Below, piece after piece: positions 1-64,000 of a DNA stretch of 64,000 nt. Each line of letters starts with the position of its first letter. Within the stretch, counting starts at the first letter, position 1. The position numbers were made by a program, and so were the translations under genes. The notes under the pieces were generated by a model that searched no databases, was not told the DNA's origin, and saw nothing but the letters and a program-made list of their open reading frames with translations. The stretch is taken from assembly GCA_937120475.1 (NCBI GenBank), contig CAKZJV010000007.1, positions 1,380,068 to 1,444,067 on the forward strand, written 5' to 3'. This DNA comes from an uncultured Cryomorphaceae bacterium. Lineage in GTDB: Bacteria; Bacteroidota; Bacteroidia; Flavobacteriales; Schleiferiaceae.

Positions 1-497
1 CCCTTTTCAAAACCATACGTATCTGAAATGCCCCCGGCTACTTCCAGAACGTAAGAGGCATTTCCCATGGAGGGCAGGCTTTCCTCAGATAAAGGTTTGG
101 CATTTTTCTGAATGCTCACAATTTGTTGGTTGGCATTAATGAAAATGATATCCAGCGGAACGTAGGTATTTTTCATCCAAAAGGACTGGGGGCGTTCCTC
201 GCCCATAAAAAACAGCATACCATGATCTTCCTCCAGGCTTTTGCGATACATCATTCCATATTGGATTTTCTCAGGGGTATTCGCCAGTTCAATCTCTATT
301 TTCTTAAGCGTATCACCTTCCGATACTATGTAAAGGTCACCCTCATCTTTAAACTTGGGCTCATAGGTTTTGTTTTGGGGAGATGCCGGTGCAGAATCGC
401 CTTCAGGTGCGCCAAAGGGAATTACCGTTATAAACAACCAGCCTATAAAGGCCAGCAGAAGCACAATGGCCACAATGGCGCGGGTGGTTTTATTCAT
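1..497 (-). CDS. DUF192 family protein, C-terminus cut by window edge
   Basis: The minus strand is open from an ATG at 497 to the window edge, giving 165 residues without a stop. It begins MNKTTRAIVAIVLLLAFIGW, a single N-terminal hydrophobic segment that should act as signal anchor. The rest carries the DUF192 (COG1430) pattern, including YGMMYRKSLEEDHGMLFFM, the segment FWMKNTYVPLDIIFI and a later I-V-S-I-Q-K stretch. The family function is unknown; members are small exported proteins. Its ATG overlaps the lgt stop by 8 bases, so it is the last visible gene of that unit. The family assignment is from motif recognition. Confidence 0.85.
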   Translation of the reverse strand, partial: MNKTTRAIVAIVLLLAFIGWLFITVIPFGAPEGDSAPASPQNKTYEPKFKDEGDLYIVSEGDTLKKIEIELANTPEKIQYGMMYRKSLEEDHGMLFFMGEERPQSFWMKNTYVPLDIIFINANQQIVSIQKNAKPLSEESLPSMGNASYVLEVAGGISDTYGFEK

Positions 498-1566
498 TCT
501 CTTTTAAAGGTTTTGCGGCAAACATAAAATATAAACCCGCCAATACACAGGGTATGCTCAGGTATTGCCCGATGTTCAAAAGCTGCCCCTCTTCAGAAGA
601 AACCTGGTTCTCCTTCCAGTACTCGATCATAAAACGGAAGCCAAAAATGAGCACCAGGAACAAACCGAAAATAAATCCTTTGCGCTGCGCCAGATTGGCG
701 TTCAGGAATATGCGATACAGTACCAGGAAAATGAGAAAATAGCCAATGGCCTCATAAATTTGCGTAGGGTTACGCGGGTAACCGATGGCTTTTATGGAGG
801 CCCGGTTTTCAATGTCTTCGTCCCATTGCAGCTTGGCCCCTGGCTCAATGATGATGTTCTTTTCTTCTTTGTCAAAATCATTAAGGTAAATACGCATGGT
901 ATTCTCCACCCTTTGCCGGTACAGTTTCTCATCAATCGGCCGGGTATTATCAAATTCCAGCTCCATTTTGTACAGTGGAAACTCAACGGAATCGGTTATA
1001 ATGCTCTCGTTGGTAAGTTTAAAATCTACCGAGGCCAGCTCTTCAAAGCTGTTTAGTAAACGTTCGCGGGTAGGATTGGTAAATACGGTTTCCATGGTAC
1101 TGTTTTCCACCGCACCGTATATCTCACTATTAAACCAATTACCCATACGGATAAGTGCCCCGGCCAGTGCAATGGTAATCACCAGGCGGTCCAACATCCA
1201 AAGTGTAGGCTTTTTCAATACTTTCCGGGAATAGATGATGATGGCAATAATAATGGCCACCACAGCACCATGACTGGCCAGGCCACCTTCCCAAACTTTT
1301 AGTATTTCATGCGGGTGTTTGGAGTAGTAATCCCACTGGTAAAAGAACACATGGCCGAGTCGTGCACCAACAATAGTGGCCACCACCACATAGGTCAATA
1401 AGGTATCCAGCTTTTCCAGGGGAATTCCTTCCTTTCTGAAAATGCGCTTCATCAACAGGTACCCGAGTACAAAACCTGCAGCAAAAAGGAGGCTGTAATA
1501 TCGTAAGGTGAAAAATCCAAGGTCAAGGCCACGGCCCATATCCCAGGTGATCGTCAGTAGGTTCAT
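490..1566 (-). CDS. lgt: Prolipoprotein diacylglyceryl transferase
   Basis: Transfers diacylglycerol from phosphatidylglycerol to the lipobox cysteine of prolipoproteins in the inner membrane, the first step of lipoprotein maturation. Family motifs visible are GARLGHVFFY (67-76), GGLASHG (94-100), RMGNWFNSEIYG (140-151) containing the conserved Arg, Asn and Glu, NPTQIYEA (266-273) and FRFMIEYW (310-317). Several hydrophobic membrane segments fit the multi-pass topology. At 358 residues it is longer than the usual 260-300 because about 110 hydrophilic residues (151-265) lie between the RxGNxxNxE motif and PTQIYEA, on what should be the periplasmic side. It follows the TPR gene and overlaps the DUF192 gene. 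Confidence 0.95.
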   Translation of the reverse strand: MNLLTITWDMGRGLDLGFFTLRYYSLLFAAGFVLGYLLMKRIFRKEGIPLEKLDTLLTYVVVATIVGARLGHVFFYQWDYYSKHPHEILKVWEGGLASHGAVVAIIIAIIIYSRKVLKKPTLWMLDRLVITIALAGALIRMGNWFNSEIYGAVENSTMETVFTNPTRERLLNSFEELASVDFKLTNESIITDSVEFPLYKMELEFDNTRPIDEKLYRQRVENTMRIYLNDFDKEEKNIIIEPGAKLQWDEDIENRASIKAIGYPRNPTQIYEAIGYFLIFLVLYRIFLNANLAQRKGFIFGLFLVLIFGFRFMIEYWKENQVSSEEGQLLNIGQYLSIPCVLAGLYFMFAAKPLKENE

Positions 1567-1587
1567 AGCTCGTGATTGAGGGGGTTA

Positions 1588-1618
1588 AAATACTAAGTAT
1601 CGCGCAATGCGGCCCAAA
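1588..1618 (-). promoter_or_regulatory. Possible lgt promoter (partial match)
   Basis: On the minus strand TTTG (1618-1615) is followed after exactly 19 bases by TAGTATTT (1595-1588). The Bacteroidota consensus is TTTG-N19-TAnnTTTG, so the -33 element is perfect but the -7 element has two mismatches. It sits about 20 bases upstream of the lgt ATG. Confidence 0.3.
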
Positions 1619-1626
1619 GCCTGCGG

Positions 1627-3090
1627 CTAAATTCTGTTCAGGCCGGTTTTGGCCTTTTGATGCAAACCTTCGTAAAACGGAAAGCCTTTAAACGTAAGGG
1701 TTTTTTCGTAATACACGCGGGCCTCCTTCAAATTTCCATTTTCTTCCAACACCGAAGCGAGTTGCAGGGAAGCATTGGCCTGTGGAAAGGTGCTTTCTTC
1801 AAGGGGGAAACTCAAGGCTCTTTTAAAGTATGTAATAGCGGATTGCGCCTCGCGCTTTTCCTGGAATATACGGCCCAGGCGGTAGTAGTATTCCACTTTG
1901 TCTTCCGTTCCGAATTTGCTCAGCATGTTTTCTTTGGAGAGCATATAGGCAGCGGCTTTATCGTACAAGCCACCGTCAAAATAAATTCGTCCTTTAATCA
2001 AAACCTCGTTAAAGGCCTGTTGAGCTTCCCGGTAGGCCTGTTTATCGGCCCCGGTGTTGAGAGTACCCTCTCTCATTACCTTTTCACGATACATCAATAT
2101 CAGGTCCTTGTCGTTTTTCAGCATTCCGTACCAGGAAAGGTAACGGTAGGTGGATTTTTTATAATTACCACTTATTGTTTGGTTCAGGTACTTGTTGAGA
2201 TAGAGATAGGCCGTATCCGGAGAAAAGGACAGGGCAACGCGGCCTGTATAGTAATCTAAATAATGAAAAGGTTGGTAGCCTTTTCCCTTGGGCCGTTTTT
2301 TCAGTAATGTAAGGGCTTTACGGGCATTTCCGCGGTCAATCTCCACCCGTGCCTGCATATAACTGAGGTAACTGCTTTTGGAATAATCCAGCCCTAGACT
2401 TTCGGGGGAGATATCAGTATTGCCTTCAAACTCAAGGGATATATAGGAATATACAAAGCCGAAAAACTGTTGGTACACCCGGTTTTGTTCATCATTGAGC
2501 ACGCGGTAATACCCGTTTTTAATAAGCTTCATGCCCTCTTTTACATCGCCCTTAATACCTATAATAGAAGCGATGGACTGGTACCCGTCCGGCAGGGAGC
2601 CTATGGCTACGTACAATACTCCCAGGGGCACATAGGTAGGAGCGTGATCGGGAAAATCCCGGTAATTATTCTTGAGGAGATTATAGGCTTTATAAAATTG
2701 CCAACCGGCACTGAAATTGTTTTGAAAACGGCCGTGCAGTATGGCCATGGCCAAACGCAGTTGACCGATCATAAATTTCTTCTGTGGATCGGAGTCCGGG
2801 GCCTTCTCCAATACAGCTATGTAGCCTTCTATTTCAGAGTGCCGGTTATCAAACTCATTTTCGCTTTCGTTAATAAAGAGGTTGATGCTTACCAGGGCCC
2901 CTTTCATGTAGGCGAGGGCCAGGTTATCAGGGCTTCGTTGCTCTTCTTTGGCAATCAGCTTCTCCGCTTCTTCAAAACGCAGCTCCGCTATTTTACCGAA
3001 GGCCGTTCTTAAGTTATCCGTAAATTCAATGCTTTGGGCACCCAGGGCCCAGGGCAGTACGAGCAGTAGTAATAGATTGCGGATTTTCAT
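1627..3090 (-). CDS. Exported tetratricopeptide-repeat protein
   Basis: The ATG at 3090 gives a signal peptide (MKIRNLLLLLVLPWALGAQ) and a product of 487 residues. An upstream in-frame GTG at 3105 would add five residues but lies inside a terminator hairpin, so the ATG is preferred. The body is helical with TPR-like units, most clearly at the C-terminus (YYYRLGRIFQEKREAQSAI and ASLQLASVLEENGNLKEARV). No catalytic motif was seen. It is probably a periplasmic scaffold-type protein of unknown partner. It is followed by lgt after about 60 bases. Confidence 0.75.
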   Translation of the reverse strand: MKIRNLLLLLVLPWALGAQSIEFTDNLRTAFGKIAELRFEEAEKLIAKEEQRSPDNLALAYMKGALVSINLFINESENEFDNRHSEIEGYIAVLEKAPDSDPQKKFMIGQLRLAMAILHGRFQNNFSAGWQFYKAYNLLKNNYRDFPDHAPTYVPLGVLYVAIGSLPDGYQSIASIIGIKGDVKEGMKLIKNGYYRVLNDEQNRVYQQFFGFVYSYISLEFEGNTDISPESLGLDYSKSSYLSYMQARVEIDRGNARKALTLLKKRPKGKGYQPFHYLDYYTGRVALSFSPDTAYLYLNKYLNQTISGNYKKSTYRYLSWYGMLKNDKDLILMYREKVMREGTLNTGADKQAYREAQQAFNEVLIKGRIYFDGGLYDKAAAYMLSKENMLSKFGTEDKVEYYYRLGRIFQEKREAQSAITYFKRALSFPLEESTFPQANASLQLASVLEENGNLKEARVYYEKTLTFKGFPFYEGLHQKAKTGLNRI

Positions 3091-3116
3091 AAAAAAAGGG
3101 ATCACAATGATCCCTT
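3091..3116 (-). terminator. Intrinsic terminator after the zinc-ribbon-family gene
   Basis: Arms AAGGGATCA (3096-3104) and TGATCCCTT (3108-3116) form a perfect 9-base-pair stem with a 3-base loop. On the minus strand it is followed directly by seven T (3097-3091). It lies 20 bases past the stop of the 3137-3925 gene and abuts the ATG of the downstream TPR gene at 3090. Confidence 0.8.
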
Positions 3117-3136
3117 CCTGTAAATTTTATTGGTTC

Positions 3137-3925
3137 TTAACCCTTGGACAGGGACTTGAAGAGTTGCTCCATTTTTTCTTCCTCTTCCTTCGCCAATTCA
3201 GGATCTACCAAAACCCGGCCAGAGTGTTCATCCGTGATGATCTTCTTGCGGGCGGCAATTTCCAATTGACGCTGTGGAGGAATGGTAAAGAAGGAACCTC
3301 CTGAAGCACCACGTTCTACCGGCACTACGGCCAGTCCGTTTTTGGCACTACCCCGCAAACGGTGGTATGCTTTTACCAGGCGGTCATCCACCTTTGAAGC
3401 AAACTCTTCTGATTTTTTCAAAAGATTTTCTTCTTCGGTTTGAGTTTCTTTAAGGATACTTTCCAGTTCACCTTTCTTAAATTCCAGGTGGCTTTTGCGC
3501 TCGTTCAGTTTTTCTTCAGAGGCGGCTACCACTTCCTTCTTACTTTCTATTTTGGCCTTGAATTCCTTAATGCGTTTTTCGGCCAGTTCAATTTCCAGTT
3601 GCTGAAATTCAACTTCTTTGGAGAGGGCATCGAATTCGCGGTTATTGCGAACATTCTTTTGCTGGCTCTCGTACTTTTTAATTTTTTCCTGCGATTCCTT
3701 AATCAGGTTTTTCTTGCCTTTGATCTCTGCATCCATCTCTGCTACCTCATCATTCAGCTTATTCACGCGGGTTTCCAATCCGGCAATTTCATCTTCGAGG
3801 TCTTCCACTTCAAGAGGAAGTTCACCTCTTACATTTCTGATTTTATCGATACGGGAATCTATGAGTTGAAGATCGTAAAGTGCGCGTAATTTTTCTTCAA
3901 CCGTTACTTCTTTAGCCTTAGCCAT
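3137..3925 (-). CDS. Coiled-coil protein of the C4 zinc-ribbon family (COG1579), ribbon cysteines lost
   Basis: The first 190 residues or so are a long charged coiled coil (for example LEDEIAGLETRVNKLNDEV). The C-terminal part has the family layout in which a CGGC-like pair is followed by PPQ and a second CxxC-like pair. Here the first pair reads SGGS (208-211, before FFTIPPQ) and the second reads DEHS (232-235, before GRVLVD), so Ser, Ser, Asp and Ser replace the four expected zinc ligands. The family has no settled biochemical role and is often next to a Nif3-like gene, as here (6-base gap). Length (262) is close to family norm. The fold is inferred to be kept without metal. Confidence 0.85.
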   Translation of the reverse strand: MAKAKEVTVEEKLRALYDLQLIDSRIDKIRNVRGELPLEVEDLEDEIAGLETRVNKLNDEVAEMDAEIKGKKNLIKESQEKIKKYESQQKNVRNNREFDALSKEVEFQQLEIELAEKRIKEFKAKIESKKEVVAASEEKLNERKSHLEFKKGELESILKETQTEEENLLKKSEEFASKVDDRLVKAYHRLRGSAKNGLAVVPVERGASGGSFFTIPPQRQLEIAARKKIITDEHSGRVLVDPELAKEEEEKMEQLFKSLSKG

Positions 3926-3931
3926 AGAGTT

Positions 3932-5023
3932 TTATAAGTAATTAATCGGGTTCGTGTTCGTCTCCGCTAAAAGAACGGCAAAATTAACGAATTTTTCTTT
4001 TATAATCGAAGCCACCAATTGTTTTGTGAACTGTTCATTCTCATAATGCCCAATATCCGCTATAATCACATCATTTTCAGCGTCAAAGAATTGATGATAT
4101 TTAAAATCCGAAGTCAGGAAAACATCCGCTCCGGCCTTACGGGCTGCACCCAATAAAAAGCTTCCTGAACCTCCACACCAGGCTATCTTTTGCACTTCAT
4201 CTTTTACCAAAGCGGTGTAACGAACCACGCCTCCCATCTTTTCCTTTACCTGGCTTAAAAAGTCAAGGGCATACATAGGCTCTTCCAGGTAACCGATCAT
4301 ACCCGCCCCAAGGTTGGTATTTACATTTTCAAGTTTATAGATATCGTAGGCCACTTCTTCATAAGGATGTGCCGCTATCATTTCACGTATCACCTTTGAT
4401 TCTAGGTGCCGGGGTACGATTACCTCTATCCTGGCCTCCTTTTCATAATGCCGTTCGCCTTTATTGCCAACGTAAGGTTCGGCACTCTCGTCACCTTTAA
4501 AACTTCCCCGCCCCTCAGATAAGAAGCTGCATTCGCTGTAGTTCCCAATGTGCCCGGCTCCCGCTTTAAACATGGCGTTCATAACCGTATCCACTGATTC
4601 GGAGGGTGTAAAAACAGCCAGTTTACAAAGCGTGTCTTTTTTGGGCTGCAATATTTTTCGATGGCCAATGCCTAAAACTTCCCCGATCCTATGATTTACC
4701 CCGGAATGAATGTTATCCAGGTTGGTATGAATAGCATAAATGGCTACGTCCTTTTTGATGGCCTGCATTACCGTACGCTCCACATAGTTTTTGCCGGTAA
4801 GGCTCTTAAGGCCCCCAAAAATGATGGGGTGGTGAGCAATGATCAATTGGCAATTCCGCTCTACTGCTTCGGCCACTACTTCTTCCGTTACATCCAGGCT
4901 GATCAGTATGCTACTTACTTCAGCCTCTGCCCGGCCTATCAATAAACCTGAATTATCGTAGGATTCCTGGTAAGAGGGCGGTGCTATGCTTTCCAGGTGA
5001 CGTATAATTTCCGATACCTTCAT
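3932..5023 (-). CDS. Nif3-like dinuclear metal centre protein (YqfO type)
   Basis: Member of the NIF3/DUF34 family, which forms ring-shaped oligomers with a two-metal site; annotations as GTP cyclohydrolase type 2 are poorly supported. Metal-ligand motifs visible are IAHHPIIFGGLKSL near residues 62-75, AIHTNLDN near 97-104, and the C-terminal IADIGHYENEQF with His and Glu. At 363 residues it has the longer form, in which a CutA/PII-like domain (about residues 125-240, including HPYEEVAYDIY) is inserted between the two halves. It is the first gene of a unit with the zinc-ribbon-family gene 6 bases downstream. Confidence 0.9.
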   Translation of the reverse strand: MKVSEIIRHLESIAPPSYQESYDNSGLLIGRAEAEVSSILISLDVTEEVVAEAVERNCQLIIAHHPIIFGGLKSLTGKNYVERTVMQAIKKDVAIYAIHTNLDNIHSGVNHRIGEVLGIGHRKILQPKKDTLCKLAVFTPSESVDTVMNAMFKAGAGHIGNYSECSFLSEGRGSFKGDESAEPYVGNKGERHYEKEARIEVIVPRHLESKVIREMIAAHPYEEVAYDIYKLENVNTNLGAGMIGYLEEPMYALDFLSQVKEKMGGVVRYTALVKDEVQKIAWCGGSGSFLLGAARKAGADVFLTSDFKYHQFFDAENDVIIADIGHYENEQFTKQLVASIIKEKFVNFAVLLAETNTNPINYL

Positions 5024-5027
5024 CTTT

Positions 5028-5058
5028 CAAAGGTATTATACCCTCCAATTATGACGAA
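5028..5058 (-). promoter_or_regulatory. Promoter of the Nif3-like gene, possibly giving leaderless mRNA
   Basis: On the minus strand TTCG (5058-5055), 19 bases, then TACCTTTG (5035-5028). The -7 element matches TAnnTTTG fully and the -33 element matches three of four bases. Only four bases separate the -7 element from the ATG at 5023, so transcription would start at or next to the start codon. Confidence 0.5.
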
Positions 5059-5065
5059 ATTAATA

Positions 5066-5715
5066 CTAAAAGGTATACTTGAAGTTTAGCAAGCCTATGA
5101 ATACAGCGGGCAAATAGCCCTCTTGTAGCTTTCCCATGGAAGCCAGGATCGCCTCGTTACCCCAGTATTCATCAGGCATAGCACTGAAACCCAATTGAAT
5201 GTAAGGCTCTAAACGTAGGTATTCATCACCAATGGAAAACCCCAATGCAAGGGCTCCGTTAATCAATACTTCCCTGTGGTTGATAACATATTGATGAGTA
5301 CCGTAAGCATGATCTATAAAAACCGGTTGGCGCACCCAAAAACAGTCGCCAAAAACGGTAGCTTGAACGAAGAGACGAAAAGTTGCCGGCTTGGTGTAGG
5401 CCCGACCAAAAAATCCCAAAGCCAGACTTCGATCGTAAAAATCGCCTCCCAGATCAATAGCCTTGGGTTGCCTGGCGTAGCTCAGTCGGTAATTGGAAAA
5501 GGCCAACTCCGTACCCACCGAAAATCGGGGGTCTTTAAAAGATCGTTCCACCGCCAGGTGAAAAGTACGGATGAAGGGCTGAGAATCGTATTTATAATAC
5601 AGGGCACCCTGCGAATCCAGGATCCGCGCTTAAGGCCGATGCTCCAACTTTGAGCCTGTACAGAAATACAAATTCCGGAGAGGAATATCAGAAGTGGGCC
5701 GATAAACTTAGGCAT
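5066..5715 (-). pseudogene. Small outer-membrane-type protein gene split by a frameshift
   Basis: An ATG at 5715 opens a clear signal peptide (MPKFIGPLLIFLSGICISVQ, then AQSW) that continues as SIGLK before the frame becomes nonsensical. In the -1 frame, sequence resumes from about 5630 as ARILDSQGALYYKYDSQPFI and runs to 5066 with the alternating polar/aromatic pattern of beta strands and a terminal KYTF. Joining the frames near 5621-5632 gives one protein of about 215 residues, so one base seems missing (or two gained). A GTG-initiated 161-residue ORF (start at 5551) would be only a fragment. The start overlaps the upstream lipoprotein gene by 28 bases. It may be a true pseudogene or a sequencing error. 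The protein family is not recognised. Confidence 0.7.
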
Positions 5716-6137
5716 GTGCCGGGTTTTTGGGTGGTTCTATCCAAAGTGTTGACCAACACTTCAGCACTTTTCAGGTCATAACGATAATTGCCGCACTTAC
5801 TGTAATTTATTTCAAAATCATGTTGCACAGAGATCGTATCCACAGGCCGAATGGAAGAATAAAACAGGAAGGTAGAACTCTCTAAAGTAGGATTGTATGA
5901 CAGGTGTATATAATCCTGAAACGGTAGCTGGCTTGAATCGATCACCGGGTACCAGCTTTTCCTGAAAATGGTTTGAAATGGATCGGTAATTACAATAGAA
6001 TCGGGAAAATGGGCGGTGTCCATTATTGTTACTTCTATAAAAAGTTGGTCACAATAATTTTCCATGGGGTAATCATCGCAGCAGGCTGTACACCACCAGA
6101 ACAGGAGCAGTGCTTTTAAGGATATGTGAAGTTTCAA
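5688..6137 (-). CDS. Hypothetical small lipoprotein
   Basis: Starts at TTG (6137), with no in-frame ATG early in the ORF. The N-terminus KLHISLKALLLFWWCTACC is a positively charged plus hydrophobic segment ending in cysteines, resembling a lipoprotein signal. The mature part (about 130 residues) is mostly predicted beta, with cysteines at NYCDQ, SKCGNYRY and PGTCLS. I do not recognise the family. It overlaps the start of the frameshifted gene downstream by 28 bases, so the two were probably co-expressed. Confidence 0.65.
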   Translation of the reverse strand: MKLHISLKALLLFWWCTACCDDYPMENYCDQLFIEVTIMDTAHFPDSIVITDPFQTIFRKSWYPVIDSSQLPFQDYIHLSYNPTLESSTFLFYSSIRPVDTISVQHDFEINYSKCGNYRYDLKSAEVLVNTLDRTTQKPGTCLSLSAHF

Positions 6138-6190
6138 AGGCCAGGTTTTAATTACTTAAACGCCTGTAGGGAAACGAAGGTTGGGTTAAA

Positions 6191-6229
6191 AAAGAAAAGC
6201 CCGGCTGCGAAATTTCGCAGCCGGGCTTT
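6191..6229 (-). terminator. rpsA terminator
   Basis: A perfect 34-base inverted repeat (6196-6229; each half AAAGCCCGGCTGCGAAA or its complement) forms a GC-rich stem. On the minus strand it is followed by a T-rich tail (TTTTCTTT). It lies 24 bases after the rpsA stop codon. Confidence 0.9.
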
Positions 6230-6252
6230 ATATATCCGGATCAGGTTGGTAA

Positions 6253-8409
6253 TTACTTACCTTCCTTCTCGTCTTCTTCCATTTGCTCTTTGAGCCTGGA
6301 AAGTGCATCCAGATCACCCAGGGTAGAACGCTCTACATTGGTTTGTATCTGTTTTACCGCTTTTTGAGTTTGCTTTTTCTCCTTCTGAACCTTTTCAGCT
6401 TTTACAGCCTTGTGAATTTCAGTGTGAGAAGCTACTACCCTGCGGTTGTCCTTGTTGAACTCGATGATTTTGAAGTCGGCTATTTCACCTTCTTTCAGTT
6501 CGGAACCATCTTCTTTCACCATGTGACGGCCGGGAACAAACGCTTCGATACCCAGGTTTTCGAAAAGTACTTCGGAACCTTTATCTACTACGTTCACCAC
6601 TTTTCCTTCCAATACACTGCCTTCTTCCAGCAGGGTTTCGTAAGTATCAAATGGATTGTCTTCCACTTGCTTGTGGCCCAGGCTCAACCTGCGGTTTTCC
6701 ACGTCAATCTCAAGAACTGCCACTTCTAATACCGCACCTACCGAAGTAAACTCGCTCGGGTGCTTGATCTTCTTGGTCCAGCTCAGGTCAGAAATGTGGA
6801 TCAAACCATCGATTCCTTCTTCCAGCTCTACAAACACACCAAAGTTGGTGAAGTTGCGAACCGTTCCTTTATGCTGCGATCCGGTGGGGTATTTGGTAGT
6901 GATATCCGTCCATGGGTCGGGAGACAATTGCTTGATACCTAAGGACATCTTGCGATCTTCACGATCCAGAGTCAATACCACGGCTTCTACCTCATCGCCA
7001 ACGTTCACAAAATCCTGTGCGCTGCGCAAGTGAGTACTCCAGCTCATTTCACTAACGTGAATCAAACCTTCCACACCGGGAATAATTTCAACGAAAGCAC
7101 CGTAATCAGCGATTACTACTACTTTACCTTTTACTTTATCACCAACGGAAAGTTCCTGATCCAACGCATCCCATGGGTGTGCTTCAAGCTGCTTCAGACC
7201 CAATTGGATACGGGTTTTATCCTCATCGAAATCAAGGATTACCACGTTCAGTTTCTGATCCAGTTCAAGCACTTCGCTTGGATGATTGATGCGGCTCCAG
7301 CTCAGGTCGGTAATGTGGATCAATCCATCTACACCACCCAGGTCGATAAACACACCGTAAGAAGTGATGTTTTTCACCACACCTTCCAGTACCTGACCTT
7401 TTTCGAGTTTGCCGATGATCTCTTTCTTCTGCTCTTCCAGATCCGCTTCGATCAACGCTTTGTGTGATACTACCACGTTTTTGAATTCGTGGTTGATCTT
7501 AACCACCTTGAATTCCATAGTCTTATCTACATAAGCATCGTAATCACGGATGGGCTTCACATCAATTTGTGAACCGGGCAAGAAGGCTTCAATACCGAAT
7601 ACGTCTACGATCATACCACCTTTGGTACGACATTTTACGTATCCGTTTACTACTTCCTCAGCTTCATAAGCCTCGTTCACACGATCCCATGCTTTGATGG
7701 AGCGTGCTTTACGGTGAGAAAGTACCAACTGACCGTCTTTATCTTCCTGCTTATCAACCAGTACCTCTACATCATCTCCTACTTTAAGGTCCGGGTTATA
7801 ACGGAATTCATTAAGGGAGATAACACCTTCTGATTTATATCCTATGTCGATAATAGCGTCACGGTCAGTGATGTTAATCACCTTACCTTCGGTTACCGTG
7901 TGCTCATCTATAGTAGTAAGGGTTTCTTCGTACAATTTGGTGAGCTCTTCCCTTTCAGATTTGCTACGGGATTTGATTCCCGATTCAAACTCTTCCCAGT
8001 CGAACTCTTTTTCTTCTTCAACTTCGGCCTCCACTTCAACCGTTTCAGGTTGGGCGGCTTTTTCTTCTACCAAATCAACCTCGGTTGGAGCCGTTTTTTC
8101 GCCTTCCTTGGGAACTTCTTCCTCCTTTACATCGGATGGGGTAGGTTTTACGTCAACCTTCTTGGATTGTGTTTCTACCGAAGTGGCTTCGTTCGTTTCA
8201 GCCTTTACTTCCTGAGAAGTCTTTTCATTAGCCTGCTCTCCGGCATCTGATTTTTCAGCTTTGGTTTTTGCTGCTTCAGCAATTTCCTCGGCTTTTTTTT
8301 CTTCAGACTTTGCAGCCTGAGCTTCTTGTTTGGTTTCCTCTTTTGGAGTGGACTTAGCAGCAGCCTGAGTTTCTTTTTCCTCGGCTACTTTCTTATTTTC
8401 TTCTGACAT
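6253..8409 (-). CDS. rpsA: 30S ribosomal protein S1 with long N-terminal charged extension
   Basis: Binds mRNA on the small ribosomal subunit. Six S1 RNA-binding domains follow each other from about residue 170: the first two are divergent, and domains 3-5 have the canonical pattern (for example VKNITSYGVFIDLGGVDGLI then HITDLSW). The sixth is near VVNVVDKGSEVLFENLGIEA. Residues 1-143 are an extension made mostly of Glu, Lys, Ala, Thr and Ser, without counterpart in E. coli S1 (557 residues against 718 here). The C-terminus is also charged. It is transcribed alone from the promoter at 8530-8560 and ends at a strong terminator. Confidence 0.97.
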   Translation of the reverse strand: MSEENKKVAEEKETQAAAKSTPKEETKQEAQAAKSEEKKAEEIAEAAKTKAEKSDAGEQANEKTSQEVKAETNEATSVETQSKKVDVKPTPSDVKEEEVPKEGEKTAPTEVDLVEEKAAQPETVEVEAEVEEEKEFDWEEFESGIKSRSKSEREELTKLYEETLTTIDEHTVTEGKVINITDRDAIIDIGYKSEGVISLNEFRYNPDLKVGDDVEVLVDKQEDKDGQLVLSHRKARSIKAWDRVNEAYEAEEVVNGYVKCRTKGGMIVDVFGIEAFLPGSQIDVKPIRDYDAYVDKTMEFKVVKINHEFKNVVVSHKALIEADLEEQKKEIIGKLEKGQVLEGVVKNITSYGVFIDLGGVDGLIHITDLSWSRINHPSEVLELDQKLNVVILDFDEDKTRIQLGLKQLEAHPWDALDQELSVGDKVKGKVVVIADYGAFVEIIPGVEGLIHVSEMSWSTHLRSAQDFVNVGDEVEAVVLTLDREDRKMSLGIKQLSPDPWTDITTKYPTGSQHKGTVRNFTNFGVFVELEEGIDGLIHISDLSWTKKIKHPSEFTSVGAVLEVAVLEIDVENRRLSLGHKQVEDNPFDTYETLLEEGSVLEGKVVNVVDKGSEVLFENLGIEAFVPGRHMVKEDGSELKEGEIADFKIIEFNKDNRRVVASHTEIHKAVKAEKVQKEKKQTQKAVKQIQTNVERSTLGDLDALSRLKEQMEEDEKEGK

Positions 8410-8434
8410 TCAGAAAATCTTTGTATTCCGCCAT
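8393..8434 (-). other. Possible 13-codon upstream ORF overlapping the rpsA start
   Basis: In the rpsA leader an ATG at 8434 opens a frame reading MAEYKDFLNVRRK and stopping at 8393, 17 bases inside rpsA in a different frame. It is preceded by GGCAGG. It could couple or compete with rpsA initiation, but a frame this short can arise by chance. Confidence 0.25.
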
Positions 8435-8529
8435 CCTGCCAAGGTTTTTAAGGAGACAAGCACGGAAGTTGTTAAACTTTTGATTTACAAACCTTTTAAA
8501 GCAACCTTTACTCCGCTAAAAAAGGGCTG

Positions 8530-8560
8530 CAAAAGTACGTTAAATACATTGGTATTCAAA
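8530..8560 (-). promoter_or_regulatory. rpsA promoter, full Bacteroidota consensus
   Basis: On the minus strand TTTG (8560-8557), exactly 19 bases, then TACTTTTG (8537-8530), matching TTTG-N19-TAnnTTTG at every defined position. The predicted start near 8525 leaves a leader of about 115 bases before the rpsA ATG at 8409. The leader is A/T-rich and contains a repeated AAAGGTT segment. Confidence 0.85.
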
Positions 8561-8609
8561 CAACTATTGACATAATTCTACCGTAGCCCTCTTTTTTCTC
8601 TCTGAAATC

Positions 8610-8633
8610 AAAAAACCCGGGCAAGCCCGGGTT
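8610..8633 (-). terminator. gltA terminator closing the ribosomal-carA-eno-gltA stretch
   Basis: Arms AACCCGGGC (8614-8622) and GCCCGGGTT (8625-8633) form a 9-base-pair GC-rich stem with a minimal loop. On the minus strand the stem runs into six T (8615-8610). It lies 20 bases after the gltA stop. Confidence 0.85.
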
Positions 8634-8653
8634 CTATATGGTAGGTTAAAAGC

Positions 8654-9964
8654 CTATTTCTTGGCAAATTTTTCCTTGAGTAATTCCGTGGTGGTACTAC
8701 CCGGCCTTTCGATGGGGAAACCGAGTGCACGGTCCCAAATAAGACTTGCCAGTGTGCCCAAAGCACGGGATACACCAAACAGTACGGTGTAGAAATCATA
8801 CTGGGTTAATCCGTAATGCATCAGCAACTGTCCGGAGTGAGCATCTACGTTGGGCCAGGGATTCTTCACCTTACCGGTATTCTGTAAAATTTCAGGCACC
8901 ACTTCGTAAATGCGGCTCACGATCTGAAAAAGATCGTCATGCGGCATGTGCTTTTGAGCAAACTCCCGCTGCGCGGTATAACGAGGGTCGGTTTTGCGAA
9001 GTACGGCATGGCCGAAACCGGGGATCACCTTCCCGTCATTCAAAGTTTTAGTTACGTAATTGGCTATTTGCTCCTTGGAAGGTAAACCTCCACCCAGTTC
9101 ATCACGCATGGCAAAAATCCAGCGGATTACTTCCTGGTTGGCCAAACCGTGCAAAGGACCGGCCAAGCCGTTCATACCAGCCGCAAAGGAAAGGTAAGGA
9201 TCGCTCAGAGCCGAACCTACCAAATGCACCGTATGCGCTGAAACGTTACCTCCTTCATGATCCACATGAATGGTCATATACAATCGAAGCAATTCGCGGA
9301 ACTCTTCGTTATCGAAGCCCAGCATGTGTGCAAAGTTACCGGCCCAGTCTAACTTAGAGTCCGGTTCAATATGGTCTCCATTATGATAGGTTCTGCGGTA
9401 GATGTAGGCGGCCAGTCGTGGCAGACGGGCAATAAGGTTCATTACATCCTCATAGGTAGGCTCCCAATATTCGCTTTTCGGAATACCAGCGCGGTAGGCT
9501 CTTTGGAACTCAGACTCGGTACGCAAAGCCATAATACCGGTAACAAACTGGGTCATGGGATGAGCATGCGAAGGCAAAGCATCGATCACTTTGAAAACAT
9601 GAGGTGGAATTTGTGCCCTGCGCACCCAGTTATTACTTACCCTGCGTACAATATCATCATCAGGAAGCTCATTGAAAAGCATTAGGTAAAAAATACCTTC
9701 CGGCAGTGGTTGCTCACCACCCGGATAAGTAGGAAGTTTTTGCTGCAATTCAGGAATACTATATCCCCTGAAGCGAATTCCCTCATTGGGATCGAGCTTA
9801 GAGGTTTCGGTAATCAGGGCCGTCATACCGCGCATACCACCGTATAATTGGCTTACCTTAATCTCTCCGATTACCTGATCACCGTGTTCGGTGATAAAAT
9901 CTTTTATATCCTTTACTGCTGGTCCAATCTTATCCCTGAAATGATCCTTGAGTCTTTCCATCAA
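8654..9964 (-). CDS. gltA: Citrate synthase, eukaryotic/mitochondrial-like type I
   Basis: Condenses acetyl-CoA and oxaloacetate to citrate in the TCA cycle. Catalytic residues are visible as His in [13 protein letters not shown], His in [13 protein letters not shown] and Asp in WPNVDAHSG. The N-terminal blocks [15 protein letters not shown] and [15 protein letters not shown] and the block [20 protein letters not shown] closely resemble animal mitochondrial citrate synthase as I recall it, rather than the E. coli hexameric enzyme. Length 436 fits. The ORF opens with two Met codons; the ATG at 9964 or 9961 could be used. It follows eno by 17 bases and ends the long operon. Confidence 0.95.
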
Positions 9965-9981
9965 TAGTGTTTATTTAAAAT

Positions 9982-12386
<2,405 letters not shown>

Positions 12387-12395
12387 AACGGGCAT

Positions 12396-12425
12396 CAAAT
12401 TTAGGGTATTTGAAAGCAAAAAAAA
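12396..12425 (-). promoter_or_regulatory. Possible carA promoter nested in the rplQ terminator tail
   Basis: On the minus strand TAAATTTG (12403-12396) matches the -7 consensus TAnnTTTG. The T-run of the preceding terminator supplies a TTTT at a spacing of 18 as a weak -33 element. Transcription would begin within a few bases of the carA ATG at 12386. Confidence 0.3.
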
Positions 12426-12456
12426 GGGATAAGAACTTTAAAAGTCCTTACCCCTT
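12417..12456 (-). terminator. Terminator after rplQ
   Basis: On the minus strand AAGGGGTAAGGACTTT (12456-12441) pairs with AAAGTTCTTATCCCTT (12439-12424), with two G-U pairs, and eight or nine T follow. It begins 26 bases after the rplQ stop, so carA-eno-gltA are reached by read-through or from their own promoter. Confidence 0.75.
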
Positions 12457-12482
12457 CATATTGTTAAAAGGATGCTGCAATC

Positions 12483-13124
12483 TTACTCCTTCGAATCTTT
12501 CTTAGCATCATCTCCAGTCGCGTCTTCTTTGGCTTCAGCCTTACTTTCATCAGCTTTCTGAGCTTCGGCTTTCACCGCTTCCTCAGTAGCTGTTTCTTCA
12601 GTTTTAGCCTTTTCCGCTTTTGTTTCTTCGGCAGTTTCCTTTACTCCTTCTTTAGCCGGTGCCTTTGCCTGGGTAGCTGTAGCTTTCTCTTCAGACTTAC
12701 CACCTCCACCTCTGCGGCTTCTGCGGGTAGTTTTCTTCTTACCGGCTTTTTCGTTGGTGTACAACTCGTTGAAGTCCACCAGTTCGATCATGCACATTTC
12801 CGCGTTATCACCTAAACGGTTACCGGTTTTAATGATGCGGGTATAACCACCGGGGCGATCACCTACCTTAGCCACTACTTCGCGAAACAGTTCGGAAACT
12901 GCGTTTTTGTTACGCAGGTAGCTAAAAACGATCCTACGATTGTGAGTAGTATCACTTTTTGATTTGGTGATTAACGGCTCTACATAATTCTTCAGAGCTT
13001 TGGCTTTAGCCACCGTGGTGTTAATGCGTTTATGTTCGATCAACGAGCTCGCCATATTGGCCAACATCGCCTTTCGGTGAGAAGCGGTTCTTCCTAAGTG
13101 ATTAAATTTCTTTCCGTGTCTCAT
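12483..13124 (-). CDS. rplQ: 50S ribosomal protein L17 with long C-terminal tail
   Basis: Core L17 occupies residues 1-122 ([38 protein letters not shown]). Residues 123-213 are an added tail: a basic start ([14 protein letters not shown]), then about 70 residues of Lys, Glu, Ala and Thr. E. coli L17 has only 127 residues. The tail is similar in composition to the N-terminal extension of S1 in this window. It is the last gene of the alpha block, 6 bases after rpoA. Confidence 0.97.
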
Positions 13125-13130
13125 CGATTC

Positions 13131-14123
13131 TTATTCCTTGTCCAGTTTATATTTTGCAATATCCATCCCGAAGTGGAGTCCTTTGTTCTCTACCAATTCA
13201 TCCAGTTCGGTTAATGATTTTTTACCAAAGTTGCGGAACTTCATCAGGTCGCTCTTAGTGTAGGTAACCAGGTCCCCCAGAGTTTCTACCTCTGCAGCCT
13301 TCAGGCAGTTCAGGGCACGAACGGAAAGGTCCATATCCACCAGTTTGGTTTTCAAAAGCTGGCGCATGTGTAGAATTTCCTCATCGTAATTATCCGCTTC
13401 GGTTGATTTATTATCCTCCAGGGTAATGCGCTCATCGCTTACCAACATAAAGTGGTGGATCAAAATCTTAGCGGCTTCAGTAAGGGCATCTTTGGGATGA
13501 ATACTTCCGTCCGAGCTAATCTCAAGGATTAGTTTTTCAAAGTCGGTTTTTTGCTCTACACGATAGTTCTCAATGCTGTATTTCACATTTTTGATGGGCG
13601 TGTAGATGGAGTCCATAAAAATGGTTCCCAAAGCCGTGTTCCCTTTTTTATTCTCTTCAGCAGGAACGTAACCTCTACCTTTTTCAATGGTAAGAACGAT
13701 ATCCAGTTTTACACTGGAATCCATATTACAGATTACCAGATCAGGGTTAAGCACCTGAAAACCGGTTACAAATTTACCGATGTCACCAGCGGTCAATTTC
13801 TCCTGGCCGGTAATGCTTACGGTTACGGTTTCTTCGTCCTGATCTTCAATTTGTCTCTTAAAACGAACCTGCTTAAGGTTCAGGACAATTTCGGTCACAT
13901 CTTCTACCACTCCTTTGATGGTAGAAAACTCATGCTCCACACCCTCAATCTTCAGGGAAGTAAATGCAAATCCTTCCAGTGAGGAAAGCAGCACTCTGCG
14001 AAGGGCGTTACCGATGGTCAATCCATAACCTGGCTCCAAAGGTCTGAACTCAAACTGACCTTCAGTGTCGGAAGCATGGTTCATGATCACCTGATCCGGC
14101 TTTTGGAAATTTATAATGGCCAT
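13131..14123 (-). CDS. rpoA: RNA polymerase alpha subunit
   Basis: Assembles the core enzyme through its N-terminal domain and contacts DNA and regulators through its C-terminal domain. Visible are [20 protein letters not shown] with VLLSSLEG, and the C-terminal helix-hairpin-helix region ([33 protein letters not shown]). The start is set at the ATG at 14123 ([12 protein letters not shown], 330 residues). An in-frame extension upstream to 14336 overlaps rpsD by nearly 200 bases and is not family-like. It sits between rpsD and rplQ. Confidence 0.97.
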
Positions 14124-14151
14124 AGCAAATTGTCTAATGATTAGTAAAAAA

Positions 14152-14757
14152 TTATTTGGAGTACAATTCCACAATAAGTTGTTCCTTAATGTTCTCGGGG
14201 ATTTGAGCCCGTTGAGGAACACTGAGAAGTTTACCTTCCCGGGTAGAATTATTCCATTCCAGCCACTCGTATTGGTCTTTACGTGAAGAGATGGCATTCT
14301 CGATAACCTCGAGAGATTTTGATTTTTCACGAACACCTACAACATCACCGGGCTTAACCTGGAAAGATGGGATATTCACCACCTCACCGTTAACAATGAT
14401 ATGCTTGTGGGAAACCAACTGGCGCGCTGCTCTGCGACTGGGGGAAATACCGAGCCTGAATACCACATTGTCCAGACGTGATTCGCACAGTTGCAACAAT
14501 ACCTCACCGGTAATACCTTTAGCACGAGAGGCTTTGTCAAACATATTCGCAAATTGGCGCTCCAGAATACCGTAAGTGTACTTGGCCTTTTGCTTTTCGC
14601 TCAACTGAACAGCATATTCAGACTTCTTTCCTCTCCTGCGGCTTGCACCGTGTTGACCGGGAGGATAGTTCTTCTTTTCAAATGAACGATCAGGACCAAA
14701 AATCGGGTCTCCGAATTTCCTGGCAATCTTGGTTTTGGGACCTGTATATCTAGCCAT
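14152..14757 (-). CDS. rpsD: 30S ribosomal protein S4, cysteine-free form
   Basis: Primary 16S rRNA-binding protein. [39 protein letters not shown] and the S4 domain with [20 protein letters not shown] and [10 protein letters not shown] are diagnostic. The N-terminal zinc-knuckle cysteines found in some bacteria are absent. Length 201 is standard. It is followed by rpoA after 28 bases, the usual alpha-operon position. Confidence 0.98.
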
Positions 14758-14778
14758 TATCTAGCTTTATAAAAATGA

Positions 14779-15177
14779 TTAAACTCTTCTTCTCTTTGGA
14801 GGACGGCACCCATTATGAGGAATGGGGGTTACGTCAATAATTTCCGTTACTTCAATACCGCTGTTGTGAATGGCACGAATGGCGGACTCGCGACCGTTAC
14901 CCGGGCCTTTTACATAGGCTTTAACTTTCTTCAAACCCAGGTCAGAAGCCGTAGAAGCACAATCTTCAGCGGCCATCTGGGCAGCGTAAGGTGTATTCTT
15001 TTTAGAACCTCTGAAACCCATTTTCCCGGCTGATGACCAAGAGATCACCTGGCCTTTGGTGTTGGTAAGAGAAATAATTACGTTGTTAAAAGTAGCGTTG
15101 ATGTGTGCTTCACCAGCAGCTTCAACCACCACTTTTCTTTTTTTAGTTGTTGCTTTTCCAGCAGTCTTCTTAGCCAT
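14779..15177 (-). CDS. rpsK: 30S ribosomal protein S11
   Basis: Platform protein near the mRNA exit. Blocks [51 protein letters not shown] and [18 protein letters not shown] are all conserved. Residues 1-18 form a basic leader. It lies between rpsM and rpsD. Confidence 0.98.
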
Positions 15178-15189
15178 CTGTCACTCCTA

Positions 15190-15567
15190 TTATTTAGTTG
15201 CCTTTTTCTTGTTGGCAACAGTTTTACGCCTTCCTTTACGGGTACGTGAATTGTTCTTGGTGTGCTGACCGCGCAATGGTAAACCACTACGGTGACGGAT
15301 ACCACGGTAACATCCGATGTCCATCAGACGCTTGATGTTCAACTGCACCTCTGAACGCAATTCTCCCTCTACTTTAAATCCTTCGGAAATTACGTTACGA
15401 ATTGCGGTCAACTGGTCATCATCCCAGTCCTGAACTTTAGTGTCGTGGTCAATCTCCGCCTTATCCAAAATCTCGCGGGCACGGCTGTCCCCGATACCGA
15501 AGATGTAAGTCAGGCCAACAACGCCTCTTTTGTTTTTTGGTAAATCAATACCGGCTATCCTCGCCAT
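15190..15567 (-). CDS. rpsM: 30S ribosomal protein S13
   Basis: Head protein contacting L5 and tRNA across the subunit interface. [46 protein letters not shown] and [16 protein letters not shown] are diagnostic. The 125 residues end in a basic Lys-rich tail. It is 12 bases upstream of rpsK. Confidence 0.98.
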
Positions 15568-15582
15568 ACAAACTCAGTTATT

Positions 15583-15699
15583 TTATCCCTGTCTTTGTTT
15601 AAACTTGGGGTTCTTTTTGTTAATCACGTACAATCTGCCTTTCCTGCGTACAATCTTGCAGTCGGCACTTCTTTTCTTAATGGAAGCTCTTACCTTCAT
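15583..15699 (-). CDS. rpmJ: 50S ribosomal protein L36, zinc-ligand-poor form
   Basis: A 38-residue ORF between infA and rpsM reads [20 protein letters not shown], followed by [18 protein letters not shown]. This is clearly L36. The zinc-binding form has three Cys and one His; here only Cys14 remains (the others are Ser11, Asn/Lys near 27 and Phe33), so zinc binding is not expected. The position between infA and rpsM is the usual one. Confidence 0.97.
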
Positions 15700-15720
15700 A
15701 ATCGCTTTAAATTTCTTCGT

Positions 15721-15936
15721 TTAATATCGATACGTTATCCTTCCCTTACTCAAATCGTAAGGGGACATTTCCAACTTCACCTTATCACCCGGCAGAAGTT
15801 TTATATAGTGCATCCGCATTTTTCCTGAAATATGAGCCGTTATAACGTGCCCGTTTTCCAGTTCAACACGAAACATCGCATTGGACAATGCCTCTATGAT
15901 GGTTCCGTCTTGTTCTATTGCCGATTGCTTAGCCAT
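15721..15936 (-). CDS. infA: Translation initiation factor IF-1
   Basis: Occupies the ribosomal A site during initiation. The 71-residue OB-fold protein shows [40 protein letters not shown] and [10 protein letters not shown], all typical. It is encoded between secY and rpmJ, as in other Bacteroidota spc-type clusters. Confidence 0.98.
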
Positions 15937-15959
15937 ATTCTTTTTATACCGTGCTTTAT

Positions 15960-17300
15960 TTATATCGCGCTAATTGCTCGTCCTTTTAACTTTCCGGACT
16001 TCATCAGTCCATCGTAGTGACGGTTAAGCAAGTAGCTTTCAATTTGCTGTAAAGTATCCAATACTACCCCCACCATAATCAACAGGCTGGTACCTCCGTA
16101 GAAGTAGGCAAACTGGGTATTTACTCCGGCTATCATGGCAAAAGCTGGTAATATGGCCAGAATTGCCAGGAAAATAGAACCGGGTAAAGTAATACGTGAC
16201 AATACCGTATCTAAAAATTCAGCGGTGGCCTTACCTGGTTTAATGCCCGGAATAAAACCTCCGTTACGCTTCAGGTCTTCCGCCATTTGATTGGTATTTA
16301 CCTGAATAGCAGTATAGAAATACGTGAACAGTATAATTAGTACGGCAAACACAAAGTTGTACCAAAAGCCTTGTATATCACTAAAGGCAGTCGCTAAAAT
16401 ATTCGCTCCTTCGCTCTCAAGGCCACTGTAGGTCAATACCGTTACGGGTATGAACATAATCGCCTGGGCGAAAATGATCGGCATCACACCGGCAGCGTTA
16501 ACCTTCAAAGGGATATACTGACGCGCCATACTACCTGCATAGGTACGTCCGCCAGCCGTACGCTTGGCATACTGCACCGGCACCTTACGTACCGCTTGTA
16601 CCAAGCCTACTGAGAGCAGAATAACTACAAACAGTGCGGCAATTTCCACTACAAATAATACCAGTCCACCACCCTGACGTTCGAACTTGGAGGCCATTTC
16701 CTGAAGAAATGCCTGGGGCAGGCTGGCAATAATACCCACCATAATAAGCAGGGAAATACCGTTACCAATGCCTTTATCCGTAATGCGCTCACCTAGCCAC
16801 ATCGCAAAGATGGTTCCGGCCGTAAGCACGATTATAGCTGTAATCCAAAACAGGCTGGGCGATATGGTCAAAGCCACGTTCTGGCCCATAAGGTTAGCAA
16901 TATAACCGGGCGCCTGAGCAGCCGTAATAGCGATAGTTAAAAAACGAGTGATTTGATTGATTTTCCTACGTCCGCTTTCTCCTTCTTTCTGCATTTTCTG
17001 GATGGTAGGAACGGCCATACCCAACAGCTGAATAACAATGGAAGCGGAGATATATGGCATAATACCCAAAGCCAGGATAGATGCATTGGCAAATGCTCCA
17101 CCGGTAAAGGCATTCAATAAACCAATAATACCACTGCCTGCCTGATTTTGAAGATCGGTTAAGCTTTCAGGGTCAATACCGGGTAATACCACGTTTGATC
17201 CTAAGCGGTAAACCAAAAGAAGACCCAGGGTAAGGAGTATCTTTTCCCTGAGTTCCTCGATCTTCCAGATGTTTTGTATGGTCTCAATAAATCGTTTCAT
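15960..17300 (-). CDS. secY: Sec translocon channel subunit SecY
   Basis: Forms the protein-conducting pore of the inner membrane. About ten hydrophobic segments are visible. Conserved blocks include [20 protein letters not shown], the cytosolic loops with [13 protein letters not shown] and [16 protein letters not shown], and [15 protein letters not shown]. It ends [18 protein letters not shown]. Length 446 is normal. It follows rplO by 14 bases. adk and map, often downstream of secY in Firmicutes, are absent. Confidence 0.98.
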
Positions 17301-17314
17301 GCAACCAACCTCTA

Positions 17315-17764
17315 TTATAGGGTTTTAGCTTCACCTCCTGCTGCCTCTATCGCTTCTTTAGCGGTTTTGGAGTAGGCGTGAACTTCTACGTTCAATTTAG
17401 CTTTCAACTCACCGCGTCCTAAGATCTTTACGAGGTCATTTTTGGCGATCAAACCATTCTCGCGTAAGATTTCGAGGTTAACGGTATCTGTCACTTTCTT
17501 GTTATCTACCAGGTTTTGCAAGGTATCCAAGTTCAAACCACGGTATTCCACACGGTTAAAGTTTCGGAAACCGAACTTGGGTACGCGCCTCTGGAGTGGC
17601 ATCTGACCACCTTCAAAACCAATCTTGCTTTTGTATCCACTGCGTGACTTGGCACCCTTGTGTCCACGGGTTGCAGTACCACCATGTCCCGAACCTTGCC
17701 CACGGGCAATTCTTTTGCGGGATTTTGTGGATCCGTTAGCTGGTTTAAGATTATTCAAACTCAT
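17315..17764 (-). CDS. rplO: 50S ribosomal protein L15
   Basis: Early-assembly 23S rRNA binder. The Gly/Arg-rich N-terminus (RIARGQGSGHGGTATRGHKG, then AKSRSGYKSKIGFEGGQMPL) and the C-terminal globular part (LKAKLNVEVHAYSKTAKEAI) are typical. It has 149 residues and lies between rpmD and secY. Confidence 0.98.
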   Translation of the reverse strand: MSLNNLKPANGSTKSRKRIARGQGSGHGGTATRGHKGAKSRSGYKSKIGFEGGQMPLQRRVPKFGFRNFNRVEYRGLNLDTLQNLVDNKKVTDTVNLEILRENGLIAKNDLVKILGRGELKAKLNVEVHAYSKTAKEAIEAAGGEAKTL

Positions 17765-17785
17765 CCTTAAATACTATTATCCGTC

Positions 17786-17968
17786 TTACTTAACTTCTTC
17801 AACTTCGATGAGGTGGGCCACTTTACGAACCATTCCTCTTATCTGTGGTGTGTCTTTATGCTCCACCACCTGGTTTAATTTTTTAAGACCGAGTGCCTCC
17901 AGGGTTTTCTTTTGATCTGAAGGGCGTTTGATCTTACTTTTTACTTGCTTTACTTTCAAGGTAGCCAT
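17786..17968 (-). CDS. rpmD: 50S ribosomal protein L30
   Basis: The ATG at 17968 gives a 60-residue protein beginning [20 protein letters not shown]. It contains [20 protein letters not shown] and ends HLIEVEEVK, matching L30. A longer in-frame start at 18001 would overlap rpsE and lacks family similarity. Confidence 0.97.
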
Positions 17969-17978
17969 GCTAATTCTT

Positions 17979-18503
17979 TTATCCGTTAAATACCTTTTCA
18001 ACGCTTATTCCACGCATCTTGGCAATGGTTCCTGCATCACGCATCTGTAAAAGAGCATCAAAAGTAGCCTTTACCACGTTATGAGGGTTGGAAGATCCTT
18101 TAGACTTAGCCAACACATCGTGTACACCAAGGCTTTCCAATACTGCACGCATAGCACCACCGGCAATTACTCCGGTACCGTTTGAAGCAGGACGCAGGAA
18201 AACGCGTGCTCCGCCAAACTTACCATCCTGAGGGTGGGGAATAGTATTTTTTACCAAAGGAATGCGCACCAGGTTTTTCTTGGCATCTTCAATACCTTTC
18301 TGGATGGCTTCGGAAACTTCCTTGGATTTACCCAGGCCGTGACCTACTACACCTTTTTCATCACCTACCACTACAATGGCAGAGAAGCCGAAGGTTCTAC
18401 CTCCCTTGGTCACTTTGGTTACCCTTTGGATACCTACCAGGCGATCAGTCAGTTCCAATCCGCTTGGTTTCACTCTCTGAATATTTTTATGATTTTTGAT
18501 CAT
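17979..18503 (-). CDS. rpsE: 30S ribosomal protein S5
   Basis: Involved in decoding accuracy and mRNA unwinding at the entry tunnel. The double-stranded-RNA-like N-terminal fold shows [20 protein letters not shown] and [20 protein letters not shown]. The C-terminal domain shows [20 protein letters not shown]. It has 174 residues and lies 10 bases after rplR. Confidence 0.98.
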
Positions 18504-18513
18504 AAATAATGTC

Positions 18514-18867
18514 TTAAAATTTTAATCCTCCTTCTCTGGCACCCTCTGCCAATGACTTAATACGACCGTGGTACAGGTAACCGTTACGGTCAAAGGTCAC
18601 TTGCTCAACACCAGCTTCCTTCGCTTTTTCGGCAATACGCTGACCTACTTTCTTTGCTACCTCGGAGCGGTTACCTTCTTTGGAAAAATCTTTTTCCAAG
18701 GAGGAGGCAGCCGTCAGTGTTTTTCCGGCTATATCGTCAATAATCTGAGCGTATATCTCATTATTACTGCGAAATACGGAAAGGCGGGGCTTCTCAGCAC
18801 TTCCGGTAATGGTCTTCCGGAGCCTCCTTTTAATACGTTGTCTTCTTTCTGATTTAGTAAGTGCCAT
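18514..18867 (-). CDS. rplR: 50S ribosomal protein L18
   Basis: Binds 5S rRNA with L5. [20 protein letters not shown], the A-E-K-A-K-E-A-G-V block and [20 protein letters not shown] with the final EGGLKF are characteristic. It has 117 residues and lies 6 bases downstream of rplF. Confidence 0.98.
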
Positions 18868-18873
18868 CTCTTA

Positions 18874-19425
18874 TTATTTTCCAGCGGTTTTACCGGCTTT
18901 TCTTCTAATGTACTCTCCTTTAAAACGTACTCCTTTTCCCTTGTAAGGCTCAGGCTTGCGGAAGGAACGGATTTTAGAAGCTACGAGGCCTAAAAGTTGT
19001 TTGTCATGACTGTTCAGAATAACTACCGGGTTTTTACCCTTTTCAGCTTGGGTTTCCACCTTAATTTCCTGGGGCAGCTCAAATACAATATTGTGCGAAT
19101 AGCCAAGAGAAAGGTCCAGTTTCTGGCCCTGGTTGGATGCACGGTAACCCACACCTACCAACTCAAGCCTTTTTTCAAAACCCTGGTTTACTCCTTCGAT
19201 CATGTTTTGGATAAGCGCACGGTACAAACCATGGTTTGCACGGGTTTGCTTGGCCTCTGTTTGACGCTCTAATGTCAAAGTACCATCTTCAATCTTCAAA
19301 TCTAAATCTGAAGATATGTCCTGGCTAAGCTCACCGAGCTTACCTTTCACAGTAACCTTTTGGCCGTCTAACTTTATGTCAACGCCATCCGGGATACTTA
19401 TGGGTGCTTTTCCAACTCTTGACAT
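18874..19425 (-). CDS. rplF: 50S ribosomal protein L6
   Basis: Located at the base of the L7/L12 stalk near the factor-binding site. It shows SRVGKAPISIPDGVDIKLDG, an ELVGVGYRASNQGQKLDLSL block and a C-terminal KPEPYKGKGVRFKGEYIRRK followed by AGKTAGK. It has 183 residues and lies between rpsH and rplR. Confidence 0.98.
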   Translation of the reverse strand: MSRVGKAPISIPDGVDIKLDGQKVTVKGKLGELSQDISSDLDLKIEDGTLTLERQTEAKQTRANHGLYRALIQNMIEGVNQGFEKRLELVGVGYRASNQGQKLDLSLGYSHNIVFELPQEIKVETQAEKGKNPVVILNSHDKQLLGLVASKIRSFRKPEPYKGKGVRFKGEYIRRKAGKTAGK

Positions 19426-19455
19426 TTCTAAATGCTTTCTAAGTTCAATACTTTA

Positions 19456-19854
19456 TTAATAAACGTAGCACAGTACTTCACCGCCCACGTTCTCTTTACG
19501 TGCTTGTTTGTCGGTCATTACCCCTTTGGAAGTGGATACGATAGCAATACCCAGGCCATTGATTACACGTGGCATACTTTTACCACTGCTGTATTTTCTC
19601 AACCCTGGCTTGCTAACCCGCTCCAAAGAGCGAATAGCAGATTCATTGCTTACACGATCGTACTTCAAGGCAATCTTAATACTTCCCTGAGGACCTTTTT
19701 CTTCCCGCTTATAGTTCAGGATATAACCTTGATCCATCAGGATACGGGTCATTTCTTCCTTTATATTGGAAGCAGGAATTTCTACAATCTTGTGACCCGC
19801 CATAATGGCATTGCGCACGCGGGTCAGGTAATCTGCGATTGGATCTGTTACCAT
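19456..19854 (-). CDS. rpsH: 30S ribosomal protein S8
   Basis: Key 16S rRNA binder of the central domain. It starts [20 protein letters not shown], contains [19 protein letters not shown] and ends with [20 protein letters not shown] and VLCYVY. Two tandem ATG codons occur (19857 and 19854). The second gives the standard 132 residues, and both lie only a few bases after the rpsN stop. The in-frame GTG/TTG-type extension to 19884 overlaps rpsN and is rejected. Confidence 0.97.
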
Positions 19855-19861
19855 CATAATC

Positions 19862-20131
19862 TTACCAACTTGCTTTTTTAACACCGGGAATCAAACCGTT
19901 ATTGGCCATTTCCCTGAACATTACCCTTGAAACACCGAACTGGCGCATGTACCCTTTCGGACGGCCGGTAAGCTTACAGCGATTGTGCAACCTAACCGGA
20001 GATGCATTTTTCGGTAACTTCTGAAGAGCGTCATAATCACCGGCAGCTTTTAAGGCAGCGCGCTTTTCAGCGTACTTATCAACCAGTTTTTGCCGCTTTA
20101 CCTCACGGGCTTTCATTGATTCCTTTGCCAT
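19862..20131 (-). CDS. rpsN: 30S ribosomal protein S14, zinc-independent form
   Basis: The 89-residue long form without zinc-ribbon cysteines: it shows [40 protein letters not shown] and KKASW. Only one Cys is present. It assembles into the 30S head. It lies 2 bases after rplE. Confidence 0.98.
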
Positions 20132-20133
20132 AC

Positions 20134-20685
20134 TTATTTCTTAAAGGGTAATCCAAATTTTTCCAACAGTGCTTTCGCTTCTTTATCGGTATTGGCCGTG
20201 GTCACAAAAGTGATGTCCATACCGGTAATACGATTCACCTTATCAATATCTATTTCGGGGAAGATGATCTGCTCGGTGATACCCAGCGTATAGTTTCCTC
20301 TTCCGTCAAATCCACTTTTCTTAATTCCGCTGAAGTCACGGATAGATGGCAAAGCCGCCCATATCAGTCTCTCCAGGAATTCGTACATACGCTCACCACG
20401 CAAAGTAACCTTCGCTCCAATGGGCATTCCCTTTCTCAGTTTGAAGTTAGAGATGTCCTTTTTGGAGTAAGTGGCGATTGCCTTCTGACCGGCAATGCGT
20501 GACATTTCGTCAACCGCATATTCGATGAGCTTCTTGTCAGCGGTGGCTTCACCAATACCCTGAGAGAGAACAATCTTCTTCAGGCGAGGTACTTCCATTA
20601 CATTTTTGTAACTGAACTCTTCCCTAAGAGCGGGAATAACCTCTTTATTGTACTTTTCTTTGAATGTAGGGGTGTAAGTACTCAT
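20134..20685 (-). CDS. rplE: 50S ribosomal protein L5
   Basis: Binds 5S rRNA and bridges to the 30S head. Blocks [40 protein letters not shown] and [20 protein letters not shown] are conserved. The ATG at 20685 overlaps the rplX stop by one base (TGATG), which favours it over the GTG codon just upstream. This gives 183 residues. Confidence 0.98.
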
Positions 20686-21002
20686 CACTTAATGATCTCT
20701 TGCGTTTTTTTGGAATACCTTACCAGTTTTCCATTATCATCTTTTTTGCGACCCACTCGGGTTGCATTTCCGTCTGAATCTACAAACATCAGGTTGGAAA
20801 GGTGGATCGGAGCTTCTTTCTCAGTAATTCCACCCTGTGGGTTGGAAGCACTGGGCTTCATGTGCTTTTTCACCACATTCACACCCTCTACCAGGGCTTT
20901 ATTCTGGGCGGGAAGCATTTCAATTACAGTACCGGTCTGGTCTTTATACTCTCCGGCCAGTACTTTTACTTTATCGCCTTTCTTAATGTGAAACTTTGCC
21001 AT
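20685..21002 (-). CDS. rplX: 50S ribosomal protein L24
   Basis: Assembly initiator of the large subunit. The ATG at 21002 gives [20 protein letters not shown] with the KOW motif. It continues through [20 protein letters not shown] and [20 protein letters not shown]. It has 105 residues. An in-frame extension to 21044 runs back towards rplN and lacks L24 similarity. The stop overlaps the rplE start. Confidence 0.97.
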
Positions 21003-21015
21003 CTTCCTAATCTTA

Positions 21016-21384
21016 TTAAAGTACCTCTGGTGCCAGTGAAACAATCTTCATAAACTGACGGTCACGCAGTTCTCTGGATACCGGACCAAAAACACGGGTT
21101 CCGCGCATTTCGCCCTGGGCATTCAGCAGTACACAGGCATTGTCATCAAAGCGGATGTATGATCCATCAGCTCTGCGCACTTCCTTCTTGGTACGAACTA
21201 CCACTGCCGTTGATACTTGTCCTTTCTTTACGTTACCAGCGGGAGTCGCCTCCTTTACGGAAACCACTATTTTGTCGCCCACCGAGGCGTAGCGTCTTTT
21301 GGTACCTCCCAGCACGCGAATACAAAGTACTTCCTTGGCACCTGTATTATCCGCAACTCTAAGTCTTGACTCTTGCTGTAACAT
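21016..21384 (-). CDS. rplN: 50S ribosomal protein L14
   Basis: Contacts 16S rRNA in an intersubunit bridge. [40 protein letters not shown] and [20 protein letters not shown] are diagnostic. It has 122 residues and starts immediately after the rpsQ stop. Confidence 0.98.
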
Positions 21385-21645
21385 TTATTTAGCTCTTTCA
21401 ATAATTTCAACTAATCTCCATCGCTTGCTCTTGCTCAAGGGACGGGTTTCCATGATCTTCACGGTATCGCCAACATTACATTGGTTTTCCTCGTCATGGG
21501 CATGGAACTTTTTGGTAGTTTTAATAAACTTACCGTACATGGGGTGTTTTTGGCGCCTTTCCACGGATACAGTAATGGATTTCTGCATCTTGTTGCTGGT
21601 TACCACACCTATACGTTCCTTTCTTAAGTTTCTTTTTTCTTCCAT
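21385..21645 (-). CDS. rpsQ: 30S ribosomal protein S17
   Basis: OB-fold 16S rRNA binder. [40 protein letters not shown] and [20 protein letters not shown] are typical. It has 86 residues. It abuts rplN without any gap and follows rpmC by 8 bases. Confidence 0.98.
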
Positions 21646-21653
21646 CAGAACGG

Positions 21654-21857
21654 TTATTGCTTATCTCCGTTTAATTGTCTGTTGCGCAACTCTGTGGCCA
21701 TACGTGCAATATCCTTGCGGGCTGCTTTCAGAGTATTTGGATTTTCCAGAGGAGAAATGGAATGAGCCATTTTGGCTTTGAAATAAGCCTCCTTTTCGTG
21801 CTCTACCCTATCCTCCAGTTCCTGGGTTGTCATTTCTTTAATTTCCGATGCTTTCAT
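21654..21857 (-). CDS. rpmC: 50S ribosomal protein L29
   Basis: Small helical protein at the exit tunnel. [20 protein letters not shown] and [15 protein letters not shown] match the family. It has 67 residues and lies between rplP and rpsQ. Confidence 0.96.
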
Positions 21858-21870
21858 CTTTCAAACTTTA

Positions 21871-22293
21871 TTAAGCGCCAGCGTAATCCCTGCGAACAAT
21901 GAATTTAGTTTTCACCGGCAATTTTTGAGCCGCCAAGCGAAGTGCTTCTTTGGCTATTTCGCTGTTTACACCGTCCAATTCAAAGATGATACGACCCGGT
22001 TTTACAACGGCCACCCAATGATCAAGGGCACCTTTTCCCTTACCCATACGTACCTCTGCCGGTTTTTTAGTAATAGGCTTATCGGGAAAAATACGAATCC
22101 AAAGCTGCCCTTCCCTTTTCATGAAACGGGTAGCAGCAATACGAGCCGCTTCAATCTGGCGGGAGGTAATAAACACCTCATCCATTGCTTTTATGGCAAA
22201 GCTTCCGAAGGCAATCTGGGCTCCACGGTGTGCATTTCCCTTCATGCGGCCTTTAAACTGCTTTCTGTGCTTTGTTTTTTTAGGTTGTAACAT
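21871..22293 (-). CDS. rplP: 50S ribosomal protein L16
   Basis: Needed for A-site tRNA positioning. [20 protein letters not shown], the region around [20 protein letters not shown] with [20 protein letters not shown], and the C-terminal [20 protein letters not shown] are conserved. It has 140 residues. Confidence 0.98.
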
Positions 22294-22321
22294 CTTACTA
22301 AGCTTCTTTTAATAAGGTCTC

Positions 22322-23056
22322 TTACTTATTAGTTCTTCTCTTTCGGCCACCTCCGCGTGGTGCTCCTCCCTGAGGACCTCCGGATTTTCCACCTTTCTTC
22401 ACGGTACCCAGCAAGTTGCTCAGGTCACGTTTTCCGTAAACTTCACCTTTCATAATCCATACCTTGAAACCGATACGACCATAAGTGGTGTGAGCTTCGG
22501 ACAAAGCATAGTCGATATCTGCACGGAAAGTGTGCAATGGGGTACGACCATCCTTGTACATTTCTGAACGGGCCATTTCAGCACCATTCAAACGGCCGGA
22601 AGCCTGTATTTTTATTCCTTCTGCACCCATTCGCATGGTAGCAGCAATCGCCATTTTAATAGCTCTACGGTATGAAATACGTCCTTCTACCTGACGGGCA
22701 ATGCTATCTGCAACCAATTTGGCATCCAGTTCGGGGCGTTTGATCTCAAAAATATTGATCTGCACCTCTTTCCTGGTGAGTTTTTTCAACTCTTCCTTCA
22801 GCTTATCCACTTCCTGGCCACCTTTACCAATGATGATTCCGGGACGGCTGGTGGTAATAGTGATGGTAATCAGCTTAAGGGTACGCTCAATAATGATGCG
22901 ACTTACGCTGGCTTTGGAAAGACGAGCATATAAATACTTGCGGATTTTGTCGTCTTCGGCCAGTTTATCACCGTAATCCCTTCCACCGTACCAGTTACTG
23001 TCCCAGCCACGGATAAATCCTAATCGGTTACCTATCGGGTTTGTCTTCTGTCCCAT
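22322..23056 (-). CDS. rpsC: 30S ribosomal protein S3
   Basis: Lines the mRNA entry channel. The KH domain has [20 protein letters not shown]. The C-terminal domain has [40 protein letters not shown] and [20 protein letters not shown]. It has 244 residues with a Gly/Arg/Lys-rich C-terminus. It lies 4 bases after rplV. Confidence 0.98.
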
Positions 23057-23060
23057 TCAG

Positions 23061-23492
23061 TTATGAATTACTTTCGTTTACTTCTTCAGCTACTTCCGCA
23101 TTACGGGCATCTACAACAACCGTAACGTGGTTACTTCTTTTACGAATGCGGTGTGCCCTTCCCTGGGGAGCAGGCTGAATACGCTTCAACATTCTTGCAC
23201 TATCCACGTAAATTTCCTTTACGTACAAACCGGCCTCGTCCATGTTGGCTCCTTCATTTTTCTGCGACCAGTTGTGGGTGGCAGAAAGCAAGAGTTTTTC
23301 CAAACGGTTGCTAGCCTCCTTACCACTGTGGCGTAACAGGAACATGGCCTTATCTACGTCCATGCCGCGAACCATATCCGCCACCAACCTCATTTTACGA
23401 GGTGAGGTAGGACAGTTATTCAACTTTGCAATAGCCAGGTTTTTTCTGGCTTCTTTTATTGCCTCTGCTCTAAGTCTTTTTCTGGCACCCAT
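23061..23492 (-). CDS. rplV: 50S ribosomal protein L22
   Basis: Its beta hairpin lines the exit tunnel. [35 protein letters not shown] and [20 protein letters not shown] are typical. It has 143 residues and lies between rpsS and rpsC. Confidence 0.97.
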
Positions 23493-23503
23493 AATAAATG
23501 TTA

Positions 23504-23785
23504 TTAGCGCTTACCTTTATCTTTCTTATTTCCAGCATGGCCACGGAAGGTACGGGTAGGTGAAAATTCACCTAGCTTATGACCTACCATGTTTTCAGTA
23601 ACGAATACCGGCACAAAGGTGCGGCCGTTATGAACCGCGATTGTTTGTCCTACAAAATCAGGAGAGATCATGGAAGAGCGGGAATAGGTTTTAATAACCG
23701 ACTTCTTTGCACCCTCAACATTTTCGAGCACTTTCTTCTCCAATTTGTAATGGATATATGGACCTTTTTTAAGTGACCTTGCCAT
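23504..23785 (-). CDS. rpsS: 30S ribosomal protein S19
   Basis: 30S head protein paired with S13. [40 protein letters not shown] and [20 protein letters not shown] are diagnostic. It has 93 residues and lies 5 bases after rplB. Confidence 0.98.
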
Positions 23786-23790
23786 CTATA

Positions 23791-24618
23791 TTATTTTTTC
23801 CTTCTTTCTACAATGTACTTGTTGGATTCCTTCTTAGGCGTACGGGTTTTATAACCTTTAGCCGGAATACCATTCCTGGAACGTGGGTGACCTCCGGAAG
23901 CCCTTCCTTCACCACCACCCATCGGGTGATCCACCGGGTTCATAGCAACACCACGTACCCGTGGCCTTCTTCCTAACCAACGCTTGCGACCGGCTTTTCC
24001 GGAAATCTCCTGGGCGTTGTCAGAATTGCTTACTGCACCAATCATTGCCTTGCAGGTAACCAGTATCATACGGGATTCTCCACTGGGCAATTTGATGATG
24101 GCATACTTACCATCACGCGCAGAAAGCTGGGCAAACGATCCGGCACTACGGGCTATTACAGCTCCTTGTCCGGGGCGCATCTCAATACACGAGATTACGG
24201 TACCCATAGGGATATCCGAAAGGAACATCGCGTTTCCTATTTCAGGGGTAGCCTGTGCTCCACTTACCACCTGCTGCCCGGCCTGAAGGCCATTAGGGGC
24301 AACCATGTACCGTTTTTCACCATCGGCATATACCAATAGGGCGATACGTGCACTGCGGTTGGGATCGTACTCAATAGATTTAACTGTAGCCGGAATACCA
24401 TCTTTATCACGCTTAAAGTCGATAACGCGGTATTTTTGCTTATGCCCACCACCGATATAGCGCATGGTCATCTTTCCGGTATTATTCCTACCTCCGGATT
24501 TACCTTTTCCTTTTACCAGTGATTTTTCAGCTTTAGCCCCCTTGGTAAGGTTGCCAAAGTCACTAACCACTTTAAAGCGCTGACCCGGTGTAACGGGTTT
24601 TAATTTTCGTACTGCCAT
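23791..24618 (-). CDS. rplB: 50S ribosomal protein L2
   Basis: Required for subunit association and peptidyl-transferase activity. [40 protein letters not shown] and the C-terminal [20 protein letters not shown], containing the conserved His, are present. It has 275 residues. Confidence 0.98.
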
Positions 24619-24622
24619 CGTA

Positions 24623-24913
24623 TCAAATGTTACTATACAGATCTATCGTCTCACCACTACGCACCTGCACTACGGCTTTTTTGTAAGAACCGGAATTTCC
24701 GCTTACAACACCATTTTTAGTGTAGCGCATTTTACGCTTACCGGGCACTACCATGGTACGAATGCTCTCGATGTGTACATCGTACAAACTCTCAATTGCA
24801 TTCTTGATCTCAATCTTATTTGCCTTTTTATCCACTACAAAAGCAAAGCGATTGTTATCCTCACTATCCGCTGTAGCTTTTTCTGTAATTACCGGTCTTA
24901 TCAAGATGCCCAT
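24623..24913 (-). CDS. rplW: 50S ribosomal protein L23
   Basis: Exit-tunnel docking site for trigger factor and [43 protein letters not shown] and [20 protein letters not shown] are typical. It has 96 residues and lies 3 bases after rplD. Confidence 0.97.
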
Positions 24914-24916
24914 GGC

Positions 24917-25546
24917 TTATTTTCTTAATAGTTTTTCCAATTTTTCCAACGAATCTTCTGTCAAAACCACACTCTGAGCGTTCATTAACTCATAAGTACT
25001 TAATTCAGAAGCTATTACAACGTCAGAACCCTTAAAATTTCGGGACGACAAATATACAGTTTTATTTGACTCTCCAAGCACGATGAGGGATTTTTTCCCG
25101 TCCAGTCCAAGCGCCTTCATTACGCCAATGAAATCCTTGGTTTTTGGAGTGTCAAATGAAAGGTTTTCGATCACCTGCAAATTGTTTTCACCAGCTTTCA
25201 AACTCAGGGCTGATTTGCGGGCGGTTGCCTTAACCTTTTTATTCAGTTTAAAACCGTAGTTACGCGGGCGAGGACCGAAAACGGTACCACCACCTCTTTG
25301 TACAGGCGATTTGAGTGAGCCTACACGAGCATTACCTGTTCCCTTCTGACGAAAGAATTTTTTGGTAGTACGTGAAATCTCAGCTCTTTCCTTGGCTTTA
25401 TGCGTACCCTGGCGTTGATTGGCCAGGTATTGCTTTACATCCAGGTAAATGGCGTGATGATTGGGCTCAACACTGTAAAGATCATCGGCCAGGGTAACTT
25501 TACGGCCGGTTTCTTTTCCTTCTTTGTTCAATACCGGTAATTCCAT
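24917..25546 (-). CDS. rplD: 50S ribosomal protein L4
   Basis: Early assembly protein whose loop reaches the exit tunnel. KAKERAEISRTTKKFFRQKG, TGNARVGSLKSPVQRGGGTV and FGPRPRNYGFKLNKKVKATA are diagnostic. The ATG at 25546 overlaps the rplC stop by one base (TGATG), so it is preferred over the GTG just upstream. This gives 209 residues. Confidence 0.98.
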   Translation of the reverse strand: MELPVLNKEGKETGRKVTLADDLYSVEPNHHAIYLDVKQYLANQRQGTHKAKERAEISRTTKKFFRQKGTGNARVGSLKSPVQRGGGTVFGPRPRNYGFKLNKKVKATARKSALSLKAGENNLQVIENLSFDTPKTKDFIGVMKALGLDGKKSLIVLGESNKTVYLSSRNFKGSDVVIASELSTYELMNAQSVVLTEDSLEKLEKLLRK

Positions 25547-26163
25547 CACTTGCTAATTATTACATATGAATTTTTAGCTCCGGGAACGGATCCCTTTACT
25601 ACCAATAAATTATTGTCTTTGTCCACTTTGAGTACCTTCAGGTTTTCGATCATGGTTTTGGCACCACCGGTACGGCCGGCCATTTTCATTCCTTTGAAAA
25701 CACGTGAAGGGTCAGAACCGGCACCGATAGAACCCGGTGCACGAAGGCGGTTATGCTGACCGTGGGTAGATTGTCCTACACCACCAAATCCGTGACGTTT
25801 TACAACGCCCTGGAAACCTTTTCCTTTGGAGGTTCCGGTAACATCCACAAACTCTCCTTCAACAAATATATCTACAGATACCTCGTCACCAAGTTTTACT
25901 TCATTAGCAAAACCGTCAACTTCGATAATGCGGTTCTTTACGGGAACTCCGGCTTTTTTGAAGTGGCCTATCTGTTGTTGGGCAACATTTTTTTCGCTAC
26001 GATCACCAAAGGCAATCTGAATGGCGTTATAACCATCGGTTTCGGTGGTTTTTACTTGAGAAACCACACAAGGACCAGCTTCGATAACGGTACAGGGTAA
26101 ATTTTTACCGTTTTCGTCAAAGAGGCTTGTCATTCCGATCTTTTTACCGATCAATCCAGGCAT
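25546..26163 (-). CDS. rplC: 50S ribosomal protein L3
   Basis: One of the first proteins in 50S assembly. [48 protein letters not shown]-type block and [11 protein letters not shown] are conserved. It has 205 residues. A 35-base gap separates it from rpsJ. Confidence 0.98.
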
Positions 26164-26198
26164 TCGACCTAATTTTTAAGTTTACTATTTTATTTCTG

Positions 26199-26504
26199 TC
26201 ACACTTTAATCTCTACTTCCACACCACTGGGCAGCTCTAATTTCATGAGTGCATCAATAGTTTTAGAAGAAGAAGAGTAGATATCCATCAGCCTCTTGTA
26301 CGAAGACAACTGGAATTGCTCCCTTGACTTCTTATTTACGTGAGGCGAGCGGAGCACGGTATAGATGCGCTTGTTGGTTGGCAATGGAATTGGCCCGTTA
26401 ACAATAGCACCGGTACTCTTAACCGTTTTTACGATCTTCTCGGCAGACTTATCCACCAGGTTGTAATCGTATGATTTAAGCTTAATCCTGATTTTCTGGC
26501 TCAT
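26199..26504 (-). CDS. rpsJ: 30S ribosomal protein S10
   Basis: 30S head protein and, in E. coli, NusB partner in antitermination. [40 protein letters not shown] and [11 protein letters not shown] are diagnostic. It has 101 residues. It follows fusA directly after 15 bases, with no tuf gene between. Confidence 0.98.
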
Positions 26505-26519
26505 CTTATCTAACTTATC

Positions 26520-28622
26520 TTAAGCTGGTTGTCCTTTTACTTTAGCAATCACTTCCTGGGCAACGTTTTTAGGAGCCTCTTCAAAGTGAGAGAATTCCAT
26601 AGTTGATGTTGCACGTCCTGATGAAATGGTACGCAGGGCAGTTACATAACCGAACATTTCCGACAAAGGCACTTTAGCCTTGATCACTTTAGATCCGGAG
26701 CGGTCACCCATTCCTTCTACCATTCCCCTTCTACGGTTCAGGTCACCTACAATATCACCCATGTTTTCTTCGGGAGTCAATACCTCCAGCTTCATAATGG
26801 GCTCCAACAATACGGGTTGTGCCTTGGGCAATGCCTCGCGATAGGCCATTTTGGCCGCCAACTCAAACGACAACTGGTCGGAGTCAACTGCGTGGAAAGA
26901 TCCATCGCTAAGGGTTACCGTTAAATTATCTACCGGGAAACCAGCCAAAACACCGTTGGTCATAGCATCCTTAAATCCTTTTTCTACGGAGGGGATAAAT
27001 TCCTTGGGAACGTTACCACCTTTCACTTCGTTATTGAAAACCAGACCTGGCTTTTCTGGGTCACCAGGACCTATTGTAACAATAATATCTGCGAACTTAC
27101 CACGACCACCTGTTTGCTTTTTGTAAACCTCGCGGTGTTGAACGGTACCATTGATCGCTTCCTTGTAAGAAACCTGGGGAGCTCCCTGGTTTACTTCCAC
27201 CTTAAATTCACGCTTCAAGCGGTCCATAATAATATCCAGGTGAAGCTCACCCATTCCACTAATTACCGTCTGACCAGAGTCCTCATCGGTTTTAACCTGG
27301 AAGGTTGGATCTTCTTCTACCAACTTACCTAAGGCTACACCGAGTTTATCCACATCAGCCTGTGTTTTAGGCTCAATGGCTAAGCCGATTACCGGCTCAG
27401 GGAAATTCATGGATTCCAAAATAATAGGACGGCTTTCGTCACAAAGGGTATCTCCGGTTTTGATATCCTTAAAACCTACCAATGCACCAATATCTCCAGC
27501 ACCCAAAGCTTCAATCTGGTTTTGCTTATTGGCGTGCATCTGGAAGATACGGCTGATACGTTCTTTTTTACCCGTACGGGTATTCAAAACATAGGAACCT
27601 GCATTGAGGTTACCCGAGTAAGCCCTGGTAAAGCACAGACGACCTACGTAAGGGTCAGTGGCAATTTTAAAGGCCAGACCGGCAAATGGCTCGTCATAGC
27701 CAGGCTTGCGCTTTTCTTCATTTTCGGTATCGGGGTTAGTACCCACAATAGCATCAACATCCAATGGAGAAGGAAGGATTTCCATCACCATATCCAGCAT
27801 AGCTTGAACACCTTTGTTTTTAAAGGCTGAACCACACATCATAGGAACAACCGTTCCGGCAATGGTAGCTTCGCGAAGAGCATCCAGAATTTCTCTTTCG
27901 GTGAGAGATTCGGGGTCTTCAAAATATTTTTCCATTAAGGTATCGTTGAACTCAGCAACTGCCTCAAGCAGTTTCTCACGATACTCGGTAGCTTCTTCCA
28001 ATACATCAGCAGGAATGTCAACCGTTTCGAAAGTCATACCCTGATCTTCCTCATTCCAAACAATGCCACGGAAATTGATCAGGTCCACCACTCCTTTAAA
28101 ATCAGATTCGGCTCCAATTGGAATTTGAAGTGGCAAAGCATGGCTTCCCAACATTTCCTTAACCTGACGGCAAACGTTCAGGAAGTCTGCACCCTGGCGA
28201 TCCATTTTATTCACAAAACCAATACGTGGCACGTTGTAGTTGTTGGCCAAACGCCAGTTGGTTTCAGATTGTGGTTCAACACCATCCACCGCACTAAAAA
28301 GGAAAACCAAACCATCCAATACACGTAGGGAACGGTTTACCTCTACGGTAAAGTCAACGTGTCCAGGAGTGTCAATAATGTTTACGTGATATTCAGTACC
28401 ACGGTAAGGCCACTTTAAGGTAGTAGCGGCAGAAGTAATGGTAATACCTCTTTCCTGCTCCTGCTCCATCCAGTCCATAGTAGCTGCACCATCGTGTACC
28501 TCACCAATCTTGTGGCTTACACCACCGTAATAAAGAATACGCTCGGTAGTAGTAGTTTTTCCCGCATCAATGTGGGCAGCGATACCTATGTTACGTGTAT
28601 ATTTTAAATCTCTTTTAGCCAT
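26520..28622 (-). CDS. fusA: Translation elongation factor G
   Basis: GTPase catalysing ribosomal translocation. The G1 motif [18 protein letters not shown]3 with [12 protein letters not shown] and G4 NKMD are in the first 150 residues. Domain IV is marked by [18 protein letters not shown], and [20 protein letters not shown] marks domain V. It has 700 residues, standard size. It lies between rpsG and rpsJ. Confidence 0.98.
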
Positions 28623-28651
28623 GGCTACTTCAGTACTTTGTCTATTAGGTT

Positions 28652-29122
28652 TTAGAATTTAAAGAATGAGAATGCCTTGTTAGCTTCGGCCATTTTATGA
28701 GTATCCTGTCTCTTTTTCACCGCTGCACCTTCTTCTTTACTTGCGGCAAGAATTTCAGCAGCCAGGCGAGCGGCCATTGACTTTTCGTTACGCTTGCGTG
28801 CGTAGGAAATCAACCACTTCATAGCCACAGAAACCTTACGGTCGGGACGAATAGGTACCGGAATCTGAAAGGTAGCACCTCCCACCCTGCGACTTCTTAC
28901 CTCCACGTGAGGCATCACATTGTTCAGGGCTTCTTTCCACAGCTCCAAACCGTTTCCTTCTTCTGTTTTTTGAGACACAATATCAATAGCCTCATAAAAC
29001 ACATTGTAAGCTACACTCTTCTTACCGCTGTACATCAGGTTGTTTACAAAACGGGTAACCAAGGTGTCATTGAACCTTGGATCGGGTAAAAGAGGTCTTT
29101 TTTTAGCTCTGGTCTTTCTCAT
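28652..29122 (-). CDS. rpsG: 30S ribosomal protein S7
   Basis: Nucleates the 30S head and contacts E-site t[43 protein letters not shown] and [20 protein letters not shown] are diagnostic. It has 156 residues and lies 15 bases after rpsL. Confidence 0.98.
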
Positions 29123-29137
29123 CGCGCTTTAAAACTG

Positions 29138-29518
29138 TTACTTTTTATCTTTTGGTCTTTTGGCACCGTATTTAGATCTGCGTTGCATCCGGCCGTTCAC
29201 GCCTTGTGTATCAAGAGCTCCACGAACGATATGGTAACGCACACCGGGTAAGTCCTTCACCCTTCCACCACGAACCAGTACAATACTGTGTTCCTGAAGG
29301 TTATGACCCTCACCGGGAATATAGGCATTCACCTCATTTCCATTCACCAAACGAACCCGCGCCACTTTACGCATCGCAGAGTTTGGTTTCTTAGGCGTGG
29401 TAGTATATACGCGCGTACATACTCCTCTCTTCTGTGGTGAGGATTGCAGAGCCGCTGACTTACTCTTCTTAGCGGATTGCTTCCTGCCTTTTCTTACTAA
29501 TTGTTGTATCGTTGGCAT
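29138..29518 (-). CDS. rpsL: 30S ribosomal protein S12
   Basis: Decoding-centre protein. [39 protein letters not shown] and [20 protein letters not shown] are conserved. The lysines in TPKKPNS and GRVKDLPG that are altered in streptomycin-resistant mutants are wild type. It is the first gene of the long ribosomal stretch, with a promoter about 60 bases upstream. Confidence 0.98.
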
Positions 29519-29575
29519 ACACCTATAATATATAAGCTATTAAAAATCAACAGGTACCCTATTTTTAGGGGACTG

Positions 29576-29606
29576 CAAATGTATAACTATTTCCTATACT
29601 GACAAT
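29576..29606 (-). promoter_or_regulatory. Promoter of the rpsL ribosomal operon
   Basis: On the minus strand ATTG (29606-29603), 19 bases, then TACATTTG (29583-29576). The -7 element fits TAnnTTTG fully and the -33 element matches three of four bases. It predicts a leader of about 50 bases before rpsL. Like the rpsA promoter, the -7 element continues as TTTGCAG. Confidence 0.75.
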
Positions 29607-29630
29607 ACGCGCTTAAAAAATTATTGATCA

Positions 29631-29660
29631 AAAGTAAAAGCGGGGTATTGCCCCGCTTTT
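29631..29660 (-). terminator. Terminator of the 29686-30219 gene
   Basis: Arms AAAAGCGGGG (29636-29645) and CCCCGCTTTT (29651-29660) form a 10-base-pair stem with a 5-base loop. The minus-strand tail is T-rich (TTTTACTTTTG). It lies 26 bases after the stop and insulates the rpsL promoter just downstream. Confidence 0.8.
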
Positions 29661-29685
29661 GAAATGTCCTTACCGGTGTCTGGTT

Positions 29686-30219
29686 TTAGAGAAAACTATA
29701 ACCTATTTGCAGTCGAAATTGGTACCGCCCGTTGTCACTATCTCCAAATGTTTGAGCCAGCCCAGTGTCAAAACCAAGGCTTAATCTATTCGTCAAGGTG
29801 GTCATATACCCTACCCCGAGACCTATTCCTGCACGGTCCTGGCTGTATGCGGCCGGGGGAATATCGCCATCATAGGCAGGTTCCATTCTTTCGTGGGCAT
29901 AGGTACCAAATAAACTGAGATTGAACCCTTTTAATGCTTCAGCAAAGTAAAACTTTACTCCAGGCTGAATACTGAGAATACTCCGGTCCACTAAAATTCC
30001 AAAGGCTGTTCCATCGGATTTAAAACCATATTCAAATTCACCGAAAATCGTCCACCGTCTGGCCGCCCTGGCTTCAATACCGAGGCCAAACACGGGGTAG
30101 GTTTCCCCTTCTACAAAGCCGGTGGCTCCTAAATTAACACGGGCATTAAGACTTCCCTGAGCGCCTGCTTGCTGAATAAAAAGTAAAAGAAAAGGAAAGA
30201 GTAGAAATACTTTTTTCAT
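29686..30219 (-). CDS. Outer-membrane beta-barrel protein
   Basis: The ATG at 30219 opens a signal peptide (MKKVFLLFPFLLLFIQQAGA, then Q). The mature 156 residues consist of alternating strands such as RWTIFGEFEYGFKSDG, IQPGVKFYFAEALKGFNLSL and LGVGYMTTLTNRLSLGFDTG. The end QFRLQIGYSFL, with terminal aromatic and Leu, fits an 8-strand OmpA/porin-like barrel. The function is unknown. An upstream in-frame Met at 30285 gives a longer ORF but would bury the signal peptide, so it was rejected. Confidence 0.8.
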   Translation of the reverse strand: MKKVFLLFPFLLLFIQQAGAQGSLNARVNLGATGFVEGETYPVFGLGIEARAARRWTIFGEFEYGFKSDGTAFGILVDRSILSIQPGVKFYFAEALKGFNLSLFGTYAHERMEPAYDGDIPPAAYSQDRAGIGLGVGYMTTLTNRLSLGFDTGLAQTFGDSDNGRYQFRLQIGYSFL

Positions 30220-30309
30220 AGCGGTTGGTTTTATAGTTATAATAAATCGGTTAGAAAGGACCATGCCAAAAGCCATCTCCGCCACCGTGCGAATATGGCT
30301 TAAAAGAGC

Positions 30310-30341
30310 CTTGCCCCTTCCCTATATTTATAGGTAATTTG
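30310..30341 (+). promoter_or_regulatory. Possible uvrD promoter
   Basis: CTTG (30310-30313) and TAATTTG (30335-30341, followed by CAG) resemble the Bacteroidota -33 and -7 elements. The -7 box is one base short and the spacing is off by about one. The predicted start is about 15 bases before the TTG start codon. Confidence 0.3.
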
Positions 30342-30357
30342 CAGGCCTCTTACTTTA

Positions 30358-32673
30358 TTGAATGTGGAAGATTATTTAAAGCAGTTGAACCCGGCCCAAA
30401 GAGCGGCCGTGGAAGCAGTAAAAGGCCCGGTAATGGTAATTGCCGGGGCAGGATCGGGAAAAACGCGTGTACTAACCTATCGTATTGCCCACCTTATTGA
30501 TTACCACCAGGTAGATGCCTTCCAGGTACTCTCGCTCACCTTTACCAATAAGGCCGCGCGCGAGATGAAAGAGAGAATTGCACGTATTGTAGGGCCTTCC
30601 GAAGCCAAAAATCTTTGGATGGGTACTTTTCACAGCGTTTTTGCACGTATCCTGAGAGTGGAAAGCGACCGCCTGGGCTATCCCTCCAACTTCACCATTT
30701 ATGATACAGAGGACCAGGCCAAGGTGATCAATAACATTATTAAGGAGCAAAGCCTGGATAAGGAGATTTACAAACCGAAAAGTGTAGCGCGAAGGATCTC
30801 CGCTTTTAAGAATGCGCTTATTACCCCGGAAGAATACCAACGCTCCCCGGAATTACGCGAACAGGATGCAGCCGCACGTATGCCCCTGATGGGTGAAATA
30901 TTTGCCGCCTACAATGAGCGTTGCTTTCGTTCCGGTGCCATGGATTTTGACGATCTCCTGCTGAACACTTATATGTTACTGCGTAAATTCCCGGATGTAC
31001 TGGCCAAATACCAGGACCGCTTCCGCTATATTATGGTGGATGAGTACCAGGATACCAACCACGCCCAATATCTCATTGTAAAAGCCTTGGCTAATCGCTA
31101 TGGCAACATTTGTGTGGTAGGTGATGATGCCCAGAGTATTTACGCCTTCCGCGGGGCCAACATCAAAAACATCCTGAACTTCCAGCGGGATTATGAGGAT
31201 GTACAGGTTTTTAAACTCGAACAAAATTACCGCTCCTCCAAAACCATAGTAGGGGCCGCCAACAGCCTCATCAGCAAAAACAAAGACCAACTGCATAAAG
31301 AGGTATGGACCGATAATGACGCAGGGGAGCGCATCACCATCCACAAAACGGTGAGTGATAATGACGAGGGCAACTACGTAGCGCGGATGATCTTTGAAAA
31401 GCACATGACCAACCACCTGCCCTACGAATCATTTGCCATACTGTACCGCACCAATGCCCAATCACGGGCCATGGAGGATGCCTTGCGAAGAAAGAACATT
31501 CCCTATCGTATATACGGAGGCCTGTCCTTTTACCAACGTAAGGAGGTGAAAGACGTTTTGGCCTATTTCCGCCTTACCATTAACCCTAAAGATGAAGAAG
31601 CCTTCCGAAGGGTTGTCAACTATCCCAAACGGGGTATTGGTGATACCACCCTCGATAAACTTACCGTGGTAGCTAACCGCGAAGGTGTAAGTATATGGGA
31701 GGCTTGCCAAAACCCCATGCTATTGGAAAGTGCGGGCATCAACCGCCCAACCCAAACTAAACTACAGGATTTTGTAACCAAAATTGAAAGCTACCGGGTG
31801 TTAACCCAAAAGGGTGATGCTTTTGAAGTAGCCGGGCACATCGCCAAATCTTCCGGCCTTATCCGCGAGTTCAGTGAAGATAAAACGCCCGAAGGCGTAA
31901 GCCGCTATGAAAACATCGAAGAGTTGCTGAATTCAGTCAAGGAATTTACCGAGAATCAAAAAGAGATAGAGGACGGAAACCCTTCACTAGATGCTTTTAT
32001 GGAGGATGTGGCACTGATAACCGATGCCGATAAAGGCACTGAAGACGATAAGCACAAGGTTTCGCTCATGACTATCCACCTGGCCAAGGGTCTGGAATTT
32101 CCGGTGGTCTTTATTGTAGGCTTGGAAGAAAGCCTCTTCCCCTCTATGATGAGTATGGGTAGCCGGGCCGACCTGGAGGAGGAACGCAGGTTGTTTTACG
32201 TAGCTCTTACCCGGGCTGAAAAGGAGGCTTATCTCACCCATGCGCAGATGCGTTACCGCTGGGGTAAACTCATCGATTGTGAGCCGAGCCGTTTCCTGGA
32301 GGAAATAGACGAACGTTACCTCAACATTTTAACCCCCGACTTCAGTCCGTTTACCGGACCGGATACAAGCTTGCCTTCCCGGAGAAGGTCGGCAGAAAAT
32401 ACCGCCAGAAAGCCCAGAACCAGCCTCAGGCCTTCATCGGCCCCACCTAAAAATTTAAAACGGGTGCGTCCCACTCAAGAAAGTGAAGGCAACTTTGAAG
32501 CCCTCACCAATGTGGAGGTTGGCGAAAGGGTAAAACATCAGCGTTTCGGTATGGGTACCGTGAGTGATTTAGAAGGTTCGGGACCCAACAAAAAGGCGAT
32601 TATTGAGTTTGATAATGTTGGAGAAAAGAAATTATTACTCAAATTTGCTAAACTTGAACGCGTGAATGCGTAA
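30358..32673 (+). CDS. UvrD/PcrA-type superfamily 1 DNA helicase
   Basis: A 3'-5' helicase for repair and replication restart. Motifs in order: QxxA region LNPAQRAAVEAVKGP, Walker A AGAGSGKTRVLTYRI (about residues 31-45), Ia TFTNKAAREMKERI, Walker B VDEYQDTNHAQY, III VGDDAQSIYAFRGA, IV QNYRSS, V SLMTIHLAKGLEFPVVFIVG and VI RRLFYVALTRAE. After a basic linker the C-terminus has the Tudor-like PcrA domain (VGERVKHQRFGMGTVSDLEG). It has 771 residues. The start is TTG at 30358 (MNVEDYLKQLNP); a GTG at 30364 is the alternative, and no in-frame ATG is near. Confidence 0.95.
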   Translation: MNVEDYLKQLNPAQRAAVEAVKGPVMVIAGAGSGKTRVLTYRIAHLIDYHQVDAFQVLSLTFTNKAAREMKERIARIVGPSEAKNLWMGTFHSVFARILRVESDRLGYPSNFTIYDTEDQAKVINNIIKEQSLDKEIYKPKSVARRISAFKNALITPEEYQRSPELREQDAAARMPLMGEIFAAYNERCFRSGAMDFDDLLLNTYMLLRKFPDVLAKYQDRFRYIMVDEYQDTNHAQYLIVKALANRYGNICVVGDDAQSIYAFRGANIKNILNFQRDYEDVQVFKLEQNYRSSKTIVGAANSLISKNKDQLHKEVWTDNDAGERITIHKTVSDNDEGNYVARMIFEKHMTNHLPYESFAILYRTNAQSRAMEDALRRKNIPYRIYGGLSFYQRKEVKDVLAYFRLTINPKDEEAFRRVVNYPKRGIGDTTLDKLTVVANREGVSIWEACQNPMLLESAGINRPTQTKLQDFVTKIESYRVLTQKGDAFEVAGHIAKSSGLIREFSEDKTPEGVSRYENIEELLNSVKEFTENQKEIEDGNPSLDAFMEDVALITDADKGTEDDKHKVSLMTIHLAKGLEFPVVFIVGLEESLFPSMMSMGSRADLEEERRLFYVALTRAEKEAYLTHAQMRYRWGKLIDCEPSRFLEEIDERYLNILTPDFSPFTGPDTSLPSRRRSAENTARKPRTSLRPSSAPPKNLKRVRPTQESEGNFEALTNVEVGERVKHQRFGMGTVSDLEGSGPNKKAIIEFDNVGEKKLLLKFAKLERVNA

Positions 32674-32752
32674 AACTTAATTCAGTGGGAAGACCCACGT
32701 AAAAAGCACCTTTCGGCAGAACGACTTTCAAAAGGTGCGGCAGCAAAAATTT

Positions 32753-33382
32753 ATGGAATACAATACCAGCAGACCCCGGATGATCATACCAGAGTATGGG
32801 CGCAATGTGCAAAAAATGGTAGACCACCTGAGCACTATTGAAGACCGTACGGAACGCAATCAACAAACTCAGAACCTGATCGAAATTATTGGCAATTTAA
32901 ATCCACAGATCAGGGATGTGCCGGATTTTAAGCACAAGCTTTGGGATCACCTGTTTATCATGTCTGATTTTAAACTGGATGTGGATTCCCCCTTTCCCGT
33001 TCCTACCCCCGAATCATTGACCGAGCGCCCCGAACACGTGGAGTATCCGGCCCGCAGCCATGCCTACCGCCATTACGGCAACATTCTTAAAGGCATGGTT
33101 AAACACTGTGTAGGGCTGGAAGACGGTGAGTATAAAGAGCGCCTGGTGAACGCCATTGCCAACCACATGAAAAAAACCTATCTGCTTTGGAATAAGGATA
33201 CCGTTGATGATGAAGTAATCCTGAAGCAAATGCGCGACCTTTCCGATGGCCAATTGGACCTTTCCGGTGTTAGCCTCAGCGACAAGCAGGACCTGGTGAA
33301 AAATACCGGAGGAGGTAATCCCAACAAACGGGGCTCCAACTATAAAAACCGCAAACGGAAAAAATACAAGTCCAACAAATAA
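32753..33382 (+). CDS. DUF4290 family protein
   Basis: The ATG at 32753 (MEYNTSRPRMIIPEYGRNVQ) gives 209 residues. The pattern of this opening plus FKHKLWDHLFIMSDFKLDVD and YPARSHAYRHYGNILKGMVK is that of DUF4290, a Bacteroidota-restricted family of unknown function. The C-terminus is strongly basic (KRGSNYKNRKRKKYKSNK), which could bind nucleic acid or ribosomes; that is inference. It lies between uvrD and murA, 13 bases before murA. Confidence 0.85.
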   Translation: MEYNTSRPRMIIPEYGRNVQKMVDHLSTIEDRTERNQQTQNLIEIIGNLNPQIRDVPDFKHKLWDHLFIMSDFKLDVDSPFPVPTPESLTERPEHVEYPARSHAYRHYGNILKGMVKHCVGLEDGEYKERLVNAIANHMKKTYLLWNKDTVDDEVILKQMRDLSDGQLDLSGVSLSDKQDLVKNTGGGNPNKRGSNYKNRKRKKYKSNK

Positions 33383-33395
33383 AAATACTGCGCCA

Positions 33396-34703
33396 TTGGG
33401 AACCTTCCAGATTAAAGGCGGCCGAAAGCTAAAAGGTGAGATTACACCGCAGGGTGCTAAAAATGAGGCCCTTCAAATTATTTGCGCCACCCTCCTAACG
33501 CCCGAAAAAGTAACCATCAGTAACATCCCTGACATATTGGATGTAAACAAGCTGATCGATATTTTATCAGACCTGGGAGTAACCGTGCAGCGCAAAGGCC
33601 CGGGCAGCTATACCTTCCAGGCCGATGACCTCAACCTCGAATACCTGGAATCCGATCTTTTCAAGGAAAAAGGAGGCAGCCTACGGGGTTCTATAATGAT
33701 TGTAGGACCATTACTGGCCCGCTTCGGCAAAGGGTATATTCCTAAACCCGGAGGAGACAAAATAGGCCGGAGAAGGTTGGACACGCACTTCAGCGGTTTT
33801 CAAAACCTGGGGGCAACCTTCCGTTACGAACCGGGCGAATCCTTTTACGGGGTAGAAGCTAAAAAACTGAAAGGTACCTATATGTTGCTGGATGAAGCCT
33901 CCGTTACCGGTACCGCCAACATAGTAATGGCGGCAGCACTGGCCGAAGGCACCACCACCATTTATAACGCAGCCTGCGAACCCTACCTACAGCAGCTTTG
34001 CGATATGATCAACCGCATGGGGGGAAAGATATCCGGCATTGGCTCCAACCTGCTGACCATTGAAGGTGTAAAAGAATTAGAAGGCTGCGAACACCGGGTA
34101 TTACCGGATATGATTGAGATTGGCAGCTGGATTGGAATGGCCGCCATGACCAGCTCGGAAATCACCATTAAAAATGTGCAGTACGAGAAGCTGGGCGTTA
34201 TCCCCAACGTTTTCCGTAAAATGGGAATACAAATGGAACATCGCAACGATGACATTTACATTCCCGCCCAGGATCACTACGAAATTGAAAACTACATTGA
34301 CGGCTCTATACTTACCATTGCCGATGCGCCCTGGCCCGGTTTTACACCCGACCTTTTGAGTATAGCGTTGGTAGTAGCCACGCAGGCACGTGGAAGTGTA
34401 CTCATACACCAAAAGATGTTTGAAAGCCGTTTATTCTTTGTGGATAAGCTAATTGATATGGGCGCACAAATCATACTTTGTGACCCTCACCGTGCTACGG
34501 TAATTGGTCTGGACAAGCAAACTTCACTCCGCGCCACTACCATGACCAGCCCTGACATACGGGCCGGTATCTCCTTGCTGATTGCAGCCCTCAGTGCCGA
34601 AGGCATCAGTACCATCCACAACATTGAGCAAATAGACCGTGGCTATGAAAATATTGACGGTCGCCTAAAGGCCATTGGAGCAGAAATTATTAGATTAGAC
34701 TGA
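33396..34703 (+). CDS. murA: UDP-N-acetylglucosamine 1-carboxyvinyltransferase, Asp active-site variant
   Basis: First committed step of peptidoglycan synthesis, transferring enolpyruvate from PEP to UDP-GlcNAc. It starts at TTG (33396), giving MGTFQIKGGRKLKGEITPQG; no in-frame ATG lies after the DUF4290 stop. Lys22 in QGAKNEALQI is conserved. The loop that in E. coli reads PGGC-T-I-G-A-R-P with catalytic Cys115 here reads KPGGDKIGRRRLDTHFSG, so Asp121 replaces the cysteine alkylated by fosfomycin. Length is 435. It is probably co-transcribed with DUF4290. Confidence 0.96.
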   Translation: MGTFQIKGGRKLKGEITPQGAKNEALQIICATLLTPEKVTISNIPDILDVNKLIDILSDLGVTVQRKGPGSYTFQADDLNLEYLESDLFKEKGGSLRGSIMIVGPLLARFGKGYIPKPGGDKIGRRRLDTHFSGFQNLGATFRYEPGESFYGVEAKKLKGTYMLLDEASVTGTANIVMAAALAEGTTTIYNAACEPYLQQLCDMINRMGGKISGIGSNLLTIEGVKELEGCEHRVLPDMIEIGSWIGMAAMTSSEITIKNVQYEKLGVIPNVFRKMGIQMEHRNDDIYIPAQDHYEIENYIDGSILTIADAPWPGFTPDLLSIALVVATQARGSVLIHQKMFESRLFFVDKLIDMGAQIILCDPHRATVIGLDKQTSLRATTMTSPDIRAGISLLIAALSAEGISTIHNIEQIDRGYENIDGRLKAIGAEIIRLD

Positions 34704-34724
34704 TTTTTTGAAACCCTAAGTAGA

Positions 34725-35282
34725 ATGAAGATGTTTAAGAAACCCCTGTTTATAATCTTATGCGCAGGTATAGCCTTCGCAGGCCTGAGTTTTGTGGAAG
34801 ATTACCACGAAGGAGCCTCTATTGAGGAACAAGGTAAAATACTGAATATCGGTGACCCGGCTCCCGAGATATCCTTTCAGGACCCGGAAGGAAATATACG
34901 ATCGCTGAGCGACCTGCGCGGTAAAGTAGTACTGATTGATTTTTGGGCCAGTTGGTGCCGCCCCTGTCGCATGGAAAACCCCAACGTGGTGAAGGTTTAC
35001 GATAAATACAAGGATGCCAACTTCAAGCAGGCCGATGGCTTTGAAGTATTCAGTGTTTCACTGGATCGCAATAAGGCAGACTGGACCAGGGCCATTCAAC
35101 AGGATAACCTCAAGTGGGAAAACCACGTGAGTGACCTTAAATTCTGGCAGTCGGAAGCAGCCCGTACCTACAACGTAAACGGCATTCCTGCCACCTTTTT
35201 GGTGGATGCCAAGGGGATTATCATCGCCAAAAACCTCCGTGGCAGAACCCTGGAAAGCACCCTGGACAAACTTACCGAGTAA
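34725..35282 (+). CDS. TlpA/thioredoxin-like exported oxidoreductase
   Basis: The N-terminal signal segment (MKMFKKPLFIILCAGIAFAG) is followed by a thioredoxin fold of the AhpC/TSA-TlpA kind: IGDPAPEISFQDPEGNIRSL, the redox motif FWASWCRPCRMENPNV (WCRPC) and the cis-Pro region VNGIPATFLVDAKGIIIAKN. It is expected in the periplasm or anchored there, acting in thiol reduction. It has 185 residues. It begins 21 bases after murA and ends at a strong terminator. Confidence 0.88.
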   Translation: MKMFKKPLFIILCAGIAFAGLSFVEDYHEGASIEEQGKILNIGDPAPEISFQDPEGNIRSLSDLRGKVVLIDFWASWCRPCRMENPNVVKVYDKYKDANFKQADGFEVFSVSLDRNKADWTRAIQQDNLKWENHVSDLKFWQSEAARTYNVNGIPATFLVDAKGIIIAKNLRGRTLESTLDKLTE

Positions 35283-35302
35283 TTGCTCTGAAAATATTTT
35301 AT

Positions 35303-35335
35303 AAAGCACCGGCTTTGAAAGCCGGTGCTTTTTTT
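35303..35335 (+). terminator. Terminator after the TlpA-like gene
   Basis: AAAGCACCGGC (35303-35313) pairs with GCCGGTGCTTT (35321-35331) around a 7-base TTTGAAA loop that can itself partly pair. Seven T (35329-35335) follow. It closes the murA/TlpA unit. Confidence 0.9.
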
Positions 35336-35344
35336 ATGTCACAA

Positions 35345-35366
35345 TGACACTTACAATCGAGTGGCA
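35345..35366. promoter_or_regulatory. Imperfect inverted repeat upstream of grpE, possible heat-shock operator
   Basis: TGACACT (35345-35351) and AGTGGCA (35360-35366) are inverted with one mismatch around an 8-base spacer. A second small repeat, TGTCACAATGACA (35337-35349), overlaps it. The arms recall CIRCE (CACT...GAGTG), but spacing and outer bases do not fit, so HrcA control is only a possibility. The grpE ATG is about 40 bases downstream. Confidence 0.3.
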
Positions 35367-35408
35367 AGGGATTTGAGTTCCCTTCATGCCTAAAAAAACT
35401 TTTTTTCA

Positions 35409-35975
35409 ATGGGTAAGAAAAACCATAAAGAAGCTACTGAACAGGATGTAATGGAGAACGACCAGACTCCAAACCAGGCAGAAGGTACGACTGAGGATAG
35501 CAAGGGCGAGAAAAGCCCCGAAAAAGAGATGGTAGATCCGGTTGAAAAATTAGAAACGGACCTGGCCAATCTCAAAGATCAACACCTCCGTTTATTTGCC
35601 GATTTTGAAAACTACAAGAAAAGAACTTCAAGGGAACGTTCTGAACTCTATAGCACGGCCAATCAGGAATTGATGGATGCCCTATTGCCTATACTGGACG
35701 ATTTTCAAAGGGCCATGAAAAACCTGGAAGGCAACGAAGCCCAGGGCGGCATACAGTTAATCTTTTCCAAACTGGAAAATACCTTGAGAAACAAAGGCTT
35801 GAAGCCGATGGAGAACTCCACCGGTAAAGAGTTTGACGTAGATACCATGGAGGCGGTTACCCGCATTCCGGCCCCCTCGGAAGAGCTGAAGGGCAAGGTG
35901 GTAGATGAAATTGAGCGTGGCTATATGCTGGGCAACAAAATATTGCGCTACTCCAAAGTAGTGGTAGGCGAATAA
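35409..35975 (+). CDS. grpE: Nucleotide exchange factor GrpE
   Basis: Releases ADP from DnaK. The N-terminal 45 residues are acidic and disordered. The long helix region has LKDQHLRLFADFENYKKRTS and the head domain has AVTRIPAPSEELKGKVVDEI with ERGYMLGNKILRYSKVVVGE. It has 188 residues. It is followed by dnaJ after 9 bases; dnaK is not in the window. Confidence 0.97.
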   Translation: MGKKNHKEATEQDVMENDQTPNQAEGTTEDSKGEKSPEKEMVDPVEKLETDLANLKDQHLRLFADFENYKKRTSRERSELYSTANQELMDALLPILDDFQRAMKNLEGNEAQGGIQLIFSKLENTLRNKGLKPMENSTGKEFDVDTMEAVTRIPAPSEELKGKVVDEIERGYMLGNKILRYSKVVVGE

Positions 35976-35984
35976 ATCCGAAAC

Positions 35985-37118
35985 ATGGCAAAAAGAGATT
36001 ACTACGAAATACTAGGAATAGAAAAGAAAGCCACGGCCGAGGAAATTAAAAAAGCCTACCGGAAAATGGCCATTAAATATCATCCTGACAAAAACCCGGA
36101 TGACAAGGAAGCCGAGGCCAAGTTTAAGGAAGCAGCGGAAGCTTATGAAGTTTTAAGTAATGCTGAAAAGCGCCAACGTTATGACCAGTTCGGGCATGCC
36201 GGAGTTGGCGGTGCAGCCGGTGGCAGCGGTGGCTTTGGCGGAGGCATGAATATGGAAGATATCTTCGAGCAGTTCGGGGATATTTTTGGTGGTGCCTTTG
36301 GCGGAGGCGGAGGTTTCGGTGGCTTTGGCGGTAACCGTGGTGGTGGCCGCGTATTTAAAGGCAGCAACCTTCGCGTTAGGGTAAAACTGAACCTCGAAGA
36401 AATTGCACGTGGCGTAGAAAAGAAATTGAAGATCAGGCGACAAGCACCGGCTGACGGGGTAAGCTTTAAAACCTGTTCTACCTGCCAGGGAAGTGGACAA
36501 ACCTACCGCGTAACCAACACCATACTGGGACAGATGCGAACCAGCACCACCTGCCCCACCTGCAGCGGATTGGGTAAAGCCATTGATAAGAAACCGGCCG
36601 GGGCCGATGAATATGGCATGATCCGTAAGGAAGAAACCGTTTCCATAAAAATACCACCCGGTGTAGTGGACGGTATGCAACTGAAAGTTTCAGGAAAAGG
36701 AAATGCCGGACCGATGGACGGTGTAAACGGTGACCTGATTGTAGTCATTGAAGAGCTTCCGCACGAAGACTTGCAAAGGGAGAACAACAACCTGCATTAC
36801 GACCTGCATGTAAGTTTTCCCGATGCCGTTTTAGGTGCCAAAGTGGATATTCCTACCCTTAATGGCAAAGCCCGTATAAAAATAGATCCCGGCACCCAAT
36901 CCGGTAAAATACTGCGCCTGCGCAACAAAGGCCTGCCCAGTATTGAGGGTTATGGCACCGGTGATATTTTAGTGCATGTTAACGTTTGGACGCCTAAAGA
37001 CTTGAGCAACGAGCAAAAGAAGATTTTCGAAGATATGCGTGACGACCCCAATTTTAAGCCGCAACCCGGCCGCGGGGAAAAATCATTCTTCGATAAAGTA
37101 AAGGAAATGTTCTCCTGA
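35985..37118 (+). CDS. dnaJ: Co-chaperone DnaJ with only one zinc centre
   Basis: Stimulates DnaK ATPase and delivers substrates. The J domain has HPD at residues 33-35 ([13 protein letters not shown]). A Gly/Phe-rich linker (about 71-122) follows, then the client-binding domain. Of the four CxxCxGxG repeats usual in type I DnaJ, only CSTCQGSG and CPTCSGLG remain. The first and fourth, which make the other zinc site, are replaced by [14 protein letters not shown] and [11 protein letters not shown]. From memory, flavobacterial DnaJ proteins share this form. Length 377 is normal. Confidence 0.96.
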
Positions 37119-37189
37119 TCCGAAAGCTCCTGACCGGAACTACTTTATTTAACGGTCATATTTTTAAATTCGAGGCGTAATTCGTTTAT

Positions 37190-38098
37190 ATGTCTTCGCT
37201 TTCCATCCAAAATGTTTCAAAGTTTTACGGTGACCATACGGCATTAAATAAAGTTTCGCTGGAAATACCCCAGTGTAGCGTATTTGGATTGCTGGGGCCC
37301 AATGGGGCCGGTAAAACATCGCTCATCCGTATCATTAACCATATTACCGCCCCCGATGAAGGTGAAATACGGATTGATGGGCAAAAGCTAAAACCAGCGC
37401 ACACTGCCAATATCGGCTACCTGCCGGAGGAAAGGGGATTATACCCCAAAATGAAAGCCGGTGAACAGGTAATTTACCTGGCACGCCTTAAAGGGCTCTC
37501 CAAAACAGAAGCTACCCAACGAGCCAAAGCCTGGTTCCAACGTTTTGAGATGAAGGAATGGTGGAACAAAAATGTAGAGGAACTCAGTAAGGGTATGGCA
37601 CAAAAAGTACAGTTTGTAGCTACCATAATCCATCGGCCCAAACTGCTGATTTTCGATGAACCTTTTACCGGTTTCGACCCGATAAACACCAACCTTATCA
37701 AATCTGAGATACTGAAGCTGCGGGAAGAAGGAGCTACCGTCATTTTCTCCACCCATCGCATGGAATCGGTGGAAGAGATTTGTGATCGTATTGCCCTCAT
37801 CAATAAAGCTCAAAAAATACTGGAAGGGCCCCTGAAAGGTATTCAGCAGGAATATAAATCCAATATTTACCAGCTTGAACTAATCAATACGCAAAGTGAA
37901 CCGCCAGAGCTTCCAGCCGGTGCCGAACTTTTGGAAAGCAAAAGAGAAGATAATAGCTGGCACTTACAGGTGCGCTTGCAGCAAGACGAACCGAACCGGT
38001 TGCTGCAAAAAATGATGACCCAGGGAAACCTTGTTCTTTTCAAGGAACAGATACCCAGCCTCAATACCATCTTTATCCAAAAAGTTTCGTCCTTATGA
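37190..38098 (+). CDS. ABC transporter ATP-binding protein, NatA-like
   Basis: Walker A is LLGPNGAGKTSLIRI (about residues 36-50), the signature is VEELSKGMAQKVQ, Walker B is LLIFDEPFTGFDP and the H-loop is IFSTHRME. After about residue 220 there is a DUF4162-like C-terminal region. It has 302 residues. It overlaps the permease start by four bases (ATGA), so both should form one exporter of the Na+/ABC-2 type. The substrate cannot be told from sequence. Confidence 0.92.
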   Translation: MSSLSIQNVSKFYGDHTALNKVSLEIPQCSVFGLLGPNGAGKTSLIRIINHITAPDEGEIRIDGQKLKPAHTANIGYLPEERGLYPKMKAGEQVIYLARLKGLSKTEATQRAKAWFQRFEMKEWWNKNVEELSKGMAQKVQFVATIIHRPKLLIFDEPFTGFDPINTNLIKSEILKLREEGATVIFSTHRMESVEEICDRIALINKAQKILEGPLKGIQQEYKSNIYQLELINTQSEPPELPAGAELLESKREDNSWHLQVRLQQDEPNRLLQKMMTQGNLVLFKEQIPSLNTIFIQKVSSL

Positions 38099-39405
38099 GT
38101 TCCAAAATAGCCCTCATTATCCAGCGGGAATTCATAAACCGGGTTCGCAAAAAAAGCTTTTTGATCATGACCATACTCGGGCCCATACTTTCAGCGGCCC
38201 TCTTTATACTGCCGGCCTATTTTGCCACCCTGCCCGATGAGGAAAGAGTGGTGGTGGTTTTAGACGAACCGGTGTTAATGGACTTTGACAAAGGCAAGGA
38301 AAACCTCAAATTCAATTACCTGGACCCGCGTAAGTTCGACCTAGAGGATGCCCGCAGGTTCTATGAAAAAAGCGGACATTATGCCTTCCTCTACATACCC
38401 CCCGGTGGCTCCAATATGGACCCCGATTTTATTACTCAAAACATTGTTTTGTATTCAATGGGTGACATCAATTTTTCTGCGGAAGGCTATATTGAAGATC
38501 TCCTTGAAAAATACATCCAAAAGGAAAAGCTGAAAAGCCAGGGTGTTGACCCCGAAGTGCTGGCCCGTACGCAAACCAAAGTAGATATCCGCACCATAAA
38601 TATTGAGGAAGGAACCGAAAAAGAAAGTCTCACCCCGGTAAAAATGGGTATCGGTTACATTGCCGGTTTCCTTATTTACCTGTTTGTGTTTATTTATGGC
38701 GCGCAGATTATGCGTGGGGTGATTGAAGAAAAGACCAGCCGAATTGTTGAAGTCATGATCTCCTCCGTAAAACCTTTCGAGCTGATGTTCGGCAAAATAA
38801 TCGGGCTGGCTTCGGTCGCCCTGCTTCAATTCCTGATATGGCTGGTGTTTGGTATAGCCCTCTACTTTGTAGCGGCCACTTTTATATTAGGCGATGCCCT
38901 CGAAGCTTCCAAAGTAGCTGCACCAGGTTACGCCCCTGACCAGGATCTGGCCCTCCAAATTATGAATACCATTGGCCAGATAGACTTTCCCTACATCATC
39001 GGATGCTTCCTGTTTTTTTTCATGTTCGGCTATTTGCTCTATGCCGCTCTCTTTGCCGCCATCGGATCGGCTGTGGACAAGGAGTCGGATACGCAACAGT
39101 TTATGTTCCCGGTATCACTACCTCTTATTGCTTCCATTATAGTATTGATTAGGGCTTTGGATAATCCTGATGGCAGCATAGCCTTTTGGTTTTCCATAAT
39201 TCCCTTTACCTCTCCCATTGTTATGATGGCCCGCATTCCTTTTAGTGTACCCTGGTGGGAGTTAGCCCTTTCTATGGTACTTTTGGTGGGTGCTTTTTTA
39301 GTTATGACCTGGCTGGCCGGGCGCATTTACCGCACCGGTATTTTGATGTACGGCAAAAAACCCCGCTTAAAGGAAATCTTAAAATGGATTACTTACCGAC
39401 ACTGA
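38095..39405 (+). CDS. ABC-2 type permease, NatB-like
   Basis: One N-terminal membrane segment (FLIMTILGPILSAALFILPA) is followed by an extracytoplasmic domain of about 140 residues. Five or six further membrane segments start near IGYIAGFLIYLFVFIYGAQI; the motif GVIEEKTSRIVEVMISSVKP-F-E-L is typical of ABC-2 permeases. It has 436 residues. It overlaps the ATPase gene upstream, and the mscS gene starts one base after its stop. Confidence 0.9.
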   Translation: MSSKIALIIQREFINRVRKKSFLIMTILGPILSAALFILPAYFATLPDEERVVVVLDEPVLMDFDKGKENLKFNYLDPRKFDLEDARRFYEKSGHYAFLYIPPGGSNMDPDFITQNIVLYSMGDINFSAEGYIEDLLEKYIQKEKLKSQGVDPEVLARTQTKVDIRTINIEEGTEKESLTPVKMGIGYIAGFLIYLFVFIYGAQIMRGVIEEKTSRIVEVMISSVKPFELMFGKIIGLASVALLQFLIWLVFGIALYFVAATFILGDALEASKVAAPGYAPDQDLALQIMNTIGQIDFPYIIGCFLFFFMFGYLLYAALFAAIGSAVDKESDTQQFMFPVSLPLIASIIVLIRALDNPDGSIAFWFSIIPFTSPIVMMARIPFSVPWWELALSMVLLVGAFLVMTWLAGRIYRTGILMYGKKPRLKEILKWITYRH

Positions 39406-39406
39406 T

Positions 39407-40252
39407 ATGATTTCGGATCTGAGAAACTTTTTGGAATTGGTTCTTTTTGAGTCGGGGGCGTTCACCATCCGGGTATTCAACCTCTTCAATATCCTGCTCA
39501 TTTTTATCCTGGCCTGGTTAGTACTGTGGCTGATTAACAAATTCTTTAAGCGCAAGCGCAAACAAGGGCGTATCGATCAGGGTAAAGCCTACGCCCTAAT
39601 GCAAATATCCACTTACCTCATTTACGTTGTGGCCATTTTGCTTTCGGTGGATAGCCTGGGGGTTAAAATTACGGTTCTGCTGGCCGGTTCCACCGCACTA
39701 TTAGTTGGTCTCGGGCTGGGACTTCAGGATTTTTTCCGTGACCTGGTGGCGGGCTTCATCATTCTCTCCGAGCGCACCGTTACTGCTGGCGACATTGTGG
39801 AGGTGGGCGGTATTGTGGGTCAGGTAAAGGAAGTAGGTTTGCGAACCACCAGTTTGATAACCCGGGAGGAGATCATTCTCATAGTTCCCAATACCAGGCT
39901 CACTACCGATAATGTGGTAAACTGGTCGCAAAACAACCGGGTAACCCGTTTTCGGGTGGATGTAGGGGTGGCTTACGGCAGCGACACCGAACTGGTGAAA
40001 AAAATATTGGTGCAATGCGCCAAAGGCCATAGCGATGTAATGGCTGTACCAGAACCTTACGTGTTCTTTCAAGATTTTGGCAACAGCTCCCTGGATTTTG
40101 CCTTACTGTTTTTCTCTGAAAACCTCTTCCGTATAGAGCGCACCAAGAGTGATTTACGGTTTGCCATCGACAAGGCTTTTCGTGAAAATAACATCACTAT
40201 TCCCTTTCCGCAGCGCGACCTGTGGGTTCGTCAAATACCGACCGATAAATGA
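39407..40252 (+). CDS. MscS-family mechanosensitive channel
   Basis: Small-conductance channel releasing solutes during hypoosmotic shock. Three hydrophobic segments are present. The pore helix region reads STALLVGLGLGLQDFFRDLV and then AGFIILSERTVTAGDIVEVG, with the beta domain VGLRTTSLITREEIILIVPN following. It has 281 residues, like E. coli MscS. It sits between the ABC permease and ppx genes, overlapping ppx by four bases. Confidence 0.93.
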   Translation: MISDLRNFLELVLFESGAFTIRVFNLFNILLIFILAWLVLWLINKFFKRKRKQGRIDQGKAYALMQISTYLIYVVAILLSVDSLGVKITVLLAGSTALLVGLGLGLQDFFRDLVAGFIILSERTVTAGDIVEVGGIVGQVKEVGLRTTSLITREEIILIVPNTRLTTDNVVNWSQNNRVTRFRVDVGVAYGSDTELVKKILVQCAKGHSDVMAVPEPYVFFQDFGNSSLDFALLFFSENLFRIERTKSDLRFAIDKAFRENNITIPFPQRDLWVRQIPTDK

Positions 40253-41193
40253 AGCTAGCCGTAATTGACCTGGGTACCAACACTTTTAATTTGTTGATCC
40301 GGGACGAAGCCGAAAAAATTACCCTGTACAATGATAAAATATCCGTTCGGCTGGGAGATGGTGGCCTCAATGATGACCACATTGCCGAAGGCCCTTTTCA
40401 AAGAGGCATCGAAGCCATTAATGCCCACCTGGTCACATGTCGCCAGTGGGGCGTTCAGGAAATATACACCTTTGCTACCTCAGCGGTACGTACCGCTTCC
40501 AACGGCAGTGATTTTATAGATGCTGTTTACCTGAACACGGGTATCAGGATTAACCTGATTGACGGAGACCAGGAAGCCGACCTTATTCACCTCGGTGTAC
40601 AGCAGGCCGTTCCGCTCAATATGGACAAGGCATTGATTATGGACATTGGCGGAGGCAGTACCGAGTTTATAATTGCTGACAGCACTCAGGTGTACTGGAA
40701 AAAAAGCTATTTATTGGGCTCCAGCCGGTTGATGCAAAAATTCCGTCCCAGTGACCCCATTAAAGCTGAAGAAATGGAGGAGCTGAAAAATTATTTTGAA
40801 GAACAACTGGAGGATTTGTTCAGTGCCGCCAAACAGTTTTCACCCCGTTACCTGATTGGCAGCAGTGGTTCCTTTGATACGCTGGCGGCTATGACGGCAC
40901 TCCGTTTTCAGAATGCCAACGTACTGGAGGGACTCACCTCTTACACTTTTGATTTATACGAATACACCACCATTTCAAAACTGATGCGCGAATCTGATTT
41001 TGAACAAAGACTGAATACTCCCGGTATGATACCTATGCGGGCAGACCTTATGGTGGTAGCCTGTGTGCTTATCGATTTTATATTGGTAAGGCTCGGCATA
41101 AAGGCAATGAAAACATCAAACTACGCCCTCAAAGAGGGGGTGTTGGCATCATTACAAAACCATTCACTCTCATGGCAAAAATCCTTATTGTAG
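40249..41193 (+). CDS. Ppx/GppA family phosphatase, short form
   Basis: Hydrolyses polyphosphate and/or pppGpp. The actin-like ATPase fold has LAVIDLGTNTFNLLI (residues 3-17), TFATSAVRTASNG, the phosphate loop MDIGGGSTEFIIAD and IGSSGSFDTLAAM. It has 314 residues, so it holds only the two core domains and lacks the C-terminal extensions of E. coli Ppx. It overlaps mscS by 4 and the response-regulator gene by 22 bases. Polyphosphate versus pppGpp specificity is not decidable. Confidence 0.9.
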   Translation: MKLAVIDLGTNTFNLLIRDEAEKITLYNDKISVRLGDGGLNDDHIAEGPFQRGIEAINAHLVTCRQWGVQEIYTFATSAVRTASNGSDFIDAVYLNTGIRINLIDGDQEADLIHLGVQQAVPLNMDKALIMDIGGGSTEFIIADSTQVYWKKSYLLGSSRLMQKFRPSDPIKAEEMEELKNYFEEQLEDLFSAAKQFSPRYLIGSSGSFDTLAAMTALRFQNANVLEGLTSYTFDLYEYTTISKLMRESDFEQRLNTPGMIPMRADLMVVACVLIDFILVRLGIKAMKTSNYALKEGVLASLQNHSLSWQKSLL

Positions 41194-42335
41194 AAGACGA
41201 AAAAGCTATTCGCAACGTACTGCGCAATATCCTTACGGATGAAAACAAGGATTTTGAAATTACCGAAGCCGAAAACGGCAAACAAGGCCTTGACCTCATG
41301 GCCGAAAAAGAATGTGATCTGGTACTCTGCGACATTAAAATGCCGGGAATGGATGGCATCGAGGTTCTGGAACAGATTCGTGAAAAATATCCGGATACGG
41401 CCGTGGTGATGATATCCGGTCATGGTGACTTGGATACCGCGGTGGAAAGTATGCGCAAAGGTGCCTATGATTATATTTCCAAGCCACCTGATCTCAACCG
41501 CCTTATCAATACCGTGCGCAATGCGCTGGATCGCAATACACTGGTAAAAGAAAATAAGGTACTTAAAAAGAAAGTGGGCAAAAACTTTCAGATGGTGGGA
41601 GAATCCCGGGCGCTGGAAAGCATTAAGGAAATTATTGATAAGGTGGCACCCACCGATGCCCGGGTTTTAATTACCGGGCCCAACGGTACCGGTAAGGAAC
41701 TGGTGGCTCATTGGATTCATCAAAAAAGTGCACGCAGCAAAGCCCCCATGGTAGAGGTAAACTGCGCGGCCATACCCTCCGAACTTATTGAGAGCGAATT
41801 GTTCGGCCATAAAAAAGGAGCCTTTACCTCGGCCGTAAAAGACCGTAAGGGAAAATTTGAACAGGCTACCGGAGGCACGCTTTTCCTGGACGAGATCGGT
41901 GACATGAGCCTGAGCGCGCAGGCCAAAGTACTACGTGCCCTGCAGGAGGGCCGGATTACACCGGTGGGTAGTGATAAGGAGGTGAAAGTAGATGTGCGGG
42001 TACTGGCGGCTACCAATAAAAACCTGAAAGAAGAAATTGAGAAGGGTAAATTTCGTGAGGACCTCTATCACCGCCTGAGTGTAATCCTCATCCAGGTGCC
42101 GGCATTGAACGACCGCAAGGAGGACATTCCGCTACTCACCGAATATTTCGCACAAAAAATTGCCGAGGAGCAAGGAATGCCGGTAAAGGCATTCAGCAAA
42201 ACGGCCTTCGAAGAACTTCAAAATATTAACTGGACCGGTAATATTCGTGAATTACGCAATGTAGTAGAGCGACTGATCATTTTAGGGGGAAAGGAAATTT
42301 CCGCAGAAGATGTACAAACATTTGCCAGCAAATAA
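41172..42335 (+). CDS. NtrC-type response regulator without DNA-binding domain
   Basis: The receiver domain (1-120) has the phospho-acceptor Asp54 in LVLCDIKMPGMDG and SGHGDLDTAV. The AAA+ sigma-54-activation domain follows, with Walker A GPNGTGKE (169-176), GAFTSA (216-221) in place of the usual GAFTGA, Walker B GGTLFLDEIGD (234-244), and the region FREDLYHRLSVILIQVPALN. The protein ends at 387, right after NIRELRNVVERLIILGGKEI and SAEDVQTFASK, with no room for a Fis-type helix-turn-helix. It may act from solution on sigma-54 holoenzyme. No partner histidine kinase is adjacent. Confidence 0.88.
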   Translation: MAKILIVEDEKAIRNVLRNILTDENKDFEITEAENGKQGLDLMAEKECDLVLCDIKMPGMDGIEVLEQIREKYPDTAVVMISGHGDLDTAVESMRKGAYDYISKPPDLNRLINTVRNALDRNTLVKENKVLKKKVGKNFQMVGESRALESIKEIIDKVAPTDARVLITGPNGTGKELVAHWIHQKSARSKAPMVEVNCAAIPSELIESELFGHKKGAFTSAVKDRKGKFEQATGGTLFLDEIGDMSLSAQAKVLRALQEGRITPVGSDKEVKVDVRVLAATNKNLKEEIEKGKFREDLYHRLSVILIQVPALNDRKEDIPLLTEYFAQKIAEEQGMPVKAFSKTAFEELQNINWTGNIRELRNVVERLIILGGKEISAEDVQTFASK

Positions 42336-42369
42336 GGTTAGCACAGGATTAACAATCAAATACTATATC

Positions 42370-43017
42370 ATGAAAAAAATTACCCTTTTGGCCATCGGCT
42401 TATTGTTCTCCGGACTGGCCCTGGCACAACCTTTATCCAGCCACCTTTACCTCGGAGGAAGCCTCGGCTTTAGCTCGGAAAACTCCTCCCGCACCGTGGG
42501 TAATACCACCATTGACTATCCAAAAACCACTACTTATAATTTTTCGCCTGCCATAGGTTATACCATCGCAGATTATTGGTTGGTTGGTGTTCGCGTAGGC
42601 CTGGGAGGTTCCACTGTAACCGATGTAAACGGTCTCGATGAAGAAGTTGTAAGCCGTGCCTCCACTGCCGGAGCCTCTGTTTTTGGCCGTTACTATTTTT
42701 CCCTTTCCGATCGATTTTTCTTCTACCCCGACCTGGGCATCGGCTTCTCCACCGTCAACAGTGAGATAGAAATAAACGGCACTACCAACGAGGGTCCTAC
42801 TACCAATATTTTTCGGGCCGGTATAACCCCTGGTTTTGCCTACTACCCTACCACACATTGGGGTATCGAGCTTTCAGCCGGTTTTGTGGGTTTCACCTCT
42901 GCCACTTCCACTAATGACAATGTTGATCCTAATGTGGAAACTTCCAATAATAATTTTGAGTTTACGCTAAATGCCGCTACGGTAAACGTGGGTATTTCTT
43001 ATCTGTTGATGCTCTGA
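42370..43017 (+). CDS. Outer-membrane beta-barrel protein
   Basis: The ATG at 42370 opens a signal peptide (MKKITLLAIGLLFSGLALAQ). The mature 195 residues show beta-barrel strands: YLGGSLGFSSENSS, NFSPAIGYTIADYWLVGVRV, SVFGRYYFSLSDRFFFYPDL and AATVNVGISYLLML. This resembles the 8-strand outer-membrane beta-barrel (OMP_b-brl) domain. An in-frame Met at 42310 overlaps the upstream gene and is unlikely. It is monocistronic by appearance, with a terminator just after. Confidence 0.82.
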   Translation: MKKITLLAIGLLFSGLALAQPLSSHLYLGGSLGFSSENSSRTVGNTTIDYPKTTTYNFSPAIGYTIADYWLVGVRVGLGGSTVTDVNGLDEEVVSRASTAGASVFGRYYFSLSDRFFFYPDLGIGFSTVNSEIEINGTTNEGPTTNIFRAGITPGFAYYPTTHWGIELSAGFVGFTSATSTNDNVDPNVETSNNNFEFTLNAATVNVGISYLLML

Positions 43018-43035
43018 TAATTTTTTTCTGAGAAT

Positions 43036-43060
43036 ACCCCGCTATATGCGGGGTTTTTTT
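43036..43060 (+). terminator. Terminator after the outer-membrane protein gene
   Basis: ACCCCGC (43036-43042) and GCGGGGT (43048-43054) form a stem with a TATAT loop, followed by seven T (43054-43060). It lies 19 bases after the stop. Confidence 0.9.
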
Positions 43061-43087
43061 ATATTTAGAAGATCAATATTTACTGGG

Positions 43088-43324
43088 ATGGAGTTACCTC
43101 ATTTTCTTGTTGCCGACAACACCGACTTCCCCGATGAGATCTTCATCGTGCATACACAATACCCTCGTTTTGTTTGGAGCGTAAACCATGATGAACTGGA
43201 ATGGATGGATGAATTGCAAGGTGAAGAGGAGGAGCTCATTACTGAAATTGCCAACCTGTTGGACTGTGCGGAAGCCTTTTACGAAAGAGAAATGAAAAGG
43301 CATGAAGAGGAATTAATGACTTAA
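43088..43324 (+). CDS. Small acidic protein of unknown function
   Basis: The ATG at 43088 gives 78 residues, MELPHFLVADNTDFPDEIFI onward, rich in Asp and Glu with a helical C-terminus (EEELITEIANLLDCAEAFYE). No membrane segment or signal is seen. An in-frame start at 43046 would begin inside the preceding terminator. I do not recognise a named family. It ends 24 bases before the MATE gene. Confidence 0.7.
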   Translation: MELPHFLVADNTDFPDEIFIVHTQYPRFVWSVNHDELEWMDELQGEEEELITEIANLLDCAEAFYEREMKRHEEELMT

Positions 43325-43348
43325 TTTCGCGGGCTTAATACGCCCGTA

Positions 43349-44695
43349 GTGACCACCCTCGAACATTATAAAAAAAATATTTCCCTGGCTTGGCCCGTAA
43401 TGCTGGGTCAACTAGGTCATGTGTCCGTAGGCCTGGCCGATAGTATTATGATCGGGAAATTAGGCACGGAACCACTCGCGGCCGGAGCTTTTGCCAATTC
43501 CATCTTTAACGTTCCTATGGTTTTCGGTTTGGGAATGGCCATAGGGCTCACTACTCCCATTGCCAATGCCGATGGTGAAAACCGGCCGGACAAAGCCGGG
43601 AATTACTTAAAACACGGTTTGGTCATTAACCTGATTACGGCCTTTTTAATATTCCTCATCATTTGTGGTGTTTCACTTTTCAGCCATCATCTGGGGCAGG
43701 AAAAAGAGGTGGTGAGTCTTTCACAACCTTACCTCTTTATTATTACCAGCAGCATATTTCCGTTAATGCTCTTCCTTACCTTCAAACAATTTGCAGAAGG
43801 TTTGTCGGACACGCGCTTTGCAATGCTAGCCTCCGTGGGGGCCAACCTGTTCAATATCCTGTTAAACTATTTACTGATTTATGGCCATTGGGGGCTCCCG
43901 GCCTTAGGGTTAGCCGGGGCGGGTTACGCCACTCTTATCGCTCGAATATTGATGGCTTTGGCGATGCTGGTTTATGTATTCCGCGCCCGGAAATTTCATA
44001 GTCAGTTAAGCCGCTGGATGCAGCTATCCTGGAAGCGTTCGTACTTTAAAAAACTGCTCAACCTCGGCATACCCACAGGCCTGCAATACATTTTCGAGAT
44101 ATCCGCTTTTGCTATAGCCGCTATTATTGCAGGTGCCATAGGTGCTGAAGCTTTGGCTGCCCACCAGATAGCCATAAGCCTGGCGGCACTAAGCTACATG
44201 GCCGCCAGTGGACTGGGCTCGGCAGCTACGGTTAGAGTGGGAAACCAATTAGGCAGGCGTGATTTTGTAAACCTGCGCAAGGCCGGTCATAGTTGCTTTA
44301 TCCTGGCCCTGGTGTTTATGTTGTTTTGCGGACTGGTTTTCCTGGTCGGCCGTTTTTACTTCCCCACGCTCTACATTGATGAGCCTATGGTTCAGCAACT
44401 GGCGGCACAGCTATTATTGGTAGCGGTACTGTTTCAGTTATCCGATGGGCTGCAGGTTACCGCCCTGGGGGCACTACGCGGTATGTCCGATGTAAAAATA
44501 CCCGTAGCCATGACCTTTTTTGCCTATTGGTTGGTAGGCATTGGCGGGGCTTACTACCTGGGTGTTATCCTTAACTTAGGTGCCGTGGGTGTTTGGTATG
44601 GCCTGGCCCTGGGTTTAACCGTGGCGGCCATTCTGTTATTTTTACGCTTTGAATGGAAATCCAAAAAACTGATGCATGCGCACGATCCAGCCTAA
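43349..44695 (+). CDS. MATE family multidrug/toxin exporter
   Basis: A twelve-segment Na+ or H+ antiporter. The opening ISLAWPVMLGQLGHVSVGLA followed by DSIMIGKLGTEPLAAGAFAN is the typical MATE first helix, with a repeat-like half from about residue 230 (LNLGIPTGLQYIFEISAFAI). It has 448 residues. It starts at GTG (43349; TTLEHYKKN follows). It overlaps bioY by 20 bases. The substrate is unknown. Confidence 0.92.
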   Translation: MTTLEHYKKNISLAWPVMLGQLGHVSVGLADSIMIGKLGTEPLAAGAFANSIFNVPMVFGLGMAIGLTTPIANADGENRPDKAGNYLKHGLVINLITAFLIFLIICGVSLFSHHLGQEKEVVSLSQPYLFIITSSIFPLMLFLTFKQFAEGLSDTRFAMLASVGANLFNILLNYLLIYGHWGLPALGLAGAGYATLIARILMALAMLVYVFRARKFHSQLSRWMQLSWKRSYFKKLLNLGIPTGLQYIFEISAFAIAAIIAGAIGAEALAAHQIAISLAALSYMAASGLGSAATVRVGNQLGRRDFVNLRKAGHSCFILALVFMLFCGLVFLVGRFYFPTLYIDEPMVQQLAAQLLLVAVLFQLSDGLQVTALGALRGMSDVKIPVAMTFFAYWLVGIGGAYYLGVILNLGAVGVWYGLALGLTVAAILLFLRFEWKSKKLMHAHDPA

Positions 44696-45203
44696 GCTCA
44701 TCCTTATTTCACTGATTATAGTTTGCCTGCTGGCACCCATTAAGTTTTATGCGTTTACGGTACCGCTTACCTTGCAAACATGGGCACTCTTTAGTGTGGC
44801 CATGATTTTTGGGAAAAAAACCGGCTTTATAGTAGCCCTGCTCTACATTATATTAGGTGCCTTGGGCTTGCCCGTATTGGCCGGTTTTAACGGGGGCATT
44901 GAAAAAATGTACGGTCCCACGGCCGGTTTTATATGGGCCTTTCCCTTTGTAAACTATTATCTGGGTTGGGAGAGTGAACGTAGGGAACCGGATTTTTTCC
45001 ATCACATCGTAGCCTTTGTACGAGGCCACTTCCTACTGTTAATCCCGGGGTTTTTGGTTCTTTATTTCAGTATGGAAGGCGTAAAGCTTTGGGATACCTT
45101 CATCTTGCTGTTACCCGGGCTTTTCCTGAAATCCATAGTAGGCGGACTAATTACCTCCTTCGCCAAAAAAAAAGCTTCCACCGCAATGGGTGGAAGCTCA
45201 TAA
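44676..45203 (+). CDS. bioY: BioY-type biotin transporter component
   Basis: Substrate-binding membrane component for biotin uptake. Diagnostic features are FTVPLTLQTWALFSVAMIFG near residues 28-47, the LGALGLPVLAGFNGG stretch and YGPTAGFIWAFP. It has 175 residues with about six membrane segments. Its last codons (ASTAMGGSS) coincide with the minus-strand terminator of the neighbouring azurin-like gene. No BioM/N genes are adjacent. Confidence 0.9.
   Translation: MRTIQPKLILISLIIVCLLAPIKFYAFTVPLTLQTWALFSVAMIFGKKTGFIVALLYIILGALGLPVLAGFNGGIEKMYGPTAGFIWAFPFVNYYLGWESERREPDFFHHIVAFVRGHFLLLIPGFLVLYFSMEGVKLWDTFILLLPGLFLKSIVGGLITSFAKKKASTAMGGSS
45165..45198 (-). terminator. Terminator of the azurin-like gene, inside the bioY coding end
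   Basis: AGCTTCCACC (45173-45182) and GGTGGAAGCT (45189-45198) form a perfect 10-base-pair stem with a 6-base loop. On the minus strand it runs into nine T (45173-45165). It starts 26 bases after the stop of the 45224-45745 gene, yet lies entirely within bioY. There is no T-run on the plus side, so it works for the minus strand. Confidence 0.85.
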
Positions 45204-45223
45204 ACATAAACAAACAAACCTAT

Positions 45224-45745
45224 CTACTTAACCAGAAATACACCTTTCATACTGGTATGCCCAGGGTAGGTACATATAAACTGGTAAGTTCCTTTTCGCT
45301 CCGGGGCGATGAAGGTCATCTCCTCGGTTTCGCCCGGATCAGCCAGGCCCGTAGCCGCAACAATTTTCGGGGTATCGGGAATATAATCCTTATCCGCACC
45401 GGCATCTAATGCCATTTGGGTAACCTCACCCTGCTGACCGGCTTCAATAAGCACCCAATTGTGAATCATGGCCTCACTGGAAGCTTTATTCTCCAGGATT
45501 ATGGTAACCTCTGCACCGGCTGGTACTTCCAGGCGGTTAGGCTCATATTTCATTTCGGTCATGGTTTCCCCCAGGGTAGATACCCTCAGAGTAACTTCTT
45601 CCTGGATGTTTTCTTCCTTTACCGGCCGCTCCTCCTTCTGTTCATCTTCCGTTTCGGTTGCTGGCGAACTTCCGGTTTCTGTACCTCCGCTATTGCAAGC
45701 CACGAAAACGAGTGAAAAAGCAAAAAATATTAAAAAACGTTTCAT
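45224..45745 (-). CDS. Azurin/plastocyanin-like copper lipoprotein
   Basis: The lipoprotein signal (MKRFLIFFAFSLVFVAC) is followed by a Glu/Thr-rich linker to about residue 50. The cupredoxin domain has AGAEVTIILENKASSEAMIH with the first His in MIHNWVLIE. The C-terminal copper loop FICTYPGHTSMKGVFLVK supplies Cys, His and Met, spaced as in azurin. It probably carries electrons at the periplasmic side or outer membrane. It has 173 residues and diverges from the glycosyltransferase gene to the right. Confidence 0.9.
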   Translation of the reverse strand: MKRFLIFFAFSLVFVACNSGGTETGSSPATETEDEQKEERPVKEENIQEEVTLRVSTLGETMTEMKYEPNRLEVPAGAEVTIILENKASSEAMIHNWVLIEAGQQGEVTQMALDAGADKDYIPDTPKIVAATGLADPGETEEMTFIAPERKGTYQFICTYPGHTSMKGVFLVK

Positions 45746-45815
45746 TTTTATCTGGATTTTTTCAAGTTTTTAATATAACAGGCCTTCCCTTTAAAAAGTT
45801 TGCTAATTTCCGCCT

Positions 45816-46874
45816 ATGAGCCGGGTTTTATTCGTTTCCAGGTCCACCCTTTTTTCGCAACCTGGCGGAGATACGCTTCAAATGGAGCAAACCGCCCATT
45901 TTCTTCGTAAAATGGATATTCAGGTGGATATTTATACCCATGGAATGGTGCAGGAGCGTGATTATGATATACTTCACTTTTTCAATAGTAACCGCCCGGC
46001 CGACCATCTCCCCTTCCTGTCATGGTCAGTGCCCAAAGTGATGTCCGCCATTCATGTGGATTACAGTGAGTACGACAAACTACACCGTGGAAAAATGTTT
46101 GGCTTGCTGCATCACTTTATTGGTTCCCAAGGCCTGGAATACCTTAAAGTATGGGGCCGGATGTTCAGGAGCAAGGCTCGTTCGGCCCCTCTTACCTACC
46201 TTTTAAGAGGCCACCGCTATTCCCTGAAAAAGGTGTTAAAAGCCTGCTCGGCAGTACTAACGGCCTCCGAATATGAGTACCATCTTTTAAAGCAGGATAG
46301 CGGACGGGATTTCACGCATCACCTGGTGCCCCTGGGAAGTGAACATATAAAGATTCCGGAACGCAAACCTTCATTACGACAGGGAGTAGTGTGCGCAGCG
46401 CGTATTGAAGGTTTGAAAAATCAACTGCAGTTAATCCGGGCACTTAACGGTACGGATGTCCATCTGAAAATTATCGGGCAGGCAGCCGAAAATCAGCCGG
46501 ATTACTATAAACAGTGTGTCCGGGAAGCCGATAAGAATATTGAATTTACCGGCCCGCTGAAACGGGAGGAATTGGACCAGGAATTTTCAAAGGCCAAAGT
46601 GCATGCCCTTGCCAGTTATTATGAAACCACCGGTTTATCCACCCTGGAAGCACTAAGACTGGGCTGCCAGGCCGTGATCAGCAATCGCGGTGCCCAGGCC
46701 GAGATTTTCGGTAAACACGTTTTTTATTGTGATCCTGACAAGCCGGAGTCTATAAGGCAAGCGGTTAATGAAGCCCTGGCGAATGAAACCGATCATAGCC
46801 AATGGGTGATAGACAACTTTAGTTGGGCCCGCGCAGCTAAAAAGATTTCGGATATTTACACCAGCCTGCTTTAA
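45816..46874 (+). CDS. Glycosyltransferase, GT4-like (GT-B fold)
   Basis: Begins MSRVLFVSRSTLFSQPGGDT. The C-terminal nucleotide-sugar half has VVCAARIEGLKNQLQLIRAL, LKIIGQAAENQPDYYK and the acceptor/donor motif HALASYYETTGLSTLEALRL, including the E(x7)E arrangement typical of family 4. It has 352 residues. It is five bases upstream of a second glycosyltransferase gene, so they are likely co-transcribed in glycan assembly. Confidence 0.88.
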   Translation: MSRVLFVSRSTLFSQPGGDTLQMEQTAHFLRKMDIQVDIYTHGMVQERDYDILHFFNSNRPADHLPFLSWSVPKVMSAIHVDYSEYDKLHRGKMFGLLHHFIGSQGLEYLKVWGRMFRSKARSAPLTYLLRGHRYSLKKVLKACSAVLTASEYEYHLLKQDSGRDFTHHLVPLGSEHIKIPERKPSLRQGVVCAARIEGLKNQLQLIRALNGTDVHLKIIGQAAENQPDYYKQCVREADKNIEFTGPLKREELDQEFSKAKVHALASYYETTGLSTLEALRLGCQAVISNRGAQAEIFGKHVFYCDPDKPESIRQAVNEALANETDHSQWVIDNFSWARAAKKISDIYTSLL

Positions 46875-46879
46875 CAATC

Positions 46880-47971
46880 ATGAAGATCGGTATTTTAGGT
46901 TCCAGAGGTATTCCCAATCGTTACGGAGGCTTTGAGGAGTGTGCCGAACAACTGAGCGTCCGTTGGGTGCAAAAAGGGCATGAGGTATATGTTTACAACT
47001 CCCACGAACACCCTTACCTGCAAAAGGAATATAAAGGTGTTTCACTCATCCATAAATACGACCCTGAAAAACGAATTGGTACAGCCGGTCAGTTTATTTA
47101 TGATCTCAACAGTATTATTGATGCACATTGGCGCGACTTCGATGTTTTACTCGTTTTAGGTTATACCAGCAGCAGCATCTGGCGCCACATTCTTCCCCGT
47201 AAGCCGCGCATTATTACCAATATGGACGGTATGGAATGGAAGCGCAGTAAATATTCGCCCCGGGTACAGCGGTTTTTGAAAAGAGCGGAAGACTGGGCTG
47301 TAAAATCCAGCGATGTATTGGTGGCCGATGCCAAAGAAATACAGGCTTACCTGGACACGAAATACAAGCGCGGTGCGGTATATATTCCCTACGGCAGCCC
47401 GGTATTTAAAAACCCGGATGAGAGCGTTCTGGAAAAGTATGGCTTACAACCTTACCAGTACAACCTGGCCATTGCCCGGCTGGAACCGGAAAATAATCTG
47501 GAAGTAATCCTTCAGGGGGTTCAAAAAAGTGAAAGTGAACGGGTAATGCTGGTTATTGGCAACCATGAAACAACCTACGGTGAACACCTGAAAAAGACTT
47601 TCAAAGACAGCCGCATACGCTTCGTAAAAGCCTCTTTCAAGAAAAAAACCATTAATAACCTGAGGTATTTTTCCAACCTTTACTTCCACGGGCATACCGT
47701 AGGGGGCACCAATCCTTCTTTACTGGAAGCCATGGGTTGCCAGTGCATTATTTGTGCGCATGATAATGCTTTCAACCGTGAAGTTTTGGGTGATGACGGC
47801 AATTACTTTTTGGATGTTAACGATATTGCCAATGCGCTTGACCACCTGGAACGCAATACCGTGCAAAAGCAAAAGATCAAAAACAACCTGGAGAAATTGC
47901 GCAGCCGTTTTAACTGGGATATTGTAGCCGACCAGTACGAGGTGGTTTTTCAGCAGGCCCTTATTGGCTAG
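46880..47971 (+). CDS. DUF1972-type glycosyltransferase
   Basis: Opens with IGILGSRGIPNRYGGFEECA and EQLSVRWVQKGHEVYVYNSH, the signature of the DUF1972 N-terminal domain found in rhamnosyl- and related transferases. The C-terminal GT-B domain has VNGGTNPSLLEAM-like sequence (VGGTNPSLLEAMGCQCIICA). It has 363 residues. Its stop lies inside the 3' end of the convergent WcaJ-type gene (11-base overlap). The transferred sugar is not known. Confidence 0.9.
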   Translation: MKIGILGSRGIPNRYGGFEECAEQLSVRWVQKGHEVYVYNSHEHPYLQKEYKGVSLIHKYDPEKRIGTAGQFIYDLNSIIDAHWRDFDVLLVLGYTSSSIWRHILPRKPRIITNMDGMEWKRSKYSPRVQRFLKRAEDWAVKSSDVLVADAKEIQAYLDTKYKRGAVYIPYGSPVFKNPDESVLEKYGLQPYQYNLAIARLEPENNLEVILQGVQKSESERVMLVIGNHETTYGEHLKKTFKDSRIRFVKASFKKKTINNLRYFSNLYFHGHTVGGTNPSLLEAMGCQCIICAHDNAFNREVLGDDGNYFLDVNDIANALDHLERNTVQKQKIKNNLEKLRSRFNWDIVADQYEVVFQQALIG

Positions 47972-49343
47972 TGCTGGCCGTTAAAGACTGATAAATAGTG
48001 GTGAGTATAATCTTTACATCCAACAAAACAGACCAGTTTTCAATGTAATACACATCGGTTTTTACCCTTTGCTCAATATCGGAAGCCTGCCGTACCTCAC
48101 CCCGCAGTCCGTTGATTTGCGCCAGGCCGGTAATACCGGGTTTGGCAAAATGCCTTACCATGTAGCGATCGGTCCATTCACGGTACTCACGGGTATGGGC
48201 CAACATGTGCGGCCGTGGGCCCACTATGGACATTTCCCCCTTCAACACGTTCAAAAACTGGGGCAACTCATCCAGGTTGTAACGCCTTAAAAACCTGCCC
48301 AGTGCCGTAAAACGCTGATCGCCCGCTAAAGCCTGTTGTTCATTAGCCTCGGCATTGGGCCGCATACTCCTGAATTTATAAATAGTAAACTCATCATTGC
48401 GGAGCCCCGTTCTTTTCTGGCGGAAAAATACCGGGCCTTTGCTGTCGAGTTTAATAGCGATGGCCAGTATGGGAAAAAGCCAGCTACCTATACCCAGCAG
48501 TATAATTAAGGAGAAAATAATGTCACCGATTCGTTTTAGCCAGCGGTTATGCAGGTATTCCAAAGGTTCTTTACGGTGTACCAGCACCGGTACATCATGG
48601 TAAAAATCCATTTCAACTGCCTTGAAATTTCGGATACCCAGGTTGGGCACCACCCGAAAGCGCACCAGGTTTTGATCGGCCCAGCGGAACCATTGTAAAA
48701 TACGTTCATCATCCGAGCGATAGGCGCAGTAGAGCTCGTCAATTTCACCGGCCTTCAGGCCTTTTAGCTGCACCTCATCACCACTCAAAGGAATGTTGCC
48801 CAGCGGGTTATCTGAATAATACCCTTGAAAGCGTAGTCCGTACTCCGGATGTTGGTTCACCGTCTCGTAAAAGCGATACAGGTCGGGGCCATCACCCACC
48901 AACACCACTTTACGGTAACTGACACCCCGCTTGCGGTAATTGCGTAATAGGCGTATAAAAAAGAATCGCCAGGGCAACATGGTAACCAGCAGGCTGGTGT
49001 AAAAGTAAATAAGAAACAAGCGGGAGTACACATCCCGCTTCAGGCTCACCAATACCAATAGCAACAGAAAGATGTGCAGGAAATAAACGTTCAATACTTT
49101 GGAGGTAGCCTTCCTCGGTTCGAGGGTTCTGCGGGTATCGTGGGTGTTAAAGGCAAAGGTGAGCAGCAGCCAGCCTACGTTAAAAAACAGGATTAACTGC
49201 AGGTAGTAATCGTAATAATCGGTTTGCTGCAATGGTATTTCATCGAAGCGCAAAGCCAGGGCCAGGCCAAAACAGCCGTTAAGCAGCAACAGATCGCCCA
49301 CAATAATAAGCAGTTGAAAAATAAAGGCGTAGCGTGACTGCAT
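47961..49343 (-). CDS. Polyprenyl-phosphate sugar-1-phosphate transferase (WcaJ/WbaP type)
   Basis: Starts glycan repeat synthesis by moving a hexose-1-phosphate to undecaprenyl phosphate. The N-terminal half has four hydrophobic segments and a Rossmann-like region (VVLVGDGPDLYRFYETVNQH). After a fifth segment the catalytic domain shows KRTGLRNDEFTIYKFRSMRP, FLRRYNLDELPQFLNVLKGE with MSIVGPRPHMLAHTREY, and KPGITGLAQINGLRGEV. It has 460 residues. It overlaps the upstream aminopeptidase stop by one base (TAATG). Confidence 0.94.
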   Translation of the reverse strand: MQSRYAFIFQLLIIVGDLLLLNGCFGLALALRFDEIPLQQTDYYDYYLQLILFFNVGWLLLTFAFNTHDTRRTLEPRKATSKVLNVYFLHIFLLLLVLVSLKRDVYSRLFLIYFYTSLLVTMLPWRFFFIRLLRNYRKRGVSYRKVVLVGDGPDLYRFYETVNQHPEYGLRFQGYYSDNPLGNIPLSGDEVQLKGLKAGEIDELYCAYRSDDERILQWFRWADQNLVRFRVVPNLGIRNFKAVEMDFYHDVPVLVHRKEPLEYLHNRWLKRIGDIIFSLIILLGIGSWLFPILAIAIKLDSKGPVFFRQKRTGLRNDEFTIYKFRSMRPNAEANEQQALAGDQRFTALGRFLRRYNLDELPQFLNVLKGEMSIVGPRPHMLAHTREYREWTDRYMVRHFAKPGITGLAQINGLRGEVRQASDIEQRVKTDVYYIENWSVLLDVKIILTTIYQSLTASTSQ

Positions 49344-51694
49344 TAATCGAGCTTTAGATCAAAAGTAGCGTTGACGGTTCTTTTTTGAAAATCGTTAAAA
49401 CCTTCCTTTTCCGATTGTAGGTAGTTGTCTATAACGGCCTTGCTTTTTTCCTCTTGATAAAGGCCTTTTAATACGCTTCGCGCTACACTGCGCAGCTTCC
49501 AGTTGGTATCAAACAAGGCATTGAAGTAATAAGCACATAATTCCTCATCTATAAAACCGGTGTTTTGCAGGGCCTGCATGGCATTGCCCCGGGTAATAAA
49601 GTCGTAGGCCGGTGAGGCTCTCGACTTTAAGATTTTCAACGCCTCCAGGTCTTTAAACAAAAATACGCGGTACAGCAGGGCGGTAATTTCCACTTTGTGC
49701 CCGGGGATACCAGGTTCTTCTGTATATATGGCATCGTACAGCCAGCGATTGGACTCTACATCATCGGGATCGATACAGAGGTGTAAAGCATTTTCACGAA
49801 GCTCGTAGGATCGGCCAGCTCTTAACCGATGCAGCACTTCCAGGGTTTTTGGGTTGGGATCTTTCACCAACAGTATGGCCTTTTTTTGAAGCTGTACATC
49901 ATCATCTTCCAAAGCTTTCAAAAGCAACGCTTCAAATTTTCGGGCGGGCATTGTTTCCGCAAGCTGCTTCAGAGCCTCAGCCCTTACCGCATGAAACTCG
50001 CTGGTTTTTGTGATAATATTACTCAATGGTTTCAAAGCCTTTTGCTTTCCGGTGTGTGCCATACCCTTAACGGCATGGTAGCGGTCAATTACAGAAGTTG
50101 CCTTTTCGTACTGCGCTAACCAAAATGGATAACTCTTTTCTTCGCGCACCTGCGCGAGTTGTTGCATGTTGGGGTTCACCAGCCAGTACTTCACCTTACG
50201 CCCGTCCGGGTTTAAAGGGATGCCCTCGGTATTATCCGTAACACTATGCCGAAAGCTCTGACTTTTACCATCTTCAAAAAACACCGTCACTCCCACCCAA
50301 AAACGTTCGAAGGGTATCCAAACCGGTTCATAATGGAGTTTAATCCGCTCATCTTCCACCTCAGCTTTCACCTTTAAAATGGGCTCCCCGGCTATAAAAA
50401 CCCAATCTTCAAAAAACCGGCTGTAATCCACCCGCGTCACCGCCTTGATGGAGGCATTCAGGCTATCGGTATTAACTACCCCAAACTGGTTATTTTTCAG
50501 GTAGTGCTGTATGATCTTTTTAAAGTCCTCCTTCTGAAACCGACTCTGCAACATATGTAACACCCACGCTCCTTTTTGGTAAAAACGAGAACTACCGGCT
50601 TTACCATTGCCCAGTGGCACGGTATCTATTTGTGAGGCCTGGAAAACCAGTTGGGCCTCTTCCCACCGCAACCAGTCGAAATGATCTTTGCCATACAGGT
50701 TTTGCTCCGAAAGCCATTGGTAGTAGGTGGCAAAACCCTCGTGTAACCAATGGTGCTCGCTGCCGGTAGCCGTTACGAGGTTACCAAACCATTGATGGGC
50801 CAGCTCATGAGCGTTTACATAGGTGTAATTGCGGTCGTTAAAGGCAATTTCGTCCACCAAAAAGAAATCACCGAAAATGGTGGCCGTGGTATTCTCCATA
50901 GCCCCGTGCCTGAAGTTCTTAACCGGTACCTGCTTGTAATTGAGCCAGGGGAATTCCATGCCTACCTCATCCACCATGAAGTTGAAGATATCCTCGTTGT
51001 GAGCGTAGTACCAATTGTAATCCTCCTCACGCTCCGGATAAAAATATTGGGTCAGGGGCACTCCTTCGTTACTTCGGGTATTCGCTTCTTCGTATTTTCC
51101 GATGGAAAGCGCAATGAGATAACTGCTCATGGGCTTGCTCATCCGGTAATGCCAAAAGGACAAACCTCCCTCCTCCTCTTTTTGGGTAAGCAGTTCTCCG
51201 TTGGAAATCACTTCATAAGCCTTATCAAAATGGACCTTTATATCCATAGTCAGCTTATCGGTCTGATCATCTTTATGTGGTATCCAGTGCCGGTGATCAA
51301 TTCCCTGCCCCTGGGTCCACACCTGCCGTGGTGAAATTCCGCTATCATCATCCCAGCCCACAAAGTAAATCCCCTTTCGGGGCTTACAACGGTACTCTAA
51401 TTCCAGGCGGTTGGCACCATTCTGCAGCACCGTTCCATCGAACCATAAAACCTGGTCGTTATAGGAATATTCCAGTGGTTTCCCGTTCAGTTTTACCTGC
51501 TGAAATTCCATTTGAACGGCATTGATGCCCACCGAGTCCGTGGCAGCCTGTACCTGGAAATCCAATTTTACGTGCCCTTTTATTTCAGAATGCACGCTGT
51601 CCGGCCGTACTTCCAGGTCGAGATGGGTAAAGTCGGTTTGGGCAGACAGGGTAAAACCAATCCAAACCGTTAAAAGGGTGAGCCTTTGCTTCAT
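49343..51694 (-). CDS. M1 family metallo-aminopeptidase, exported
   Basis: Signal peptide MKQRLTLLTVWIGFTLSAQ. The catalytic region has the exopeptidase motif GAMENTT (264-270), the zinc motif HELAH (296-300) and the third ligand Glu319 in WLHEGFATYYQW. An N-terminal beta domain (about 25-220) and a long helical, HEAT-like C-terminal region (about 540-783) complete the M1 layout. It probably trims peptides in the periplasm or outside. It is co-directional and overlapping with the WcaJ-type gene, which may be positional rather than functional. Confidence 0.95.
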   Translation of the reverse strand: MKQRLTLLTVWIGFTLSAQTDFTHLDLEVRPDSVHSEIKGHVKLDFQVQAATDSVGINAVQMEFQQVKLNGKPLEYSYNDQVLWFDGTVLQNGANRLELEYRCKPRKGIYFVGWDDDSGISPRQVWTQGQGIDHRHWIPHKDDQTDKLTMDIKVHFDKAYEVISNGELLTQKEEEGGLSFWHYRMSKPMSSYLIALSIGKYEEANTRSNEGVPLTQYFYPEREEDYNWYYAHNEDIFNFMVDEVGMEFPWLNYKQVPVKNFRHGAMENTTATIFGDFFLVDEIAFNDRNYTYVNAHELAHQWFGNLVTATGSEHHWLHEGFATYYQWLSEQNLYGKDHFDWLRWEEAQLVFQASQIDTVPLGNGKAGSSRFYQKGAWVLHMLQSRFQKEDFKKIIQHYLKNNQFGVVNTDSLNASIKAVTRVDYSRFFEDWVFIAGEPILKVKAEVEDERIKLHYEPVWIPFERFWVGVTVFFEDGKSQSFRHSVTDNTEGIPLNPDGRKVKYWLVNPNMQQLAQVREEKSYPFWLAQYEKATSVIDRYHAVKGMAHTGKQKALKPLSNIITKTSEFHAVRAEALKQLAETMPARKFEALLLKALEDDDVQLQKKAILLVKDPNPKTLEVLHRLRAGRSYELRENALHLCIDPDDVESNRWLYDAIYTEEPGIPGHKVEITALLYRVFLFKDLEALKILKSRASPAYDFITRGNAMQALQNTGFIDEELCAYYFNALFDTNWKLRSVARSVLKGLYQEEKSKAVIDNYLQSEKEGFNDFQKRTVNATFDLKLD

Positions 51695-51763
51695 AGCATT
51701 TATCGAAACCCTAAAGAAAAGTTAAATGCTTGTAGGATAAAAGTTTTTGGCTTTACTTTGTTT

Positions 51764-51776
51764 TTCAAAGTACTTT
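51764..51776. repeat. First copy of a 13-base palindromic repeat, candidate operator
   Basis: TTCAAAGTACTTT, with the 10-base palindrome AAAGTACTTT, ends one base before the ATG at 51777. An identical 13-mer lies at 52680-52692, at the start of the gene after the winged-helix regulator. It is a plausible binding site for that regulator. Confidence 0.35.
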
Positions 51777-52358
51777 ATGAGAACTGCTGAAACCGACCTT
51801 CAGGAAATTAAAAAGCTCATGGAACGCTCCTCGCGTTTCATCTCTCTTTCCGGCTTATCCGGAGTATTTGCCGGAATTTACGCCTTGATCGGAGCATGGG
51901 TGGCCCACCTGCAATTGCTACGCATCGAGTCCTCCGACAGCCTGTTACCCCTGGTAATTACCGCTGTATCAGTATTAACCGCATCCATCATAACTGCTAT
52001 TTTTTTAACAACCCGCAACGCACGTAGAAAAAACCAAAAAATATGGGATAAGCTTTCACAACGCTTGCTTTGGAATCTTTCTATACCACTTTTGGCCGGG
52101 GGCCTGTTTCTACTTATCCTGATAGGTCAGCAACAGTTTGAACTGGTAGTACCGATAATGTTGATCTTTTACGGCCTGGGACTGATTAATGGCAGTAAAT
52201 ACACCCTGGATGATATCCGTTACCTGGGTTACCTGGAAATTATACTGGGGCTTATGGCTACCTGGTTTCAAGGCTACGGGCTGATATGGTGGGCATTGGG
52301 TTTTGGCCTGTTACACATTGTATATGGCACATGGATGTACTGGAAGCATGAACGATGA
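51777..52358 (+). CDS. Membrane protein of a winged-helix regulator operon
   Basis: The ATG at 51777 gives 193 residues. About 35 soluble residues (MRTAETDLQEIKKLMERSSR) precede roughly six hydrophobic segments in pairs (LSGVFAGIYALIGAWVAHLQ, LPLVITAVSVLTASIITAIF, LLILIGQQQFELVVPIMLIF, LGYLEIILGLMATWFQGYGL). No known catalytic motif was found. The ORF overlaps the regulator start by four bases (ATGA), so the pair is translationally coupled; a sensing role is inference. Confidence 0.75.
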   Translation: MRTAETDLQEIKKLMERSSRFISLSGLSGVFAGIYALIGAWVAHLQLLRIESSDSLLPLVITAVSVLTASIITAIFLTTRNARRKNQKIWDKLSQRLLWNLSIPLLAGGLFLLILIGQQQFELVVPIMLIFYGLGLINGSKYTLDDIRYLGYLEIILGLMATWFQGYGLIWWALGFGLLHIVYGTWMYWKHER

Positions 52359-52654
52359 AAAACCCCATTAAAGGCCTACATAAGGAGTTTGAAAATCGTA
52401 TTAAGCTGGGGATTATGAGCGTACTGATGGTGAACGATACCCTGGATTTTAACGAGATTAAAGAAGTGCTGGAGGTAACCGATGGCAACCTGGCCAGCCA
52501 TGCCGCTGCTCTTGAAAAAAAGAATATGATACGCATTACTAAAAAATTTATTGGCAAAAAACCCAATACCTCCTACGCGGCTACTGACCATGGCCGCCAG
52601 TCCTTTACCGAGCACCTGGCCGCCCTGGAAGCTCTTTTGAAAAACAACCCTTAA
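52355..52654 (+). CDS. Winged-helix transcriptional regulator (PF13601-like)
   Basis: A 99-residue single-domain protein. KGLHKEFENRIKLGIMSVLM, the recognition helix region VTDGNLASHAAALEKKNMIR and the wing KFIGKKPNTSYAATDHGRQS match the compact winged-helix family that includes MarR/ArsR-like regulators. It has no effector domain, so its membrane partner upstream or the DUF4173-type protein downstream may pass the signal. It probably autoregulates; see the paired 13-base repeats. Confidence 0.88.
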   Translation: MKNPIKGLHKEFENRIKLGIMSVLMVNDTLDFNEIKEVLEVTDGNLASHAAALEKKNMIRITKKFIGKKPNTSYAATDHGRQSFTEHLAALEALLKNNP

Positions 52655-52666
52655 AAATTTTTAGCT

Positions 52667-54121
52667 ATGAACTTTGTAATTCAAAGTACTTTTGAAAAAT
52701 CAAAAACAACTAATCAGGCCCTGCTCGTGGCTGGCCTAACCTTTACCGTTCTGTTCCATAAAGCCGGGGTAGGCCTGAACCTGGCTTTATTTTCTCTTTT
52801 GTTGATTTTCTATTGGTGGGTACGAAAGCGTGAAAGTTTCAAGCCTCTTAAAACGCGAATAATTGCCGTGGCCAGTGTAGTCAGTGCGCTTAGCCTGGCC
52901 TGGTATGGAACCGAAGGTACCGTGATCTGGAACATTTTGTCGCTCTTGACTTTAAGCCAGTTTGTTCTTCATCCCGAGGGCACTATACTTTTAGCAGAAA
53001 GTAAATCCATCATCCGGATTATACTCGCTCCCTGGCAGGGTTTTGTAAGCCTTCTGGGCACTCAGGAACCCAAAGGCAACAGTTCCATTCAACAGCGTAT
53101 TGGTAAACTCCTGACTTTTATTGTTTTGCCCCTGGCCTTCACTTTACTATTTGCCACTTTTTACCAGGATTTGAACCCCATCTTTGAAAAATTTTATTTC
53201 CAAACCCTGGGGAACCTGGACCTGGGGTTGCTTTTTACCATTATACTGGGCCTGGCGGTAAGCTCCATCATGCTCCTTAAAGCTCTACCGGAACGTATCC
53301 TTCAATTGGATGGTTTCTTTGCCGATGAATTCAAGGAAGACTCTGCCTCAAAGCCATACTCACCTACCGAAAAACAAGGTGGAATTGTTTTGTTTTCCCT
53401 ACTGAACCTAACGCTCTTCGCCTTCTTTGTAAGTGATTTATTTTTCCTGCAGGATATAAGCCAGGGTTTAGCCGAAGACTACGCCCACTATGTACACCGG
53501 GGGGTAGGCATGTTGATCCTTTCGATTGTGATGGCTACCGCCCTTATCCTTTACTACTTCAGAAATACCGAAAGCGCCCAACTTTCCAACCGCAGTGCCT
53601 TAAAGGTACTGGCCATAGTATGGGTTTTTCTAAACATCGGTATTGTTTGTACAACCGCTGGTAAAAACTGGTTTTATGTAGAGGAATATACCCTTAGCCT
53701 GAAAAGGGTCGGGATTTTTGTCTATCTCACCCTGGCTATTGCCGGACTGGGCGTGACGCTGGCAAAATTGTACCAAGGCAAAACCAACGCTTTCCTGATA
53801 CGAAGGGTGTATTGGGTGTTTTTCCTGGTGCTTACCATTAACAATTGCATGGATTGGAGCAATATCATCACACGTTTCAACATTCAACGTCATGTAGAGC
53901 ACCGTCAAAACCTGGACTGGAACTATTTATTGACCCTGAATGAGCGGAATATCCCCTACGTAGATGCCTGGAAAGGTCACATCCAATTTGATAATGATCA
54001 GGAGAAGATGAATTTTTATAGGCGACTGAAAGTAGAAAAAAGTAGCCTAAAGGATTATTCTCCTGAATGGAGGGAGGCGCATCTCGCTAAACTCTACGCA
54101 CAAAGCTACTACCAACCCTGA
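52667..54121 (+). CDS. DUF4153/DUF4173-type multipass membrane protein
   Basis: 484 residues with about ten to twelve hydrophobic segments. The pattern including the GLAEDYAHYVHRGVGMLILS block and EEYTLSLKRVGIFVYLTLAI resembles DUF4153/DUF4173 proteins. A soluble C-terminal tail (about 60 residues) contains NEBR-like polar sequence LNERNIPYVDAW. The function is unknown. It begins 12 bases after the winged-helix gene and is likely in the same operon. Confidence 0.75.
   Translation: MNFVIQSTFEKSKTTNQALLVAGLTFTVLFHKAGVGLNLALFSLLLIFYWWVRKRESFKPLKTRIIAVASVVSALSLAWYGTEGTVIWNILSLLTLSQFVLHPEGTILLAESKSIIRIILAPWQGFVSLLGTQEPKGNSSIQQRIGKLLTFIVLPLAFTLLFATFYQDLNPIFEKFYFQTLGNLDLGLLFTIILGLAVSSIMLLKALPERILQLDGFFADEFKEDSASKPYSPTEKQGGIVLFSLLNLTLFAFFVSDLFFLQDISQGLAEDYAHYVHRGVGMLILSIVMATALILYYFRNTESAQLSNRSALKVLAIVWVFLNIGIVCTTAGKNWFYVEEYTLSLKRVGIFVYLTLAIAGLGVTLAKLYQGKTNAFLIRRVYWVFFLVLTINNCMDWSNIITRFNIQRHVEHRQNLDWNYLLTLNERNIPYVDAWKGHIQFDNDQEKMNFYRRLKVEKSSLKDYSPEWREAHLAKLYAQSYYQP
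52680..52692. repeat. Second copy of the 13-base palindromic repeat
   Basis: TTCAAAGTACTTT is identical to 51764-51776; with flanks it extends to a near-palindrome TTCAAAGTACTTTTGAA (52680-52696). It lies inside codons 5-9 of the membrane-protein gene. As coding sequence the match might be chance. Confidence 0.3.
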
Positions 54122-54180
54122 TTCATGGCGACAATGCGGCTTACTTCCTGAAAAACCATGCTTTAAGCTATCTTGCGCAG

Positions 54181-54618
54181 GTGATACGCAGAGCATTAGC
54201 CTTTTATTTCCTCACCATTGTAATAGGTAGTTTTATAAGAGGCGCGGGTATATTATTCGATCCCCATTTGGAATGGGAAAGCTTTGCGATTGCCGGTGGC
54301 CTGTTCTTTGCCAGCCTATTTATCGCCACGCTATTTAGCTTTCCCACCGTCATTATAGCTATTCTCTTTTATGCTATCCTGCACTTTGTTAAACCGGGTG
54401 CGCATTTGTATTATATCATCAGCGGTGCCTTTGGGGTAATTCTAATCTCAGCCTGGATGTTTCTTCTGGGCTGGTTCTTTCGTCAACCGGCCACTGATTT
54501 CGCGCCCTACTGGTGGACTTACGGAATAGCTTCCGTCATTGCGGGCCTATTGGTAAGTTACCTGCATCTTAAGGGTTACCTGCAATCCCCGTGGAAAGAC
54601 CCCCGAAAAGTGTACTGA
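54181..54618 (+). CDS. Small membrane protein of unknown function
   Basis: 145 residues starting at GTG (54181), with four hydrophobic segments (AFYFLTIVIGSFIRGAGILF, LFFASLFIATLFSFPTVIIA, GAFGVILISAWMFLLGWFF, YGIASVIAGLLVSYLHLKGY) and a short charged tail. No family was recognised. A 59-base gap separates it from the preceding gene and 30 bases from recG. A later start is possible. Confidence 0.6.
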   Translation: MIRRALAFYFLTIVIGSFIRGAGILFDPHLEWESFAIAGGLFFASLFIATLFSFPTVIIAILFYAILHFVKPGAHLYYIISGAFGVILISAWMFLLGWFFRQPATDFAPYWWTYGIASVIAGLLVSYLHLKGYLQSPWKDPRKVY

Positions 54619-54648
54619 TCTAAACCCACAAGTTTTTTACTTTGCAGA

Positions 54649-56757
54649 GTGCCGCAAAATACACTCGATACTTCCATAGAATACCTGAAAGGTGTAGGGC
54701 CCGCCAAGGCTGAGCTTCTCAAAAAAGAGGCGCAGATCTTTAAATTCGGGGACCTGCTGCATCTTTTTCCATTCCGCTATGTGGACCGATCGCAGTTTTA
54801 TAAAATATCCGAAATCCGGAATGCCGATACGGAGGTTCAGATTATCGGGAAGATTACCCACCTGGATGAAGTAAAAGGAAAAGGACGTTCCAAAAGGTTG
54901 GTAGGAACTTTTACCGATGACACCGGGAGTGTGGAACTGGTATGGTTTCAGGGTGCCCGTTGGATCAAGCCTTCACTGAGGTTAAACCAACCTTACGTAC
55001 TTTTTGGTAAACCCAATTGGTTCCAGAATAAGTTCAGCTTTCCTCACCCTGAACTGGAATTACTGGAAGACTTTAAGGCCAGTCCGCTCAAAGGCCTACA
55101 ACCAGTGTATCCCAGTACGGAAAAGCTGAACGCCAAAGGCTTGAATTCACGGGGCATTTCCAAATTAATGAAGAACCTTATTCCTCAACTCAAAGGTTCT
55201 ATCCGTGAAATATTACCCAACAACATTCTTAAAGCGTACCAGCTCCAGCCTCTGGAAAGATCTTATACGGACGTCCATTTCCCCTCCGGTCTTGAAGAGT
55301 TGGAAAAGGCCCGCAGGCGTTTGAAATTCGATGAATTCTTTTTTTTACAGTTGGAGTTGCTCCGCCAAAAGGAAATCCACCGCAACACCTACCGGGGTTT
55401 TGCCTTTAGAGAGCTGGGTGAAAACTTCAACCGTTTTTATAAAGAAATACTGCCTTTTGAATTGACCGGGGCTCAAAAAAGAGTGCTCAAGGAAATCCGG
55501 AACGACATCCGCAAAGGGGCCCACATGAACCGCCTGGTGCAGGGGGATGTAGGCAGTGGCAAAACCATAGTAGCCCTCATGGCCATGCTCATGGCCGTGG
55601 ACAATGGCTTTCAGGCCTGCCTGATGGCACCTACTGAAATACTGGCCAACCAGCATTACCAAGGTTTAAAGGAACTTACCGAGGATTTGCCTCTAAAGGT
55701 TGCCCTGCTCACTGGCTCCACCAAAACCTCTGAAAGAAAAGTTCTGCACGAACAGCTCCAAAACGGTGAACTCAATATTTTAGTGGGTACCCATGCCCTT
55801 TTGGAAGATAAAGTGAAATATAAAAACCTGGGTATTGCCATTGTAGATGAGCAACACCGTTTTGGGGTAGCCCAGCGCGCCAAACTTTGGAAAAAGAACA
55901 GTCTCCCCCCTCACGTACTGGTAATGACGGCCACCCCTATTCCCCGTACACTGGCCATGACCTTGTACGGCAATCTTGATATTTCGGTGATCGATGAATT
56001 ACCACCGGGCCGAAAGCCAATCACCACTGTACATCGTTCGGATAACAACCGCCTGAAAGTTTTCGGATTTCTGAAGGAAGAGATCGCTAAAGGCCGGCAG
56101 GTGTACATCGTCTATCCGCTTATAGAAGAGTCGGAGAAAATGGATTACAAAGATCTGATGGACGGTTACGAAAGCGTGATCCGGGCTTTTCCGCGACCGG
56201 AATACCAGGTAAGTATTGTTCACGGTAAAATGAAACCGGCCGATAAGGATTTTGAAATGCAGCGCTTTGTGGAGGGTAAAACCCACATTCTGGTAGCCAC
56301 TACGGTAATTGAAGTGGGTGTTAATGTTCCCAACGCTTCCGTAATGGTTATTGAAAGTTCCGAGCGTTTTGGCCTGAGCCAGCTACACCAGTTACGGGGT
56401 CGGGTAGGCCGGGGGGCCGAACAGAGTTATTGTATTTTGATGAGTGGCAATAAGCTGAGTAACGATGCCAAAACCCGCATTAAAACCATGGTACGCACCA
56501 ACGATGGTTTTGAGATTGCCGAAGTGGATATGAAACTGCGCGGCCCGGGCGACCTTATGGGCACCCGCCAAAGTGGTGTCCTGGACCTTAAAATTGCCGA
56601 TATTACCCGTGATTCCACTATTTTGAAAGAAGCGAGAGAAGCGGCAACCCAGCTTTTGCAAGCAGACCCGCAATTGCAAAAAGACGAAAATATCCCTCTG
56701 AAAAATGCCTTCCTCGCGCGTACCCGTGGTAAAATTCAGTGGAGCCGTATATCCTGA
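54649..56757 (+). CDS. recG: ATP-dependent DNA helicase RecG
   Basis: Remodels stalled replication forks and Holliday junctions. The N-terminal wedge/OB domain includes IEYLKGVGPAKAELLKKEA and IIGKITHLDEVKGKGRSKRL. Helicase motifs follow: Walker A VQGDVGSGKTIVALMAM, DEQH in VDEQHRFGVAQRAKLW, TATPIPRTLAMTLYGN and, in the second lobe, TTVIEVGVNVPNASVMVIES and LHQLRGRVGRGAEQSYCIL. It has 702 residues. It starts at GTG (54649), with TTACTTTG six bases upstream resembling a -7 element. Confidence 0.97.
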   Translation: MPQNTLDTSIEYLKGVGPAKAELLKKEAQIFKFGDLLHLFPFRYVDRSQFYKISEIRNADTEVQIIGKITHLDEVKGKGRSKRLVGTFTDDTGSVELVWFQGARWIKPSLRLNQPYVLFGKPNWFQNKFSFPHPELELLEDFKASPLKGLQPVYPSTEKLNAKGLNSRGISKLMKNLIPQLKGSIREILPNNILKAYQLQPLERSYTDVHFPSGLEELEKARRRLKFDEFFFLQLELLRQKEIHRNTYRGFAFRELGENFNRFYKEILPFELTGAQKRVLKEIRNDIRKGAHMNRLVQGDVGSGKTIVALMAMLMAVDNGFQACLMAPTEILANQHYQGLKELTEDLPLKVALLTGSTKTSERKVLHEQLQNGELNILVGTHALLEDKVKYKNLGIAIVDEQHRFGVAQRAKLWKKNSLPPHVLVMTATPIPRTLAMTLYGNLDISVIDELPPGRKPITTVHRSDNNRLKVFGFLKEEIAKGRQVYIVYPLIEESEKMDYKDLMDGYESVIRAFPRPEYQVSIVHGKMKPADKDFEMQRFVEGKTHILVATTVIEVGVNVPNASVMVIESSERFGLSQLHQLRGRVGRGAEQSYCILMSGNKLSNDAKTRIKTMVRTNDGFEIAEVDMKLRGPGDLMGTRQSGVLDLKIADITRDSTILKEAREAATQLLQADPQLQKDENIPLKNAFLARTRGKIQWSRIS

Positions 56758-56796
56758 TAGATTTTATACTTTCGGTTTTCCGATGTACCACCGGTT

Positions 56797-57624
56797 TTGA
56801 GCAGAAACAGAATTATTATCAGCCCTCGCGGTAATTCCTTATCCACCGCCTTACACGAGCTACTGCAAAACAAAGATTTGCTGTGGACCTTTACCTATCG
56901 CGACATACGGGTACGCTACGCACAAACGTACCTGGGCCTGGCCTGGAGCCTTATTCAGCCCCTCTTTGGTTTGGCCGCGGTATTTATATTGTTCTTCAAA
57001 ATTGCCAAGGTAGAAACCGGAGGAATCCCCTATTTGTCCTTTGCCCTGAGTGGCTTGGTATTTTGGAATTATTTCAATTACGTGGTTACCCAATCGTCTT
57101 CCAGCCTGGTGAATATGCAGGCCATGATCAAGAAAATATATTTTCCCCGCCTGGCCCTCCCTTTTGGTAAAAGCATTGTGGGCCTCATCGATTTTGCGGT
57201 AGCTCTGCTACTCCTGTTCATCGCCAATCTTATTTTAAACCAGCCCGTAAGCGGCTTGCTCGTATTTCCATTGATATTGTTGTTAACCGCCTGTACCGCC
57301 TTAGGTATAGGTACCATAGTCAGTGCCATATCACTGCGTTACCGCGATCTGCAACAGATTATTCCCTTTGCCCTGCAATTACTTTTTTTCGTTACCCCGG
57401 TGGCCTATCCCCAAGCCCTGCTGGCCGGGTTAATCCCCGAAAAATGGACCTGGGTAATTTACCTGAACCCTATGGCCGGTTTGCTGGAACTTTTCCGGGG
57501 TTTTGTTTTTGGAACTGCCATCAGCCCCTTGGTTTGGGTATCGGTAGCTATGGCTATGGCCCTGTTTTTAACCGGTGTTTTGTTTTTTATGAGAACCGAT
57601 AAAAAAATGGCCGACCTGTTGTGA
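56797..57624 (+). CDS. ABC-2 polysaccharide export permease (Wzm/TagG type)
   Basis: Moves undecaprenyl-linked polysaccharide across the inner membrane with the downstream ATPase. ELLQNKDLLWTFTYRDIRVR and YAQTYLGLAWSLIQPLFGLA are characteristic of this permease family, and six membrane segments are visible. It has 275 residues. It starts at TTG (56797), as no ATG is in frame nearby. It overlaps the ATPase gene by four bases. Confidence 0.92.
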   Translation: MSRNRIIISPRGNSLSTALHELLQNKDLLWTFTYRDIRVRYAQTYLGLAWSLIQPLFGLAAVFILFFKIAKVETGGIPYLSFALSGLVFWNYFNYVVTQSSSSLVNMQAMIKKIYFPRLALPFGKSIVGLIDFAVALLLLFIANLILNQPVSGLLVFPLILLLTACTALGIGTIVSAISLRYRDLQQIIPFALQLLFFVTPVAYPQALLAGLIPEKWTWVIYLNPMAGLLELFRGFVFGTAISPLVWVSVAMAMALFLTGVLFFMRTDKKMADLL

Positions 57625-58814
57625 AGGATATTGCCGTACATATTGAAAATCTCTCCAAGGAGTATCGCATTGAAAGGCATGGAAAAGCGGAAACTTTCAA
57701 GGCTTTAGATGGCATTAACCTCGAAGTGGAAAGAGGTAAAATACTGGGCATCATCGGGTCCAACGGTGCGGGTAAATCTACCCTGCTGAAGATACTTTCC
57801 CGTATTACCTACCCCACCACCGGAAAAATAACCATCGAGGGGCGTTTAGCTTCTCTCCTGGAAGTAGGCACCGGTTTTCACCCGGAATTGAGCGGCCGTG
57901 AAAACGTATATCTCAACGGCTCTATTTTGGGTATGTCGCGGCAGGAAATACGGCAAAAATTCGATGACATTGTGGAGTTTTCAGGTATCGAAAAGTTTAT
58001 TGACACTCCCGTAAAGCATTATAGCAGTGGCATGTACGTGCGCCTGGCCTTTTCCGTAGCGGCTAACCTTACCCCTGAAATACTGATCATTGACGAGGTA
58101 TTGGCCGTGGGCGATGCCCAGTTCCAGGCCCGTTGCTTGCAAAAAATGGACGAAGCCAAAGCTTCTGAAGGACGTACCATCCTCTTTGTAAGCCACAACA
58201 TGGCCGCCATCAATCACCTTTGCGATGAAGTAATCTGGCTGAAAGAAGGGCAAATTGTGCAGACGGGCAAGGCCGAGGAGGTAACCCAGAGCTACTTGCT
58301 GCAAATGGCTGAAAAGTCGCAAAAGGTAGCCCTTAAAGACCGTACCGACCGCAGTGGAAACCGGGAAGCTCTATTAACACAAGTGGAATGGCTAAGTCCG
58401 CAACAGGGCGCCTTGATATCGGGTAAACCCGCTACTCTGAAGATCGATTATGTTTCCGGGCACCTGGAAACCATCGGTAACCTGCGCTGTGTATTCAACG
58501 TTTATAAAGGTAATCAAGAGTTTGTAGTAACCCTGAATAACGATATGAGTGGAAGTGGCATTCACCAGGTACCTGGCCGTGGTTCAGTATATTGTCACTT
58601 TGACCAGCTACCTTTTATGCACGGAGAGTATTCCATTACCTGCAACCTTTTTGTAAACGGCAGGCGCAGTGATAAGGTAGAGCAGGCTTTCCGCTTTAAA
58701 GTGGCGGAGGGTGACTATTACAATTCCGGCCATAAAACGGCCGAAAAACGGCCGGGTGTTTACGTAGCTCAAAAGTGGAATACCTTACCGCCCGCTTACG
58801 GATCAACACCATAA
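57621..58814 (+). CDS. Polysaccharide ABC exporter ATPase with Wzt C-terminal domain
   Basis: Walker A is IGSNGAGKSTLLKILS (about residues 46-61). A Q-loop region VGTGFHPELSGRENVYLNGS characteristic of O-antigen/teichoic acid exporters, the signature KHYSSGMYVRLAFSVA and Walker B ILIIDEVLAVGDAQF follow. From about residue 240 a beta-rich Wzt_C-like domain (LKIDYVSGHLETIGNLRCVF) could read the end modification of the glycan. It has 397 residues. It starts at GTG (57621), overlapping the permease stop. Confidence 0.94.
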   Translation: MKDIAVHIENLSKEYRIERHGKAETFKALDGINLEVERGKILGIIGSNGAGKSTLLKILSRITYPTTGKITIEGRLASLLEVGTGFHPELSGRENVYLNGSILGMSRQEIRQKFDDIVEFSGIEKFIDTPVKHYSSGMYVRLAFSVAANLTPEILIIDEVLAVGDAQFQARCLQKMDEAKASEGRTILFVSHNMAAINHLCDEVIWLKEGQIVQTGKAEEVTQSYLLQMAEKSQKVALKDRTDRSGNREALLTQVEWLSPQQGALISGKPATLKIDYVSGHLETIGNLRCVFNVYKGNQEFVVTLNNDMSGSGIHQVPGRGSVYCHFDQLPFMHGEYSITCNLFVNGRRSDKVEQAFRFKVAEGDYYNSGHKTAEKRPGVYVAQKWNTLPPAYGSTP

Positions 58815-58876
58815 ATTTTAAGGCAAATTCGCTGGCTGAGCCAAAATTAATTTTCTTTGGAAAACAAAGTACCCTT

Positions 58877-59527
58877 ATGGGCCTAAAGCCTCCTTTCATA
58901 ATTATAGGAATGCACCGCAGCGGGACTTCACTGGTAACCAAAATACTGGAGAAGTCAGGGATTTTTATGGGCGTGATCAAGGATCACAACTTTGAGGCTA
59001 TGCACTTTTTAAGCCTTAATCAGCAGGCCCTTTGGGCAGCCGGTGGCAGTTGGTTACAGCCCATCGTTCCCAAAAAAATTCATCATAGAACCATTCCCGC
59101 CAAGGAGCTGTACCGTGAACACTTCCGTATCAACACCCTGGGGCAAAGGCTTCAAAATTTTTGGAAAAATCCGGATTGGGGCTGGAAAGATCCGCGTAAC
59201 ACTTTTACCCTGCCTATGTGGCTGGAGTTATTTCCCAACGCTAAGGTAATTCACGTATATCGCGATGGTGAAGAGGTAGCCCGCAGCCTGAAAAAACGCA
59301 ATAACAAGCCGGGTGAAGTTTACGATGCGCGTTTGAACAACCTGGATTTTAACCGACAACTGTGGCAGCTTTACCTGGAGCAGGCCCGTTCCTATGAAAA
59401 CCTGGGCCATCGCTACATTGAAATTGATTACGCGGATATTGTGGCCGGAAACAAAGTCGCCATCGCTAAGCTGGAAAAATTCTGTAATCGCAAATTAGTA
59501 GGTTTGTTTGCTCAATACGCGCGGTAA
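58877..59527 (+). CDS. Sulfotransferase family protein
   Basis: The ATG at 58877 gives 216 residues. The PAPS 5'-phosphosulfate loop is visible as PFIIIGMHRSGTSLVTKILE (residues 6-25) and the 3'-phosphate region as VIHVYRDGEEVARSLKKRN; WKDPRNTFTLPMW is another family block. It probably sulfates a surface glycan or its precursor, given the Wzm/Wzt and glycosyltransferase neighbours. An in-frame start at 58775 overlaps the ATPase gene and adds non-family residues. PAPS-synthesis genes are not in the window. Confidence 0.85.
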   Translation: MGLKPPFIIIGMHRSGTSLVTKILEKSGIFMGVIKDHNFEAMHFLSLNQQALWAAGGSWLQPIVPKKIHHRTIPAKELYREHFRINTLGQRLQNFWKNPDWGWKDPRNTFTLPMWLELFPNAKVIHVYRDGEEVARSLKKRNNKPGEVYDARLNNLDFNRQLWQLYLEQARSYENLGHRYIEIDYADIVAGNKVAIAKLEKFCNRKLVGLFAQYAR

Positions 59528-60553
59528 ATGCCGAAGGTTTCCGTAATTATTCCCAACTATAATCACGCCCCTTACCTGGAGCAACGGATTCAATCCGTAT
59601 TGAAGCAAAGCTATCGCGATTTTGAATTGATATTGCTCGATGATTACAGCACCGATGAAAGCCTCGGCATTTTAAAGAAGTATGCCGGGCAGGAAGATTC
59701 GATCCGCTTTTATCCCAATACCCAAAACTCAGGAAGTCCTTTCAAACAATGGAATAAAGGAGTGGAAATGGCCCAGGGAGAATTCATTTGGATAGCCGAA
59801 AGTGATGATACCTGTTTGCCCGCTTTCCTGGAAAAAATGGTGGCCGTATTGGAACAAAACCCGGCCGTGGGTATTGCCTATTGCCAGTCCGACCTTATTG
59901 ATGAAAAGGGACAATTGATCAATAGCTACCTGAAGAACCTGGAGTTTATTTACGGCACCGAGCATTGGCGGAATGATTTTATCCAAAATGGCGAGTGGGT
60001 TTGCCGCGAATGGATGCTTTTCCACAACCCCATACCCAACGCCAGTGGCTGCCTTATGCGCAAAGAGGCTTACCTTCAAAGCGGTGGTGCCGACCCTTCC
60101 ATGCGACTGAATGGCGATTGGTTCCTCTACACCAAAATTTTGACCCGCTGGAACCTGGCATTTGTAGCTGAAACCCTTAATCATTTCCGGGTACACCAGT
60201 ACACCCAAAGGGCGCGTACCCGCGCTACTTACAAGGTTTACGATGAAATTATTACCATCAACCGTTACATACAAGAGCACGTTTCGCATTCAGAGGTTAA
60301 TGCGCGCAAAGCTTTGAGCAAAGTAGCCGGTTGGTGGGCAGGTAGCCTGCCGTACCAAAAATGGAATAAGCAGAGCTGGAAGGCCAACCGGAGATTGTAC
60401 GGTATCTTTAGTAGTTATAAGCCCCGCCTTATTTTTGGTATCGTTTACATTTTTGTATTCGTGAGCGTGCGAAAGGTGTTGAAAATGCTGGGGTTGATTA
60501 AAGCCGCTAAATGGCTGCGCTCACGATTGTTTCCCGGTAAATATTTCGATTGA
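59528..60553 (+). CDS. Family 2 glycosyltransferase
   Basis: GT-A fold: KVSVIIPNYNHAPYLEQRIQ, LLDDYSTDESLGIL and the donor-binding EFIWIAESDDTCLPAFL with a D-D pair. A C-terminal amphipathic/hydrophobic tail (LIFGIVYIFVFVSVRKVLKM) may attach it to the membrane. It has 341 residues. Its ATG follows directly on the sulfotransferase stop, so the two are coupled. Confidence 0.92.
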   Translation: MPKVSVIIPNYNHAPYLEQRIQSVLKQSYRDFELILLDDYSTDESLGILKKYAGQEDSIRFYPNTQNSGSPFKQWNKGVEMAQGEFIWIAESDDTCLPAFLEKMVAVLEQNPAVGIAYCQSDLIDEKGQLINSYLKNLEFIYGTEHWRNDFIQNGEWVCREWMLFHNPIPNASGCLMRKEAYLQSGGADPSMRLNGDWFLYTKILTRWNLAFVAETLNHFRVHQYTQRARTRATYKVYDEIITINRYIQEHVSHSEVNARKALSKVAGWWAGSLPYQKWNKQSWKANRRLYGIFSSYKPRLIFGIVYIFVFVSVRKVLKMLGLIKAAKWLRSRLFPGKYFD

Positions 60554-61413
60554 TGCCCTTTTTCTCAGTAATCATACCGGTGTACAATGGCGCAGGCACT
60601 ATAAAGGCTTGCCTGGAATCTGTTAAGGCGCAATCTTTTTCAGATTATGAAGTAGTAGTGATTAACGATGGTAGCACCGATGATACCGTGAACCTAATCG
60701 AGGACTTTCAAAGTGCTCATCCAAAATTACCGTTGCGTGTTATCACACAGGAAAACCAGGGGTTGGGAGCTTCCAGGAATACCGGCATTTCAATGGCCTC
60801 CGGTATTTTTTGTGCCTTGCTGGATGCCGATGACCTCTGGAAACCGGAAAAGCTGAAGAGTATTTATAAGGTTCTGGAGGGGAGCGGCACCCCCTTGCTT
60901 TACCACCGCGTTGAAACTTTTGGCCGGGCTAAAACCAGGGTTCGGGCCTGCCGTCCGGTTCATACGGTACGTAATCTTTTAATTGGAGGAAACCCACTGG
61001 TACCATCGGCCGTTTGCCTGCGTACCGATATGGCTCAAAAGCACCCCTTTTCCACTGAGCCCGGTGTTCATGGGGCAGAAGACCTTCTACTTTGGTGCCG
61101 GTTGCTGCATCAAAAAATAACATTCCGTTACCTTCCAGAGGTGTTGACTTCTTACCGTGATGAAGGGGGTATGAGCACCCGCCTGGAGGAACATCTTCAA
61201 AAAGTGCATAACGTACTGAAACAGCTACGGCATAAAGAGATTATTTCCGAAAGCACCTTGAAACAGGCCCTGCAGCGAAAAGAGTATGAAGCGGCCCGCT
61301 TTTATCACAAACGGGGCCATTACACCTTAGCAACCAAGCACTATGCAGCCAGTCCAAAAAATCCTAAAGTCTGGTTGCTTCGCCTATTGAACGACTTGTC
61401 TTTGCCTGCGTAA
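60553..61413 (+). CDS. Family 2 glycosyltransferase
   Basis: GT-A fold: FFSVIIPVYNGAGTIKACLE, VVINDGSTDDTVNLIEDF, ENQGLGASRNTGISMASGIF and CALLDADDLWKPEKLKS with the DxD-like DADD. The ATG at 60553 overlaps the preceding stop by one base (TGATG) and is preferred over the TTG at 60550. It has 286 residues. Its 3' end overlaps the convergent O-antigen-ligase-family gene by 30 bases. Confidence 0.92.
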   Translation: MPFFSVIIPVYNGAGTIKACLESVKAQSFSDYEVVVINDGSTDDTVNLIEDFQSAHPKLPLRVITQENQGLGASRNTGISMASGIFCALLDADDLWKPEKLKSIYKVLEGSGTPLLYHRVETFGRAKTRVRACRPVHTVRNLLIGGNPLVPSAVCLRTDMAQKHPFSTEPGVHGAEDLLLWCRLLHQKITFRYLPEVLTSYRDEGGMSTRLEEHLQKVHNVLKQLRHKEIISESTLKQALQRKEYEAARFYHKRGHYTLATKHYAASPKNPKVWLLRLLNDLSLPA

Positions 61414-63321
61414 GTTCCTCCGCGTTATACGGTAAGCTTCAATATACTGAGGAGGCGTTTGCGGGTTTTGCGCTCTTATGCCATTGGCGATATCCAAAAA
61501 TTTACCGGTGCGGGCCGACTCTTCCAAAAATTTTGGTAATACTACCGCCATTAATTGCACAAATTTGGGATTTTGAGATTCAATATCCATCCATATCAGT
61601 TCGGCCAAAGCATCGGAAAACTGTTGCTTATTTAAGTAAATCTCGGCTTTGTTGAGCCTGGCAATCTCAAAGTTGGAAGATATTTCCGTAGCCCGGTCGT
61701 AATACTCCAAAGCCTCATTAAGTTGCTTCTTTTGCTTGAGCACATTACCCATTTGGTTCAATACCACAATGTTATTGGGATGCAATGCATAGGCATCACG
61801 AATGTCCAGCCAACTATCGTTCAACTGTTCGGTAACCAAATAACCTACGGAACTGTAATAGCGTAAAGGATTGGCAAAATTGTCCATATTGTAAAAAGGA
61901 TTAATGGCCTCTGGAGTATAATTTACCATGAGCCTGGCATTACGGGTGGCATTACCGTTTAATACCTGAACCGTATTTTTCTCTCCCTGCCAGCGGTAAA
62001 CCGAAACCAAGGCAGAAACAGCGGCCAGCGCCAATACCAACACCTTTGGTATGATACCTACAAAACCTTTGTCTTGGTGCGGCATTTTGCGATAAACCAG
62101 GGCCACCAAGCTCATCAACAACAAATTATGACTAACCCTTTCCATGGGGAAATCGGTAAAGGAAAAAGCCATAAAGGCTACCAAACCGAAGACCAGGGCC
62201 AGTTCCAGAATACGCTCCTTGGGATTAAGGGCTTCCTTAAGGTTCTTCCGGATACGCAAAAGGCTTACGATGAACACCAAAAGGTAGAATATTAAACTGA
62301 GTGGGCCTCCTTCCGAAAGGACCCATAAATAATCGTTGTGGGGACGTTGAATATGGGTGATGCCTTGCTTTACACTCATATCGGTACCCTGCAGCCCGTA
62401 TTTGGGAAAATGAATCTTCCAGTTACCGGCCCCTACTCCCAGGGCTGGATTTTCCTTCAGCATTTCGATACTGTGGTTCCAAAAAACCATCCGTTTATCC
62501 AGGTTGGACGTATCGGCCAAACTGGTTTTAATTCCTGAAGCCGAGAAAAAACCTATTAATAAAACCAGGATAATACCACCGGCCAACGCTACTTTCTGCC
62601 CCGGAAATTTTAAGCTATCCCGCACTTCCCTGCCCATACTGAAATAAACGGCCAGTACACTTAATGAAGCGAGGGTAAAGGATAGCCAGGCACCACGGGT
62701 GCGCAGTATGAATATTTCCGCAATGAGCAAAAATAATAGCAACAAAGACCAACGCCTCCAACTGCCCGGGAGATAGGCCCTCGCTATCCATACAAAGGGA
62801 AGACTGAAAAGCAGCACCGATGACAGTAGGTTTTTATGACTAAATGTGGCACTCACCGCGTAGATATTGGTGAGGAACTCACCGCTTCCCACGGCCTGAA
62901 AGATTTCAACCAAAGTAAAAATTGCGGTAATGGCAGCAAACAAAACAATGCCCTTTACCAAACTTTGCCACTGCAAAATACCGTTGCGCAAAAGGTTGGT
63001 GGTTACCAGTAAATAGACCAGTACCAAGGCGTATCGCGACAGGGTGGCATAGCTTTCAACCGGATTTATGGCATTACCGGATGCTATGGCTGTTACCACC
63101 AACATACCCGCATAGGCACTAACCGGTAACGTAAAGGCATTATTGCCGAACAACTTTTTCCAGGCGGTAAAAAGCACCAAAAGAATCATTACCGATGCAA
63201 ACAGTTGGCGGGGTTGAAGGGTATAGTCAATAATACTCTTTACATAAATAAGGGGTATTATTGCCCAGAAGATCAGGTAAAGCCAGTCTATAAATTGAGG
63301 CTGCTTTTTGATTGTATTCAT
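61384..63321 (-). CDS. O-antigen ligase/polymerase family protein with C-terminal TPR
   Basis: The ATG at 63321 (MNTIKKQPQFIDWLYLIFWA) gives 645 residues. Ten or more membrane segments precede the Wzy_C/RfaL-type loop: DKRMVFWNHSIEMLKENPAL and GVGAGNWKIHFPKYG, then HIQRPHNDYLWVLSEGG with the conserved His. After the last segments a periplasmic TPR-like part follows (ALHPNNIVVLNQMGNVLKQK, NEALEYYDRATEISSNFEIA). It may ligate glycan to lipid A core, polymerise repeats or glycosylate proteins. The neighbouring ABC exporter favours a ligase, though this is inference. Confidence 0.9.
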   Translation of the reverse strand: MNTIKKQPQFIDWLYLIFWAIIPLIYVKSIIDYTLQPRQLFASVMILLVLFTAWKKLFGNNAFTLPVSAYAGMLVVTAIASGNAINPVESYATLSRYALVLVYLLVTTNLLRNGILQWQSLVKGIVLFAAITAIFTLVEIFQAVGSGEFLTNIYAVSATFSHKNLLSSVLLFSLPFVWIARAYLPGSWRRWSLLLLFLLIAEIFILRTRGAWLSFTLASLSVLAVYFSMGREVRDSLKFPGQKVALAGGIILVLLIGFFSASGIKTSLADTSNLDKRMVFWNHSIEMLKENPALGVGAGNWKIHFPKYGLQGTDMSVKQGITHIQRPHNDYLWVLSEGGPLSLIFYLLVFIVSLLRIRKNLKEALNPKERILELALVFGLVAFMAFSFTDFPMERVSHNLLLMSLVALVYRKMPHQDKGFVGIIPKVLVLALAAVSALVSVYRWQGEKNTVQVLNGNATRNARLMVNYTPEAINPFYNMDNFANPLRYYSSVGYLVTEQLNDSWLDIRDAYALHPNNIVVLNQMGNVLKQKKQLNEALEYYDRATEISSNFEIARLNKAEIYLNKQQFSDALAELIWMDIESQNPKFVQLMAVVLPKFLEESARTGKFLDIANGIRAQNPQTPPQYIEAYRITRRNLRRQRQVVQ

Positions 63322-63400
63322 GGCTGGTTTTTTGCTATGGGCTAAAATAAGCAAAGGTTAACCACCACAATACTTGTTACTATTTTTCGATTTACATTGA

Positions 63401-64000
63401 ATGTCAAACCCGGATATTTCATCGGAATCCAAGTTTCCTAAAAAGGCCAAGCCTAAACGTACGCGTACCTTCAGGCAAAGCACCTTTCGGTACCATAATT
63501 ATTTTAAGCGTACCGGGCGTTACCGCTTTGTAGGTAAAAATCTTTTGCGGGTACTGGGTGTTATTTTTGCCTTTGCGCTGGGGGCATGGGTGGTTACTAC
63601 TTACCTTATTGACCTGGATACCATCATGAACTTTGTTTTCAACCGTTTCCCGAAGTGGGTGGTGGTTGGTACTCTATTTTTGAGTGAAAGCGTAATCGGT
63701 ATTTTACCTCCCGACCTTTTTATTTTTTGGGCCAAAACCCTTAACCACCCTTACCTTATGGTTTTGGTTTTGAGTTTAGCGTCCTATGCGGGTGGAATAG
63801 TTTCCTACCTGGTGGGCACCCAGCTTTATAAACTGCCGCGGGTTAAACAATGGGTGCATGTAAAATTTGCCGAACAGTTTATGACCTTCAAAAAATACGG
63901 AGGTCTGCTCATTTTTATTTCCGCCATGGCACCGCTGCCCTTTTCATGGGTAAGTGTGGTATCGGGGGTGGTCAAATATCCTTTTGGCAATTACCTGCTG
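63401..64000 (+). CDS. VTT/DedA (YqaA-like) membrane protein, C-terminus cut by window edge
   Basis: The frame is open from the ATG at 63401 to the window end (200 codons). A basic N-terminal 45 residues (KFPKKAKPKRTRTFRQSTFR) precedes membrane segments. The VTT-type pattern follows: SESVIGILPPDLFIFWAKTL, SYAGGIVSYLVGTQLYKLPR, YGGLLIFISAMAPLPFSWVS. Such proteins are thought to act in lipid or small-molecule translocation. It diverges from the O-antigen-ligase-family gene. Confidence 0.82.
   Translation, partial: MSNPDISSESKFPKKAKPKRTRTFRQSTFRYHNYFKRTGRYRFVGKNLLRVLGVIFAFALGAWVVTTYLIDLDTIMNFVFNRFPKWVVVGTLFLSESVIGILPPDLFIFWAKTLNHPYLMVLVLSLASYAGGIVSYLVGTQLYKLPRVKQWVHVKFAEQFMTFKKYGGLLIFISAMAPLPFSWVSVVSGVVKYPFGNYLL

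Follow-up and report, generated by a model that had tools for sequence, protein, structure and literature searches.

How can a zinc ribbon lose all four of its metal ligands while the sequence around them is kept? The question is raised by a gene of the COG1579/DUF164 family located in the window, i.e., the whole 64,000-nucleotide stretch of an uncultured Cryomorphaceae genome analyzed here. The gene occupies positions 3137..3925 of the minus strand, starts with an ATG codon at 3925 and encodes a protein of 262 amino acids; a plus-strand reading of the same interval was rejected, as it contains stops. The assignment is based on the translated open reading frame and on the PF02591 profile, which scores 30.5 bits against a cut-off of 29.1 and aligns its positions 2–33 (of 33) with residues 208–239; the coiled-coil profile PF24481 reaches 20.5, below its cut-off of 27. 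Two long helices of the AlphaFold model (residues 9–91 and 95–177) form a coiled-coil hairpin (residues 9–177, 3395..3901, minus strand), matched by CT398 and HP0958, and are followed by the ribbon region (residues 196–242, 3200..3340, minus strand), recognized by the PF02591 match and by its low column entropy. The coiled-coil plus ribbon layout suggested by an earlier, sequence-only reading of this DNA is borne out by these helices, by the profile score and by the matched structures 4ilo, 3na7, and 5y05.

The two CXXC pairs of a C4-type zinc ribbon are absent from the protein. The first knuckle (residues 206–214, GASGGSFFT, 3284..3310), once CxxC according to the ligand columns, now carries S208 at zinc-ligand position 1 (3302..3304) and S211 at position 2 (3293..3295), with F213 (3287..3289) next to them. 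The second knuckle (residues 230–237, ITDEHSGR, 3215..3238), likewise once CxxC, now carries D232 at position 3 (3230..3232) and S235 at position 4 (3221..3223); all these features lie on the minus strand and the ligand positions were taken from the alignment. The replacement of all four ligands, by SGGS at residues 208–211 and DEHS at 232–235, had been read correctly, residue numbers included and with no strand stated, as had the retention of the surrounding IPPQ (215–218) and GRVLVD (236–241) segments. With 20 residues between the two pairs, the protein is of the SXXS-X20-DXXS type. There is no cysteine anywhere in its 262 amino acids, so alternative cysteine ligands do not exist.

Known structures define what has been lost. 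The PDB profile matches are 4ilo (2.3e-31), 3na7 (1.1e-22), and 5y05 (7.5e-8), all of them aligning with cysteines at the ligand places. The fold search was led by CT398, HP0958, and MSMEG_4306, with four chains at E values from 2.2e-7 to 3.7e-4, and a second structural comparison gave Z scores of 14.4–15.7 over 224–232 residues, the highest-scoring helical chain from outside the family reaching 12.6; the coil contributes much of the fold-match score. CT398 of Chlamydia trachomatis (4ilo) gives the best match in both structure and profile and, unlike the window protein, carries the cysteine ligands. The window protein shares the hairpin, the C-terminal ribbon, and an adjacent DUF34 gene with HP0958/FlgZ of Helicobacter pylori (3na7), which it matches at Z 15.6 over 232 residues, but FlgZ has zinc and the two CXXC pairs. 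The same architecture is seen in MSMEG_4306 of Mycobacterium smegmatis (5y05, 5y06); its ribbon is built of one helix and two strands, and, in contrast to the cysteine-free window protein, it holds one zinc on four cysteines with an average bond length of 2.47 Å (PMC5947703). The AlphaFold model of the window protein, for which it was aligned with 40 close relatives (41 sequences in all), has a mean pLDDT of 84.1 overall, 54–57 at residues 201–230, and less than 50 at residues 206–212; the ribbon modeled alone gave 56.8. With such low values in the ribbon, its stabilization without metal, as proposed in the earlier reading, is no more than plausible.

Ligand loss as such is already known, since it was published in 2011. 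Pereira et al. stated that Flavobacteria "generally have SXXS-X20-DXXS" in DUF164, which is exactly the S..S/D..S pattern of the window, and called it unclear whether these cysteine-less proteins bind zinc or do FlgZ-like work (PMC3372290). The same study speaks against the metal-free reading, as single Cys-to-Ser changes in the ribbon made H. pylori non-motile and reduced its RpoN (PMC3372290). The accessible text of that paper contains neither repeated origins of the DExS motif, nor selection on the ribbon, nor its presence in reduced genomes, which the present analysis adds. Searches of the open PMC library brought up no title or abstract opening describing repeated origins of DExS, or DExS mimicry.

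The ligand columns were read in 456 loci from 431 distinct genomes or records, all from the phylum Bacteroidota; the sample is weighted to the relatives of the window, as it comprises its 80 nearest named records and then regions chosen to span families (denoted here by f numbers). Among the 431 genomes or records 204 have CCCC, 162 SSDS, 19 ACDS, and 14 AFCT, the rest falling into small classes, one of which, -CCC, is a fragment at a contig end. A state found in 162 of 431 genomes or records is not a product of chance or error, and a sequencing or frame error as the source of ligand loss was rejected on reading the ligand columns of the relatives. Some ligand loss occurs in 38 of the 80 coded families. 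The best 80 named relatives, 77 from Flavobacteriales and three Bacteroidia MAGs without an order, share 64–79% identity with the window protein, the nearest 79%. Thus far from being peculiar to the window genome, the S..S/D..S form is found in most sampled families of its order and in part of a neighboring order. The protein itself is nearly universal: in a phylum-wide sample it is present in 390 of 392 genomes, with a PF02591 match in 387 and a score over the cut-off in 297.

C4 is taken as the ancestral state, lost in the clade of the window, because C4 families exist in the same order, class, and phylum and because the three solved homologues have cysteines. In the window's order families f7, f8, f13, and f15 keep CCCC, as does f11 apart from two partial losses; in the other order f20, f72, f75, f77, f78, and f79 keep it. 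The alternative that this branch never had the ligands therefore fails for its deep history, given these C4 relatives, and holds for the window's own clade, where the ligands were lost long ago.

On the tree of 83 rows, calculated with the knuckle columns excluded, all 29 SSDS-type rows group together with a support of 94, and serine at position 211 arises once. In a 52-row set the 14 window-clade rows are also together, with a support of only 49.8, and in smaller sets one or both of the rows L075 and L396 fall outside the clade. Besides most sampled families of the window's order, the clade includes f21, f73, f74, f76, f80, and f82 of another order. It spans two orders, both of which also hold C4 families, and so does not follow order boundaries, which, judging from the trees, could reflect paraphyly or transfer. 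Genome G082 of f21 was considered as an extra origin and rejected, as the AU test favored its union with the window clade and added relatives joined there. G037, with TSSC, was considered as an intermediate and rejected as well; the trees place it, together with G573, inside the cysteine-less clade, and their TSSC is read as a secondary change. The second knuckle is altered further to SEHC in these two genomes (L112, L390) and to SEHD in L100 (G268), all within loss clades. It is also worth mentioning that in the f21 genomes L438, L439, L440, and L441 the cysteine-less protein lies within frames of 597–642 amino acids. An interpretation of these long frames as DUF34 fusions was rejected, as they carry basic N-terminal extensions; those of L438, L440, and L441 start with a long Lys/Ala/Pro-rich segment similar to a histone H1 tail, hinting by analogy at an association with nucleic acids.

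The loss has occurred more than once. The fewest changes between C4 and loss number five on trees of 139, 106, and 83 rows, and six on the tree of 56 rows. A subclade of f22 has A..C in the first knuckle and D..S in the second (19 read), beside 31 f22 members with CCCC. In the clade of f38, f36, f57, f65, and f70 a two-residue deletion in the first knuckle, after A, C, or S, is combined with D..S, and its sister group (f28, f33, f40, f44, and others) has the same deletion with C..T or C..S. G146 of f47 combines a two-residue deletion after C with D..S, and the 32 other f47 genomes are CCCC. A partial-loss state is found in G586 and G630 of f11 (L388, L389), in which the first knuckle is two residues shorter and has lost one cysteine, and the second pair, CEHC, is intact.

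The D..S second knuckle is thus found in four clades: that of the window, the f22 subclade, the f38 clade, and G146. The fewest D..S changes range from four to six over the trees: six on two of them, five on three, and four on the two best-sampled ones without TSSC rows (the 83-row tree without its TSSC row and the 52-row tree), the extra changes above four being due to TSSC rows and misplaced window-clade rows. A single origin, or two, followed by horizontal transfer would explain the same distribution with no convergence at all. This explanation seems unlikely to us, and the AU tests bear on it directly. The union of the window clade with f22 was rejected both on the coil only (p = 0.0024) and on the 52-row set (p = 3.1e-5). 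Unions of G146 were rejected with p = 7.2e-9 (window clade), 2.8e-9 (f38 clade), and 2.3e-10 (f22), on a tree in which the window-clade rows L075 and L396 are misplaced. With the coil only, the unions of f38 with the window clade (p = 0.149) and with f22 (p = 0.117) stay open, as transfer would have it; after addition of the ribbon outside the knuckles the values fell to 0.0154 and 0.0209, respectively, on the tree with the misplaced rows. Because of this misplacement three of the five pair tests were repeated on the better-sampled 52-row set, which gave 0.024 for the window clade with f38 and a borderline 0.048 for f22 with f38. The spread of the SSDS clade over two orders is also what transfer could cause. 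Against it, the first knuckles of the four clades differ (SxxS; AxxC; a deletion after A, C, or S; a deletion after C), and C4 sisters are present within both f22 and f47. The sequences thus point to at least three, and probably four, separate conversions of the second knuckle from CExC to DExS; under these models three origins are firm, and the fourth, that of the f38 clade, is likely but weak.

The motif is not one that chance substitution readily supplies. Under LG or LG+C20, with branch lengths of 0.1–2, aspartate makes up 0.5–2.8% of cysteine replacements and serine 10–21%. By the genetic code, two substitutions (TGY to GAY) are required to turn Cys into Asp. No p-value is given, as the null was computed only after the motif had been noticed. 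Since the same second-knuckle swap arose in several separate clades, DExS seems to be favored as a substitute for this zinc knuckle and not to be a random end state. Its two ends are coupled: at positions 232/235 the pairs in the 431 genomes or records are CC (207), DS (201), CT (17), CS (3), SC (2), and SD (1). The two positions change together, as expected of touching residues, with shared descent also adding to these counts.

What might hold the knuckle without zinc? Side chains of Asp and Ser are able to cap backbone amides in Asx- and ST-turns. In the change from CExCG to DExSG the Asp and Ser side chains would take over from the two thiolates in capping the turn amides, a role proposed from the DExSG sequence and from the 232/235 coupling, the confidence of the AlphaFold ribbon being low. 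In the first knuckle the thiols gave way to serines or, in other clades, to a loop two residues shorter. One could also suppose that a harder metal (Mg, Ca, or Fe) is held by D232, which is acidic and occupies a former ligand position, with the serines as weak ligands. We regard such a site as improbable. The four DExS clades have only D232 and S235 in common: position 1 varies among S, P, A, I, and C, and position 2 is S, C, or deleted, so there is no common four-ligand site; moreover, an acid is absent from this place in the C..T sister group of the f38 clade.

A further change in the region concerns residue 213, which shows the strongest non-ligand difference: F (0.80) or L (0.16) in cysteine-less proteins vs. 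N (0.77) or S (0.20) in near C4 relatives. The C4 rows tested have Asn, Ser, Lys, or Arg here and the undeleted cysteine-less rows tested a hydrophobic residue. On the 83-row tree, among rows without the deletion, residue 213 is hydrophobic in 0 of 38 with both first-pair cysteines vs. 33 of 33 without them; the deletion clades were left out of this count, the alignment being ambiguous there. The swap has at most two independent origins, i.e., one or two independent pairs, and the comparison carries no statistical power. The hydrophobic residue perhaps fills space, a suggestion in which the pattern is observed and the geometry is conjectural.

Is the altered ribbon a working part of the protein or a relic drifting neutrally after ligand loss? 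Selection was estimated from 31 independent pairs drawn from 150 distinct window-clade sequences. The dN/dS ratio is 0.0799 in the coil, 0.0206 in the ribbon (residues 196–242), and 0.0068 in the knuckle columns, with 5.0 nonsynonymous differences in 1189 sites for the last. Weighted column entropy follows the same order, being 1.42 in the coil, 0.67 in the ribbon, and 0.37 in the second knuckle. D232 and S235 each have a weighted frequency of 0.98 in the window clade, and S211 is invariant in all 150 distinct cysteine-less sequences. Position 208 is variable (S, P, A, I, or T within the clade), which, together with the loss of the four ligands, is what decay would leave behind. Decay is nevertheless very hard to believe with a knuckle dN/dS of about 0.007 (0.080 in the coil), unless something other than the protein constrains the knuckle codons, and with the match retained in 30 of 30 reduced f16 genomes of 0.3–0.6 Mb, the four of these with ligands read having DEHS or DENS. 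The claim of the sequence-only reading that the ribbon is under selection rather than decaying is thereby upheld. Two strongly reduced genomes, represented by L120 (G039, a contig of about 0.34 Mb) and L396 (G645, about 0.62 Mb), keep both the gene and its DUF34 neighbor.

In the window a DUF34/NIF3 gene (PF01784, 2.1e-78; 3932..5023, minus strand) lies 6 bases upstream of the COG1579/DUF164 gene, and a gene for a TPR protein follows 31 bases downstream, then lgt. Both genes of the DUF34-COG1579 pair were seen in 379 of 406 loci, on one strand and with DUF34 first in all 379, and in 371 loci the distance between them, measured by open frame, is within 100 bases. DUF34 has been suggested to be a metal chaperone or insertase, with COG1579 reported as its commonest operon neighbor (PMC8469502). 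The DUF34 metal-ligand motif is intact in the window (alignment; HH 64–65 at 4829–4834 of the minus strand, D103, H326, E330), and the first ligand His is retained in each of the 23 loci of f1, the family of the window. In other members of the clade it is changed: of 143 full-length DUF34 loci beside S-type D..S ribbons, 115 have Phe or Tyr in its place, vs. 1 of 40 beside C4, 0 of 14 beside other loss types, and 0 of 2 beside TSSC, some genomes being counted twice. Phe is present in Flavobacteriaceae and several sister families (L029, L032, L113, L396, and others), and Tyr in G039. Judging from the trees and alignments, the gene pair has here lost part of a second metal site, later than the one in the ribbon. 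As the change from His to Phe is seen only inside the window's cysteine-less clade, it counts as one event and allows no statistics.

Two further explanations look for the cause of the loss outside the ribbon. In H. pylori RpoN (sigma-54) is protected by the FlgZ zinc ribbon, which has a published role in RpoN accumulation (PMC3372290), and ribbon loss might therefore track the loss of RpoN. We give this idea hardly any credence, since RpoN (PF04552) is present in 388 of 392 genomes, including the window's own and members of the f22, f38, and f47 DExS clades, so that the disappearance of the ribbon ligands is not tied to that of RpoN; the four genomes without a match are G352 (f38) and three in f31 and f32. 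The other explanation is zinc economy: the phylum would swap zinc proteins for zinc-free forms, the loss reflecting low zinc use and not a new role. Bacteroidetes have only C- forms of 7 of the 8 zinc ribosomal proteins in Table 2 of PMC3087516, and in the S4 C-(II) ribosomal protein the zinc finger has been lost too, with a salt bridge proposed in place of zinc; S4 is unrelated to COG1579 and its replacement motif is different. Zinc economy is compatible with a metal-free, selected ribbon, as its cause. As an explanation in itself it seems doubtful to us, though less so than transfer, since 204 of the 431 genomes or records of the same phylum keep C4, and a saving of zinc does not by itself account for the particular clades in which the ligands disappeared.

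Taken together, we consider it reasonably probable that the window encodes a COG1579/DUF164 orthologue of the CT398/HP0958/MSMEG_4306 family, whose ribbon has been metal-free since the ancestor of its clade, with DExS arisen repeatedly and purifying selection acting ever since; the absence of metal is here deduced from the absence of its ligands. The C-terminal zinc ribbon would have become metal-free in that ancestor and, as the sequences show, has been under strong purifying selection thereafter; the ribbon probably keeps its fold without zinc, by hydrogen bonds of the DExS turn and packing of hydrophobic residues, and the protein presumably still works with its operon neighbor DUF34/NIF3. 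A bolder proposal can be put forward tentatively, being somewhat doubtful in our own estimation: that DExS is a repeatable metal-free substitute for CxxC, acquired independently in three or, more probably, four lineages at the least within a single phylum, each exchanging the zinc-bound turn for an identical hydrogen-bonded one by a change of two bases from Cys to Asp, a hydrophobic plug replacing the metal centre, and, in one lineage, DUF34 being later demetallated by a change of its first His to Phe.

COG1579/DUF164 is a widespread family, a frequent neighbor of DUF34/NIF3, for which there is no agreed function. Judged by the sequences, the DUF34-linked function cannot depend on ribbon zinc in these lineages, and the stronger constraint on the ribbon than on the rest of the cysteine-less protein suggests that zinc is a scaffold of the ribbon and not its function. 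The natural cysteine-less forms would be chelator-indifferent material for finding the binding partner of the ribbon. The repeated zinc-free knuckle, if true, would also provide protein design with a rule, taken from nature, by which structural zinc can be replaced.
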